From assembly GCA_916048055.1 (NCBI GenBank), contig CAJZHL010000022.1, positions 21,510 to 85,509 on the forward strand: a stretch of 64,000 bases of DNA, given 5' to 3'. Positions 1-64,000 of the stretch are shown piece after piece; positions within the stretch are counted from its first letter, which is position 1; every line of letters starts with the position of its first letter. Under the pieces are notes generated by a model. The model was not told the origin of the DNA. It made no database searches and was given only the letters and a program-made list of their open reading frames with translations. Source of the DNA: Pedinophyceae sp. YPF-701. Taxonomy: Eukaryota; Chlorophyta; Pedinophyceae. The position numbers were made by a program, and so were the translations under genes.

Positions 1-1
1 C

Positions 2-3000
2 ATCCAGATCGCGTACTCGGGGTCGTACTCGTTTGCCGTCAACGGCGGCAACGCGTCCGTGGAAGTCATGCTCGGCGGGGGCGTCGTCGCTGCAAGCCAC
101 CCGCGGGCGGGCTCCGTCAGCCCCGTGGGCTCCGATCCTCTCAACACAACCACCGGTCCTGTACAGCTCGCCATGGGGCTGCAGCACTTCAAGATCCGGC
201 TTCTGAACTGCTCTGGCGCGACCCTGGAGGTGGCGTGGCGCGTGGGCTCTGCGACGCAGTTCGTGCCCGTTCCGGACGACGTCATCTTCGGCGACGCGGC
301 CCAGCTGTCAACGTCGAGCTCTGCGGACGCTACGGCCGCCCCTGGCTTGAACATGGTGGCCAGCAACGTCTCAGCCGCCGCAGTGGGGCCGGCTTGGATG
401 GCCGCATGCCCATCCGCGCCCGACCTCCAGGGCGCGCGGTCGCTCCTCGCACAGGCGCAGTTGAACGCGACCCGGGTCTCGAACGCCGTGCTGCTACCCA
501 CCAGCGGGGGTCTCCTGGCACCACCGCCGGCACCCTACAACGACACGCCCGCGTTCCACACATTCGAGGGGCTCATCGACGTCCCCGCGGCGGGGGAAAC
601 GCGTTTCCAGATCGAGTGCGAAGGCGTGTGCGACATGCAGGTGGGGGAGTCTGTCGCAGCCCTCTCGCACGGGGGGGCCGACGGTCGGTTCGCAGGCTTC
701 TCCGTGTCGGTGAGGAACGGGACGCTCGCGCACGTCTCGGGCGTCCTTGGCGCGCTAAACGCCTCCGGATGCGCGGACAGCGCGGCGCACGGCAACGTCA
801 CCGCCTTCCTCGACGCCCTCCACATCATGTCGGAGGCAACGACGGCCGGCATCGCGGCCCGCGTCACTCCCGGCGAGTGGACGCGCGGCCACCTACCAGC
901 GGAGACCTTGTATGGAGCCAATCTGCACGTTTGGAGCGGGTTCCTGTCCGTGCCGCGGAACGCAACGTACCGCTTTGGTCTCGCGGGCAACCGCGCTGCA
1001 GACCTCAGGATCGGCGCCCGCGAGGTCGCCGCGCTGCCAGGCGGGTCCAACGTGTCCGCGAACGCCACCGCTGAGGTGCTCAGCACGTCGACCGGCCCCG
1101 TCCAGCTGCAAGCTGGGCGCGTGCAGTTCCTGGCACGGATGTACGCGTGTTCGTCGGGCGAGGCCCCCCCGCAGCTGTCGATGATGTGGCGCGACGACAG
1201 CGAAGGGTCAGGGAGCTTCAGTGAGGTTCCCGCGACGTCGCTGTCTGCGCGCAACGGATCCTGGTCGCACCCCGAGGGTGTTTCTGTCGTCGTGGGGGAG
1301 TTCGAGACACAGACCCTCAACCTGACGGTCGTCAACACCACCACCGCGGAGCAGACGGCGCTCCCCGGGCCCCTCGTCAACGGCTGTCCGGCGCAGATCG
1401 AGGTCGGCAACGCGAGCGCGGCCTCGTCGGCCATGACGACACTTGAGCAGAACGGCCAGGCGCTGATCTCAGGGGGGGCCCACGGCCTCTCAGAGCTGCC
1501 GCTGTGGCCGTGGGGGCGCGGCGGCCACCTGCTCTTCGTGTGGCGCGGCGTGCTCGACGTGCCCGCCTCGGGAAACTACACGTTTGCCGTCGATTGCGAC
1601 GGGCGGTGCGACGCGGTCGTCGCGGGCGAGCTCGTCGCAGCTGCACGCGCGGCGAACGCGACGAACGACATGGCGACCGACTCGAGCGCGTCGTCGACCG
1701 GCGCCGTTGCCCTCGCCCAGGGCACGCACACGTTCCAAGCCAGGACGTGGCGATGCAGCAAGGGCGGCCGGGGCACCACCGTGTCGTGGCGGCTTGAGGG
1801 CGCGTGGGGCCGGATGCGCCCGATCCCCTCGAGCGCCTTCGCTCCAGCGGCGCCGCTGGGCTCGCCGCCCGACGGTGCCTTCTGGGTGCCACACCCTGCC
1901 GTCTCCAACACAGCTGGATGGCCGCAAGCGAGCGCGTCGCGAACCTCCGGGGCGTCTGCGCTGGTGTGCCAGCTGTGTCAGCGGATCTCGAGCGGCGCAG
2001 CGAACGCCACGGCGTGTCCCAGCGTCACCGGGGTGTCCCAAAACACCACCGCTCGGACTCTTGCCGACATGGTCGAGGACGTCGCCAGCGCCGACGGGGA
2101 CGAGGCGCGCTTCCCCGTGCATGCGTTCCCCTCTGGCAATCTCGAGCGGGCACTCGCGCTGCCCGAGCGGCTGATCGCGGTGTCGGGGTACGTGGAGGTC
2201 CCGCGCACGGGCACGTGGCGCTTCGCGGTCAACTGCACGGGGTGGTGCGACCTCCGCGTCGGCGGCGCGCGAGCCGCCGAGTCCGACAAGAACGCCACGG
2301 CAGGGAACCTCCACGGGTCCTCGCTCGCTGCGCTCCACCTGTCTGCAGGCTTCCACGCCATCCATCTTCGACTCTTCCGCTGCCCAGGCGCCCCGGCGTC
2401 CGTCGAGGTGCTGTGGGCAGAGGGCGAGGCGCCACAAACGTTCCAGCCCCTGCCTCCTTCGAGCGTCGTTTCCGGCAAGCCGCCTCTCGTGTCGAGTAGG
2501 CCGTCGATGGCGCTCAGGGTCATCGACACGCTCCCGGCCCTCAGCAGCCCTCTCACGGGCATGATCGGAGCCAGGGGCTGTCCCAACGGTTTGAACGCCT
2601 CCGCCACTCCTGCGGCCGTGCACGACGTCCTGAGGACGATGTCGACTCTGGGTCTCGAGAGGGCATACGTTGGCGTGGACGGGATGTCTTCCGCAGCCAT
2701 CCTGGACCGCGCGACGAATGTGCTGCTCGAGTGGACAGGAGCGCTGCACGTCGTCGAAAGCGGGCCGGTCACCTTTGCCGCCCTTTGCGCGTCAGACGTC
2801 GACAGCGATTGCGCAGCAGTTGTTGAAATCGACGGCGTCCCCGTGGCCGCCGCGAGCGGGCCCGAAGAGTGGTCCTTGATCGTCCGCAACGGCAGCAGAT
2901 CGACGGTCCAAGAAATCTGGCTCGACGCTGGGCCGCACGCCATCGCGGCTCGCGCGTACGCGTGTTCGGGAGCTGCGTCTTTGCACGTGCTGTGGCGCCC

Positions 3001-6000
3001 CAGCCGAAGGGACGCGACATTCCGGCCCGTGCCGGCCTCGAGACTGTCTCTGGAGTCGGCCAACGCCCTGGGCCGCCCGATCACGCTGGAGCAAGGAGCG
3101 CACGCGCTGCGAATTCGGTCTCTAAGCTGCGGCTCGGACATGTCGCTGCGGGTGCTCTGGCAGCTGCCCGGCAGCGCAGCACCGGCCCCCGTTCCGGCGG
3201 AGAGGTTGAGTCGCGCACTGCGGAAGGACTACGGGCGCGGCGAGGGGGCCAGAGTGCAGGCGTTTAGGAGTCGCAACAGTGCTCCTGCGGGCGCCTTTGC
3301 TGCGGTTCTCTCGGACCCGTCTGCGAGCGTTGCCGACGTCGTGCGCACCTTCGACAGGACCGAGTCGAACCTGGAGAACGAGTACATACGTGCCGATCTT
3401 GACATCGCCGCTGCGACGAACGGCATCTCGCTCGACTTTGATGATGCGCAACTCGCGGGCCGTCCGCTGGCCGATGCAACCAGGTTTTACGTGTGGGACG
3501 GATACCTCGTCGTCCCAGCCAGTGGGTTCTACGAGTTCGCGCTGGACTGCCACTACAGATGCCACATGGCGGTCGCGAACCAGAACGTCGCCGTGTCTGG
3601 CGTTGCCGTGGTCAACGACCCGCTGACGGACAGCCAAGGCTCCTCGCTCGGCCCAGTCTACCTAAGCGAAGGCCCCCACGCGTTCGTGACCAGGCTGTGG
3701 CGGCCTTATTGCCCAACCACGAACGGCGATTGCCACTTCGTCGAGACTCGCCCTGCGCGAATTACAGCAACGTGGCGCAGGGCGGGGAACCGCGCCGGGT
3801 TCGGGCCGATCCCCCCTGAGGCCTTCCGGACGGCATTTTCGCCCTCGGCTGCCGCGAACCAGATCGCGATCAGCACTAACACCGCCCAGATGGCTCCCTC
3901 GACAGCAAGCTCGTGCACTGCATTTGGCGGTGTGTACAACAACGCGGCGGACTTCCTCACGGCGTTCGAAATGCTGGGGTACTTCGACCACGGCCTGGGG
4001 ACAACCATCCACCACACTAAGACGTCTACCATGAGGGTTCAGGGCCTGCGACTGTTTTCCAACGCCTACACCCACGGTCTGTTCTTCGCCATTCATGCCT
4101 TTATCGACGTCCCAGCGGCGGGCATGTGGCGGTTCGCGATGGAAGCAGGCGACAATGGCGACGTCGACGTCGGGGGGGTCATGGTGGCCAACGTGTACGG
4201 CGCTCCCAAGCGCAACACTGACCTGGCCACGGACAGCGCACAGACCTCACTTAGGGCCGTGTACTTGACCGAGGGGCTCCACTCCGTGCGCGTCCGACTG
4301 AACCGGTGCGGGCCGAACTTCTCATTCTCGTACGGCGTGCTGCGGATCGGATGGAAGCGCGAGGACGAGGACACGTTCCACGAGGTGCCGCCGTCGCGCG
4401 TGTACAACGACAGGGAGCTGATCCGGCGCAAGAAGCTTCTGCAGGTCGTCGACGAGGCCGCGCGGACGCAGTCGTGGCCCCCCGACGGCGACGGCGACGC
4501 CAGCAACGGGGCGGAGGATTTCCGTCTCGTGCTGGATGGCGGGTTGGCAGGAGCGCCGGGGATCAACGTCACGGTGACTGCGGACTCGTGTCCGTCGTGC
4601 TCGGGGTCGGTGTCGCCGTACACCACGACCTTGACGCACGCGGGGCCGACGGCGCTCGGCCAGATCGGCGACCTGCTGGCCACGGCCGACCATGACCCCG
4701 GGCACCGTGAGCTCTTCCTGCGCCCTTGGCTACTGTCTCTGGGGTCGATTGCGTCGTCGCAGACGCTTCAGGGATCCGACATGACGCTGGCTTCGGAAGT
4801 GCGGAATCAGATTCCGCAGCGAGTCGGGCTGGCGCCCACCCGCGAGGACCACGTTGGTGCGCACGTGTTGCTCGAGGCCACTGTGTCGTTGCCTGGCGGA
4901 GCCGAGCCAGTCAAGGTCCGGTCTCTGCACTCGACGGCGCGGGACGCGTGCAGCAGCATCGGGTGCTCCAACGGGGCGGCGTCGTGGGGCCAGTTCAAGC
5001 AGCACACCCTCGTCGACCTGACGTGGGGCTGGCCGTCGGACAACAGAGGCGGAGTGCCCCCCTCGAAGGCCGCGCCGCAGACGACGCGCGTCGTCGTGGA
5101 GCTCGACGCCGGCGGGTGCACCAACGTGAACGCGAGCTCCGCGACCTACTGCTCCCTGGTCAACCTCAATCACGCGGGAGACACGCGGGCGTTCGGAGGC
5201 CTCTGTCAGACGGACCGCCCGCTGTCTGCGTGGTTGTCCCTCCAGGGCCTCCCGGGCCTCCCGCCGATCGCGGGGCTGTTCCAAGACGCAGTCGCCTTTG
5301 ACTGGGCAGGCGACACCCCCTTCGACTTCACTGTCGATTGGCGGCCGCCATCGCCCGGGCGAGCAACGTCGATGTACGGACGGGAAATGGCTGCCCTGCG
5401 CTACACCGCGAGCACCTCGACGGCCCCGTTGTGTCAGCCGGAGGCGCACAACGGAATCGCAACAACGTGGTTGAGCCTGCCGTCGGGCCAGAGTGCGCAA
5501 CTCGCGCAGGATGGCGGCGCGGTCCGCGAGGCCATCGTACAGAGGGACCGAGACGGGACGCTGTGCGCGGGGTGCGCCGTGGCCGCAGTCCTGGACGCCG
5601 ACTGGGAGTCGAGTGGCACGTGGGCGCACTACTTGCGGATTCTCGTGCACGGCGCCGGGAGCACGCTTACTCCAGGCACCGCCGTGTTCGAGCAGCGCGT
5701 GTGCGAAGGCAGCAGCTCGGCCCGGAACACGTCGTCCGTCGCCCACCGGCTCGTCCTCGCGCCCGACGGCGTCCTGCAGCTGTGGAACTCTACGGCCGTG
5801 CTCTGCACCGTGGCGGAGCTCCCGAGCCACCCCGACGCGAACAAGATGTCCGCTTGGCCGATCGGCGTGTACCTCGCGCAGCGCACCTGCAGGCTCGCCG
5901 CCGGGGCAACAGTGCGCGACTTCTCTTTGGTTTACGGCAGCCGGGAGGCCGGGGTTCTATGGGACGTGCGCACGGGCGCCGGCCCGCGCCACGGCTGCGC

Positions 6001-9000
6001 GTACAAGGTCCTGGACGCGGGGCCGGATCTGGCCAGCACAGGGTGGGTCAGTTCGGCTTACTACCCCATGCGGATTGAGGGCCTGCTCGAGCTGGGGGCG
6101 CTCGGAGAGGTGGGCGGGTCTACCGGGATGACGGACGTGGTTCTGCGGTACAACCACGGCCGGCGCAACGTCGCCGTCGCGGGCGAGCTCGGGCAGGTTG
6201 CCGTGGCGTTCGAGTACAGCCTGTTGCCCGGCAACGTGACGCTGTCCGCGAGCATCCGGCTGCGCGAGGGCCTGCAGTACCTCACCGTCGGCGCGGCGAT
6301 GGTGTCGCTTGGCGACGGCGACTTCTCCGCGGCGCTGCGGCAGGTCGGCTTGCCCGGCGTGTCGTACGCAGGCCAGCTGGAAACCGTCCGACTCAACGGG
6401 CTGGTGCTGTCCGTTGGCGTCGACGAGAGCGGGCTCTTCGCGTTCAACAGGACCGCCTTCGGCCTCAGCGCGGCTTCCACGAGCGACGACGGCATCCAGT
6501 CGAACTACTCGATGCTGGTGCGGCGAACCGACCTGCCCGCGGGGCCTTCGTTCGAGATCACCGAGGCCGACCTGCGCTTGACCCAGCCGGGCTTCTGGTC
6601 CATCCGGTCGTCGGGACCGTACCCCTGCCGCTCGTCCTGGGCCCCCGCCGAAGGGCTCTTCCAGAACCTCCCCGCGGGGATCGGGGATGTCGTCATTACG
6701 CTGACCAACGGAACGGGATCGTTCGCGTGCGACGGCCGGCGCGTCACGGACTTCCTGCTCCGCGCCAGGGTCGGCACGCAGCGACTGGCCCTGGGCGAGC
6801 TCGGAGCGATCGACATCGTGGACACCAACTTCACCTACACCCACAGCGCGCGGGCGATCACGGTCGCCGGCCGGCTGGGCAACCTGGTTGCGACGGTCAA
6901 CATCGATGCCACCGCGGCTACCCCACCGGACTCCGCGGTCATCTCGTTCCGCGCCGCCGACCCCACCGTCCCAGTCGACCTGTCGTGGTTCTCGCGCAAC
7001 TTCGGGAGCACCTACGTCGTCGATCGCATTCAGGCCGTCGGCCTGCCAGGGCTCCCTCCCGGTACCAACGTGAGCCAGACGATCGTGGCGGGCCTCGGCA
7101 TCGACCTCGTCTTCCCCGCAGTGGCCAGCGTCGTGTTCCGGGGAGGGTTCAACGTGTCCGCCTCGCTCGAGGCCGACGTGGTGATGACGGCGACGGGAAC
7201 GGGCGCAGAGGCCAATATCACGGACCTGTCGCTCGATCTCCGCGGCAAGGGCCCCGGGGCCGGCCTCTCGATCTCGGTCGATACGTCTCGCGTGCCCTGC
7301 AACGGATCGCACGTCCCAGCCACGATGAACATCGGGGCCTTGGGCCCAGTGATATCGGGCGCAACGACTGCTGCGGGTGCGGTGCGCTACGTTTGCAACG
7401 GACCCTCCATCGCGGACATTGTCGGCACCTTTGGCCCTGCTGGGACGCTGCTTCTCGAAACGGGGCTGGCCGGCAACGTGTCGGTTGCGACGACGAACGC
7501 GACGTACAGGCATGCGGCGGGCGTGATCAGCTTCGCTGGAGCCACGGGCATCATGTCTGCTGGAGCAACGATCAGCACGAATGGCACGGGAGGGGCGTTT
7601 TCCTTTGCACGGGCGCCGACAACCACGCTGCAGCAGGTTTTCACCGACCTTGGCAGTCGCATGGAGCAGTCGATACGTCAGGTCGGCCTGCCGGGGCTCG
7701 AGGTGAACACAGCGCGTGGGGCGTCCATTGGCGACCTGTCGATGCGCGACATCCTCCTGGCGTTCGCGACGGGATCTCCGGAGCTTCGGATATCGTGTAC
7801 GGGCGTGACACCGCTTGTTGCCGTCGACGTTTCGCTCGATCTACGTGCGGACGTGCTGTCCAGTGGCAGCACTGTGCCGAGAAGCCTGACGGTGTCGTTC
7901 CACAAGATCAACGCCTTCAGCTTCACCGTCGACAGCGGTGACATCGACCCATGCTCTGGATCGCCACTGCCAGCATCTGGAATGGTCGAGGCCGCGACGG
8001 GCTTCGCTGCTGCGACGACGGCGAGCGGGCAGACCATGCCTCCGCATGCGCTCGCAGCGCGCGGGTTCGCATCGCTCGAGTGCAGCGGGGGTGTCATCGA
8101 GAATGTGGTCGTGCGTCTCAACAGGACCGCTACCGGGGACACGTTCGGGGCGGTCATCGCCAACGACATGCCGAACATGCCGACGAATCATACGCTGAGC
8201 GATGCGGCGCTGGTGTACGAGCACTGGCGGAACAGGCTGTCGTTCGAGGGCGTGCACGCCACGTTCGACGTGGAGCTCGTGATCTTCAACGACTTCCCCA
8301 CGAAGGGCTTCTTGACCTTCACGCCGCCTCCCGGGTGGTCGGGGACGCTGGCGGAGGCTGCGGCAGTCTTCGGGCGGCCCCTGGAAACCGCGGTGGTCAC
8401 CCTCGGCGTGCCCGGCCTCGTGGCTGCGGGCAGCACGGCCCAGGCAGCTGCGCTGTCCCTCAACGGCAGCACGGTCATCGAACTGGAGACATACGAGTTG
8501 GCAGCCAACAGACTCGAGAACCGCCTGCGGCTGTTTGGGTGCGGGCACCTGGGCGACGTCGCCTCCACGGTGTGCTTCGAGGAGATCTACTTCTGGGACG
8601 ACTTCGGCACGGGCTTCAGCGGCGGCGAGTTCATCGCGACGGACGAGGTGCTCTGGCGACCAAACCCGCAGGCTGCCAACCTGGAGATCACGCTACGTCC
8701 GCCACGAGGGACGTCGATGGCCTTCTCGGACGACCCGTGCAAGGCACGCGACGTGGACGTCTTGCCCATCGAGGCCTCGACGAGGCTCACAGCATTGCCC
8801 CCTGGCTTGCCGGATGTGTCGGCAACGGGCTCTGCGTCGGTTCTGTGCTACAAGCACGCCCAGCAGGACGTCAGGCTCAGCCTGGCGACGGACACCTTCG
8901 CCCCGCTCGTCGGAGGGCTCGGTTCCTTCGGCCCGGTCGCGAGCCCTGTCCTTGCCGTGTCGAGTGCGCAGCGGGCCGTCAGCCTGCAAGGCCGTGTGGG

Positions 9001-12000
9001 GCTCCTCAACGTGTCGGCAGCGTTCTCTCTGGGCAGCGCGGCGGGCGTGGAGTACGGTCTGTCGCCGGCGTCTCCGGGCCCTCTCACCCTGGCGGACATC
9101 ATCACGGCGATCAACAGCACTGGTGTCACGTCCTTCTTCGACGCTGTGGGGCTCCCAGGCCTCCCGCAAAATGCCAGCTCGTCGTCGACGGTCATCTCGG
9201 CGCCGTCGATCACGCTCGGCGACATGACGGTGCGCCTGCAGGGGTCTTTTGCGTTCCCAGACAGACCTGCGTTGGCCGTTCTTGACCTGGCCGGCGTCTC
9301 CGCTGGGGCCAGCCACACCATCTCCAACCTCGTCCTCGACATCTCTCAGCCTGATCTCCTGTCGCTGAACGCGTCAGTCTCCGTGCCGTGCCAGACGGGC
9401 AGCAAGACGGTGCCAGCCTCGGTTGCGACGGTCACCGGCCCTCCCAACCCCCTCCGCACGGTCGTGAACGGCTCGATCCTCGCGACCTTTGTCTGTGCGG
9501 GGCAGGCGATCAGCGATCTTCGCTTCGCGCACGCCACCGGCGTCGTCGACATCGCCACGGACGCCGTCGGCCCAGCACAGGTCACGTCCTCAACGGTCAG
9601 CTTCAGCAACGCCGCTGGTTCGGTGATAGTCTCTGGCAGCATGGCGTCCCTGGCGGCGACACTGGTCCTCGACGCCCAGGATGTCAGCGTCGGGACGATG
9701 CGGGCGCACAGCGTCGGCAGCGTGCCACTGGCACCGCTGTTTGACGCGTTCCCTGGATTCAGCTCCGTGCTCACCTTCGTCGGACTTCCAGGCCTGCCTT
9801 CCGACACGGACTTGAGAGCCATCGCCGCAGACGGAATGGACGTCCGCCTTTCGACCTCCGGCTTCGAGATCGACGTGATCACGGGGTATGTCGATGCACA
9901 CGGAGGGGTGTATTCGCTGGACGCCTCGCTCCTGACGGTTCCGGCGCCGCGCTTCGTTCGACTCGCACTGCACATCTCCCAGCCGAGCGCGCTGGACATC
10001 AGGATCTCATCGGAAAGGCCGTGCGCTGGTTCGGCTGCGTTCCAGGACTACCTGGGCGCGACAGTCAATGTCTCGTCGTTCTCGTTCACCGCGCCTGCCC
10101 TGGTGACGGCCGTTAACGGCGCAGCCTCTGGGCGGATCCAGTGCTCGAGGCGAGACCGCGCGCAGGGCCTGGAGTTCACGGCGCGGCCTGGCGAGGCGTC
10201 GCTGGTTGCGACGGGCCTGCTTGGCAACGTCGCCGTCGACGCGCCTGAGCTCGCGTACGACCACGTCGCACGCACGCTGGACATCAGCGGAGACGCGAAC
10301 GGCATAGCGTTCGAGGCGAACATCTCGCTGAAGACCCCGCTGGCGTCGCTCCCGACCGGAGCTGTGCTGTCCGCTCAACGGACGACTCTGCAGGCGCTCT
10401 CGGACGCCTTCTCCGGCGGTACTCGGACGCTCCTGGAAGCGATTTCCATCGTCGGCTTGCCGGGAGTATCCCTGGGTCAAGACCCTGGCTCCCTCGTCCT
10501 GCACGGCGTGACCCTGCGGCCTGATGCCGCCGGGTTCGTCCTGGATGCCACCACCGTCCTCCCGGGGCCTCTGAACGTCACGTTCTCCACGAGCGTCGTC
10601 GCCGCCGGCAGCGTCCTGAGCGTCGCGGCCGTCGACGTGAGGATGGTGCAGGCCGGCGTCCTAGCGCTGCAGTTCGGAGGCAACGCCCCGTGCACAAGCG
10701 GCCCCCTCCAGGCCACAGGCACCGTCTTCCAGCCCCCGATGGTGCCGAGCCGCCAAGACGTGACCTTCTCCGGCACAGTCACGGTCTCGTGCGTCGCACA
10801 GCTCCTCGGCGACCTGAGCCTCGACGCCACGACCGACACGCTCAGCGTGTCGACAGTGCTGGCCGACAGCGTCGTGCTCTTCGACGCGCAGCGCCTGACG
10901 TACGTGCACAGCCAGCGCGCCTTCGGATTCAGCGGCACCAAGCAAGGACTCGACATCACCGTCTCGTCCTTCCTGCTCGACAGGGCGAACCTCTTGACCA
11001 AGGCAACATGGTCCCAGGCCGCCAACCTGACGATCTCCGAGCTGTCGACGCGGCTGGGCGCTGACGTCGACGCTGCTATTGGGCAGGGCGGTCTGCCGCC
11101 GCAACTCCCCGCTGGCGCCGGAACTGCGACCGCCGGGAGCGTGATCCTGTTCCCCGGCCTGCTTGTCGAAGGACAGCACCGGGCCGGGAGCCCCGAAGGG
11201 TCGTTCTTGCGACTCGACGCCGACGGCGTCGCCGGGGCGCTCTCCGTCGTGCTGCGCCGCGACCCTGCCGGGACGTGGGAGCAGACGGTGCTGTCGTTCC
11301 GTTACGAAACCCCCGGGGTCGTGTTGCTCATCTCTCCGCTCGGCGACGCTTCGGAGGTGTCCCTCGCGTTCCTCTCGTCGCCGTGCAGTGCTCCGGAGCG
11401 CGTCTTTGCGGCGAACGCGAGTGTCAGCCCCGTGCCCCCCGGCATCCCGGCAGTGGGCGGCGCGGGCACTGTGGAGATCGTGTGCGTCGGCCCCGGCATC
11501 GATTCGTTCCGCGCCGCCTTCAGCGTCCTCCCCGGGCTGTCGTTCAACGCGGCGGGCGTCGGGGTCGTCGGCCCGCTGCCCGCCGCGAACGCCACCATCG
11601 TCTCTGATGGGCCTGAGGTGTCGGTCACTGCGGTGGTACCCCCCCTCCGTCTCGAGGTCTCGTACGACCCGTCCGTCGCCCTCGAGGGCGGTCCGGCGCT
11701 GGTCTTCTCCCCGGCAGACACAGAGGGCGCCGTGACGCTGGGCAGCATGCTCAGCGCACTTCCCGACGCACTGGCAACGCCGCTGACGACGGTCGGCCTG
11801 CCCGGCACCTCGCCCTCGGAGTCCGCGGCCACCCGCCTGCGACGGCTGCGTATTCGAACCGTGCGGCAGCTGATCGTCGTGACGACGGACATGGAGCTCG
11901 GGGCGAACCTGACGGGCACGCTCAACATGTCGGTGCTGACCAACGCGACGGAACCCAGCATCAGCGACCTCACGCTGCGGCTTGTGCAGCCGAACGTCAT

Positions 12001-15000
12001 GGACGTGAGCATCTCTGGAACCCCCTGCGGATCCACGGTGACGGTGGCTCCGTCCATCGACCTTACGCCCACCAACGGCACCGCGCGACACTCCCTGACG
12101 GCTGTCGCGGCCGTCGCGGAGCTGCCGGGGACTTCCCTGCTAGGGCGGGCTCTTGATGGCCGTGGCTACCTTCACCTGAACGGGACGGCGCGTGCCGTCT
12201 GCCGCGGAGCCGCCGTGGTCGATTTGGAGGCCAGCTTCGATATCGGGAACGTGACGATCGACGCCCGCTTCGCTGGCGCTCTCGCGGCACAGAATGCGCT
12301 CGTGACGTACGCACATGCGCGGCGCGAGATCGCCGTCACCGGCCGCCGAGGTTCCTTGCTCCTCACCGCCGCTGCGCACGTGGCGCAGGCCCAGCAGGCA
12401 GAGGTGTCGCTGTCCACTCTCAGGAGCCCGGAAAGCCTGTTCTGGATCCTCAACGACGCAGACAGCGCACCTCTGTCTGCCTCCCTCCTGCTTGGCCTCC
12501 CGGGCGTCCGCGTAGAGCTGCCCTCGGACGAGATTTTGCTCGACAGTCTCCGCGTTGTCATGGGCGATGCGGGCTTCAACGCGACGGCTGAGGCGCTCGT
12601 TGACAACTGCGTCGCTCTCGCGGTCAACTCGACGGTCGTGGCGGTCAACGCGTCGGCCTACGAGCTCGCAGAAGCGCAGGTCACGGTCGGAGATCGCACG
12701 ACTGCCGCAGTCGTCTTTGCCGGGGTTCGGCCTTGCGCGACGGGCAACATGCCGGCATCTGCGCGTGTAGACGCGCTCTCCTGGGCGACCCAGACGGTGG
12801 AGCTCCCCGGAACGGCGTCGGTCACGTGCTCCGCGAGCGGCGCCGTGCGCGGCATCTCTGCGGCTTTCTCGCCCTTGCAGTCGCTCGTCGTCAACACAAC
12901 CATGTTCGGATTCGTCACCGTGGAGTCCGCCGCCGGATCGTACGACCACGACTCGGCCCGCCTCACGTTCGACGGGACGCTCAACTCCTCCTCCTTCCCA
13001 GCTGCAGCCGTCGTCGCACTCGAGGACCCTGAGGACCTCCTCCTCTCCGTCACGCCGCCTTCCTCGGCGCTACCTCGCACCCTCGGAGGCCTAGCAGCTG
13101 ACATCGACCTGGCCGTGGCGGCGTCGGTGCGGTCCGCCGGGATTCCAGGGTTCTTGGAGGGTGATGCGCGCCTGAACGCGTCGCAGGTGATGGTGTCCGG
13201 GGAGGTCGTCGTGCAGGCGTGGCATCGCGCGTACGAGCTGCGTCTCGCTGGGACCGTCCAGACCCCCGAGACAGGACCCACGAAGGTCGACGTGACGTAC
13301 CGCGGCCCCGCGCAGGACGGCACGTTTTCCGTTGCGCGGATGGTCACGACGCTCGACCAGCCGCGACTGCGGCTCAAGTTCGTCGGACCAGGCGTGCCGT
13401 GCAGGCCGCTGGATCCGCCTCTTCCGCCCGCCGCGCGGCGCGGCCTGAGGGACGTGTCCAGCGAAGCGCGCCACACCGACACTGGAGGTTTCCTCGTCGA
13501 GGCCGAGGTTCACGGCCTGCCTGGCGGGCTGCTGAACCTGACTGGCTCGGGCGCTGTCGACTTCGTTTGCGACGCGAGCACGCGGAGCGTCGTGGACTAC
13601 AACTTCACCGTGGACGCTGGCGACATTGCATGGCAGACGACACTGCAGGGCACCGTCGTTTCGATCGAGGACGCCTCCGTGTCGTTCCTCAGCTCTTCGG
13701 GCGTCGTCGAGGTCCTCGGCCGCGCTCCTCTCGCGAACGAGGCCACCGCAACGTTCAACCTCACCCAGGATGCCGCTGTGCCGCTGCTTGTTCGCCGGCT
13801 GCCGCAATTCTTCCCGGCTGCGCTCGGACAGGCGCTCGACGACATACGCCTGCCGAACGTGGGGGACGCAGCGCTGCGGGTCGGCGTTCCGGGAGCCGCG
13901 AACCGCGAGGAGGTCGCGTCCCTCGAGGCGCACAGGCTCGAGGTGCTCTTTGGAGCGGCGGGCGTTGTCAGCATCTTGTCCAACACGACCGCACAGGGGT
14001 CCGACGAGGCGTTCCTGGTCGCGGAGGTCGATCTGTCGCCAGCAAACGGCTCCGCGCTGTCGAACGACTCCGCGGTGACCGTCCCCTCGGCCAGGATTGC
14101 AGTCGAGCTGCCAGGCAAACTCGTGCTGTCTGCCGGGGCCGAGCGCCCGTGCGAAGTTCCGAGCCCCACCCGCAGCGGCCAGGCGTCCGCGGAGATCACG
14201 GGGCTCCTCGGCCTGTCCAGCCCGCTCGCGATGCGTGGCTCCGGCACGATCAAGTGCACCGGGTCCAGACTGACGGGCTTCGCAGCGGAGGTCGCGTCCG
14301 ACGCCGCAGCACGTGTCGTCGCCGGATCGCTAGGCCCGCTGCAACTTCCGGGGCTCTCGCTGTCGTACAGCCTTGCGCAAAACGCCTTTGCGTTCAACAG
14401 CACGATCGTCTCAAGCTACGCCCTCCAGTATGGCGCAACCGTCCGCGGCAACGACACATCCGTGACGCGCTCCGTCGTCTCCACCAACAGGCCCGGCGTG
14501 CGTCTGGCCCAGGTGTCGAGCGACCTCGGCTCGGCGGTCTTCGACGCGGCCTGGCAGGCGCTGGGCGTGGACGCGCTGGTGCCGTGGCCCGACAGGCTGC
14601 CGGCGGACGTGGAGTTCGACCGCCTGTCGTTCGCGACTCAGTCGCCAGACAGCCTCACAGCGCACGCGTCGGCCCCGCTCCCGGGCGCGAACGCCACCGT
14701 GGATTTCGACGTGCGCTTGAACCGCACCGCCGGGGCCAATGGCAGCAGTTTCCAAGTCAACGGATTGCGGCTGCGCTCCGTGCAGTCCGAGCGCGTCGCC
14801 GTGACTGTCGAGGGATCGTGCGGCGCGACGGAGCCGCACACGGCGCGCCTCGTGGTGCTCGGAGACCCTTCGCTGGGAGGCATGCTGGACATGCGCGGGA
14901 ACGCCACAGTGCTGTGCACCGGCGGGGAAGGAGTGCGTGAAGTCTCCGCAGCCTTCGCCCGATCCAACCTGACGGTGTCGGCGGGGCTGTCCGGGCCGCT

Positions 15001-18000
15001 CACCCTGCGAGCTGCGCAGTTCGCGTACCAGCACACCGCGCTCACTCTGTCAGTGCAGGGCGGCTTGGCTGTCATGGACGCGCGCGTGGAGGCGCGTCTC
15101 GGCGCCGGCTTCCCCGCGGACATCGCGCTGGGCCTCGCGCAGGCATCGAACACCTCAACGGTGCAGACAATCCTGCAAAGCTTGGACATCGAGCGCCTCA
15201 GCACTGCTGTGGCTGCCCTGGGCCTGCCAGGGCTGGCGAGCACGCCGTCGGGGGCACTCGACACCGTTCCCGCCCGACTGAACGCTACGTTCACGGCAAG
15301 CGGCACCGTCGACATCGGCGCGAGCGCCGCACTGCCGGAGACGGACGTCGTTGTTTCCCTCCTTGTCAACGCCGTGGCGACCGCGGACCCCGCAGGCTTC
15401 ACAGCGAGCGCCGTGTCGATCGACGTCGTCGCAGGCGGCCGCTTCAGTGCGCGGGCGCACGCTGCGTTCCCGTGCGCGAACGGCACCACCGGGTCGGGGA
15501 GCGCCACGCTGGGGCCCGTGCCGTCCCTTGTTGCGCCGATCCGCGCGCGCGGCACGTCACGGTTTGTGTGCTCTGGACCGGCGATCGTCGACTTCGTCGT
15601 CGAGTCCGCCCCGGCCCCCACGGGCCCGGCACTCCTCGACACGAAAGTGCTCGGGAACCTCACGATGCAGAATGCCACGCTCTCGTACGCACATGCAAGG
15701 CGCGTCGCCACGGTCGTCGGGCTGTCGGACGACCTCCCCGCCGAGCTCTCGATTCCAGTCGTTAGCCGCAACGACTCCGCGCTCGAGATCGGGTTGCCCG
15801 CGTCCCAGAGCGCCATCACGCTGGGGGAGTTCTCGACCCGCGTCGGCTCGGACGGCGTGCTTGCGGCGGTCGTCGCTCTGGGCATTCCGGGTCAGTTCGA
15901 GCCGGACGCGCCCCGCGCCACCGTTGCCGCCATTTCTGTCGCCGGGCTGCGGGTGACGATGGCGGACCTGCCGTCCAACCTGTTGAGGTTCGCTGGATCA
16001 ACGGCAGCAGCTCCTTTCGACATCACGGCGCGCCTGGCGTGCGGCTCCGAGGTCGGACTGGCCCCAGGCTCGTGCGCATTTGTTCTTGCGGCGCTCGTCT
16101 TCCAGTACGAGGCGCCTGGGATTGCGCTCACCGCGCGCGGCCTGTCGCCGTGTACGTCTGGCGACCCCAACGAGACGTCGACGATCATCTCCGCCACGCT
16201 CAACGGCATGCCGCCCGGCTTGCCGCGGACCGCGACGGACGGAATCGTGCAGTTCATCTGCGGCGAGGCCCCCGGCGAGGTCGTGGACTTCACGGCAGTC
16301 CTGCGGCCCCAAGACCTGTCTGTCGACACAGGCGCCGGGGGCGTCATCGGGCCCCTCGCTGCGCCCACGCTCACGTTCGAGGGCGCGACGAACGCGATCT
16401 CGTTGCGCGGCTCGCTTGGCCGCCTGGTCGTCACGGCCGAGGCGGCGTCGGGTTCAACAGCAATTCCAGACTTTGTACTTTCTGTCGCTCCGGACGCACC
16501 GTCACCGCTATCGATTGCGCAGATCGCGGCCGGGCTTGGCTTGTCGTCCGTCAACGCGACGCTCCTCGACATGGGGCTCCCAGCCATCGCGTCCAGCCCC
16601 GCGCAAGCGCTGGCGACGCCGCTGCGCAACGCCGTGCTGCGGTTCACGCAAACCACCGTCGAGGTTGGCGGCGAGGTCACGCTGGTTGAGCCCGAGGGCC
16701 TGGTTGTCTCGCTGCGCGTGACGATCGACTTGCGCGTCGGCGGTGCTGCCGCACTCAGTCGACTGGAGCTGCGGCTACAAGTGCAGGGCCGCGGAACCGT
16801 CATCGTGGCGGGTCCTCAGCCGTGCGCCCAGGAGCTCGACGTGACGCTACGTCTCACGCAGCTGCCGGTCGGACTCGGGGACGTCACGGAGTCGGGCACG
16901 GCTTCGGTGCGCTGCGCGCCGTCGGGTGCGGTGCAGTCGATCACAATCACCTCCGCACTGCCGAGCCGGACCATCGACATGGCTCTCGCGGGGGAGCTGG
17001 CTCTGCCGCCCGCGGAACTGTCGCTGCAGTTCGTGAACGGGGCCTGGAGCCAGCTCACGATCGGTGCTGACGTCCCCGGCCCCCTCCGCGCCAACGTCTT
17101 GCTCGACCTGGCCGCGCCTGGAGCTATCACCGCATCCACACCGACGGTCGAGCTCGGCCCTCTCCCGTCTGGCCCAACCCTCACGATGGGCTCCCTGTTC
17201 GCGTCCATCGGCTCGGCGTTTGAAACGGCGCTGCGTGCCGGAGGCGTGCCGGGCGTGCCGGACGCCGACCTGGCAGCGATCTCTGTCAGCAACTTGCTGA
17301 TCGACGTCGACCCGGAGCTGAACAGCTTCACGTTCGCCGCAACGCTCGCGATCGGGCTCGACATATCCCTGGAGGTCGAGATCGAGTTGTGCGGGGTCGC
17401 TGCTCAAGCAACGACGGCGCGACGCGTCATGGCCGCCGCAGCGGCGGGTGCGCGGCAGGCGCGGCGCGTGCACGCAGAAAGCGCGGCGTTGTTCGCCATG
17501 CCGTGGTACAAGAGGCCTGTGGTGGCGCCTGCGGAGTTGCTGGCGCAGGAGGGCCTTGGGGCGATGCGGTCGGTCGACGCGGACATGCTGGCCCTGGTGC
17601 CTTCGGAGGGACAGCGGCCTTCGTCGCAGGAGACGCGCTCGCGGCTCCTCGCGGCGCAGGGCGCGGAGGTGGTGGTGGTGACGCGCCTGTACGTCAACTT
17701 CGTGGGAGGTCAATTCATCCAGCTGTCGTTCTCCGCTGGGACGGTGTGCGGCGGGACTGGACGGTTCCCCGTGCAGGGCTCCGTCGACCTCCCCTTCCTG
17801 GGCGTGCAGCAGTCCCTGTCGGGCGAGGTTCAAGTCGACTGCAGCGGACAGACTGTCTCGGACTTTGCGGCCGCCCTGAACATCCCCTCGGCGTCCTTCG
17901 ACGCCGGCACCTTCAACTTCGACCTGCCGTCGCTGACGCTCACGTTCCGCGCCAGCACGCGGGCCTTCAGGGCGTCTGCGCAGCTGCCTGCGTCGGTCGT

Positions 18001-21000
18001 CGCGCAGCTGAGTTTCCGGCTGGGCGACACGGCGGCTCCCAACGTCGTCGCAAGTGTCGACAGCAGGGTCGGCACGATCAGCCTGGGCGATCTGCTCCCC
18101 GTTCTCGGACCCGGAGTGACCGGGGTGCTGGGCTCTCTCGGCGTCCCTGGCTTCGGAACAGCGCTGAACAACTTCCTCGTCGAGAGGCCTGCGTTCCTGG
18201 TCGCGCCCGGCGAGTTCGGCCTCAACGCAGTCGTCCTGGTCGGCGTCGTGCGGGTCCGCGCCTTCTACGAGGCGACGCTTGACTTGCAAACCCCTGGAGC
18301 GACGTACGTCATGACGGAGTTCGTGAGCAGCATCTCGTCGCCGTACATCGACACCACGATCCAGGGCGCGGACCCTTGCGCGGGCGGCGGTGCCTCGCTG
18401 ACGGTCAAGGTACGCGGCCTTGAACGAAGACGCACAAGCGCCACGTTCTCCTGTATGTATGTTTCCCGGTCATGATGTGCCATGTCCCTGCACACGACGT
18501 GCCCCGATCGTTTCCGCATCGTGCAGGTGCTGTTCAAGACATTGCCCTTCGGCCTTGGAACCATCAACCTCGAGGGCGGCATTCAGATGATCTGCGAGGG
18601 CAGCGCTGCCGTGGCATACGAGGTGTCGATGGACCTGGAAGCAAACGGCATATCGTTCCGGCCGTTCATGATGGTCGACGTCGACTTCGCCGACACCCGT
18701 CTCGGGTATCTGTCGTCGGACAACGTCGTCAAGGCCGGCGGCACCGTCGGCGTGCTGCGCGGGGCCCTGGCCATCCCGCTGGACGACCCCGCCAGCTCCT
18801 ACATCATCCTCGAGACGCCGCACGCAGTGGCGCTGGGCGCGACGCTCGCGGGGGTCAGCCCGACGTTCGAGCAGGCCATGCAGGAGATCGGCATCCCGGG
18901 CGTGGAGGGGAGCCCGGACGGCATCATCGTGCAGGGACTGTCGCTGGAGATAAGCCCGACCGTCTTCGCCCTCGACACGGCGTTCGAGATCGCGGGCACG
19001 TCGCTCGAGGTCGTCCTCGAGGCCAGGAAGGTCGAGAGCTCGTGGACCATGGACATGGTCGCGCTCAACGGGCGCTCGGCGTGCAGCGGCAATGCATGCC
19101 TGATCGCCTTCGACCTGCAGGCTGTGCGTCCCTGCGGCGCCGACACGAGCACCACCGTCACGTTGCAGCTCTCGGATATGCCCGCGGGCCTGCCGGATCT
19201 TGCAGCGTCCGGCACAGCGGAGCTCACGTGCGCCGGGATCCAGATTCGCGACTGGACGCTGCTGGTCTCCGCCCAGCTGCAGGCCGACTTCACCGTGCTC
19301 TCCGACCCGCTCATCGCCATCCGGAACCCCTCGGTGTCGATGAGGTACGCTTCGGGTCCGCGGTCCGTCGCCCTGACGATTCCGTTCTCCGACCTCTTTG
19401 ACGTGCGGCTGACGTACGAGCTCGGCCTCGCGTCCTCGGCTCGGCTCGCGCTCGTACTCAACGCCGATGCGTCGCTCCTGAACAGCCTCTCGAGCCTCGG
19501 GAGCGTCGTCGACACGACCCTGGGGGGTGTGTTTGCAAGTCCCCCTGTGCCCCCCTTCTTGGTCGGGATCGCTCGCTCCATCCTGGACGCCAGCATGCTG
19601 CGCGGATCGATAGCGCAGCTATCCATCTCGAGCGCCGGGCAGCTCACGGTGTCCGTGCAAGGTACCCTGCGCGTCTTCGGCGTCAACGTCGTGACCACGG
19701 TCGCCGCCACCAGGCCTAAGGGTGGCAGCTGGATCGGCTTCGCCGGGCTGGACGCCGCCTCTTTGGTCGACGCGCTGCCAGGCCCCGGGGCAATCATCGG
19801 GAGCGCGATCCGTTTCCTCGGGCTCGCTGAGGGCTTCATAGGCCTGAGTACGGGGCAAGGCGACTTCGAGGTGCCCCCCTCCGACCCGACACTCGGAGGC
19901 GATGCCCTGCAGATCAGTCTGCCGACGTCAGCCAAGTTCCTGACGTTGACGCCGGGACTGACCCTGCCGTTCGTCAGGGACCTGCAGAGCTCTCTTGGGC
20001 CTGTGCTAGCGTCGCGATTCACGGACGACCTGCAGCTCTCGGTCGACTTCCCGAGCGCCGCATCGTGGCGCGCGACCATGGTGCTGAACGCCAAGTTCTA
20101 CCTCATACCGACGTTCATGGTAGAGCGCATCAAGCTCGGGCTGGAACTCGGGGGCGGCGGCGTGGCGGTGTCGTTCGCGTTGGACTTCTCCACCAACCTC
20201 GGGCTCTTCCAGCAGGAGATTCAATTCACGGGGAAGATCGAGTACGCCCCTGCGCCGTCGAACTCCCTCGGCGGGTCCTTGATCATGGTCTCTCAAGATG
20301 GTCTGCGTTTCACCCCGTCCTTCACCCTCTTCTCCCTGGCGATGGGCGCGTCGTTCCAGATCCCGTCCCTCGCACCGACGTCGATCGAGATGGCCGGCGC
20401 GGGGAGGTATGGGCAGTCGAGCGCAGAGGGCGCGCTGCTGGTGGACTTCAACCGTCCGCAGGACACAGCCTTCTCGTTGCGCCTCAACAACGCCCGCGTC
20501 GACTTCATCGTGCAGGCGATGCTGGACGACCTCCTGTACGCCCTGGGCTCCCCGCCCGTGACGCTCCCGCCGATCGTCACGTTCCCGCTCTCGTTTATAC
20601 AAGTGGGCTCTCTCGACATGTCCTTCAATCCGCGCCCCAACGACATCGAGTACGCCGGTGTGCGGATTCCGAGCGGCGTCTTCTTCGAGGCCTTCGACGT
20701 GGCCTACTTCTTCATGCGCGCCCAGAGGATCCTCTTCCGACTCAGCGAAAGCACAGTCCAGGGGGAGTTCGTGGCGGCGCCGGCGCGCGTCGGCAGCCTT
20801 CTGTCCATCTCGCGCTCGTCAGCGGACAGGTCGAACGGGCCGTTCTGCAGCTTCTTCGCCGTGACCAAGTCCAGCCCGCGCTTCGAACTCGAGTGCCAAG
20901 GGTTCCTGTCCGTCCTGGGCATCTCGCTCGAGGCGCGTATTCGCGCCACGCACGCATCGATATCTTTCGTCGGGCGCTTCAACTTCTTGAACGCGATTTC

Positions 21001-23902
21001 CGTGGAGCTCGGCCTCGACGGCAGCCTCGAGCGGGTCAACCGAGGCTCTCCAGACCTGGGCGTGACCTTTGCGTTGTCGTCGACGAACGGGCTGCTGGCG
21101 GACCTCGTCAGAGTCGTGCAGCGGGAGGTCGTGCGGCTCGTTCGCTTCATCGGCGACTCGCTCAAGAAAGAGGCGCGCTGGCTGGCAGACAAGGCGATCG
21201 AGGTGGCCCGGGAAGGCGTCCGCCAGGCAAAGGCTGGTCTCGAGAGAGCGAGGCAGGCGGCACAGCAGATCATCGCCGAAGCGCGGAAGGCGTTGGAGGC
21301 CATGGATCGTGCAAGGCGGGAAGCAGAGGCCAGGTACAACCGTGCCAGGCGGGAGTGCTCGTGGAAGAAGCCATGGAAGTGCGCCGAGGCGGGCGTCATG
21401 AAGGCCGGAGCCGTAATGATGCAGGGCTTTAGCTTCCTCGGAGGAATGATGGTCCGGATGGCGGAGGTCACGTCCAACTTAATCATCGACGCAGCCAAGT
21501 GGGCGCTGACGCAGGCCGAGAGACTGGTGGTTGCCGTCCTGGAGAAGGCCGCCGGGTTCATGGAGGGCGTGATCGAGCTGATCTTCGACGTGCTTGCACG
21601 GATCGCCGAGAACCTCCCAGTCGCGGAGCTGATGCGCGTGCTCAACATCGCCGAGCTGCGCGCCACGGGGCGCATTGGCAACGGCGCAGTGTCTCTGGGC
21701 TTCTTCTGCCGCGCGGAGTTCTTCTTCACAGGCATGCGGGCGTTCGGGTTCAACGCCCGCCTCGACGTCGTCGACATGGTGGTGCAGCTCGTCTCAATGA
21801 TGAAGAGCAAGATTCAGAACATGATGAAGAGTCTGTTCGACAAAATCATCCCCGACTTCGGCGTGCGGCGGTCACGCGTGCTCCTGGGAGACGTGGAACC
21901 CGCGACGCCCCGGAGCGATCCCGAGAGGTTCATCTGGGCCGTTTACCGGGTCGTTGCGGCCGACAAGAGCATGGACGAGCTCTCGGAGATGTACGACGAA
22001 TACGTCAAGGGGCCGGCCCAGAAGGGGGGCTTCCTCGCGCACGCGGCACCGGTCATGGCGCAGCGGCGGCGGGCGCAGTCGTCGAACTTGGTGGCGTTCC
22101 TTGCGGCCGAGGGCGTCAACATCACGGAGCCAACGGAGGAGGACAAGAGGCTGAGCGCCTTCGTCAACGACTTCGACGTCGACGCGTTCGAGCTGCCCCC
22201 TGATGCGACGCTGCCGACGGGCGAGAAGCTCTCCAAGGACTTCAATCCGGACAACTACACCGCCGCGGTGTTCGACTTCAGCGTGAGTGCACCCCCCTGC
22301 ACCTCTCCTTGCTTCCGGTCGCTTGCGGAAGCGCTGCAGCCTGGTCTCCGCTTGCCATCAGTACTGGACTCGCGACGCTCTTTCTTGCCGTGCCATTTCC
22401 GCCGTCTTGCTGGACCTGCTGGTTACACTTTCCACAACGTTGTGTTTCCCGAGCCCTCCTTCGCTCACAACCTCACCGCGCTCCTCGGTCCTCCGCCCTG
22501 GCCGCAGAACATCTTGGACAGCGCAGAGCAGGAGGAGCGCGAGGCCTCAAAGGCCTTCCAGCCCGCCGGAAGCAGCGTGTACCCCCCGCCCCGCGAGTAC
22601 CAGGAGCTGCAGGAGGCTACGTTCGAGTCGGTCGCAACCGTGTTCTCGTTCCCGGTCGGCATTTCCAACACGACGTCTGGAAACGCCACGGCGCCGGCAG
22701 CGACGTCCGCGCCGGCGAGCAACGCGAGCTGCGTGTCGCCTGCGGGCAACTACAGCGGCGACGGCGTGCACGCCGTGAGCGCGTTCGCCGCCGAGCGCCT
22801 GGCTGCAGCGGGTCTCCGGTACTCGCCCGCGGAGGGCCGGGTGTTCAAGATCGACGACCCTATCTTCGCGAATGCTTCGGCAAACAGCAGCAGTGCTGCC
22901 AACGGCTCGGCTGGCTGCGTGCCGGCGGCGATCGACCTCGAGGCCGTCGAGCGGGAGCTGGAGCACCACCTCAAGCACGAGGTGGCGCTGCACGCGTTCC
23001 AGAACGGCCTGCTCTCCGCACGGTCATTCACCATCACCGTTGCCAACAACAACGCAGCCGGCAGGCGCCGGCTGGCGCAGACGAGCTCCAGCGCGCGGCA
23101 GGTGGCCATCACCTTGCAGAACGTGGTCACAGCCGACGTCACGTCAATCAAGGGCTTCCTCCTCGTAGGGTCGTGGGCGGACTCCTTTTCTCAGGCGCTG
23201 GCAAACACGACCGTCGCGTCAGGCGGACAGCCCGTGTCTTTGGGCTCCGCTGCGCTCGTCGCTGCGACCGCGTCCACGACGTCGAGTGCGGTCTGCACGT
23301 CGCTCACGACGTCGGCTCTAGCAGCAACTACGCCCGCGGCAACAACACCGACAACGACAGCAGCAGCGACCACCTCGCAGCCGGCCGCGAGTGCGCCGAG
23401 CGCCACGGTCCCGAGTGCGCCAGCTGGGGACGCACCGGCTGGGGACGCGAACCAGTCACCTGCGCCCACTCCTGCGGCGACCGCCGACGGGGGAGGCGGC
23501 GGGCTCGTCACTCCTTTCGCCGTGGTCGCCGGCGTCCTTGGCGCCGCCATCATCGGCCTGCTGGTCGGTGTCGTGCTCATGCACGTGCGCTCTGTGCGGG
23601 CGCGCGAGGCGCAGTCCCGGACGTCGGCCGACGGCAGCTCGCAAGTGCTGGGCGGGCTGCCGGCACGGCCGGCGAGCGCGCGGGCTGCGCGCCGAGTGGC
23701 ACCAGCAGACGCACCGTCGCGGGGTCTCCGGAACGTCCTGTTTGGTGCGTGGGTATCCTGGGTTGGCGGGACGCGTCAGCATCCAGAGGTCAGTGCAAGG
23801 CGCGCGCGCGTCTCTACACCGGGCGTGAGCGACGACGGCTCCCACGGCCTTGATGCCGTGATTCCCGCGCATCCTGACCAGAGAACCAGCTTAGGATGCT
23901 AA
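2..23902 (+). CDS. Giant type I membrane (adhesin-like) protein, 5' end outside window
   Basis: Exons 2-18409 and 18527-23902 join in phase 0 across a 117-bp GTACGC...CAG intron, giving at least 7,927 residues. The frame is open to base 2, so the N-terminus lies upstream. In order: about eight PA14-like modules (to roughly 4440) with the recurring pattern VPASGxYxFxxxCxxxCDxxVG and a closing Cys/WR segment; a spacer region (4440-6100); about 19 repeats of ~225 residues (6100-19000), each with a GLPG-like turn and a Cys pair; a beta-rich region; an amphipathic helical module (21110-21860); a Thr/Ala/Pro stalk (about 23290-23500); a transmembrane helix (about 23505-23588); and a short basic cytoplasmic tail. 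N-glycosylation sequons are abundant. The likely role is cell-surface adhesion or matrix; this is inference. An in-frame stretch from 22283 and the C-terminus after 23742 may contain further introns. Confidence 0.88.
4..4440 (+). repeat. Array of PA14-like modules in the giant protein
   Basis: Seven complete units and one cut by the window start are recognisable. Core strands lie near nucleotides 2-110, 545-690, 920-1060, 1530-1680, 2170-2330, 2720-2870, 3490-3640 and 4080-4240. Each has a strand ending in DVPASG or a variant, an aromatic-rich strand, a CxxxC-like pair in most copies, and a tail reading TGPVxLxxGxHxFxxRxxxCSG followed by WR and a Pro-rich closing loop. PA14 domains are known carbohydrate-binding modules of adhesins and glycosidases. 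The unit near 4080 lacks the cysteine pair. Assignment to PA14 is by pattern, not by a profile search. Confidence 0.6.
17391..17690 (+). other. Ala/Arg-rich helical insertion within one GLPG repeat
   Basis: About 95 residues rich in Ala, Arg, Gln and Glu interrupt an otherwise beta-type repeat between the turns near 17245 and 18142, and account for the single long interval in the array. The segment starts after a Cys and contains dibasic pairs and an MPWYKRP stretch. It could be an exposed linker or a processing site; nothing more can be said from sequence. Confidence 0.5.
18410..18526 (+). other. Spliceosomal intron of the giant gene
   Basis: The intron starts AAG|GTACGC and ends CATCGTGCAG|GTG. 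The reading frame stops inside it at 18475 and reopens in a different frame. Both exons are in phase 0, and the protein pattern continues across the junction without a gap. It is the only clear intron in almost 24 kb of coding sequence. Confidence 0.85.
21110..21860 (+). other. Amphipathic helical membrane-proximal module of the giant protein
   Basis: About 250 residues without prolines in long stretches, rich in Ala, Arg, Glu and Lys, and consistent with a long coiled coil. A CSWKKPWKC motif follows, then Met- and Val-rich helices. The composition is unlike the beta-rich repeats before it. It may act as an oligomerisation or membrane-binding element; this is inference. Confidence 0.55.
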
Positions 23903-24415
23903 GCCCGGCACAGTTCCCATGATAATTGAATTAGCACACCAACATGAACATCATTCATCGTTGACAAGACGTTGCGCGGCGCACGGCCGCTGCGCACACT
24001 ACAACGCCCGCTCGCGATCTCATCACGGGCAGTCAGCAGCTCTGACTGCACACTGAGCGCACGGTCCAGGAGCGCACGGTACCGTGCGATTGTGCGAGCA
24101 ACTTTGTGCCTCACGCGAAGAGACACGTCGTGCGGAGCGCACCTGTGCTCTGACGCAGCGAGACACACCGTCGACTCTCAATCGAATCACTGCCCTGTAT
24201 TTCCCTTATGTATTTCCCTTATTTCCTCTACGAAGCGAGTCAGTCGGCTCGCTCTGGCAACATCTTCACCGCAGACGTGAATTTCCACCAATTCGTTGTG
24301 AGTCCGGTCTTCCCACAGGTCCCTGAATGCGTCAGTATGTACAACCTATTGCCAACGCTGCAGCCTCGCGCAGGTGCTACTGCGGCGTCGAGCCGCCCGT
24401 CCCGCACCGCAGCCG
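23903..24415. other. Intergenic, 3' ends of giant gene and P450 converge
   Basis: No coding frame with convincing composition is seen. Base composition is more AT-rich than the neighbouring genes, with T-rich runs near 24195-24235, as expected for 3' untranslated sequence of two convergent genes. Confidence 0.5.
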
Positions 24416-26317
24416 TCACCGCCGCTGCAGCCTCACGTGCACTCCGCCCGCCGGCGACGTCGTCAGCCCCGCCGTCATCTTCAGCTCCTCCTGCCCCGGC
24501 GTCAGCTCCAGCTTATACCCCCCCAGCACCCGCATCAGCGTCAGACTCGCCTCCTCCAGCGCGAACTGCTTCCCGATGCAGCCACGCGGTCCCGCGCCAA
24601 ACGGCATGTACGCCAGCTCCTCCCTGGGCTCCGGCCCGCTCCCGTCCAGCCCGTCGGGCAGCCACCGCTGCGGCCGGAACGCCTCCGGGTCGGTCCAGTA
24701 GCGCGGCGAGCGATGCGCGGAAAAGATGCACATCATGACGCGGTCGCCCTCTCGGACGCGGTACTCGGCCCCGGAGCTCGTCGTGATCGTTGTGTCGGCC
24801 GTCACGAAGCGCGCCGTGATGGGCGCGGGCGGGTAGAGCCGCAACGCCTCGTTCATGCACGCCCGCGTGTAGGTGCACTTCGGGATGTCGTCGTGCGTCG
24901 GCGTCCTGCCGCCGAGCACCTCGCGGACCTGCAGTCATCGCCCGCACGTGGCTGTGCCGCCTCAAGGCGCCGTGCACCGCCGCAGCTGAAAAACACCACG
25001 CATTACTACCAAACAGACCAAACAAACAACCACAAAATCAAACAAACGAACCGCAAGGGGGATCGGGCAGCTCGGCATCGATCGCGCGCACACCTCCGTC
25101 GCGACGCGCTCCTGCTCTTCCGGATGCTTCGCCAGGAGGTACGTGGCGAAGGCCAGCGCGCTCGCGGTCGTCTCGTACCCCGCCAGCAGAAACGTGCGCG
25201 CCTGCGCGATGACCTGGTCGCGCGACAGCTGCGCGCCCGTCCCACGGTCCTTCGACGCGGCCATGCGCGCCAGGAAGCACCCGGGCGCCGGCGCGCCCCC
25301 GCCCCCGCCCCGCCCCTCCGCCGCCGCCAGCAACTCCTCCCCCTTCCGCGTAAGGTACGCCCGGCACCGCAGGTTGCGCTGCAGGCGCTCGTCCGGCACG
25401 TGCCGCGCCAGCGGGTGCAGCAGGTGCCGCAGGGGCGGGAAGATGGCGATCAGCGTCATGTACGGCGTCCGCATCACCGTCGACGTGTTGAAGAACTCGC
25501 GCGCCGCCTGCAGGATCTCGGTGTCGCCCGCCGCGCCGTCCGCAGCGGCGCGCTGTGCACCGAACTCGACGCCGAACGCCGCGGGGCCCACCACGTCCAT
25601 CGTGAGCGCGCCGTACGCGCGCGCAATGTCGATCGGCGCGCCGTCGCGCGCCGCGCTGTCGAGCACGGCCAGGAGGCCGTCGACGGCGGTGTTCATGAGG
25701 TCGGTGTACTTTTCCACTGCGGAGTCTGACCCGAGGAACGCGGCCCACACCGCGCGGACGCCCTTCCAGGTGTCGCCGCGCTCGAAGACGACGCCCATGG
25801 CCTCAATGCGGCGCTCGCGCGCGGAGCCCGGGAACAGGCGCGTGAACCCGTCGCCTCGGTGCGCAAAGGAGCGGTGGTCGGCGCGGGCGATCTGGTGGAA
25901 GGCCCGCGCGTCGCAGAAGGCCAGGAAGTGCGTAGAGGGACCCAGGAAGAGGCGCACGACCTCGCCGTGCTGGGCGTGGAGCTTGATGAGCGCCTCGTGG
26001 AAGCCACCGTACTTGCGCAGCAGGCGGAGGTTGCCTGCAACGGGGATCGTGGCGGACGGTCTCGCGGTCCCCGCGGCCGCTGGTGGAGCAGCTGCTCTCT
26101 TCCCACTGGGCCTGCACGCACCTGTGAAGAGCTCGGGGGGCGGCCCGGGCACGTTGCGGAACTTGGTCATCGAGAGGACGATCGGACGACACCCCCACGC
26201 GAGGATGAGCGCGACGACGAGCCCGAGGGCCGCGACAGTCACCCCCTTGGGTGACAGCGCCACATCAGGCAGGCCCAGCGGCCGGATGGCCGCCTCCAAC
26301 GCGTCCACGACCAGCAT
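24416..26317 (-). CDS. Cytochrome P450 monooxygenase
   Basis: Exons on the minus strand are 26122-26317, 25094-26034 and 24416-24928. Phases close to a 549-residue protein. The start at 26317 is followed by an N-terminal hydrophobic anchor (VTVAALGLVVALILAW) and a Pro-rich hinge (VPGPPP), typical of an ER or plastid-envelope class II P450. Family motifs are present: the I-helix oxygen-binding motif AGYETTAS, the K-helix ExxR in EALRLYP, the PERF-like AFRPQRW, and the haem-binding loop FGAGPRGCIGKQF with the axial Cys. It should catalyse NADPH- and reductase-dependent hydroxylation. The substrate cannot be read from sequence. Donors are GTGCGT and GTGTGC. Intron 2 carries an AT-rich tract unlike the rest of the locus. 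The first ATG is chosen because it begins just before the anchor; in-frame sequence continues upstream. Confidence 0.88.
24929..25093 (-). other. P450 intron 2 with AT-rich tract
   Basis: The intron runs from GTGTGCGCG to GACTGCAG on the minus strand. Bases 24990-25065 are dominated by (T)nG units on the minus strand and are much poorer in GC than the flanking exons. The tract could be a pyrimidine-rich splicing signal or a remnant of an insertion. Confidence 0.7.
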
Positions 26318-26924
26318 TGCTACGGTCGTGCCTCCCGCAGTGGCAAGAGCGCACGCCCCCTCCCCCTCTTCCAGACACTCGACCGCACACGGCGTGATTC
26401 TGTGTCTGACACACACTGTCAGTCCCCCCTGCTCGCGCAAAAGCTGAGTCAGTCGTGCTGGGGCTACACGGGATCGGGGGCGCGGAGACCGGAGCGGGGG
26501 GGGAGTTCGCCCTCGGCCGCAGCGCCTACCCATCTCTCGGACGGTTGAGTTGGTGCGTCCGTCTGACGCAGAGCGAACGAGATTGCTGCGGGCCGTAGGA
26601 CACGGCCGAGGCAGGGTGGCCGAGAGCAACGACAGCGGCGGAGCACCCGCACGCGCGAGAGACATGCCAAGCGAACATGTCGACGTTGGGCCACCACGTG
26701 AACGTATGAGAGCGCTTTTGCTGTGTGGGCGACAGCGCCGGCTCGAGCGGGGCAGTTCAGCGCCTCCGCCTCGGCCCCCGCTCACAGCGGCTCAGCATCG
26801 CGGCGCGCCGGCACCGCCACCCGCGGCACGTGCCAGCCCCGCGCGAGCGATGCGGTGACAGCTCTCGCGCTGCCGCAGCGGTCCTCGTGTTCGTTACAAG
26901 CGCGCGGCGCGAGCCCGGGACAGC
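26318..26924. other. P450 upstream region and NAC beta 3' flank
   Basis: The two flanking genes are both on the minus strand. The region should hold the P450 promoter and 5' untranslated sequence. No TATA-like box or other motif stands out. An open frame continues upstream of the chosen P450 start, but its composition gives no support for coding. Confidence 0.4.
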
Positions 26925-28085
26925 TCAGCCCTGCGTGGCCTCCTCGAAGTTGTCGACGAGGTCCGGCACGTCGTCGTCGTCGTCATCCACCACCCCCGAG
27001 GCCCCCGCGCCGCCCGCAGCGCCGCCCTTCTGGAACGACGCCAGCATCTCCTGCAGCGCCTGCATCTGCATGGCGTTGCCGCCAGCGCCCTGCTGCAGCA
27101 GCTGCGGGATCATGTCGGCCAGCGACCGCGTCACCGGCGTCCCCGACACCACGTACGTGTTCGCTGCGATCGAGGCCTGGACCTTCGGGTTCTTGAACTG
27201 GATGACGCTCTCCGACTGGAAGATGTTGACCTCCTCGATGCCTGCGGGCGCCGACGGGGGTCGCGGGGCCGCTCAGGGACGGCGGTGTGTGTGTTGCTGG
27301 GGCACGTGCAGGTGTGCGGGCGCTGGCGGGCGGGTGGGCGGCTGGCGGCGTTGCGGGCCGCGGTTCAGGGGGGCGTGCGAGGTGGCGGGGCGCCTGCGAG
27401 GAGCGGCGAGCGCGGCGGGTGGCTGGTTGCGCTCGGAGGGCGAGCAGCAGCAGGCGGGCAGCGCACCAGGGATGACATTGACGCCCATGCGCTTCAGCGT
27501 GGATTGTAGGCGCTTGTCGTCCGCGCCCGCCGTCTTATGGACCTTCTTCTGCGACCTGCAGGCAGCGTGGCGCCGCGGCGGAGGGCGGCGTGGGCGTGCC
27601 GGTCCAACCTGGGCTCAGGGCCGCGCTCCGTCGTGCGCGCGGCACGGTGGACGATCGCCGGCAGCGGCGCCGGCTCTCGCGTCAAGGCTTCGTCAGGCAT
27701 CCCGGGGGACCGCGGGACCGACGCGCGTCCGCGGTGTGGGCGCGGAGGCGCGCGAACAGCACTGGCTGGGCGGACGGGCAGGGGCGGCGGGGGGCGGGCT
27801 CCATGGGAGGCCGTGGTCGGCGGAGGGAGAAGCGTGGGTCTGCGTGGCTCTGTGCGGCGACAGGCTGGATCGGGGCAGGCCTCAGCTGGCCGCGAGAGGG
27901 GTTGGCGGGCATTCGAGCGGGCCGTGCTAGGCGCTGCACGCTGCTGCCGTTGGGCACTTGCGCGGATACGAAGTGCGAGGCGCGACTTCTGTTGAGGGGA
28001 GTGAAAGCGCAGGCACGTACCTCCGGACCCCGCCCTTCCCTGACCGGGCTGCGCCGGCAACGGCCTGGAGCTTCTTCAAGTCCAT
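26925..28085 (-). CDS. Nascent polypeptide-associated complex subunit beta (BTF3)
   Basis: Three minus-strand exons, 28021-28085, 27467-27555 and 26925-27241, give 156 residues with matching phases (AG|G and G|GC junctions). The N-terminus MDLKKLQAVAGAARSGKGG and the basic ribosome-binding stretch VRRSQKKVHK are diagnostic of NAC beta. The NAC domain follows (DDKRLQSTLKRMGVN, then IEEVNIFQSE and VIQFKNPKVQAS). The protein ends in a Gly/Ala linker, a poly-Asp patch and a DLVDNFEE tail. NAC beta pairs with NAC alpha at the ribosome exit tunnel and shields nascent chains. Length is normal for the family. It lies head to head with the PPR-like gene at 28601. Confidence 0.93.
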
Positions 28086-28600
28086 CTGCGATCGCAGGGA
28101 GGGGCGCCGCGAGCAGGGTCGGCGTCGAATATCGGGACGCGGCTTCGCGCGATGCGCGCGCGTTTTTGGAGCCCCCACGAGGGCGACGACGGGCAGTCTG
28201 CAGGCGGCAAGGGCGTGCTCAGGACACCCCGCGCATTACCTGTCCCTCCCTGCCGCCTCCTTATCCGGGTGGTCTGAAACAGAGGGCGACGGCGCGCGCC
28301 CCCGGCGGCCCTTGTCCCCCAAGCGACCAGGCGGGCCGTGTGTGTCTCCACTCAGGGGGACTGCCCCGTACGGCCGACTGCAGCTACCATGGGCCACTGG
28401 CGCGATCCGCGCAGGTACTCTACACCCGCTGCATCTCGCTGGGCGCGTCTCCAACCTCCGGGGGCGCACACACCGCACACCGCGCCTGGTAGGTCGTCGC
28501 GGCACCACCGCCGCGCGGATCCGAGAGAACCGCATCGCACCGTCTGGTCCGACTGGCCCAGCAGCAGCAGAGGCTGGACGCCCAGCGGCCAACGGGCATC
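28086..28600. promoter_or_regulatory. Shared divergent promoter region (NAC beta / PPR-like gene)
   Basis: 515 bp separate the start codons of two divergently transcribed genes, so both promoters must lie here. No TATA box is apparent; the sequence is uniformly GC-rich. Frames that cross it are shadows without conserved motifs. Confidence 0.45.
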
Positions 28601-29617
28601 ATGCTGCGCCAGGCCGCAGTGCGTGCTGCCAGGGCCTTGCCCGGCGCGCAGGTGCTTGCCTCGTCGCGCTGCGTACGGTGCGTGTCTCACGGGTCGGCCG
28701 CGACGCGCGACGACGCCCAGGTAGACGACGCTGCGCTCGAACCGCGCGAGCCCGCCGCGGCGTCCCAGCCCGCAGCGTCGCGCGACGCTGCGTGGCAGCA
28801 GCTGGCCTTCCCGGGGCTGCGCGAGCACGTCGAGAAGCTGATAGGCGACAACTTCAAGAAGACGTACGGCTTGGACCAGGCGAAGCTGTTCAAGCTCGTG
28901 GCCGAGGCGTCCTCCAAGGAGGAGGCCACCGAGGCGCTCAACACCATCCACCGCGTGCGTCCCCGCGCGGCCTCCCGAACGAACAGCCTGGCGCCGCAAT
29001 CCACGTCTCCGCGCGGCATCTAGCTCGCGGAAGGTCTCCGCGGGCACGAGATACCGGGTTCCGATCCCGTACCCCTTGAACGCCGATACACACTGGCGGT
29101 TCGCTTCGGTGCGTCATCGCAGGCGTGGGTGTGGCGGACGGCGGCGCCGCGCGGCTCCCTGCGGCGCTGGCACAACGCGCTCGGCTTCGAGTTCGTCGAC
29201 AAGTGCATCGGGATCGGGGCCAGCGGCGTTGCTCTTGACGCAGCGCGCCGCGCGTGGGAGGTGGGGTTCGTCGTGCGCGCGCCGCTCTTCCACCGCGTCA
29301 TGGAGGTGCGTCCGCTCCGCACGTGTACGCGCTCCGCGCGCGGCGCGAGGTCCCGGCGACCCCCCGCGCCGCCCGGCGCACACTCGCGCCGACAACGGGC
29401 AGCGGCAACGCGCGTGCAGGCGATGATCGAGGAGGGCGATGTCGCGGGGCTGATCATGACGTACGCCGCCATGAAGGACAACGTCGTGGCGCCCACGCAG
29501 GCCACGGGGGCGATCCTCGTCGGCGGTTTGCGGGGCGCCGGGCGGGAGGAGCTGGCCGCGGCCGTGGAGGAGGAGTTCAAGCTCAACGGCGTGCCGATCG
29601 CGGGCGCGGATGCGTGA
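28601..29617 (+). CDS. Organelle-targeted helical-repeat (PPR-like) protein
   Basis: Exons 28601-28954, 29123-29305 and 29420-29617 (all phase 0, donors GTGCGT) give 244 residues. The first ~30 residues are rich in Arg, Ala and Val with no acidic residues, as in a mitochondrial or plastid presequence. The rest is alpha-helical. The second and third exons read as paired helices (GASGVALDAARRAWEVGF, then LFHRVMEAMIEEGDVAGL, then TYAAMKDNVVAPTQATGAIL and VGGLRGAGREEL). Their spacing and small-residue pattern resemble pentatricopeptide repeats, which bind organelle RNA. The match is by pattern only, and other helical-repeat families remain possible. Confidence 0.6.
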
Positions 29618-30411
29618 CGCGGGCGCCGGTGTTGAAAGCCCTAGCGAGCCGCGGGTGTTGCGGCTGGGTGGACGCACATGCAGCGGCTCGCTAGGGGCGA
29701 TTCGACAGGGCTTTCTTCTCACTGGGGCAGCTTGCCCGGGTTCGCACTGGGAGGCGTGTGACCCGCGGGTGGAGCGGTGCGTCGGCGCTCAGTGGCGGTC
29801 GCTACGCCGTCCTTTGCGCAAGCGGCGGGCCGGGCAGCAAGTGTCGTGTGCTGTGCGGCACGTGTGCTGCGGGTGCTGGCGCCACGGGGGGCAGACGCCT
29901 CTGCCGGCGCTTGCAACTCCCCCACGCGAAAGAAGCAGTCGATGCACGCGCGCAAGATGCGAAATGCGGAAGACAAGCAGAGGATGGAGCGAAACCATAT
30001 TCATTACTATAATTATTAGAATCACTGGATTGCGGGCCGCAGATTCAGCGGGCTGATGGGCAGGTCAGGCCAGCAGGCGCGGCGGCCATCGCAGGCGACT
30101 CTCGGGGCGGACACGGCGCTGTTGGTCAGCTAAGTCGTGCGCACACATCGGTGATCACATCCTGCGATGCGACCTCGTAGCGGTTCGCTGCAGGTTCAGA
30201 TCAGAGTTTCGCAGACAGCGACTGGCCACGCATGCGGACACGCGTCGCTGCGGCGAAACGGCACGAGCGGGGAGGGTGGGGGCGCGGGTGGGTGGAATGG
30301 TCAAAGTAATTTGCGTGGTCTTTCAAGGTGTGTGACTGTGTAGTAGCAGTTCGCCGCAGGGTGCGGGAGTGCTGTGTGTGTGTGTGTGTTGGGGCGCGCT
30401 CGGGGAGCGGT
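29618..30411. other. Intergenic, convergent 3' flanks
   Basis: The region between the ends of the PPR-like gene (+) and the Ser/Arg-rich gene (-) has no supported gene. A short AT-rich patch at about 29995-30020, containing TATAATTATTA, stands out against the GC-rich background and could serve 3'-end formation. A (TG)n run lies at 30376-30390. Confidence 0.45.
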
Positions 30412-33400
30412 TCAGTGCGTCGCGTCGGGCTGGCGGATCATGGGCACCATGCCGTAGGGCGCGGTGTCGAGCGCCTCGTCGGCGTTGCCGTACTTCCTTG
30501 GGGTGCTCGCGTCGCCGCGCGCCTGGAGCGCGCTGCCCTTCCCGTCGACCTGCACGCCACGAGTCACGACACAGCGCTTTTGAGCGCCCGCTACACGTAC
30601 AACATTTCCTTTCACCTCTTTTCGCAACGCCAACGCCCCAACACAACGACCCGGCCGGGACACAGCCGGTGCTCAGCCGGGGCGGTCAGGTCTCCAGGCG
30701 GCAGCGCTCGCGGCCGCCGTGGCCGGCCCAGGCGCGCGCACCTTGATGAAAGGTCCTGGCATCATTCTGCGGCTCGAGGCCGCCCGCAGGGCGTCGTCGT
30801 GCCCGCCGCCGTTCCGCGACTCCTCCGCCATGCGCCCCGCGACGCTCGAGAACGTCGACGGCCGCTCGCCCTCGCTCCCGGCGTCCTCAACCACCGACAG
30901 CACCGGCCGCCTCTGCCCGCCAGCTTCGACGTCCTCCGCGACCGACTCGTAGCCCGTGTCGCTCCCGGAGTCGCTCTCCGTGTAGTGGCTGCCGGCGGGC
31001 GACCGCGAGCGGCCTCCGCCGGGGCTCTCGAGCCCGCTGCGCTTCGACAGCAGCGCGCGCGACGACACGGCCGCCGAGACCGCCTCGCCGAGGTCCTCGC
31101 TGGTGTTGTTGCGCTTGCGCAGCGTCTGCACGCGCAGGAGCCGCTCCGAGCGCAGCTCGCGCCGCGCCATGACCGCCTCCATCGACCCGGCCATGCCCTG
31201 TTTGCTCTTCCCGGCCAACATGGCCTTGAACTTCGACTCCGCGTTCGACTCCTGCGCCGCCTGCTGCTGCTTCTTCTCCTCCTTCTGCTTGAGCCGCTCG
31301 CGCCGCGCCTTCATCTTCGCCTCGTGCTCCGCGCGCCCGCCGCGCCGCTTCTTCTTCTCCCCCGACGCCTTGGAGTCCGTCGTCACCTGCGAGTCCTCCG
31401 TGGCCGCGGACGCGCCGGACGCCATGCGCTTGAACGACAGGCCCTTCTTGAAGGACGCCGCGCGCTCCGCGAACGACGCCTGCTTCGAGAGCCCCGGCGA
31501 GCTCTGCTGCTTTGAGCCGTCGGCGGCGGCCTCGCGGTGCGACTCGGCCGCGCTGCCGGCTTGGGTTCCGGGCGAGGACTTGACGTGCGCCGACGACCCC
31601 GCCGCGCTGCTCTTCTTGCGCGAGAGCGTCCGCGCCAGCGGCTGCGGGCTCGCCGACGTGATCTCCGGCTCCGCGGCCGCGCGCTGCAGGCTCATCGTCC
31701 GCAGAGACGCGCTGGCGCTGAACACCGACCTCCGCGGCTCCGGCTCCGGCTCCGCCTTCGACTCGGGCTGCGGCTTGGGCGTCGCGGGGCCCGCCGGCGA
31801 CGCCGCCCGCGGCGGCGGCGACACAACCAGCCGCTTGGACGTCGACTCCTTGCGCTCGAGCGTGCGGCCCGGCGCGGTCTTGTGCTGCACCGCCGGCGAG
31901 TTCTCCACGGCCTGCTTGATGGCCGCCATCCGGTGCACCTCGCTCGGGCCCGCGTCGCCCGCGTCGGGGGCAGCGCGCGGCGCAGCGCGCCAGTCCTGCG
32001 ACCGCCTGTTCCGCGCCGACGCGACAACGCTGCGCTCCGGCGGCTGCGCGACCGGCGCGGGCTGCTCGACAGCGTCCGCCTCGGGCACCCAGCTCGCGGC
32101 CCGGCCGCTGCGGCGTGCGGACGACACCCGGGACGCGCCGCGCCAGTCTGCGTCCTTGTTGCCGCCCTGCGAGGCGCGCTTCTCGACGGCGTCCGCCTCG
32201 GGCACCCAGCTCGCCGCGCGCCCGCTCCTCCGCGACGAGCTCGCGCGCGGGAGCGCGTCGCGCACGCGCCCGCTCGACCGCCGGCGCTCCAGGCTGCCGC
32301 GGTGCCCGCCCTCCGCTTGCGCGAAGTACCCCGCGACGCGGCTGTTCTGTTCCTCGCGCGCGCCCAGGTCCTTCGCGGTCCGCCCGCTCGAGCTCCTCTT
32401 CCGCGTCAGGTCGCGCCGGCCCGAGCTCTGGCGCCGCGACGGAACCTTGCGCAGCGCGTCCTCGGCGTCGAGGTTCGCCGAGCCGGTCTTGCTGCTGCTG
32501 CCGTTGCGCGTCAGGGCGCGCATCTCGCCCTCGCCCGCGCTCAGCTGCCGGTTGCGCATCTGCCGCCCGAGTCGCGTGTTCTTGAACGACGGAATGCGCT
32601 TGCTGTTGCCACCGCGCGACGACGCGCGCTGCGGCGCCGCGTTGCGCTCGTGGCGGCTCAGGTCGCGCTGCAGGCGCGCGGGCGGCGACTGCGACCGCCG
32701 CTCGTACATGTCGCGCAGCGACGCGCCCCGGGACACCCGGCTGCCCGCGTGCGACCCCGCAGACGGCCCGACGGGGCGCGCCTCCTTGGTGGCCTCGCCC
32801 TCCGACGTCGACAGCCGGATCTCGTCGACGTTGATCTGGTGCGACTGCACGCGCGTCAGCTCGCGCTCGCGCGCCGCGGGGCCGTCGCCGGCCCCGCGCG
32901 ACGCCGAGACGTTGAGGCGCGTGCGCGACGCGCCCGCCCGCACGTGCGCGGCGCGGCCGTCGTCGTGCGAGGCGCGCACGTCCGAGAACTCCATGCGCTG
33001 CCGCGAGCGGTTCCACCACTGCACCGACCGGTTCGTCGCGCCGGACTTGACCGACGGCGCACCGAGGACGGCGCTGTCCTCCGCGGCCAGCCCGCCGTCG
33101 CCGAGGTGCATGCGGCGCCGCGAGAGGCTCCGCCCGCGCGACGTCTGCCGGCGGTCCTCCTCGGCGCCCTCGTCGCCCTCCGGGATGTTCGCGCCCCTGC
33201 ACGGCACGCGGGCGCGCACGCCTTCATGGCTCGCTCGTCGCCAGCGGCTCGCGCGGCGGCCGTCCGCGGCGCCGGCGGTCGTTCGAGCGCGGCGTCGCCA
33301 GAGCAGCGGCGGACGCGCTGTGCGTCGGCTGCGAGCTGGCCACCCGCGCAGCCTGGCGAACAGAGGCATTTCTTGGGGCGGCAGCTTTGTTGGATTATCG

Positions 33401-34527
33401 CTGCCGCCGCAGCAGGGGCGTCGCGCAGAGGTGCGCACCTGGTGTTGATGGTCCTGGTGGCGTCCGAGGGGCGCGAGGCGCCGGACGCGAGGCGTCGGCG
33501 CGACCCCGGTCGGCTCAGCACCTTACCGTCGCTCGCTTCGGCCGCCAAGTTCGCCATGACGTTCGCTGGCACGGTGGCGCGGCGCGAGAGCGGCGTGGTC
33601 TCGCCGTTGCCCCCGAGGGCGATCGAGCGGCTCGAGACCCCAACCATGGGGCGGGCGTCCAGCCCGGAGGCGCGCGAGTGCCCGCTCCGGAGCATCTGCT
33701 GCCTGCTCTGGCGCGACGTGCCGGCGAGCATGCGCCTGCTGACCGGCTTCGGCGTGTGCCCGGACTGCGATCGCGGGATCGGACGGGGCCGGGCGCTCAG
33801 CGCGGGATAATCACGTGGCCACCAACAGCACCACGTGGCGCGCGGGCGGCCGGGCGGGGGCGCGCACCATGCGTCCGTCGTCCCACTGGCCTCTCTTCGC
33901 TCGGTTCGCGCGGTCGATGTCCTTGATGATCTGCTTCGTCCCCGCCTCGTTGCCCTGCGCCGCCAGACACAGCAGACACTTCACCACCGCCGGGAGCTCC
34001 TTCGCGGCCCTCTCCGGCACCGCGCGCGCCGCCACGCTCGCCCTGCAGTTCCATCCGACCCAGGGCGCGCACCAGCGTGGGTTCCGCGGCGCTTCGCCCG
34101 ACGCAGGCGCCCCGCGAGCGATTTCAGGCGAGCTGCAACCGTCTGCCGCCGCGCGCGGCGCCCGGCCGACGAGGCGCGCCAGCGCCGCCACGCAGCGCAT
34201 ATCCGCGTCGCGGCAGCGCAGTGGGGCCGCCGGCGAGCCGCGTCGCGCCGCGCGCGGCCGCAGCGGCGGGAGGAGCCCTCAGCCACCGCACAGGGGGCAC
34301 GCCGGCGATGCAGATCGGCCGCTGCACGAGAGCGCGCACCTGTAGTCCACGACGGCGTTCGGGCTGTCCAGGGCAATGAGGCGGCTCGAGGCGCCGCCGT
34401 GCACCCTCCTACGGTCGGCTTGGCGCTCTTCCTGGGACGCGAAGGAGTCTTGCCTGCTTCCGAGGCTGTCGTCGTCGAGGTCGAGGGCCCTGGCGCCGGG
34501 GCCCTCTGCGGTCGCGGCCGCTGCCAT
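30412..34527 (-). CDS. Ser/Arg-rich, largely disordered protein of unknown function
   Basis: Five minus-strand exons, 34340-34527, 33868-34042, 33439-33764, 30742-33196 and 30412-30549, join with consistent phases to 1,093 residues. All donors are GTGCGC. The N-terminal ~120 residues hold the only ordered-looking part, including KELPAVVKCLLCLAAQG and KQIIKDIDRANRAKRGQW. This weakly recalls the end of a calponin-homology domain, but the first half of that fold is missing. The remainder is basic and rich in Ser, Arg and Ala, with many RxxS phosphorylation-like sites, a Lys/Glu/Gln coiled-coil stretch (EHEAKMKARRERLKQKEEKK) and two copies of RRSGRAASWVPEADAVE. The C-terminus is a compact PRKYGNADEALDTAPYGMVP tail. 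A cytoskeletal or nuclear scaffold is possible; I do not assign a function. Confidence 0.7.
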
Positions 34528-35321
34528 TGTGCGTCACTCGGGGCCTGCGGGGCCGTCGGAGAAGCCCGCGTGCGTCAGCGGCGGCGGGGGCTTTGCTTGG
34601 CAAACGTGCGCGCCGCAGCGCGCGGACGCGGCCTCGCGCGGACCGTTCCGCGGGCCCGGTGCGTCTTGCGCGAGTCGAGGTTCAAAACCCGCCGCGCAGG
34701 GCCGCGGACGGCGCCCCCGCGCGGCGCAACGGACCGCACAGAGCATCTCCAGGGAGGGGGCCGGGGGGGCGGGAGCCCGGCCCCGAACCGCGCAGGGCTC
34801 CCGACCGCGCGGCGTGTCGCGCTGCTGTGCGCGCGGCCCGGGCCCAGCGGTCGCGCAAAGCACGCGGCAGGGGGAGGGTTCGCGCCACCGCCCTGGCCAG
34901 GGGCAACGCGCGGTCGCGCAGAGCACCCACCTGCGCTCCGTTGGCGCGCTCGAAGGGATTCGGCGTCTCTCGGGCGGAGAGCGCGTCCACGCGGAGAGCG
35001 GCCGCGTCGGTTGCGCCCACGTGGCGCTGGGGCAGAGGTGCACAGGAGAGGTGGTGCTTCGCCGCCGGTTCAATGCAGGAAGAGGGGCGGCTGCTGCACA
35101 CGGGGGGCGCGGCTGGAATGCGCAGGCGGCGGGGCGCCGCGCGGCAACGCGGGCCGCCCGGGCGGGGAGCGGCGAGGGCGGGAGGTGCGAGATCCCTACC
35201 GTGGCCTTGCGTAAGGGCGCCGCGACGCGTGGGGCGACGCGAGGCGGACATTGCGCCGCGGCTGCGCGGCGCCGGATTGAAATTACGAGAACAGGAGTGA
35301 TTTCAGTGAACGAGAGACACG
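34528..35321. promoter_or_regulatory. Divergent promoter region (Ser/Arg-rich gene / cyclophilin)
   Basis: 794 bp lie between two start codons facing away from each other. The sequence is extremely GC-rich until about 35275, where a short AT-richer leader (AATTACGAGAACAGGAGTGATTTCAGTG) precedes the cyclophilin ATG. No other feature is seen. Confidence 0.45.
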
Positions 35322-36697
35322 ATGCCGAACCCTATCGTTTTCTTCGACATGGACATCGGCGGCAAGCCGGCCGGCCGCATCGAGTTCGAGGGGCGGCCCC
35401 CACGCGGCCCCCCTCTCACAGGGCACGCGCCCGAGCGGGCGCGCCGGCCGTCCTAGCCCCGCACGCGCCCGCGCGGCCGAGCCCAGGGCATGCCGTTGCT
35501 CTGCTGCCGCCGTAGCCTCCCGCGGGCGGCCGCAACGGCGCCTTCGGCGCCGCCGATGCCGAGCGCACGGGGGATCCCCCGCGTTCCGCGCAACGTCGAC
35601 GCACGCCTCGCCCCGGATCTCCCGCGGGCAGCGACCTCGCACCATTCGGTTGACAAGCGCGCGACGACCCGCCCCCGCCCGCAGCTCTACGCGGACTCCG
35701 TGCCCAAGACCGCCGAGAACTTCCGCTGCCTCTGCACGGGTGCGCGCCCACCCCCCGGGAAGAGCGCTCTACACGCGCGCCGCGCGAGCTGCAGCCGCCT
35801 GGCCAGCAGCTTCTGACGCGTCTCGGGCCCCCGCGGCGCTCCCGCGATCCCTCGCGCCGCCGCGCCGCACGCCCCGGTCGATCCTCGCCGGCGCGGGCGC
35901 GTATCATCCCTCGCTGCGGCCACGCGGCGGCACTCGCCGCGCCCTCGCGCCGGGCCCGCGGCCTCGCGTCCCCGGGGCGGCCCCGGGGCGGCCGCGCCGC
36001 GCTTCGCCGGATATCCCCCCACTCGATCCCCCGCGTCGCGCCCGCGCGTGCAGGCGAGAAGGGCGTGGGCAAGTCGGGCAAGCCCCTCCACTACAAGGGC
36101 TCGTCCTTCCACCGCGTCATCACGGACTTCATGTGCCAGGCACGTTCGCACTCCGCTGACATACGGGCACCCTCGCCGCGAGGATGCTCGAGCGACCGAA
36201 ATGACGCGCTCCCGCCCCCAGAAGCCCACTCTGCTGCACTGGCACGTCCACGCCGTGACACACACAGCGGCGTCGGCCGCGCGTGACCGCAGGGAGGCGA
36301 CTTCACCGCGGGCAACGGCACGGGCGGCGAGTCCATCTACGGCATGAAGTTCCAGGACGAGGTGCGCAGCGCACGCGCCCAGCACAGCGCCAACCACCAC
36401 CCCGCTCCGCCCCGGACCCGCGCGCGACCCCCACGCCTCCCGCGCGCCGCCCCGCAGAACTTCACGCACAAGCACACCATCCCGGGCCTCCTGTCGATGG
36501 CGAACGCGGGCCCGAACACCAACGGCAGCCAGTTCTTCGTCACTACGGTGCCCTGCCCGTGGCTGGACGGCAAGCACGTCGTGTTCGGCAAGGTCGTCAA
36601 GGGCATGGAGGTCGTCAAGAAGTGCGAGTCCGTCGGGTCGAGCTCGGGCGCCACCAAGCAGCCCGTGAAGGTGGCCGACTGTGGCCAGATCGCCTAA
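35322..36697 (+). CDS. Cyclophilin A-type peptidyl-prolyl cis-trans isomerase
   Basis: Exons 35322-35390, 35685-35739, 36054-36139, 36293-36361 and 36458-36697 give 172 residues covering one complete cyclophilin domain. Recognisable segments are [35 protein letters not shown], the plant/fungal-type insertion [15 protein letters not shown], the catalytic [30 protein letters not shown], and the drug-binding Trp in [11 protein letters not shown]. With no signal or transit peptide it should be cytosolic. It catalyses proline isomerisation during folding. Two introns are unusual: intron 1 starts GG (GAG|GGGCGG), and intron 3 starts GC (CAG|GCACGT). Introns 2 and 4 start GTGCGC. Only the listed junctions restore the family sequence without a gap. 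Confidence 0.95.
35391..35684 (+). other. Cyclophilin intron 1 with a GG-AG boundary
   Basis: The family sequence [10 protein letters not shown] requires exon 1 to end at 35390 (GAG) and exon 2 to start at 35685 (CTC). The intron then starts GGGCGG and ends CCCGCAG. No GT or GC nearby gives the right phase. Either a non-canonical donor is used or base 35392 differs from the expressed allele (T to G). Confidence 0.7.
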
Positions 36698-37206
36698 GTG
36701 CGCCTGTGTGCGCGACGCACCGAACCCGAGCCGTGTGACGCGACGTGTCTCCTCCCGACGCGCCTCACGCGGCCTGGCGCCGCCACCGCCACCGCCAGAG
36801 GGGGGGGGGGTTTGCAGCGTATGTATGCGGGGGTGTGTCCCATGCGTCGCGGCCGGTTGGTAGCGGCGGGCGCCGCGCCGCGCGCGACTGACGGCCGTGC
36901 GCCGCGCGAGGGGGCCCGGGGACCGCGGGCGCCGCGGCACCCGCATGCATCAAGTCCCATCCAGTCTCACCCACCGCCACCGACGCCCACCGCGCACGCA
37001 GCCCGCCCGCCCGCGCGCGCTCGCTCGCGGCACCGCGAAACGCTAGTAATTCGCTGCAGCCGCGCTCGTGCGCCTCGTGACCACAAAGAAACGGCGTTGT
37101 TGTCTCACATCCCGCAGCGAGCGCACCGCAGCCTGCCCAGCTGCCGAGCAGTGCTGCGCCCGGCGGAGCGAGCTGCGTCGCACGTCGTCTCCTCAGCCCG
37201 GGACGA
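36698..37206. other. Intergenic, convergent 3' flanks of cyclophilin and CBM20 genes
   Basis: No coding sequence is supported. A poly-G run at about 36799-36810 followed by TATGTATGCGGGGG is the only notable composition. The rest is GC-rich spacer with a CGCAC-rich stretch near 36990-37030. Confidence 0.4.
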
Positions 37207-39051
37207 TTACTTGAAGAACCCGAACGGGCCCTTCTTGTCCGTGGCGCCCTTGCCGCCAATGCCAAACGAGAACGGAGCCGTCTCCTCCTCCTCCTCCTCC
37301 TCCTCTTCCTCCTCCTCCTCCTCGATCAGCTCCTCCTCCTCCGCAGCGACGACGTCCTCGACGATCTCCTCGACTTCCTCGACGACGGCCTGCGGAGCGC
37401 CCACGCAGCACGTGTGTGTGTCGCAGCGGGAGGCTCGCCGCGGCCATTGTGCGGCGCGGCCGCTCGGCGCGGCTGGGGCGGCAGCGCGCGAGCCGCGCGA
37501 GGCACCGCCGCGCCCGCCGGCGCAAAGCACGCGGGGTGCGGGCACGGCGTCACATATAAAGTCGCGGCCAGGGCAGCGGGCGTCGCGGGGCGCGCGGGGC
37601 GCGAACGCGGGTGCGCGCGGGGCAGGGCGCACCTCGACAACGGGGGCGACCTCCTCCTCGACGGCCTCCACCTGCGCGTCGCACGGGGCGCGGGAACAAG
37701 CAAGTGCCCTGTCGGCGGCGGTTGCTCCTAGCTGGGCGACGCACGGGCCGCGCGGGGCGCGCGGTGGCGGCCGCGGCGGCCGGCGGCGTGCAGGGGCCGC
37801 AGCTGCGCGCGGCTGCGCGCGCGGGCGGCGCCGGGGTGCGCGCGCGGCGCCGGGGGCGGCGGTTGGTAGCATAGGGCGCACCACAGGCTCGGGCTCGGCC
37901 TCCGCGACGGTCTCGACCTCCTCGACGGCGGGCTCCTCCTCCTCGGCGACGACGGGCTCCTCCTGGGGGCGCGGCATGGCGAAGGTCTCGTTGAAGACCA
38001 TCTCGAAGGCCGCGGGGCCGTCCTCGGTGACGAAGCGGTTGTCGCCCTCCTCCCACTCCGTGGTGTCACCGGCGATCTTGACGCACTTCATCTCGGTGTC
38101 GTCGGTGATGTCGACCTCGGCGGTCCAGTTGTCGCCCTCGCTCCACTCCATGGCGAGCGCGTTGGCCACGTCCCACTCGCCGAGCTCGGCCGTGGAGCCG
38201 ACGAGGGCCATGGACTCGCCGAACTCGACGTGGCGGTTCACGGTGAACTTCTTCGTGGCGGACGCCTGCGAAATACCCGGGAATGCGCGCGGAATCGCTC
38301 GGCGCCGCGGCGGGGACAGGGGGCGCTGCCTCGGCGGCCAACGGCCTCGGGGAGCAGACGTCGCCGAGGCGCCGTCTCGGGGGCGGCACGCGTGGGCATG
38401 TGCAGCGAAGAGACGGGTTCGCGCAGGCAAGGCCGCCCTGCCCGCGCGGGCGAGGCGCCAGGCCGCGCACGCCCAGAAGGTGCGCCAGTTCGTGCCCCGG
38501 GGCGCGGCGCTGCTCGCGCGGCCAGCTGCGCGCGAATTCCGGCCCTACACATTACGCGTAGGGACGGCCTGGCGCCGGCGCGGCGCGGCGTGGCCCCGGG
38601 AGGGCGCAGCGAGGGAACCCTAGAGGCTGCAAGGCAACGCACCACGGTCGAAGTCCTGGTCTTCGGGGCGGCGAAGCGGCCCATCGCACGGCCTGCATTG
38701 CGCAAAGGGAAGCCAAATTCGCGACGGTGAGCGCGCCCGGCCGCCGGTGGGTCAAAAGAGGCCCGCCCGCGCAACAATTCCGGCGAGCGCTCCGCGTGGC
38801 AGCCCATCACGGCGCAGCGAATGCGCCGCCGGGAATGTCGAGAGCTGGAGAGACACGCTCCGGACATTCGCCGGCACTTGCTGCGACCCAGGGGCCGATC
38901 GGCGCGGTCCTCGGTTCGAGCGAGCCGCGGAGGGACCCGCCAATGCGGCGCGCGCACGAGGCGAGGCCCGCCAGATACTCTCCGACATATCGCCGCTGCG
39001 CGGGGGTCGCCGCTCGCACTCACCAGCGGCCAGCATCGACGAGGTCATCAT
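37207..39051 (-). CDS. CBM20 starch-binding domain protein with poly-Glu tail, putatively plastid-targeted
   Basis: Minus-strand exons 39024-39051, 38643-38692, 37882-38265, 37633-37671 and 37207-37389 join with matching phases to 227 residues. The two small 5' exons encode a Ser/Thr/Ala/Arg leader (MMTSSMLAAGRAMGRFAAPK, then TRTSTVASA) with transit-peptide composition. Exon 3 holds a CBM20-type fold: FTVNRHVEFGESMALVGSTA, LGEWDVANALAMEW, GDNWTAEVDI and CVKIAGDTTEWEEGDNRF, with the Trp residues that contact glucan. The remainder is acidic: Pro/Glu/Val linkers spread over three exons, a run of about 14 Glu, and a conserved-looking FGIGGKGATDKKGPFGFFK end. No catalytic domain is present, so it probably anchors something to starch or glucan. 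Donors are GTGAGT, GTGCGT, GTGCGC and GTGCGC; the last donor is the least certain. Confidence 0.85.
37283..37325 (+). repeat. TCC trinucleotide microsatellite coding for poly-Glu
   Basis: About 14 near-perfect TCC/TCT units on the plus strand encode the poly-glutamate run of the CBM20 protein on the minus strand. Trinucleotide periodicity keeps the frame, so length variation between alleles would change the tail length only. Confidence 0.85.
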
Positions 39052-39100
39052 GGCTGTGAAGTGAAACGCGACGGCTGATCTGGAGGCTCCGCGGGGCTGG

Positions 39101-39480
39101 TTACTTCTCGACCGTCCGGGACAGGTGCGACTGGACCATCCGCACCCCACGGGCCGCCCATGCGCCCGCGAGCCGCAGCGCGCGGCCGGCCCCGGGCAGG
39201 AACTCCACACAGCCCCCACCTGTCAGGGCACCCGCCCTGCGCGGCCGCCGGCGACCCCAAGCGGCCCCCGCGGCGCCCCGCCGGCCACTCCCGGGTACCA
39301 CAAGCGCCGTCCAGCACGCAGGGCTGTTCCAAGTGGCACGACGCGATGAACACGGCAACTTGCTCCCCGATGGCAGCCCCTGTGGCGCCGGGCGCCGCGG
39401 CCGCGGCTCGCTCCGCGCGCCTGCCGGCGCTGCCTGTCAGGTAGGCCGTCGCGGCATCCCTCGCCGCGCGAATCGCGGTT
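39101..39480 (-). CDS. Possible small gene, C-terminal part only (weak)
   Basis: A minus-strand model joins ...EQVAVFIASCHLEQPCVLDG (ending at 39299) to GGCVEFLPGAGRALRLAGAW...TVEK (39219 down to the stop at 39101). The two join across a GTACCC...GACAG intron in matching phase. The 5' end is unresolved; Ala/Arg-rich frames continue to about 39660. The stop lies only ~50 bp upstream of the CBM20 start on the same strand, which is tight even for this genome. No family is recognised. The alternative is that the whole 39052-39990 interval is promoter sequence between divergent genes. Confidence 0.22.
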
Positions 39481-39996
39481 GTCACCGCCGTTCGCAGCCC
39501 TCGCCGGGGGCTACCCGCCTGGCCCCTACCGGCCGGCCCGCACGTCCGCGCCTGCGCTCTAGGCGCGCCATCCGGTCGCGCTCCGCGTTCCTCGAATATC
39601 TCCTGCGCGACCGCGCCCAGACGCGCCGCCCGCAAGCCCCGTGCGCGCGCCATCGCCGCTGCCGGCCTCGAGTGGCCGGGCAACGGTCGCGAGCCCGGCC
39701 CTCCCCCGCAGCTCCCAGCGCCGCAGACCGCGCCGATCCCTGCTGCGTGTCCGCATCCATCGTCCGCAAGGCAGCTCGCGTGCTCGTCACGCCCTCCCTC
39801 GCACTGCAGCTGCCTCGACGTCTCCTGTGCAGCTGCAGCTAGGCCAACAGCGCAGTTTGCCGTGCAATCCAGGGCTTCGCTGTCGACGTGCCGCGCCCCC
39901 GCGCTTTCCCCGCACCTTCGATGCGTCGCTCCCAGCGTCGTTCGCGCTGTGCGGCGCCCCTGCAGGTCGGCGCGCGCGCGGGTGCAGGCGCGGGCC
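39481..39996. promoter_or_regulatory. Upstream region of the small membrane protein gene
   Basis: The interval should contain the promoter of the plus-strand gene at 39997 and possibly its first exon. An open frame from 39862 runs into that gene and reads as an Arg/Ala/Ser/Val stretch resembling a targeting peptide, but it has no ATG before 39997. A CAG acceptor at 39984 suggests a spliced 5' exon that I could not locate. Confidence 0.35.
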
Positions 39997-40433
39997 ATGG
40001 GCGGTGGCGACGAGGGCGCGGGCAAGAAGCGGCGGTTCATCACGCGCGAGGAGGAGCCGGACGAGTACTTCCTGTCCAAGGGCGAGCGTGACGGCGAGAA
40101 CCCCCTGAAGACGGACCCCCTGGTGAGTGCCCTAAGCCACACGCGCGCTACTGCCTGCTGGCCGCGCACGGGCCTCGTCGCCCGCCGTCCACGCAGAGCG
40201 TGCTGCGCGCTCGCTGCCCGCTGTCTCTCGCGCGGGTGCCGCGCTCCCACGGCCCGACCCGGGCCAGGCAACCCCCCCTGTGCTCGCTTGGCGCTGTCTT
40301 AGCCGTAACCCCCTTCCCCGCCGCGCGCTCGCAGGCCTGGATCGGGCTCCTCGCCATCTTCTTCCCGTTCATCCTCACGGTGGTCCTGATCGCGTCGGGC
40401 GCCATCGACCTGTCGGGCGCCTACGTCCACTGA
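39997..40433 (+). CDS. Small single-helix membrane protein, possibly thylakoid
   Basis: Exons 39997-40122 and 40335-40433 (phase 0, donor CTG|GTGAGT) give 74 residues from the first ATG. The N-terminal half is charged and ends in an acidic/Gly segment (REEEPDEYFLSKGERDGENP) followed by LKTDPL. One transmembrane helix follows (WIGLLAIFFPFILTVVLIASG) and a short IDLSGAYVH tail. The layout of a soluble acidic head, a GERxGENP-like motif and one helix recalls small nuclear-encoded thylakoid proteins, but I cannot name a family. A targeting extension may be encoded upstream in the same frame from about 39862. Confidence 0.65.
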
Positions 40434-40726
40434 AGCGTTGTCAGCCGCGACGCATCTCGCCAACGCACCCCACTCCCCCTCCACGGACGCAGTTTTCCCA
40501 GCTATATCACCGGCCACCATTGCCGCGTCACCGTCCGACCCGTGCATGCCGACCGACGACGACGACGCGCACACCGCGCGACGCAGCGCGGGGGCCCGCG
40601 CCCGCAGCGCGCCCCCCGCGCCCGTGTGACACGTGTGACGTCAAGCAAGCCTGCTTCACATGGGCTTCCGGGCCGCGCCGGCGCCCGCACAAACAACACA
40701 CCCCCCCTCGGGACACAAAACGCCCC

Positions 40727-42506
40727 TCACGCAAACCCGAGGAAGTAGCGGTGGCCGAGCGCGTCCTTCGCGCTCAGCCGGCCCCGCTGCGTCGTCTCGT
40801 TGCGCTTGCACACCAGCCGCTTCGCGAGGTCCCACCCGGCCCCGCCCTTGCGGTCCAGCATGGTGAAGTTCGCGTTGCGCGCCCGGGGCTGCCCGCTCGC
40901 GCGCCACTGCGCGAGGTCCCAGTCCGCCTTCTCCAGCTCCTGCAGGAACATCCCGTACTGGCTCTTCCCGCGGATCTCCGGGATGGCCATTTGGCAGAAG
41001 AGCAGCCCTGCGCTGTACGAGTCAAACAGCTCCGGGCGGCCGTAGATCCACAGGAACGGCGCGACGGCGGCCGCGAGGACCGGGTTCGGCGGCGCGGGCG
41101 TCTTGCTCGGCAGCACGAGCTGCTCGGGCGCGCAGTAACGCGGGTCCAGCATGCCGTACTCCGGGTTGTAGTTGATCCCGGTCGAGAGGTCGGTGGCCGC
41201 GCCGAAGTCGATGACCTTGACCTTGCCCTCGACGGTGACGAGCAGGTTGTCCGGCTTGACGTCGCGGTGCACGATCCCGATCGAGTGCAGCGCCGCCAGC
41301 GCCTTTAGGATCTGCTGCATGATTTTGCGCACGATCGCCGCGTCCACCGCCTCTTGCGCGTCCGGCGCGCGCTTCTCCTCGGGCACCGGCCGCCGGAGCA
41401 TGATCTCCTCGAGCGCGCTCGGCCACGGCCCGAGCCCCCCCGCGATCGCGTCCTGCAGCGTGGAGTCCGACTCAAACGACCACACCAGCCACTCCGTGCC
41501 CTTGGTGAACCCGGCGTCGGTCTTCTCCGCGCGGAACGTGCCCTGGTACTCCGCGCAGTACCCGCGCAGGGCGAGCGAGCGGCGGATCTTCGAGTTCATG
41601 TACACCTCGACGATGCCCGCCTCGGCAGCGCCGCGCGCAATCGTGCCCTTGGACAAAAAGTCCTTCCGGGCCGAGCCGGTCGAGTCCGAGTTGATCCGCT
41701 TGATCACGACGCGGTTCTTCTTCTCCTCGTCCGTCAGCTGCGCGGAGCGAGCGAGCGAGCGGGCGCGCGGGCGCGTGAGACCTCACCAAACGAGAGGGCG
41801 CGCCGTCCCGGGGCGGGACGGGCGCGCGAGCGCGCGGGCCGCTCGCAGGGCGCGCGGCAGGGCGCGCGGGGCGCGTGTTGCGCACCTGCGCCTTGGTGAC
41901 GCGCTTGCCGTTCTTCATGCGAATGGCCTCGTAGGTGACGCCGTAGTTGCCGCCGCCGAGGCGGTCGCGCAGCGTGAACTGGTCGACGGCGAACTTCGGC
42001 TCGGAGATTTTCTCGAGGAAGGAGCCGATCGTGAGGTCGCCGATGTTCCACAGCGGCGCGGGGCGCGACAGCACGAGGTACCACAGCGCGGCCGCGTGCA
42101 GCCCCATGTCGGGCGTGGGCGTCAGCGCGAGCGCGTTGGCGAGGTCCTGGATCGCGATGTTCGCCAGCGGGCGCAGCGCCTCCGGGACCTGTGACGCGTA
42201 CTGCGCGCAAGGGGCCGCCCAGAGCACGCCTAGCTCAGGGGCGCGGACAGCGCGCGGCAGGCCGCGAGAGGCGGCCATTTTGGGTGTTTCGCGACCAGGA
42301 GGGAGCGCAAGGGTCGAATTACGCCGTGGTGGAGCGCGCAGGCCGCGGGTCTGTCAGGTCGGGCAGACTAACCTGGGAGAGTGCGGAAATCAACTCCGAG
42401 GACGTCTCGGGGTCCGACACGGCCGCCGCGGCGGCAGCGACGGCGTCGGGGTCGACCGCACGGCAGGGAGCGGGCCGCGACGCGCGCCGCGGGGCCCGGG
42501 CGCGAC
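40727..42506 (-). CDS. STN7/STN8-type thylakoid serine/threonine kinase, first exon unresolved
   Basis: Minus-strand exons 42373-42506, 41886-42200 and 40727-41737 are phase-consistent and cover a complete kinase domain. Motifs: glycine loop LGGGNYGVTYEA, VVIK lysine, catalytic loop IVHRDVKPDNLLV, DFG in VIDFGAATDLSTG, and DPRYCAPEQL. The sequence between the APE motif and helix F, including the KTPAPPNP stretch and FLWIYGRPELFDSYSAGLLF, is the signature of the state-transition kinases STN7/STN8 (Stt7/Stl1), which phosphorylate light-harvesting and photosystem II proteins. A hydrophobic stretch (AAALWYLVLSRPAP) precedes the domain, as in those membrane kinases. Exon 1 as given starts at an acceptor. 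A transit-peptide exon must lie upstream, perhaps the ATG at 42692. Donors are GTTAGT and GTGCGC. Confidence 0.87.
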
Positions 42507-43429
42507 CTGCGGGGGGCGGGGAGCGCGACCGATTGTCTACGCTTGGTGGACGGGGGGCGTGGGGGCCTGCGGCGCGTGGCCGGCGGTGTGCCGGTCTGGC
42601 GGGGGCCGCCGGCGAGGCGTGGTGCTGGCGTGCGGTGGGCGCGGGCGCGGGCCGTCCAGGCGGCGCAGCTGGCGAAGGAGTGCGTGGGGCATAGTCAAGG
42701 GTATCGTAGCGGTGGGCGCGCGTCCGGGCGTTTCGGCGTTTGCGGGCGCGCCGAGGCGGAGAGCGAGGAATAAACCGACGTGTCTCGATCGAGAGGGCGG
42801 ACGTCGGTCGCGGCCTCGGGCGCTAGCGCGAGTACACCACCGCGCAGCGCGTTCGGCCTGCGCAGCTCGTGGAGAGCGTGGGGACGCGCGAATGGCCCGC
42901 GAGGCGCAGAGCCGAATTGCGGGGGGTGGGGTGAGCCGTCGGGATTCCCCGCCCGCGAGCCCGCACCTGCCATCGCCCCGCCCCTCTCATGCCGAGCCAG
43001 CTGCGCCCCTCCCGTCGCCGTCCTGCCCGCCAGCGATGAAGCACGTTGCCCAAGCATACCCTCAAGTCCTCGACCCTCGACCGAGCCCGGCTGAGGCCGG
43101 TGATTCTCCACACGCCGGTCGCGAGCTCCGCGGCAAGCTACGTTGCACCGCGCCCCTGCGACTGCGACGCGCACAGAGCTCTGCGAACGCGCTGGCGAGG
43201 AAGCGTGACAGCCACCGTCCGGCGCGCCACGCGGCCCTTGTGCGCGGCGCCCCGGACCGGCTGCGAGACGCGACGAACCGGGGAGAGTCCTAGTCCGCCC
43301 GCGTCATGCCGGTTTGCACCCCTCGGGCTCGCGCTCCGATCCTCACGGCCGGCCGCCCGCCGCGCCGCCAGGGACTTCTCGCGGCCTGGGCAGCGAGCGG
43401 GGCTCGAGGCAGTCGCGTCGTTCAGCGCG
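42507..43429. promoter_or_regulatory. Divergent promoter region (kinase / GNAT)
   Basis: The interval separates the kinase (-) and the acetyltransferase (+) and should contain both promoters and the unresolved first kinase exon. A minus-strand ATG at 42692 opens a short Arg/Pro-rich frame. An AT-richer patch at 42690-42715 is the only base-composition change. Confidence 0.4.
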
Positions 43430-44790
43430 ATGCCGTGTTTGCGCGGGGCTTTTGTGCAGAGCAGGGGGACGGGGCGGGCGGCGCCTGGGAATGCGGCGGG
43501 GCGTGCGAGCTGGCGACAGGGCGCAGGGCCGCATGCGCGCGTGCGTGGGCTGCCGCTTGCGTCCGTATGCGCGCGTCACGCGCGAGCGGCGCGCGTGGTG
43601 TGTCCAGGTCGGTGCACGGGGCGCTGCAGGGCAGCGCGCGACCTCGGGGCTTCCGCGAACGGGCCCGACGGCGTACAGATCTACGTTGCATCCGAGAGCG
43701 CCGAGTACCGCGCGGCGGCGTACCTCCGCGCGGCTGCATTTTACCACTATCCGCCAGGTGTGGTTCCTCTCGCCCGCCCCGCGCCGAATTCAGCGATTTC
43801 ACGGGCCGTCTTGAGCCTTCTGCGGCCCTCACGTGACGAATTCAGCGTGATTTGCCCCTCATACGCGTGGATGAGCCGCAGGTCGGTCGGAGCTGGCCGC
43901 CGCTAGTCACCGGCGCATGCGGGGCGATCAGGAATGGCAGGAGCTGGAGGAGAAGGTGGCGGGGGCGTCGCAGATATGGTCGGCCTGCGACGTGCAGTGC
44001 ATCCTCGCCAGGTGCGCGGGCGCCCTCGGCACGACGCAGCGCGGCGCCGTGCCCGTCCGCTACGTCGCAACCGCAACTGCGTGTGATTGCGCGCAGTGTC
44101 GACTCGGAGTCGGAGCTCGGACGGCAGGTGCTCGACGCGTCGGATCGCTCGACGCAGCTCCCCGCCTCGGGCGACGCGGAGGCGCGCGTCGCAGTCGGCA
44201 CCCTCGACATCAACGTCGGTAGGCAACACAGCCCCGGTCAGGGGCCAGCACGCCCCGCGCGCGGCATCGGGACCGGCCGCCGCCGTCGCGTAATTTTCCA
44301 GTCGAAATCCCGCGCGCCGCTCGCGTGCGCGCAGGCCCGCGGATCCCGTCGGAGGACCTGCAAGGGGCGCTGCCTGGGTCGGACGACGGGCGCGGAGACC
44401 CCGGGAAGCGGCGGGCGTACCTGTCGAACGTGTGCGTCAGCGACGCGGCGCGCCGCAGGGGCATCGCGCGCGCGCTCATCGACGCCGCGCACGCCGTCGC
44501 AGGGTACGTACGCACACGCAACCACGTCGCGCTTCGCTGTGCGTCGTCGCTCCGCCGCTGCGGCGCACCCCGCAGCCTCTCACCGCGTGCGCATCACGGG
44601 GCCGAGCTCGGGCTTGCGGCGCAGGCGAGAGGGCGTCGAGCACATGTACGTGCACGTGGTCGTGGAAAACAAGGCAGCGGTGGAGTTGTACAAAGCGGCA
44701 GGATACGACGTGGAGTCCGAGGAGTCCGCGGCGCAGGCTCGAGCGCGCGCGCGGCCGCGGCGGCTGCTGCTGCACCGGAGGCTGGACTGA
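43430..44790 (+). CDS. GNAT-family acetyltransferase, plant plastid type
   Basis: Exons 43430-43757, 43882-44011, 44097-44218, 44335-44503 and 44625-44790 are phase-consistent (G|GT, AG|T, G|GC, GG|G) and give 304 residues. The acetyl-CoA fold reads: IYVASESAEYRAAAYLRAAAFY; RSELAAASHRRMRGDQEW; AVGTLDINVGPRIPSEDLQ; RAYLSNVCVSDAARRRGIARALIDAA (the R/QxxGxG/A pyrophosphate-binding loop is RRRGIA); and EGVEHMYVHVVVENKAAVELYKAAGY. This order matches the plastid GNATs of plants, which acetylate N-termini and lysines. The N-terminal ~90 residues are Arg/Ala/Gly-rich, as a transit peptide would be. The start is uncertain because a CAG acceptor immediately precedes ATC TAC at 43678. Confidence 0.88.
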
Positions 44791-44866
44791 CGGCGAAGCT
44801 GAGTCGGCTGCGTGTGACACTAGCACGGGATCACCGTTTCCGCGGCCGCAGGCCGCTATCCGCCAG

Positions 44867-46872
44867 CTAGTTCGCGCCCGCTGCCTCCTTCAGCACGGCC
44901 TCAGCTTCCTCGCAGATGAGCTGCCAGCACTCGGCCACGTGCACCGCGCCAGTGTTGGTGCCGCCCACCGCCAGCCGCAGCGTGAACTTGCCGTCGAGCG
45001 AGGTCCCCGTGAGGAACGTCTTGCCCGTCGCGTTCAGGCGCTCGAGGAGCTCGGCGTTCGCGGCGTCCGGCGCCCCGCGCAGCCGGAAACAGACCAGCCC
45101 GAAGTGGCGGTCCGCGCACACCTCGAACCTCTCGTCCGCCTCGACCCACGCTTCGAAGTCCGCAGCGAGGCCCATGTGGTGCCGCATGTACCTGCGCGGA
45201 GCGGAGTATACATGTATTTGTGCTCCATACGTATGTCTGGAGTACAAACATAATGTCCCCGTTGACAAAACTGGTGTGCTGCGTACCCGCGGATGCCCTC
45301 GGCGCCGTACGTCCGGAGCACGAGCCAGAGCTTGAGCGCGCGGAACCGCCGTCCGAGCGGCACCTGCCAGTCCTTGTAGTCGGTCACGGCGCCGGCGTCG
45401 GTGGCGGCGTTGCGCAGGAACTCCGGGTTGAGCGTCAGGGCGCGGACGAGCGGCGCGCGGTCCCGCACGTACATCGCGGACATGTCGAAGTTGACCAGCA
45501 GGCCCTTGTGGGGGTTGAAGTCGATCGAGTCCACCTTGTCCACTCCTGCGAGGTGGTGCCGCAGCTCGGGCAGGACCATGCACGAGCCGGCGTACGCGGC
45601 GTCGATGTGCGTCCACATGCCGTGCTTGGCCGCGACGTCCGCGACCGCGGGGATGTCGTCCACGGCGCCCGAGCTCGTCGTGCCCAGCGTCGCGCAAACA
45701 AAGCACGGCACGAGACCCTTCGCGATGTCTTCCTGGATGATCCTGCGCGCGGACAGTGGAGGACAGGCTGCATGAGCCCCTGCGATGCGAGCTGCGAGGT
45801 TCCCGCGTCCGGAGTGCGACGGAGGGGGGTGTTATTTGCCTGTCGAGGGCGTCGCCGGTCATGCGGTAGCCGTTCTCGCCCGTCGTCGGAACGGTGCGGA
45901 AGTGGTGCACTCCGGCGACGGCGCACGCCTTCTGCACGCACGAGTGCGCCTGGTCAGACGCGTACGCCACCAGGCGCCCCGCGACCTCGTTGGCGTCCTC
46001 CCCCGGCCCGACCTTCGACCCGGTTTGCGCCTCGTCCTTCGACGGCGCCCCGGGCGCCCCGAGCAGCGACGCCGGCGGGCCCACCGCGCGCGAACGCGCC
46101 GCGAGCAGCGCCACCAGCGCCGCCTCGCTGGCAGTCCCCTGAATCACTCCCCGTGCCCGTGGCAGAGAGGAACGAGGCCGGGAGACCCACGAGCTGCCCG
46201 AGCCAGTCGAGCGCGACGGTCTCGAGCTCGGTTGCCGCAGGACTGGCGATCCAGGAGAATCCAATGCAGTTAATAGCCGCAGAGAGCATCTCTCCAAGCA
46301 TGCCGGGGCCGCTCGAGTTGGCGGGGTAGTACGCGAAGAAAGACGGGTGCTGCCAGTGCGTGACGCCTGCGCGGCGCGGGGGGGACGTGCGGGGCGTGTT
46401 GGCTATGATTCCTCACGGCGCCGCTGATGATGATCAATTACAAGTGCTTTTGCGGGCGTGAGGGTCGCTGGAGGGGGTTCGCGTGCGGGCGCGCACCTGG
46501 CATGATGAGACCTTCGAGGTCGCGCATGCAGGCGTCCCATGACTCCCCCTGCTCGGGGCAGGAGGTGGGCAGGGCACTCATGAGGTACCCAGGCTCGACC
46601 TGGGACCGCACAGGCCGCTCCTCAACCGTCGTCATGTAGTCGGCGATCCAGTCTACGACCTCGTGCGCCGCGGCACGGAACTCCTCGGGGCCCATCGGGT
46701 GCGCGAACGCGCCCGTGTCGGCAGCGGTGCGCTCCGTGGATGCACTCTCCGCAGCGGCAGACGCCGCAGGGGGACGCTGGGCTTGCGTGGCGACGGAACC
46801 GCGCTTGCTCTGGCATCTCGCCGCGGGGGGAGCCGCGGCGGCCCCGGAAATCGCGCGAACGGGGGCCGTCAT
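44867..46872 (-). CDS. Aromatic-L-amino-acid decarboxylase (group II PLP) with apparent frameshift
   Basis: Minus-strand exons are 46497-46872, 45840-46366, 45287-45742 and 44867-45191. The family order is intact: [90 protein letters not shown], the PLP-lysine segment [15 protein letters not shown], and a C-terminal domain. The enzyme should decarboxylate tyrosine, DOPA or tryptophan. Two oddities: the frame changes by one base at a G run (46149-46152) between SFLSATGTG and GVIQGT, where two more Gs would restore it; and the residue after the PLP lysine is Gly instead of the usual Trp. Intron 2 has a GC donor (GACAG|GCAAAT). The first ~60 residues are a low-complexity extension. Confidence 0.85.
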
Positions 46873-47472
46873 GTTTGTGGCCGAAACCAGGGGGCGCTCG
46901 TTGCGGCTTTAGAGGGTCGTTTGGGATCGTCAACGGCGGTCACGAACCTTCGAAACAACGAGGATGTGCCGTCGACACGCAAGGCACGGGCATGTGATGC
47001 CCACAGAACGCTCCGAGACCCCCCCCGGACCCTTCGCAGCCCCTTCGCGACCCCCCGGCCGATCCACACACCCGCCCTCCGCCGCGCGCGCGCGCGCGAC
47101 CGCTTGCGCTGCCGTCTGCGATCGGCCCGCGCGGCCGTCTGCTGCGACACACACCGCCCGCGTCGCTTCAACTCGCTGTGGCAACACTGCATCTTCAAAC
47201 AACGATCCAACGCTCGTCGGGGCCTCGGACTGGGCCGCCACGCGCCGTGTGCGCGGCCCCACGGCAGGGGCGCCCCAGGCGGATCCACGTGCGGTCGCCC
47301 GCCTCGAAACATGCGCCAGGGAAGGTAGAACACCACAACGGGGCTGTGTGATCCCTCGGGGGGTAGAAGTGCTCGCTGGCATCGCGGCGGCGGGCCAGTC
47401 GGCGCGCGGCGTCCTCGGGCAACGCGTTGGGTCCATTCGAGCGCCTGCACCGGTGCGGCGGGCGGCACCTTG
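46873..47472. promoter_or_regulatory. Divergent promoter region (decarboxylase / TRM5)
   Basis: 600 bp separate two divergent start codons. A (CG)n stretch with CGCGCGCG lies at about 47085-47100. No conserved frame or other motif is recognised. Confidence 0.4.
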
Positions 47473-49562
47473 ATGCTGCGGCAGGCCGCGCGGCCCGTCT
47501 CCTGCCACGTGACGTCCGCGCGGCGAGCGCTCGCATTCTCGGTTTGGCGCCCGCGGGCGGGCGACAGAGAGCTTAGAGAATCATCTGGTGCGCAGAAGGT
47601 CGCGGCGGCCTGCCGTCCGCGGGCGTACCCGCCCTGGTGTGCTGCTGCACTTTCGTCGAAGCGGCGTGGCGTGATGGCGACAGCGCGGAACGGGGTCGGG
47701 GTGGCAGCCACAGAGGGCCATGATACCAAGGATGACGGCGAGCTGCCGCCGCTCGTCGATTACGTTCTAGATAAGTCGGCGTTCCGCGAGGAGCGTCCCT
47801 GCACCGCTCTGCGGGTGCCGGCGAAGCGCACCGGGGAGATCATGGCGGCCGTGCGGCCGTACCTGTTCAAGGTACCTCGCATGCGAACCGTGGTGACGGA
47901 TCCCGCGACGCCGGACACCCGCATCGTCGTGCTCGCGGGCCCAGTGGACCTCTCCCTGAGCCATCTTGCGGCGGACGTGCGCGAAAAGATCGTCTCCGAC
48001 GCGGACATCCAGGTCATCAAGGTGCGCCTCGCTCCCCCCACGCTGCTTCACCACGCAACCGGACCCACCCGCGAACCACGCCAGTCACACACGCAAACGC
48101 GCTCTGCGGTCGCTCACGCTGCGCCGCGGACCCGCGTCCGCCCGCAGCACGTGTACGAGATCCCGTACGAGCACTTCCAGACGGACCAGGTCCTCAAGCG
48201 CATCCTCCCGGACGCGCGGGAGGTCCCCACGGCCTTTGAGACCGTCGGGCACATCGCGCACCTCAACATCCCCCGCGAGCTGATGCCCTGGCGCAAGGTC
48301 ATCGGCGAGGTCGTCCTCGACAAGAACCCCGCGATCAAGACCGTCCTCACCAAGGTCGGCGCCATCGAGAACGAGTTCCGCGTGTTCCGCTCCGAGGTGC
48401 TCGCGGGGGAGCCCGACCTGGTGGCGACCGTGACGCAGGGCGGGCTGAGGTTCCGGCTGGACTTCGGAAAGGTGTACTGGAACTCGCGCCTCGAGGGCGA
48501 GCACGAGCGGCTGTCCTCCAAGTACTTCCGTGCGCGCCCATTCCCCCACCAAAACACCCCCACCCCGCTCCTGATGCGCCGACGGCGACGGCGCTGCGCG
48601 TCCGGCCCAGCCCTGCTCGTGGTATTGGCATTGCACGCCCGGCGAGCGCGCCGGTTGGATCCGCGCCGGCGGCGCCGCGTGACGACGGTTGCTTGCTGTG
48701 GTGGCGGTGCGTGCGCAGGCGAGGGGCAGGTGGTCTGCGACATGATGTGCGGCGTCGGGCCGTTCGCCGTGCGCGCCGCGGCGCGCGGCTGCGAGGTGTG
48801 GGCCAACGACCTCAACCCTGAGTCAGTCAAGTGGCTCCGCATCAACGCGCACAAGAACAAAGTCGGGAAACGCGTGCGCGCGTTCAACGCGTGCGGCCGG
48901 ACCTTCCTGCGCGCTCTCGCCGGGACTCTGCGGCCTCCGCCCGCGCCGGCGGACGGCGAGGGTGCGCCCGCTTCGCCCCGTAAGACTAGACGCGCTGACA
49001 TGATTCATGTCATCAGATGCAGCCTCGTGCGTGCCGCCGCGGGGCCGAACCGCCCGAGCGCCCCCGCCGTGCTGTGCAGGGGGCGTGAGCATACCTGAGG
49101 GGGGGGTGTATTTCGACCACGTCGTCATGAACCTCCCCGCGTCGGCCGTTGAGTTCCTGGATGCGATGGCCGGCGCGTTCCCCGCGGAGCGCTTCCGGGG
49201 CCGCATGCCGCTCGTCCACGTGTACACCTTCCTGCGGGGAACCGAGGAGGAGGCCGTCGCGAACGTCCGGTGCGCGCACGCGGCCCGGGCGGCCGTTGCC
49301 TCTCCGCTGCCACCATTGAGCGCGTCAAGTGACCACCCCCGGACAGCAACCACCGCCCCGCAGGTCCGTCGTGGAGCAGCACCTCGGGGGCCCTCTCGAC
49401 GGCCCTCCGGAGGTGCACAACGTGCGGGACGTGGCCCCGGGCAAGCACATGCTGTGTGTGTCGTTCCGCGTGCCTGAGGCGATCGGACTGGCGAGGAGCG
49501 ACGCGGCGGTCGCGGGGAGGAAGCGGAAGGCCAGCGGGGCGCCAGGGAACGCCGCGCCATGA
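47473..49562 (+). CDS. TRM5: tRNA (guanine37-N1)-methyltransferase TRM5
   Basis: Exons 47473-48021, 48148-48529, 48719-49026, 49100-49269 and 49364-49562 give 535 residues with consistent phases. Trm5 signatures are ordered: the D1/D2 region with HVYEIPYEHFQTDQVLKRIL and GHIAHLNIPRELMPW; VGAIENEFRVFRSEVLAGE; the AdoMet motif VVCDMMCGVGPFAVRAA; ANDLNPESVKWL; FDHVVMNLPASAVEFLDA; and the closing VRDVAPGKHMLCVSFRVPEA. It methylates N1 of G37 next to the anticodon and prevents frameshifting. A ~65-residue Arg/Ala/Ser-rich N-terminal extension before the second Met (47674) suggests mitochondrial or plastid targeting by the long form. The junction at 49026/49100 is the least certain, because an alternative acceptor exists upstream. 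Confidence 0.93.
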
Positions 49563-50809
49563 GGCGGCCGGGCCGCGGAGGGCGTGTGCGGCGATGGGGT
49601 ACGTGCGCACAGCGGAGGCGCGGAATGGGCGCGCGGGTCGAGGCGGCGGGTCGCTGGTGCGCGCCACGAGCACGAGCAACTCGTCTGGCAGTGCGAGAGA
49701 CGGCCGCGCGTGGTGAGGGCTGCGTCGTCGACGACGGAGGTGCGGTAGTTGGCAGGTGACCTGGCAGCGCATGGCGCGCCTCGGGGAAGGCCGCCTTGTG
49801 ATTGCGACGCGATAATTCGGAGGTAGATCTTAAATCGGAGCTGCACGAGCGGCGCAACTCGGGCGCCCGCTAACTGGCTCAATGAGTCATCCGCCGAGCC
49901 TCGACATGACTACCCCTCGGCGCCGCGCCGACGGAGCCCGCGGGGTGCTCAGTGCCGCGCGGCAGCGCTTGCACGATACAAGAGGTCGTCGGCCAGCTAC
50001 CGGACACGAAAGGCCTGCGTGTCCCGTCCCTGCAGCAAGCTCCCGAGTGGACAGTCGTGAACAGCCGGTGCGTTGCGCGACGAATCGCTCGTGCTGCACG
50101 CTCGTGCCTCAGGCATCGCTCCCGCGTGCGCCGCTGCTGGGCCGCTCGTACCCCCGCGGCGCCCGGGCATCGTGGCTCAGCGCGTCTCTGCTGACCTGGC
50201 CTCGCAGCCGCCGCAGACCGCAGAGTCGCTCTCACGGCGGCCTAGTCTTCGAGTGAGGCCGCCGCTGGCGGCCGGATAGCGCGCATGCAGCCCGCGCGCC
50301 GCCTCGCGTATGGCATCATCATGGCTCGGAGCAGTCGCCAAAGCGTGCCTGCCGGGCGGCACGACGAATGATTCGTTGCGCATCGCGTTCGATTGCAGGC
50401 GAGCAACTCGTCGAGGGCGACCCGTCGGGCTCTGACGCTTCGAGGAATTCGCTGAGCGCGCCTTGACAAACGACCGTTCACTCCCTTCGCGCCCGGCACG
50501 ATGGGCTGCTTCTCCTTCCGGCGGGCCGCCGCCGCCTCTCGAGACTATCGCCATTCCTCCAAATCAGCTGTCGACACCGGCGATGACACGGAAGGTGCGC
50601 GCAACCGCGTCCCAGGCCCGTCTGAGTCCGCGTGCTGCTCCGCGCGGGCGAACGTGCACCTGCGGGCAGCAAGACGGCCACTATGACTTTACAGCAACCC
50701 GAATTCATCGCTCTCGCCGCAACTTGCCCCCGCGCCGCCTCCGTGGCGCGGACGGTCAGAGCCAGAGCGGGCCCCGCTCACTTCGCGTTCCCGGCCCTGC
50801 CTCGCAGTG
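49563..50809. other. Gene-poor stretch downstream of TRM5
   Basis: No frame with family motifs was found on either strand. Composition is somewhat less GC-rich than in the genes, and short open frames overlap in all six frames, as random GC-rich DNA produces. Confidence 0.4.
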
Positions 50810-51217
50810 ATGCAAACTCCAAAGAGCAACAGACGTAGCACCCTGCCGGTGGACTACTCCGACAGTCGGCAGCGCCGTCTGTCGCGGCAAATCACGCCGC
50901 ACACGTCGCCGTGCACCGCGCACCTCGCGAATGCGTCATCCGCGCCGGAGGCCGGGCTGGCGGCGCAGGGGCGCTCCTGCAACGAGAGCAAGGGTGCGGT
51001 GCACGTGCGCAACGTCCACTCCCGCAGCACCGCGGACGTCGGCACGCCCGCGTGCGGGTTGGCGCAGGAGCACCAACGCTTGGCAGCGAAGCAGCGCGCA
51101 GCCGTGCAGCTCGTCTTGGACGGGCTGGCGGACGGGAGCCAGAAGCACGACTCGACGCGCTCGAACTCGCGTCGCCCCCGGCAGAGCAGGCGAGTCCCCG
51201 GTCACGAAGCATGGTGA
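50810..51217 (+). CDS. Hypothetical small protein (weak)
   Basis: An ATG at 50810 opens a 135-residue frame with mostly G/C third positions and no strong low-complexity bias. It contains HLANASSAPEAGLAAQGRSC and LAQEHQRLAAKQRAAVQLVL, which would form an amphipathic helix, and a basic tail. No family is recognised and no intron evidence helps. It lies alone in a gene-poor island. A non-functional open frame is equally possible. Confidence 0.22.
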   Translation: MQTPKSNRRSTLPVDYSDSRQRRLSRQITPHTSPCTAHLANASSAPEAGLAAQGRSCNESKGAVHVRNVHSRSTADVGTPACGLAQEHQRLAAKQRAAVQLVLDGLADGSQKHDSTRSNSRRPRQSRRVPGHEAW

Positions 51218-52277
51218 CGCTCGTTACGTCGCGCACGCGAACGCTCGTCGGCCGCGCTGGCGCGCCGCCTTGCCTCACGCCTCCCCGGCCCTCGACGGAT
51301 CGCGCGCAGGCCGCTGTTGCCGTCCGGAGTCGCGCTCAAGATCCACAACTCGGCCAGTATGATGGCGCAATCGGGGCTCGTCTCCGCGCGCGCCTCCGCC
51401 GGGGACACGTCGATCAAGTCGCACGACGCCTGCAACTTCATCCGCGCGTACCCGATGACGCGCTCCACGTCGATCGCCGCCGGCGGCCCCCTGGCGTCTC
51501 TCGTGCGCTGCCCCTCTGGAGAACAGCACCCGCGGCGCGGGTCCGCGGTCTGTTCCACCCCGGGCATCAGCCGCCTCAGCCACACCGCGCCGCGCTACTG
51601 CGCGGACGCCAGGCCCAACCTCCGGGTGACGACCGAGGTGGCCGAGTAGCGCGTGCGTCGGCCTTACAGGGCCCGCACCGCCGCCGCCGGCCACGACCGG
51701 CGCGTCGGAGTGTACGTCACCGGCAGCTTGCCGTGCGCCTTGTTCTCCCCTCTTATTCCCCAGACTCCCCCTCTACTGGACCCTCGAGCGGACCACAACA
51801 CAACTCTTGTTACCGCCCCCCCCCCCCTCGAGAGGACCACACCATCGGTGTCCTTGAGGTCTCCTTGAACCGTCTCCTTGAACAGAATCCTTGAGCAGTC
51901 TTTCAGGCCCTCACCCGGCCCATTCGCCCCCGTGTTGCCCACCCCTAGGCAGAACTGTTTTCGAACCCCACTCACGCCGCGGCCGCCGGCGCCCCACGGC
52001 CCGGCTCCGCGAGTTCCTTCCACGTCTCCAACGACACCTTCCCTCAGTGACGAGAGCATACCAAGCTGGCGAAGCGCGCAGCGGCAAGCGACCGCAACCA
52101 ACACACGTTGCGTATTTGCCCCCCCCTGCGTTGAAAACGCCTCGTCGAACCAAGCCGCCCCTCCTGCTCTACCCGAACCCTTTCCCCTCCCGGAACTCTC
52201 TGTCGGCGCAATTTCGAATCATCGCGCCTCCACATGATCGCCGCAGGCTCCTAATGCGGTGACCAAACTCAACGACA
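51218..52277. other. Gene-poor stretch with a poly-C run
   Basis: No supported gene. On the minus strand, about 51320-51480 reads as an open stretch with IDVERVIGYARMKLQASCDL, which has a protein-like look but no flanking exons I could join. A run of about 14 C lies at 51812-51826 and a (CTCCTTGA)-like repetition at 51849-51897. Confidence 0.35.
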
Positions 52278-52557
52278 TTTTGCACCCGAGCAACCCACCA
52301 CAGCGCAACCCTGCCTGAATCCCAGGCCCGCGGTCCGTCGCTGTTTTTGCCACCCAATGTATGCACCACAATGGCCCCCCGGGCGACCCTTTCGCCCCCC
52401 CAACAAACAACACACCTTTTTGCACCCGAGAAACCCACCATAGCACGACCCGGCCTGGATCCCAGACCCGCGGCCCGTCGCTGTTTTTGTCGCCCAATGT
52501 ATGCACCACAACGGCCCCCCGGCCGACCCTTTCGTCCCGCGCAGGGCTCACCTTCCA
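52278..52557. repeat. 140-bp tandem duplication
   Basis: Two diverged copies of a 140-bp unit start at 52278 and 52418. Both contain TTTGCACCCGAG, CCCGCGG and CCGTCGCTGTTTTTG, followed by CCCAATGTATGCACCACAA and GGCCCCCCGG. I estimate about 85% identity by eye. The unit has no coding sense and is probably a decayed repeat family member duplicated in place. Confidence 0.85.
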
Positions 52558-52637
52558 GCAGTTGACCGCAAGGTCGTGCCCGGACAGTTGCGCGCGAATC
52601 GCGCAACCGCACCGCCGCCAGCAGCCTCGACACGGCT

Positions 52638-52680
52638 CGCAGCGCAGGCAGCGCAGGCAGCGCAGGCAGCGCAGGCAGTG
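52638..52680. repeat. Short tandem repeat (GCGCAGGCA)n
   Basis: Four to five copies of a 9-bp unit, GCGCAGGCA, in tandem with one degenerate end copy. In the plus frames it reads as repeats such as AQA, but nothing around it looks coding. Confidence 0.85.
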
Positions 52681-52984
52681 CGAGAAGCCTCCCTCTCCTG
52701 CAACCCCCGACCGCCCTCCTGTCCAAGTCCATGGCAGAGAGGTAGGAAGCGCAGCAGTAGAACAGCGCTCACCTGCTCACATCACACTCCCTCCCTCGCC
52801 CTCCAGCCACCCTAGGCGTCCCGCCGCGCAGCCACCCACAAAGCTTCCCATGAACGAACACCACCTCGTTCCGTTTGGGGCTCTCCGCGCACCATGCCGG
52901 CTGTGCTGTTCGACCTGAACGAACTGCGCACCTGTGTTCTTCGCCCGCGCTCCCGCGCCCCAGCAAGGCCCGAGGGCAGTCTGG

Positions 52985-53949
52985 CGGCGTGCCCTAATCC
53001 TGGGGGAGCGTAGCAGCTATGTATCCGTAGCAGATACGCGCACATCTACGCGAGATCTACGCCATGGCTACGGATACGTAGCCCCCATGTAGCTGCCGGA
53101 GGCGCGCCGATGCCTAAGGTGAAGATGATGTGACATGAACACGACGGGCGTCGCTGTGACATGACACGTCTCGCTGAAGTAGACGCCCTTTGCCAGGTGC
53201 ATCGTGTTGTTCGCTTCAAGCGGCGTTCGTCAGCCCGACTTGAGTGGGCCGCGGCCCCGGGGGTGTGGGGCCTTTGAAAGAATGCCGCGACGACGGCGCT
53301 CAAGGGGCCGCGGTGCTGCCCGTGCGACCAGTTTCGTCAACTTGGACCCGATGGTGGACGCTGCAATGCGCCGAGGCTGCTCTTCTGCGCCCAGGACGCC
53401 CGGGACCAGGCCTTGGTGCAGCGCGACAACACAGGTGCGCCGAAACCGTGCGTTGTGGGTGCCCTTCAGGCCTTCCGCCTGACTGAGAGAAGCATTTAGC
53501 GACAAAGGGGCGCTACGCGTGGCAGGTGGTACGAAATCGACAGCAGAGGCCCTTGGCGGGCGCATGCATCCCAGGTGTAAGAGCTCAGCTGCTGTGCCGT
53601 CGTCTGTGGCCACGAAAGCGCCTTCAGCCTCATGTCCCGGGGTGCTTTATGGGTTGTTGATAGCGGCAGAAGGGAGATGTTTGCGTCTTCGCCACACATG
53701 CTTGCGGCTGACGGTCCTCTGTGGCTGGTGTGCAGAGCCAACGACTGAACGAGCCCACACATATGAAATTCATATTCAAAGAGCAAGTGGGAGTTGCTAG
53801 ACAGCTGAATGCGTTGCGAAACGCTCTCGCGCCTGCAGCATCGCAGTGCAGCTGCAGCGCAGCCCGCCGTAGACAATATGCGTAGCTAGCGACACAGGGT
53901 CCGTAGCTGCGACGAAAAAGCTACGCTCCCCCAGGATCAGGGCACGGCG
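52985..53949. mobile_element. MITE-like non-autonomous DNA transposon with 30-bp terminal inverted repeats
   Basis: The left end, 52985-53014, reads CGGCGTGCCCTAATCCTGGG followed by GGAGCGTAGC. The right end, 53920-53949, is its reverse complement at 28 of 30 positions. Subterminal sequence is also structured: GCTATGTATCCGTAG near 53016 is nearly the inverse of CTACGGATACGTAGC near 53070, and GTAGC/TACG motifs cluster at both ends, as in many MITEs and hAT-type elements. The 900-bp interior has no transposase-like frame, so mobility would need a transposase in trans. No clean target-site duplication is visible, so the exact outer ends are uncertain. Confidence 0.75.
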
Positions 53950-54630
53950 TGATGCTGATCACGGCCCAACCACGACAGCCTCGTGCCACAGCAGCTCTGC
54001 GATGAACCCGAACGCAGCCTGAACTCACGACAGTCCCCGCGCAGGAGGAGGTTCGCGACCCTGTTTGTAGCCACCGCCCTACATAGTAGGAGTGACACTC
54101 AACGCAGGTTAACTACTAGTCTCTAAGAGAACCATGTGCCCCCCCCCGCTTGGGGCGCACGGCTCTCGGCCGCTACCGTCACGTTCCCGAGCGCGGACCC
54201 TGGCTCGAGGATCAGCAAGAACGGCGAATGTGACGTTCGTGTGTGCATCGTGCGTCAACCTCGACCCTGCCGCCCGCGGCCTGGAAGCTCTCGCAGCGTG
54301 GTGGCCCCCGCAGGCTCCTCCGTCCATCCCCGCTGCGTTCTCGACGCACACCGTTGCTCTCGGCCGTCCCTTCTCCCTCGCAACATACTGTGCCCTCAGT
54401 GGGCACACTTGTTCTACCGAATGTTACTGAAAATTTCCTCTGTCGCGCTTCCGACTCAACACCACCCGAACCAGCACGCCGGCCCTCGCATCGCGCACAT
54501 CGCCGCACGGCCGGTCGTCATCAGTCGCGCTCCTCCTACAAGCTCAGTCAGACAGGGGGAAACAGACAGCCCTGAATCACAGGATCTAATTGTCCCCCGC
54601 AGGCCGAGGCGAGGCGGCCCCGGCGTCGCC
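53950..54630. other. Intergenic, 3' flank of threonyl-tRNA synthetase
   Basis: No gene is supported. The sequence is less GC-rich than the genes, and an open plus frame that crosses it has no recognisable motif. It probably holds the 3' untranslated region of the ThrRS gene next to it. Confidence 0.4.
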
Positions 54631-57630
54631 TCAGTTCGCCGCAGCCGGCTTGTCCGCCGCCTCCGCGGCCGGCTGCTCCTTGGGCTCGAACATGCACGTC
54701 AGGCTCCGGGTGTCGCGCTCCTTCTGCAGCGTGGCAATCACCTCCTCCAGGGGACGCTCGCCGTGCACGACGTTGTCGCGCGTGCGCACGTTGACCGTCC
54801 CGCGCTTCATCTCCTCCTCGCCCACCACCAGGATGTAGTTCCACCGCATGACCTGCGACTCCGCCACCTGCAGCCCAGTGGAACTCGACAGACATCAGCG
54901 CGCATAGAGCTTCGACGCCGCGACGGCGGCTACGCCGCACGCCCCGACCCGCCTCGCGCGGCCAAAGCACACCGCTGCCGCGCCGCCGCACGCTGCCTGC
55001 CTGCCTGCTGCACGCACCTTCTTCTGCATCTTCTTGTCCGCGAGGTCGGCGGTGCAGTGCAGCTTCGCGGCGCGCAGCTTCGCCTCCACCTCCTTGGCGT
55101 ACGCGGCGCTCTTCTCGCTGATGGGCACTATGGTGACCTGGCGCGGCGAGAGCCACAGCGGCCACGACCCGGCGTAGTGCTCCGTGAGGATCGCGAACAT
55201 CCGCTCGACGGACCCGAGGATCGCGCGGTGCACCATCACCGGCCGCTCCTCCGTCTGCGCCTCCGTCGTGTACTTGAGGTCGAAGCGAATGGGCAGCTGG
55301 AAGTCCAGCTGCACGGTCGCGCACTGGAACTTCCGCCGCAGCGCGTCGAACACGTGGATGTCGATCTTCGGGCCGTAGAACGCGCCGTCGCCCGGGTTGA
55401 GCTTCCACTCGCGCCCCGTCGCGTTCAGTGCCTGAGTCAGCGCGTCCTCGGCCTTGTCCCAGAGAGCGGGGTCGCCGAGGAAGCCCTCGGGACGCGTGGA
55501 GAGGTTGAGCTCGAAGTCGAGCCCGAAGGTGTCGTACGCCTCCTCGAGCATGCGCACGTACGCGAGCACCTCGTCCATGACCTGGTCGGGGCGGCAGAAG
55601 ATGTGCGCGTCGTCCTGCTGGAAGCGGCGGACGCGCGTGAGGCCGTGCAGCGCGCCGGAGAACTCGTTGCGGTGCAGGACGCCGAAGTCGGCCATGCGCA
55701 GCGGCAGCTCGCGGTACGAGCGCGTGCGGTTGCCAAACATCACGCAGTGCCCCGGGCAGTTCATCGGCTTGAGGCCGTACTCCTGCTCCTCGACGTGGAA
55801 CGAGAACATGTTGTCCTTGTAGTGGTCCGCGTGCCCGGACGTCTTCCACAGGTCGAAGTTGTAGATGTTGGGCGTGATCACCTCCTGGTAACTGTAGTCC
55901 CAGTACTTCTCGCGCAGGTACTCGATGAGCGCGTTGTACACGCGCGTGCCCTCGGGCGTGAAGAAGCACGACCCGGGCGACAGCGGGTTGAAGAAGAAGA
56001 GCTCGTACTTCTGCCCTAGCACGCGGTGGTCGCGTTTCTTGGCCTCCTCGATGCGGTGCTTGTACTCCTTCATCTGTTTGTTGTCCGGGAAGGTGATGCC
56101 GTACACGCGCTGCAGGCCGTCCTTCTTCACGTCGCCGCGCCAGAACGCGCGCGACATGCTGTTCACCGCGACCGACCGGAGCATCGCCGTGTTGGGCACG
56201 TGCGGGCCCGAGCAGAGGTCCACCATGGGGCCGTTGCGGTACAGCGAGATCGTCGCGTCCTCGGGGAGGCCCGAGATGATCTCGATCTTGAACTTGTTCT
56301 CCTGCACGGCGCGCGCGCGCTCGTCGCGGGCGTCAGCGCGCGACAAAAGCACCGCAGGCAACGCAGCGCGCGGGCGGGCCGCAGCGCACCTGGAACATCG
56401 CGAGCGCCTCGTCGCGCGTGACGACAACCCGCTGGAACTGCTGCTTCTCCTTCACGGCGCCCTCCATGCGCTTCTCGATGCGCTTCTTGTCGTCGTCCTT
56501 GAGCGAGCGGTCCCCCATGTAACAGTCGTAATAGAACCCCTCCTCGATCGACGGACCGATCGTCAGGTCGACGCCGAACTCGAGCTCGAGCGCCTGGCCC
56601 AGCACGTGCGCTGCGGGCGCGGGACGCGGCGCGGGACGCGCGTGAGTGCATGCGCGCTGCGCGTGCGGGGCTGGGCGCCGGCCGCGCGCGGGGCGGCCGG
56701 TTCGGGCGTCGGCGGGGAGCTGAGGGCCGCGCCGACACTCGGGCGGCGCGCGAGGGCGCGCGGCGTCGCGTGCGAGCGCGAGCGGGCGTGTAGACACACA
56801 AACTCACCTGAGGAGTGCCACCACGTGTCCTTGCCCTCTGGGTCGTCGAAGGTGCAGATCTTGATGTCGCAGTCCTTCTCGAGGGGGCGGAAGAGGTCCC
56901 AGCAGCCGCCGTCGACGACCGCGACGACGGCCTTCTTCGCGAGCCCGGCGCTGATGCCCTGCGCGATCTCCAGCGGAGTCGTCGCGCCCTTGATCGCCTG
57001 CAGTCGAGAATTCCCTATCTCGCGCGGTCACGCGCACGCTCCGTGCCTGGGCGGCGGCGGCCGGACTTTCGCGCGGGCCGCCCGCCCGCGATTGCCCGTT
57101 CGCTGTGCGGTTCGGCGAGGATAGCGTCCGGAGAGCCCGGGAGCGGCGAAAGCAGCCGCGCACGCGTCGCGCGAGCACGAAGAATGGGAGCGGCGGCAGA
57201 AGCTAGCCCGCTCCGGCGCGGCCTCGCGAAGCCGAGCCGCCGCGCACGCGGCTCCGCACATTGCCGAGACGGCATTCAGCGCGACCGAGCGCGAGTCCAC
57301 CGCCGCATCGGGGCCGTGTCCGCGCGCAGAGTCGCCGCGCGGGGCAGGAGCAGCGCACAGGCGCCCGCGAGGTCGCCTCTGGCACCGCGAGCCCGTTCCG
57401 GCCCGCGTTTCAGGCCGCGCACGCACCTCCTTCTTCGTGCCGTCCGGCAGCGTCACCGTGATCGGCTCGGCCCGCGCCCTGGCCTCCTCGGCGAGCTTCT
57501 GTTGGCGCTCATGGTACTTCTCGAAGAGATTCACGCGCTGGTGATAGTACGGGAGCTTCTCCGCGACCGGATCCGCCTTCTGCTCCTCGCTGATGTTCAG
57601 CGCAGCGACCTGCTCCGCCGGCGCCGCCAT
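54631..57630 (-). CDS. Threonyl-tRNA synthetase
   Basis: Minus-strand exons 57427-57630, 56808-56997, 56390-56610, 55018-56301 and 54631-54867 give 711 residues with consistent phases. Domains in order: N-terminal extension ([20 protein letters not shown]); TGS domain ([12 protein letters not shown], then [14 protein letters not shown]); the editing/SAD domain with [12 protein letters not shown] and [14 protein letters not shown]; and the class II core with [10 protein letters not shown] (zinc Cys), motif 2 [13 protein letters not shown], and [15 protein letters not shown] (motif 3 with the zinc His). The anticodon-binding domain runs from [14 protein letters not shown] to the end. It charges tRNA-Thr. 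The start lacks an obvious transit peptide, so the cytosolic form is most likely. The C-terminus adds an Ala/Glu/Lys tail. Confidence 0.96.
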
Positions 57631-58082
57631 TGTGCGTGCAATCTGTCGACCGGGAGTGCGCTAGCCTCTCTCCCGCGCCTGCCACGGCGCAGTGAACCGC
57701 AAACGCAGCCCACGCAGACCTGCCGAGCTCTGCGACGTGTCGCACGACGCGGGCGCGGCGACGGCAAAATCCCCCCGCGCCCCACCGCCGCGGTCGGTCC
57801 CCACACCCCCCTCCCAAACACCCCTGCGAGCCGCACAGCGGTACACCCCACGCCCGCGACGCCGATCCCGCGGCCCGGACACCGCTGCGCCATGCGCTCA
57901 CCGCCCGCAGGGCGGCCCGACGCCACGTGCCGGCCGTGCCGCGGTGTCAGACCACAACCGGCATCAAGCAGGGCGCACAGGCCCTGACAGCTCGCGGCAT
58001 GGCGCACGGGAGCGCGCGCAGGAGCCCGCCGGCGAGCAGAGGCGCGGAGCGGCGGTTACAGCTGCAGGACGAGGCTCAATGT
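57631..58082. promoter_or_regulatory. ThrRS upstream region
   Basis: 452 bp between the ThrRS start and the stop of the small basic protein gene on the same strand. It must hold the ThrRS promoter. No motif stands out and no frame is supported. Confidence 0.4.
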
Positions 58083-58805
58083 CTACTGCGTTGCCTTGGC
58101 AGGTATGCCTTGGGATGGGCCCGCGTCCTTCGCCATCGCTCTCCGGAGGTCGCCGAGCGTCTTGTTCTTCTTCTTCCCGAGCTTGAAGCTGTCGTCCGGC
58201 GGCTTCACCACGTCGAGCTGCGCAGAACCGACCCCGTGGCAGCGAGTTGAGCGACAGCGACACACTCTCGCGGCGAACAGCACGTGGGCCCCCGCGCGGC
58301 TCCGCGAACCGACCGGCATTCCCTGTGCAGCGTACAGGCCTGCCCCGCCGCCCCGCCGCAGGCCCCTGCGCGCACCTTGCCGCCGTGCGCGGACGCATAC
58401 GCCGCAGCGGTGTTCTCGTTCTTCTTGTTCACGAATTTCCGCACGAGCTGGTCCGCCTCAAACGCCTTCCTGGCCGCATCGGTCTTCGGGGCCCGGAACA
58501 CCGTCCCTGCGGAGACGTCACGGGGCCGCGGTGGGCGGGAAAGTGCCCCGGGGCACCCTGAAGCCCGCCGCCTGGCGCGGGCCCGCGTTGTGAGCCGGCC
58601 TGGGCGCTCGCCCCGGCGCGGGCGGGAACTGGGCGAGGCGCGGAGGCGCGTGCGCGTGGCTGCGGTTCCGTGTGTTGCGGCGCGCACCTCGCTTTGTCTG
58701 CGCGCCAACTTTGCCGTGCTTGGACGGCGGCTTGGACTTCTTCGCGGCCAGCGGCTTCGTGGCAGCCGTCTTCTTCTTGCCCTTGAACAGGGGCTTCTGC
58801 GCCAT
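58083..58805 (-). CDS. Small lysine-rich basic protein, unknown function
   Basis: Minus-strand exons 58688-58805, 58376-58506 and 58083-58217 join in phase (G|GG and phase 0) to 127 residues. The N-terminal third is a Lys/Ala/Pro-rich tail (MAQKPLFKGKKKTAATKPLA, then KKSKPPSKHGKVGAQTKR). The middle reads VFRAPKTDAARKAFEADQLV and KKNENTAAAYASAHGGK, a probable helix. The end is again basic (FKLGKKKNKTLGDLRRAMAK). The composition suggests a nucleolar, ribosome-associated or nucleic-acid-binding protein. No family is recognised. Donors are both GTGCGC, acceptors both CGCAG. Confidence 0.7.
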
Positions 58806-59411
58806 GGCCTGCCTCGCGCAAACGCGTTTAAAACGCGGAAACGCGGCCGCGGGGTCGCGGAAACGCGGCCGCGGGGTCGCGCCAAGCGGCGCTGGGAACG
58901 CACGCGGAGCGCGGGCCCGAGTGGGCCCTGAACGCGACCTCGAACCCGCCCCTGGGAAGCACGCAGCCTCAGAAGAGCGCGAGCGCCGCAGGAAGGATCA
59001 CTTCGCAGCACCGAACCTCCCACAGCTCAAGGCACGTGCAGCCTCTTCCAGACACCGGCTCGGGGTCACGTTACAGCGGACTGGAATCCGTGGACGGGCA
59101 GAATTCCGTGCCCCGCCTCCACGCGCCGCGGCGCATTGTAGACCCCCGCTGAGCCACCTCAGGAGATCGGGAACTCCCTCGAGGTCCGACCGGCCGGTAC
59201 CGGGCGCGCCAAGGCCGCGATGCGCCGCCGACCACCCACATTGCGTGCAACCGATTAAGCCCTCCCGTTCCACGCAGCGTCGAATCGACCTGCGGCCGCG
59301 CCCCGCCCCATCGCGCCTGGTCCACGGACTATCTGCACGCTACGAGCGCGGGCGCCCAGGCAGCTGCGATCCCTGGGAACCCCGGGCCGTCTCCGCAGCG
59401 GACCAGGGCCA
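58806..59411. promoter_or_regulatory. Divergent promoter region
   Basis: 606 bp between two divergent starts. Two copies of the 17-bp word CGCGGAAACGCGGCCGC, or close to it, lie in tandem at 58834-58875 just upstream of the minus-strand gene and are candidate regulatory repeats. Confidence 0.45.
58834..58880. repeat. Tandem CGGAAACGCGGCCGCGGGGT repeat in a promoter
   Basis: A ~22-bp unit containing GGAAACGCGGCCGCGGGGTC is present twice in direct succession, preceded by a partial copy (AAAACGCGGAAACGCG). It sits 30-70 bp upstream of the start codon at 58805, where core promoter elements would be expected. Confidence 0.7.
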
Positions 59412-60780
59412 ATGAACGTCCTCGCGCTCCCGGCTCGCGCCCTGCGTCCAGCTGCGCCGCAGCGCTGCGCCCTCTACAGGCGGCCCGTTCCAAGGCGCCT
59501 AGACGCGCAAATCGTTCGCGTGGACCCGTTCCAGTCCCTCGACGACGACGAGTCCAGCCAGGCCCCTGTCTCGCGGTACGTTTCGCGGCGCAACACCCCC
59601 GGGGGAGTCTCCATTCCGCCGAGACGCTTCCCCTACCTGCGCTGACAACACCGCCGCGGCATCGCGCGCCCCGCCACGCAACGCGAGCAATCCCGCGACC
59701 GCGTCGACCCTGAGGGCATCCACGAGCAAGGGCGTGCATCTCAGAGGCCGCCGGGCGCGCGGGCGCCGCGTGGGAGCGCGGCCCGCGCTCCGCAGACGGA
59801 GCAACCTAACATGACGGCTACCGGCGCCGATCCGCAGGTCGAGGCACGGCAAGTCGTACGAGTCGCAGACCCGCCGCCGTGGGCGGCCTGCCTGGAAGCG
59901 CAAGCCGGAGGACACCCCCCTGCGCGACGGTACGGCCTATCTTGCGCCGCCACCTTCGACGCACAGTGCGCCCCGCACGCCCCGCGGGCGACCCGCACCG
60001 CGCGGCCGCGCGGAGCCGAACGCCGGTGCCCCCGCCGTCGAGCCGCAGGGAACCGCGACCGGTTGATAGGTCTTCTGACGCTCCAGGCGGCCAAGACACT
60101 TGCGTACTACCTCAGCGAAACCAACCTGCCTGTCTACTGCTGGTTCGTCGAGTACATGCAAGAGAACCGCATCCCGCGCAACGGAAGCTGGGACGAGGTG
60201 CGCGCGCCCCGAACGGCTCCGGCGCCCCGCCGGGCCCGCGCGCGCGTGTGCCCTGCGCCCGCCGAGCGTCCCACCGCCCCAACGCGGATAATTCGCGATT
60301 TCCTGCGGTATTCAATCGACGAATCCCCTCGAACACGCACACTTCGTCTCGAATTCGGCGATTTCGGGCCGCGAACGCCGTCGATCGCGCCGCGGCGCGC
60401 AACACAAGATCCGGCGTCGCGGCACGCACCCCGGGTCGCCGCGGCCCGCGCCCGCCCCGCCGCCCGAGCGCCCCCGCGCGCGCGTCCCCCGCACGCAGGT
60501 CTCCGGCGAGGCCTTCCTCCGCGGCCTGCTCAGCCAGCCCGTGCAGGAGGCCCGATGGAAGGTGTCGCGCGACGCGCTGTACGACAACTTCGGCGGGGCG
60601 TCGGTGGACCCGCGGTCGATCGCGCAGCGCGTGATGGACATCCGGAAGGTCCTCGCGAAGGAGTTCATCCAGGACCTGTCGGACATCGAGGAGGAGAACA
60701 ACATCTTGTACCGCGAGACATTGCAGACGTCGATTCGGAACAGTCTGAGCATGTCGCTGGACGACGTGGACGAGGACTAG
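59412..60780 (+). CDS. Plastid-type conserved protein, possibly RbcX-like
   Basis: Exons 59412-59575, 59838-59929, 60049-60197 and 60499-60780 join with consistent phases (CG|G, G|GG, phase 0) to 228 residues. The first ~40 residues are Ala/Arg/Pro-rich without acids, as a transit peptide would be. The folded part is helical: LQAAKTLAYYLSETNLPVYC, WFVEYMQENRIPRNGSWDE, SGEAFLRGLLSQPV, DPRSIAQRVMDIRKVLAKEF and LYRETLQTSIRNSL. The spacing of AAKxLxxYLSExN and SGEAFLRxLL resembles RbcX-like Rubisco assembly chaperones and related green-lineage plastid proteins. I cannot separate these without a search. Introns 1 and 2 have GTACGT and GTACGG donors; intron 3 has GTGCGC. Confidence 0.75.
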
Positions 60781-61615
60781 GCGCTGCGCCCGACTGCGAC
60801 GGCCCGGAGCTGCGAGGGGCGCGGCGCGGCGCTGGACGGTGACGGCGGTGGGCGCGGGGGGTTGGTTGTTTGCTGCGCGGCAGGTGGCGCGGGGACGAGG
60901 GTGACTAGTTGTGAGGCTTCGCGTACGTCGCTGCGTTGCGTGGGCGGTGCGGGCGGGCGTCGCGTGGCGCTGCGCTCGACAGGGCGCTGTGCGGGCGCAC
61001 CAGGGGGGGGGGTTGTGCCTTCCTTCTGTGTTGTAGCGGAGGAGCTGCGGGCGGCCTGCTTGGCGCCGTGTCGCCTCGCGGCGGGTGGGGCATGCGGGGG
61101 CCTGGCATGCCGGGGGGGGGGGGTCCGGCCGGCATCCGACGCCCCGCCGGCCATGCCGAGGTTTTCGGGGCGCGGTGCGGATAGCGCCGGGCCATGTTGC
61201 GGTGCAGCTGGTTCCCAGGATCTCGTTCCGCGCCGTGAAACTGGCAGAGGAGGTCCCGCAGATCGCCAATTCGCAGCAGCAACAGCACATACTGCTGCCC
61301 TTTTCCGTCCCGGGTGAGCAATCCTGCGCCAAATTCGATATGCCCCAACCTCGACCATAAGAATAGGAGTACGTGTCGCTGCTCGCAACGCATTGCACTG
61401 GCATCAGAGAGCCGCGCAGCTGAGACCTATCACTGCTGCTCTTGACCGCTCCCTGGGACGGGTTCTTGGGCCGAGCGGCGCTCTCCTTCGCCTCTTCTCG
61501 CGAAAATCGATATGAACGATCGTTACGCTCCCCACGCACGTGCGGCGGCGGCACATACCGATCGCAGCGGCCGCGCGTGACTGCAGTTGTCGCTTCCGCC
61601 GGCGATAACGTCGCC
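60781..61615. other. Intergenic between two plus-strand genes
   Basis: Contains the 3' flank of the preceding gene and the promoter of the glyoxalase gene. A G run of 10 lies near 61112-61121. Frames crossing the region lack motifs. Minus-strand open frames here are long only because of GC-rich sequence. Confidence 0.4.
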
Positions 61616-62767
61616 ATGGCCGACCTCAGCATCGCTGTGGACCACAAAGTCCCGGACACGATCCACTCGGAGCACCTCGCCGCCATCGTGGAGGCCAAGC
61701 TCGCGGGGCCGAGCGAGCGCGCTGCAACGCGGCACTCCGACGTCCTGGAAGCCGCGTCGCCGCAGGCCTGCGGCAAGCCCCAGAGCACCCCGCACGCGCC
61801 CGTCGAGGCCTCGGGCACGGACGCCCTTTCGCGCGCGCCGAAACCCCCGTGCGCGGCCTGCGGGCCCTCCGGCAACATGCCCGACCTAGCCTCCGAGCTG
61901 TCGATGCGCGCGAGCCTCGACAGCCGGCGGTCCCTGAGCTCGCGCTCGCCCATGCTGCGCGTGCGCGCGATCAACCACATCTCGCGCATCGTCAGGGACG
62001 TCCGCGCGACCGCTAACTTCTACAAACGTATTCTAGGGTTCCGAGAGGTGCGCGAGAGCGGCGGCCCGCACGCGACGCCCCCGCCCTCGACCAAGCGAGC
62101 ATGCGCGTCGCTGCGTGAACCAAAAAGCAAGCCCGATCCGCGGTGGCCCGGACAGGACGACACAAATGCCTGCCGGCGCGAACCGGGCCGCGAGTTCCCG
62201 CTCGCGCCTGCGCGATCTCGCTCTGACTGACGGCGCACGGAGCGCGGTGTCTGCTCGCAGGTGGTCCGTCCGAGCACCTTCAACTTCAGCGGAGCGTGGC
62301 TACACGGCTGCGGCGTCGGTGCGCCCCCCTCGCCCGCCAACCAGCCCCGGCCGCGCGCTGCGCTGCCGTCGCGACCTCACCGCGCCGTCGCCGCACGCCC
62401 GCTCGCAGGGCTGCACCTCATCCAGGGCGAGCCCGTCGCGCGCGAGGCCGAGGTCATTCCCAAGTCAGACCACCTCAGTTTCCAGGTCGACATGCCGCTG
62501 GCCTCGGTGGAGGAGGTGCTCACGAGCCTCGACATGCGGTACGTGAAGCAGATCGTCCGCGAGGGGCCGTACCTCGTCACGCAGCTCTTCTTCCACGACC
62601 CAGATCGCAATATGATTGAAATCTGCGACTGCGACCAGCTGCCGGTGGAGTACATTGCGTCGGCGGGGTGGGACGTGGGGTCGCTCGAGGAGGAGGTGCT
62701 CGCGACGCGCGTGTTCGGGCCGTCGGGGTCGGAGATGTCCGCGGCCACGGTGCGCGCGCTGGCGTAG
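61616..62767 (+). CDS. Glyoxalase/vicinal-oxygen-chelate superfamily protein
   Basis: Exons 61616-62047, 62261-62318 and 62409-62767 (phases 0 and G|GG) give 282 residues. The first ~120 residues are an unstructured Ser/Ala/Pro-rich leader. The VOC domain follows: INHISRIVRDVRATANFYKRILGFREV, VVRPSTFNFSGAWLHG, LHLIQGEP, DHLSFQVDMPLASVEEVL and LFFHDPDRNMIEICDC. Metal ligands expected from the family are visible: His in INHIS, His in SDHLSF and Glu in MIEIC. The plain plant glyoxalase-I-like subgroup with this short AWL...LHLIQ segment is the closest match. The role may be detoxification of methylglyoxal-type compounds, but substrate cannot be read. The last ~35 residues are specific to this protein. 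Confidence 0.85.
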
Positions 62768-63104
62768 GTCGGCGCGCGACCGACGGGGATTCGAGATTCG
62801 AGATTCGAGATTTACTACTACACGAGTGTGTTAAGAATAATACGATCATGGCGATCCTCGGCGGCGAGGCATCGTTCAAAGCACGACGCGTGCTCACCAG
62901 CCCCTCTGCACGTCAGCTCAGCGTGCGTGCAGAGGTGCTCAGCGACGCAGCGCGAAACGAAAGCCACCCGACTTGGTCAGAGCTGAGCCCTCACAGACAG
63001 AAGGTAGCTCCACGCGGCTCGTCGACATCCGTACGGCGACCCGAGTCGCCACCAGCGGCGTACAAACAACCGTCGACACTCCCCCCCCGCCGCCACCTCC
63101 TCCC
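62768..63104. other. Intergenic between convergent genes, with heptamer repeat
   Basis: Downstream flanks of the glyoxalase and hydrolase genes. Three copies of the 8-mer GATTCGAG/GATTCGAG-like word occur at 62790-62812, followed by an AT-rich stretch TTTACTACTACACGAGTGTGTTAAGAATAATA (about 62811-62845) that could act in 3'-end formation. Confidence 0.5.
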
Positions 63105-63976
63105 CTACGCGCGCACCTCCGCCAGGCCCGACCCGACCAGCTCGCTCGTCCGCGCCTTGCCCATCGGCACCGCGACGCCGTCCGCGTGCAGCGCCAGGTC
63201 CACGTCATACCCCATCATACCCCCCCTCACCTCCTCGGCGTCCTCCGCGCCCAGCCGCCACAGCGCGCCCTCGCGCGCCTGCGCCGACGCCGCCGCGCGG
63301 CCCAGGAACCTCGCGATCGCCCCCTTGGTCGCGTTCTTCAGCTCCGCCGGCGTGGCTTTCCGGTCCTTGTTGAACATCCTGGCGATGCGCGCGCCGACGA
63401 ACGTGGCGTCCAGCCGCACGGGAATGTCGCAGAAGCTCATGTGGCCCGACTCGGACAGCGCGACGAAGATCGCGCCGGGCGCCCCGCGCGCTCCCGCAGC
63501 CTCGAGCACGCGCCGCAGACCCTTGGCGCCGACGCCGCCGCCGTACTGCGAGCCCGTCGTCGGGTGCTTCTTGTGCCAGTCGTGGCTCGACACCACGAGC
63601 AGCGGCGCGCTCGTGCGCCACGCGCGGTACACCGCGCACTCGGGGGGCATGCAATTCCAGTAGGGATCCAGCGCTACGGCGGCGAGAACCCGGGGGTCCT
63701 GCCCGCCGACGCGCGCGGCCGTCACGCCGCCGAACGAGTGGCCCGCGACCGCCATGTGCCGCACGTCGAGCCGGCCCGCGAAGTCCTCGAGCTGCACGGC
63801 GCTGTCGCCCACGACGACGCGCGTGGCAGCTGCGACGTCCAGCAGCGGCGCCATGCCGGTGCTGCGGGCGCTGTCATCCGGCGCAGCGTCGGGGCTCCGC
63901 TCGTCAGCGAGGCTCTCGAGCAGGTCGAGCCCGGCCACCATCTCGCGCGTGCGGTACCGTTGCTTCTCCCACATGC
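63105..63976 (-). CDS. Platelet-activating-factor acetylhydrolase-type serine hydrolase, 5' part outside window
   Basis: A single minus-strand exon begins at an acceptor (GCATGCAG|GCATGTGG), so the N-terminal half lies beyond 64000. About 290 residues are present. The alpha/beta-hydrolase triad is readable: nucleophile Ser in VAGHSFGGVT, Asp in VALDPYWNCMPP, and His in SESGHMSFCDIPV. This arrangement and the LDPYW and HMSFCD contexts match the plasma/intracellular type II PAF-acetylhydrolases, which cleave short or oxidised acyl chains from phospholipids. The C-terminus is extended by a YDVDLALHADGVAV segment. Localisation cannot be judged without the N-terminus. Confidence 0.85.
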
Positions 63977-64000
63977 CTGCATGCGCCGATTGCGGGGCCG

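Follow-up and report, generated by a model that had tools for sequence, protein, structure and literature searches.

To our knowledge, the proteins from which wall-less green flagellates build their surfaces are little known, and this locus raises the question of what such a cell makes from an open frame that enters the analyzed DNA at its left edge and closes only at position 23902. The window, meaning the whole 64,000-nucleotide stretch that was analyzed, corresponds to C22:21510-85509 in an assembly of 27.9 Mb and 32 contigs. The source organism, Pedinophyceae sp. YPF-701, is now named Akinorimonas japonica, and the part of the account drawn on here describes it as wall-less by transmission electron microscopy (PMC12574857). 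A preliminary description of the window had proposed a giant surface protein, an adhesin or matrix component, that combines PA14-like modules, a long array of unnamed repeats, a helical module and a single transmembrane helix.

Frame 2 of the window is free of stops from the left edge to 18475 and again from 18476 to 23902, with the stop codon at 23900-23902. The sole internal stop of the coding frame, a TGA at 18473-18475, lies inside a 117-nt GT-AG intron in phase 0 (18410..18526, plus strand, as are all features of this gene), and GenBank protein P0003 from the same alga (5,411 aa) has exactly this intron removed, with the same junction. Counted from C22:17914, the frame holds 7,356 stop-free codons, and 1,791 codons follow the intron up to the stop. 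The large exon (2..18409) supplies 6136 codons in the window and extends left to C22:17932 outside it; the second exon in the window (18527..22282) is followed by a probable second intron (22283..22507; 225 nt, GTGAGT...CAG, no stop inside), which is missing from P0003. Whether or not the 75 residues in question are included, scores against five paralogues favour neither model. Coding sequence in the window thus amounts to 7,927 codons, or to 7,852 should the second intron be real, and the near-intronless chain of the preliminary description stands, with one intron whose junction recurs in P0003. Where the preliminary description has other genes split at short intervals, 32 downstream stretches chosen by codon use are 38-830 codons long. 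The genes there look ordinary: seven of the ten stretches submitted to Pfam have matches (P450, starch-binding domain, kinase, PLP decarboxylase, TYW2, class II tRNA synthetase and PAF-AH). A 140-bp tandem repeat (1.9 copies, 89% matches) lies at 52278-52538, in the window's 2-kb block of lowest GC.

The gene start, like the further loci described below, lies beyond the window used in the preliminary description. In our model, an ATG at C22:15734, 5.8 kb left of the window, opens a signal-peptide-like exon whose peptide has the hydrophobic core ICVSTIFVALAL (hydropathy 2.7), followed by AAPCAAQ. Four putative 5′ exons, hand-picked to hold the frame and defined by GT-AG borders only, join the large exon at C22:17932; one donor is unusual (GTCAAG) and is the sole in-phase donor within the range scanned. 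These exons would contribute 434 residues to a modelled full product of 9,479 or 9,554 residues, depending on the choice made for the second intron.

The distal part of the chain is built of PA14-like modules (2..4390), delimited with Pfam PF07691 and an iterated HMM of our own. PF07691 scores 75.4 bits on the giant chain against a cut-off of 24, with three stretches significant individually, and the PA14 assignment proposed earlier is thereby borne out. The iterated HMM, trained on these same modules, yields 12 rows of 34.8-113.5 bits: nine near whole, two N-terminal parts and one C-terminal half, or ~11 modules. Three rows sit left of the window; the others lie at 2-274 (first residues left of the window), 554-682 (N-terminal part), 920-1231, 1532-1828, 2168-2455, 2720-3034, 3038-3196 (C-terminal half), 3482-3814 and 4082-4390. 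A profile of seven modules searched against a set of PDB chains found a sulfatase at 2.7e-4, protective antigen chains at 0.005 and a "PA14 domain-containing protein" at 0.011. In sugar-binding PA14 domains, according to the portion of the literature used here, calcium is held by two consecutive aspartates, the D-cis-D pair (PMC6650083). This pair is absent from all 11 loops inspected over the 17 residues from the conserved Phe; the twelfth row, a C-terminal half without the sugar-site loop, was left out of the count. At the same position, six of the 11 loops carry C-x3-C, in five cases as C-x3-C-D, and these loops, found at 554-3814 and on C22 to the left of the window, are possibly a disulphide-locked variant. 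Glycosylation sequons are in excess in the PA14 part (25 vs 6.4 +/- 2.4 in shuffles), with no such excess in residues 1-600 (3 vs 1.6) or 2260-3225 (5 vs 4.8). As a sign of an exported glycoprotein, the sequons of the preliminary description find support in the PA14 part and in the array that follows. Between modules and array, region 4391..6337 has no Pfam match and ends in a partial repeat unit (6080-6334, 5.6 bits); in the 5′ exons, similarity to the repeat HMM reaches 6.1 bits only and is not counted as a repeat.

The array itself (6338..19522, residues 3312-7667) consists of 19 units of 210-248 aa (mean 225), with borders taken from an iterated HMM, and is tandem throughout save for 87 residues (6944-7030) of weaker similarity. 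Each unit is recovered by a leave-one-out HMM at 29.5-95.5 bits, compared with at most 7.5 bits for reversed units and at most 8.0 for 50 shuffles per unit. Identity to the first unit is 16-25%, and a G-[LVI]-P-G motif stands close to the start of most units. Two cysteines are invariant in all 18 aligned units, the unit that begins at residue 7243, split by intron 18410-18526, having been excluded; their spacing is 30-58 residues, and 30-36 in 14 of the 18. Sequons number 59 against 20.1 +/- 3.9 in shuffles, and structure prediction of one unit gives 13 strands and two helices in ~225 aa (pLDDT 77). Neither the array nor the later chain has a Pfam match above cut-off, the array and the second frame have none in NCBIfam, and the repeat profile finds nothing convincing among PDB chain sequences, the best E of 0.032 belonging to an antibody chain. 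Both the long unnamed array and the cysteine pairs of the preliminary description are thus confirmed.

Next to the array lies a membrane-proximal module (19523..22201, residues ~7668-8560, borders approximate) with a beta-rich and a helical part; the helical module recognized earlier is present, as one piece of this larger conserved unit. The module holds a single sequon, and its beta part none, against 2.1 in shuffles. Within it, the signature C-x-W-x-x-P-x-x-C (21356..21382) occurs once among the 127,996 positions of the window's six frames. An Ala/Ser/Thr/Pro-rich linker of 87 residues (23261..23521), whose composition suggests disorder, directly precedes a single predicted transmembrane helix (23522..23578). 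This helix is the one strong hydrophobic segment of the chain (mean hydropathy 2.8, at residue 9001), and it agrees with the one membrane helix first described; two further segments above 1.8 (2.21 and 1.89) fall inside repeat units. A basic tail with the stop codon (23579..23902, residues 9010-9126, pI 11.7) completes the chain and is probably cytoplasmic. Module, linker, helix and tail are without a Pfam match above cut-off. Searched against PDB sequences, the module profile matched designed helical bundles (best E 1.1e-5) and, at 0.13 and weaker, alpha-synuclein; these matches were taken to reflect helical composition, and neither was accepted as a homologue of the module. The resemblance to alpha-synuclein, weak at E 0.13, falls on the helices that follow the signature (~21400-21660), which may be amphipathic helices lying on the membrane, or similar in composition only.

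The module proved to be shared. Searching the genome with two pieces of it uncovered six further loci, making seven in all: C3:748855-750888 (in a frame of 14,835 codons), C12:1059312-1060793 (1,728 codons), C6:109460-111232 (1,771 codons), C14:331917-334148 (6,534 codons), C14:380722-383319 (4,085 codons) and C28:2574704-2575201 (3,379 codons). When the C3 and C14 copies were used as queries in turn, the same loci returned, and an eighth, at C28:348-350 kb, came up more weakly (E 4e-5 and 1.2e-7). The signature is present at all seven aligned loci, the eighth standing outside this count, in an alignment that is loose outside the helical part. Two further, weak candidates were left out of the family: C31:329510-329803 (E 0.128, one internal stop) and C32:971524-971715 (E 0.023).

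What lies beyond the module varies. The ~225-aa repeat recurs at two of the six other loci. Within the C3 frame, a 10-kb stretch is stop-free, and an HMM trained solely on the C22 repeats finds 12 stretches in it, nine at E < 1e-3; seven score 20 bits or more, the best 65.5, whereas none of 200 shuffled sequences exceeds 4.3. For this array HMMER applies a large bias correction, 196.6 bits. C12 has a frame of 11,850 codons, ~30 kb from the module copy on the same strand, that carries repeats at E 1.7e-34 (best stretch 51.7 bits), and repeat frame and module copy are therefore likely to be one gene. As controls, two other giants of the genome gave E = 1 with the repeat HMM. The C3 protein also ends like the window protein, with an S/T/P-rich stretch, one transmembrane segment (2.81) and a short tail; unlike in the window protein, ~150 residues separate the S/T/P stretch from the membrane segment. 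Both C14 copies have thrombospondin type 1 matches behind the module, at 61 bits in C14:380893-384819 and at 19.4 bits, below the cut-off of 23.8, in C14:330417-334061. No repeat match was found in the stretches inspected around the module at both C14 loci, C28, C6 (module end only) and C12. Taken together, the membrane-proximal module is shared and the outer parts differ between at least some members, which points to a family with a common module at the membrane and differing outer arrays. Two other giant frames in this genome have thrombospondin type 3 repeats, C26:4734-27674 (minus strand, 7,647 codons) and C3:572-38088 (up to 8,126 codons), among 150 of 377 candidates scored; both stand at the start of a contig, perhaps near chromosome ends.

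This set of large proteins sharing a membrane-near module is apparently undescribed. None of the profiles searched (Pfam, NCBIfam and PDB sequences) puts the whole chain into a described family, in keeping with the preliminary description, where the combination was not recognized. Protein searches for homologues, limited by length and shared 5-mers, returned only the alga's own protein, which does not imply absence elsewhere. There was no confirmed match in viral contigs with P0002 and the module alignment as queries, or in prokaryote genomes with two repeat units. Among the open-licence literature matches listed, no title or abstract opening describes these proteins. Size alone does not set them apart: green-algal proteins reach 22,244 aa in a survey of plant proteomes, in the part used here, and polyketide synthase domains occur in the largest (PMC6681478), so the frame of 14,835 codons is no record. 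The giants named there include several polyketide synthases and a Chromochloris protein of 18,533 aa whose function is given as unknown (PMC6681478).

The closest parallel comes from the Chlamydomonas cilium. In the portions of the report drawn on here, FMG1B is a string of 34 Ig-like units, each ~110 aa long with one disulphide, that are ~22% identical to one another; it is N-glycosylated, and a disordered linker of ~100 aa leads to its multi-helix membrane domain. The protein makes up the outer ciliary coat, and its depletion raises adhesion (PMC12021028). The authors propose a wider and variable green-algal family of mucin-like proteins in which repeat folds differ and a disordered region is conserved, and present FMG1 as an example of hidden mucin-like giants that go undetected since almost no sequence is common to their repeats (PMC12021028). 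The window protein resembles FMG1A/FMG1B (PDB 9GOS) in being a giant, membrane-anchored green-algal N-glycoprotein (its glycosylation being suggested by sequons), in its tandem repeats of low identity (~20%) with one conserved Cys pair per unit, and in the linker before the membrane, here 87 A/S/T/P-rich residues. It differs in having a repeat of ~225 rather than 110 aa, whose modelled unit seems unlike the Ig-like one; in having one C-terminal helix predicted from hydropathy rather than a multi-helix domain; in being ~2.5 times as long as the 34 x 110 residues of FMG1; and in its PA14 and C-x-W-x-x-P-x-x-C modules, which the sections of the FMG1 report used here do not mention (PMC12021028). 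Since the multi-helix domain is not found in the window protein, and kinship in fold or sequence is a possibility, we do not claim membership of the FMG1 family. The PDB search with the repeat profile lists no FMG1 row at E up to 10, in a chain set that may or may not include 9GOS and for FMG1 repeats that share only ~22% with one another.

The comparison extends to other large surface proteins with PA14. Fibrocystin/PKHD1 is defined by TIG, G8 and parallel beta-helix domains; proteins of this type share with the window protein large size, PA14 and, by prediction, a place at the surface, whereas a Pfam scan of three pieces of the latter, taken to E 1, matched no TIG, G8 or beta-helix. The same genome has a 5,315-codon frame at C3:944684-960628 with matches to TIG, PA14, G8 and the CEMIP beta-helix and a hydrophobic segment near its end, and this frame encodes a fibrocystin/PKHD1-like protein.

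How, then, should the architecture be read? An adhesin, with a PA14 tip that binds glycans of the sand biofilm, of prey or of other cells and an array that is a mere stalk, as in yeast flocculins and bacterial RTX adhesins, would suit a protein whose distal end carries ~11 PA14-like modules and whose alga was isolated from marine sand. The yeast EpA family and the RTX adhesin MhLap, in the part of the source used here, share with the window protein and its above-cut-off hits a distal PA14 in a long surface protein; they differ from the window protein, which has ~11 modules in tandem and loops without the Asp pair (PMC6650083). That missing pair, with C-x3-C in its place in over half of the loops, speaks against an adhesin, although a glycan site of another kind is conceivable, and the FMG1 precedent is of a coat that limits adhesion (PMC12021028, in part). 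Of the two functions offered in the preliminary description, adhesin or matrix protein, the former is therefore the less supported, and we regard it as unlikely. The several loci with differing outer parts would also be expected of a mating agglutinin, acting in gamete or flagellar recognition with specificity conferred by paralogues; at least seven loci per genome would seem many for one recognition pair, and this reading is more doubtful still.

A more basic objection is that there is no single giant, only a PA14 gene followed by a separate array gene. P0003 begins at an internal Met (residue 3641), and the 7,983 candidates scored include no protein over the PA14 half. Against this stand the 7,356 stop-free codons in one frame and a GC3 that is even across the point and is 0.75-0.90 in each block of the gene, as in coding DNA. 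Moreover, the proposed start would cut the repeat unit 3543-3757 in two, and we therefore read it as a prediction error. Because the P0003 model starts inside the array, the joined product is our reading of one uninterrupted frame; a division into two genes seems highly improbable, the least probable of these alternatives.

We favour a single-pass type I surface glycoprotein of ~9,500 residues that forms part of a mucin-like glycocalyx shielding the wall-less cell, with a probability of roughly 60%. The open frame, the main intron, the repeats with their invariant cysteines, the sequon excess, the one hydrophobic segment and the shared module are features of the DNA itself; the 5′ exons, surface location, disulphides, glycosylation and coat function we infer. 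The protein would be secreted by way of its signal peptide and anchored by one helix, such that disulphide-pinned beta domains bearing N-glycans, strung into a long chain, would stand off the plasma or flagellar membrane with the PA14 modules at the tip. Packed with its paralogues, at least seven genes of which several are giant, it could build a mucin-like glycocalyx, shielding the naked cell and adjusting its contacts, as FMG1 does on the Chlamydomonas cilium. By analogy, the best reading is that these proteins work like FMG1, without homology being implied.

A broader and more tentative proposal is that the alga possesses a coat system peculiar to its lineage, in which at least seven genes with frames up to 14,835 codons stand in for a cell wall, one module is conserved, and outer parts (the 225-aa repeat, PA14 tandems and thrombospondin type 1) are exchanged; an undescribed fold for the repeat belongs to this proposal and is equally tentative. 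The YPF-701 genome offers what would be an independent case of mucin-like giants in another class of green algae. Here, the repeat is detectable by profile, and the conserved module may serve as a handle in searching for this class of proteins. Our prediction is that, among such proteins, the membrane-proximal modules would be kept while the outer parts change.
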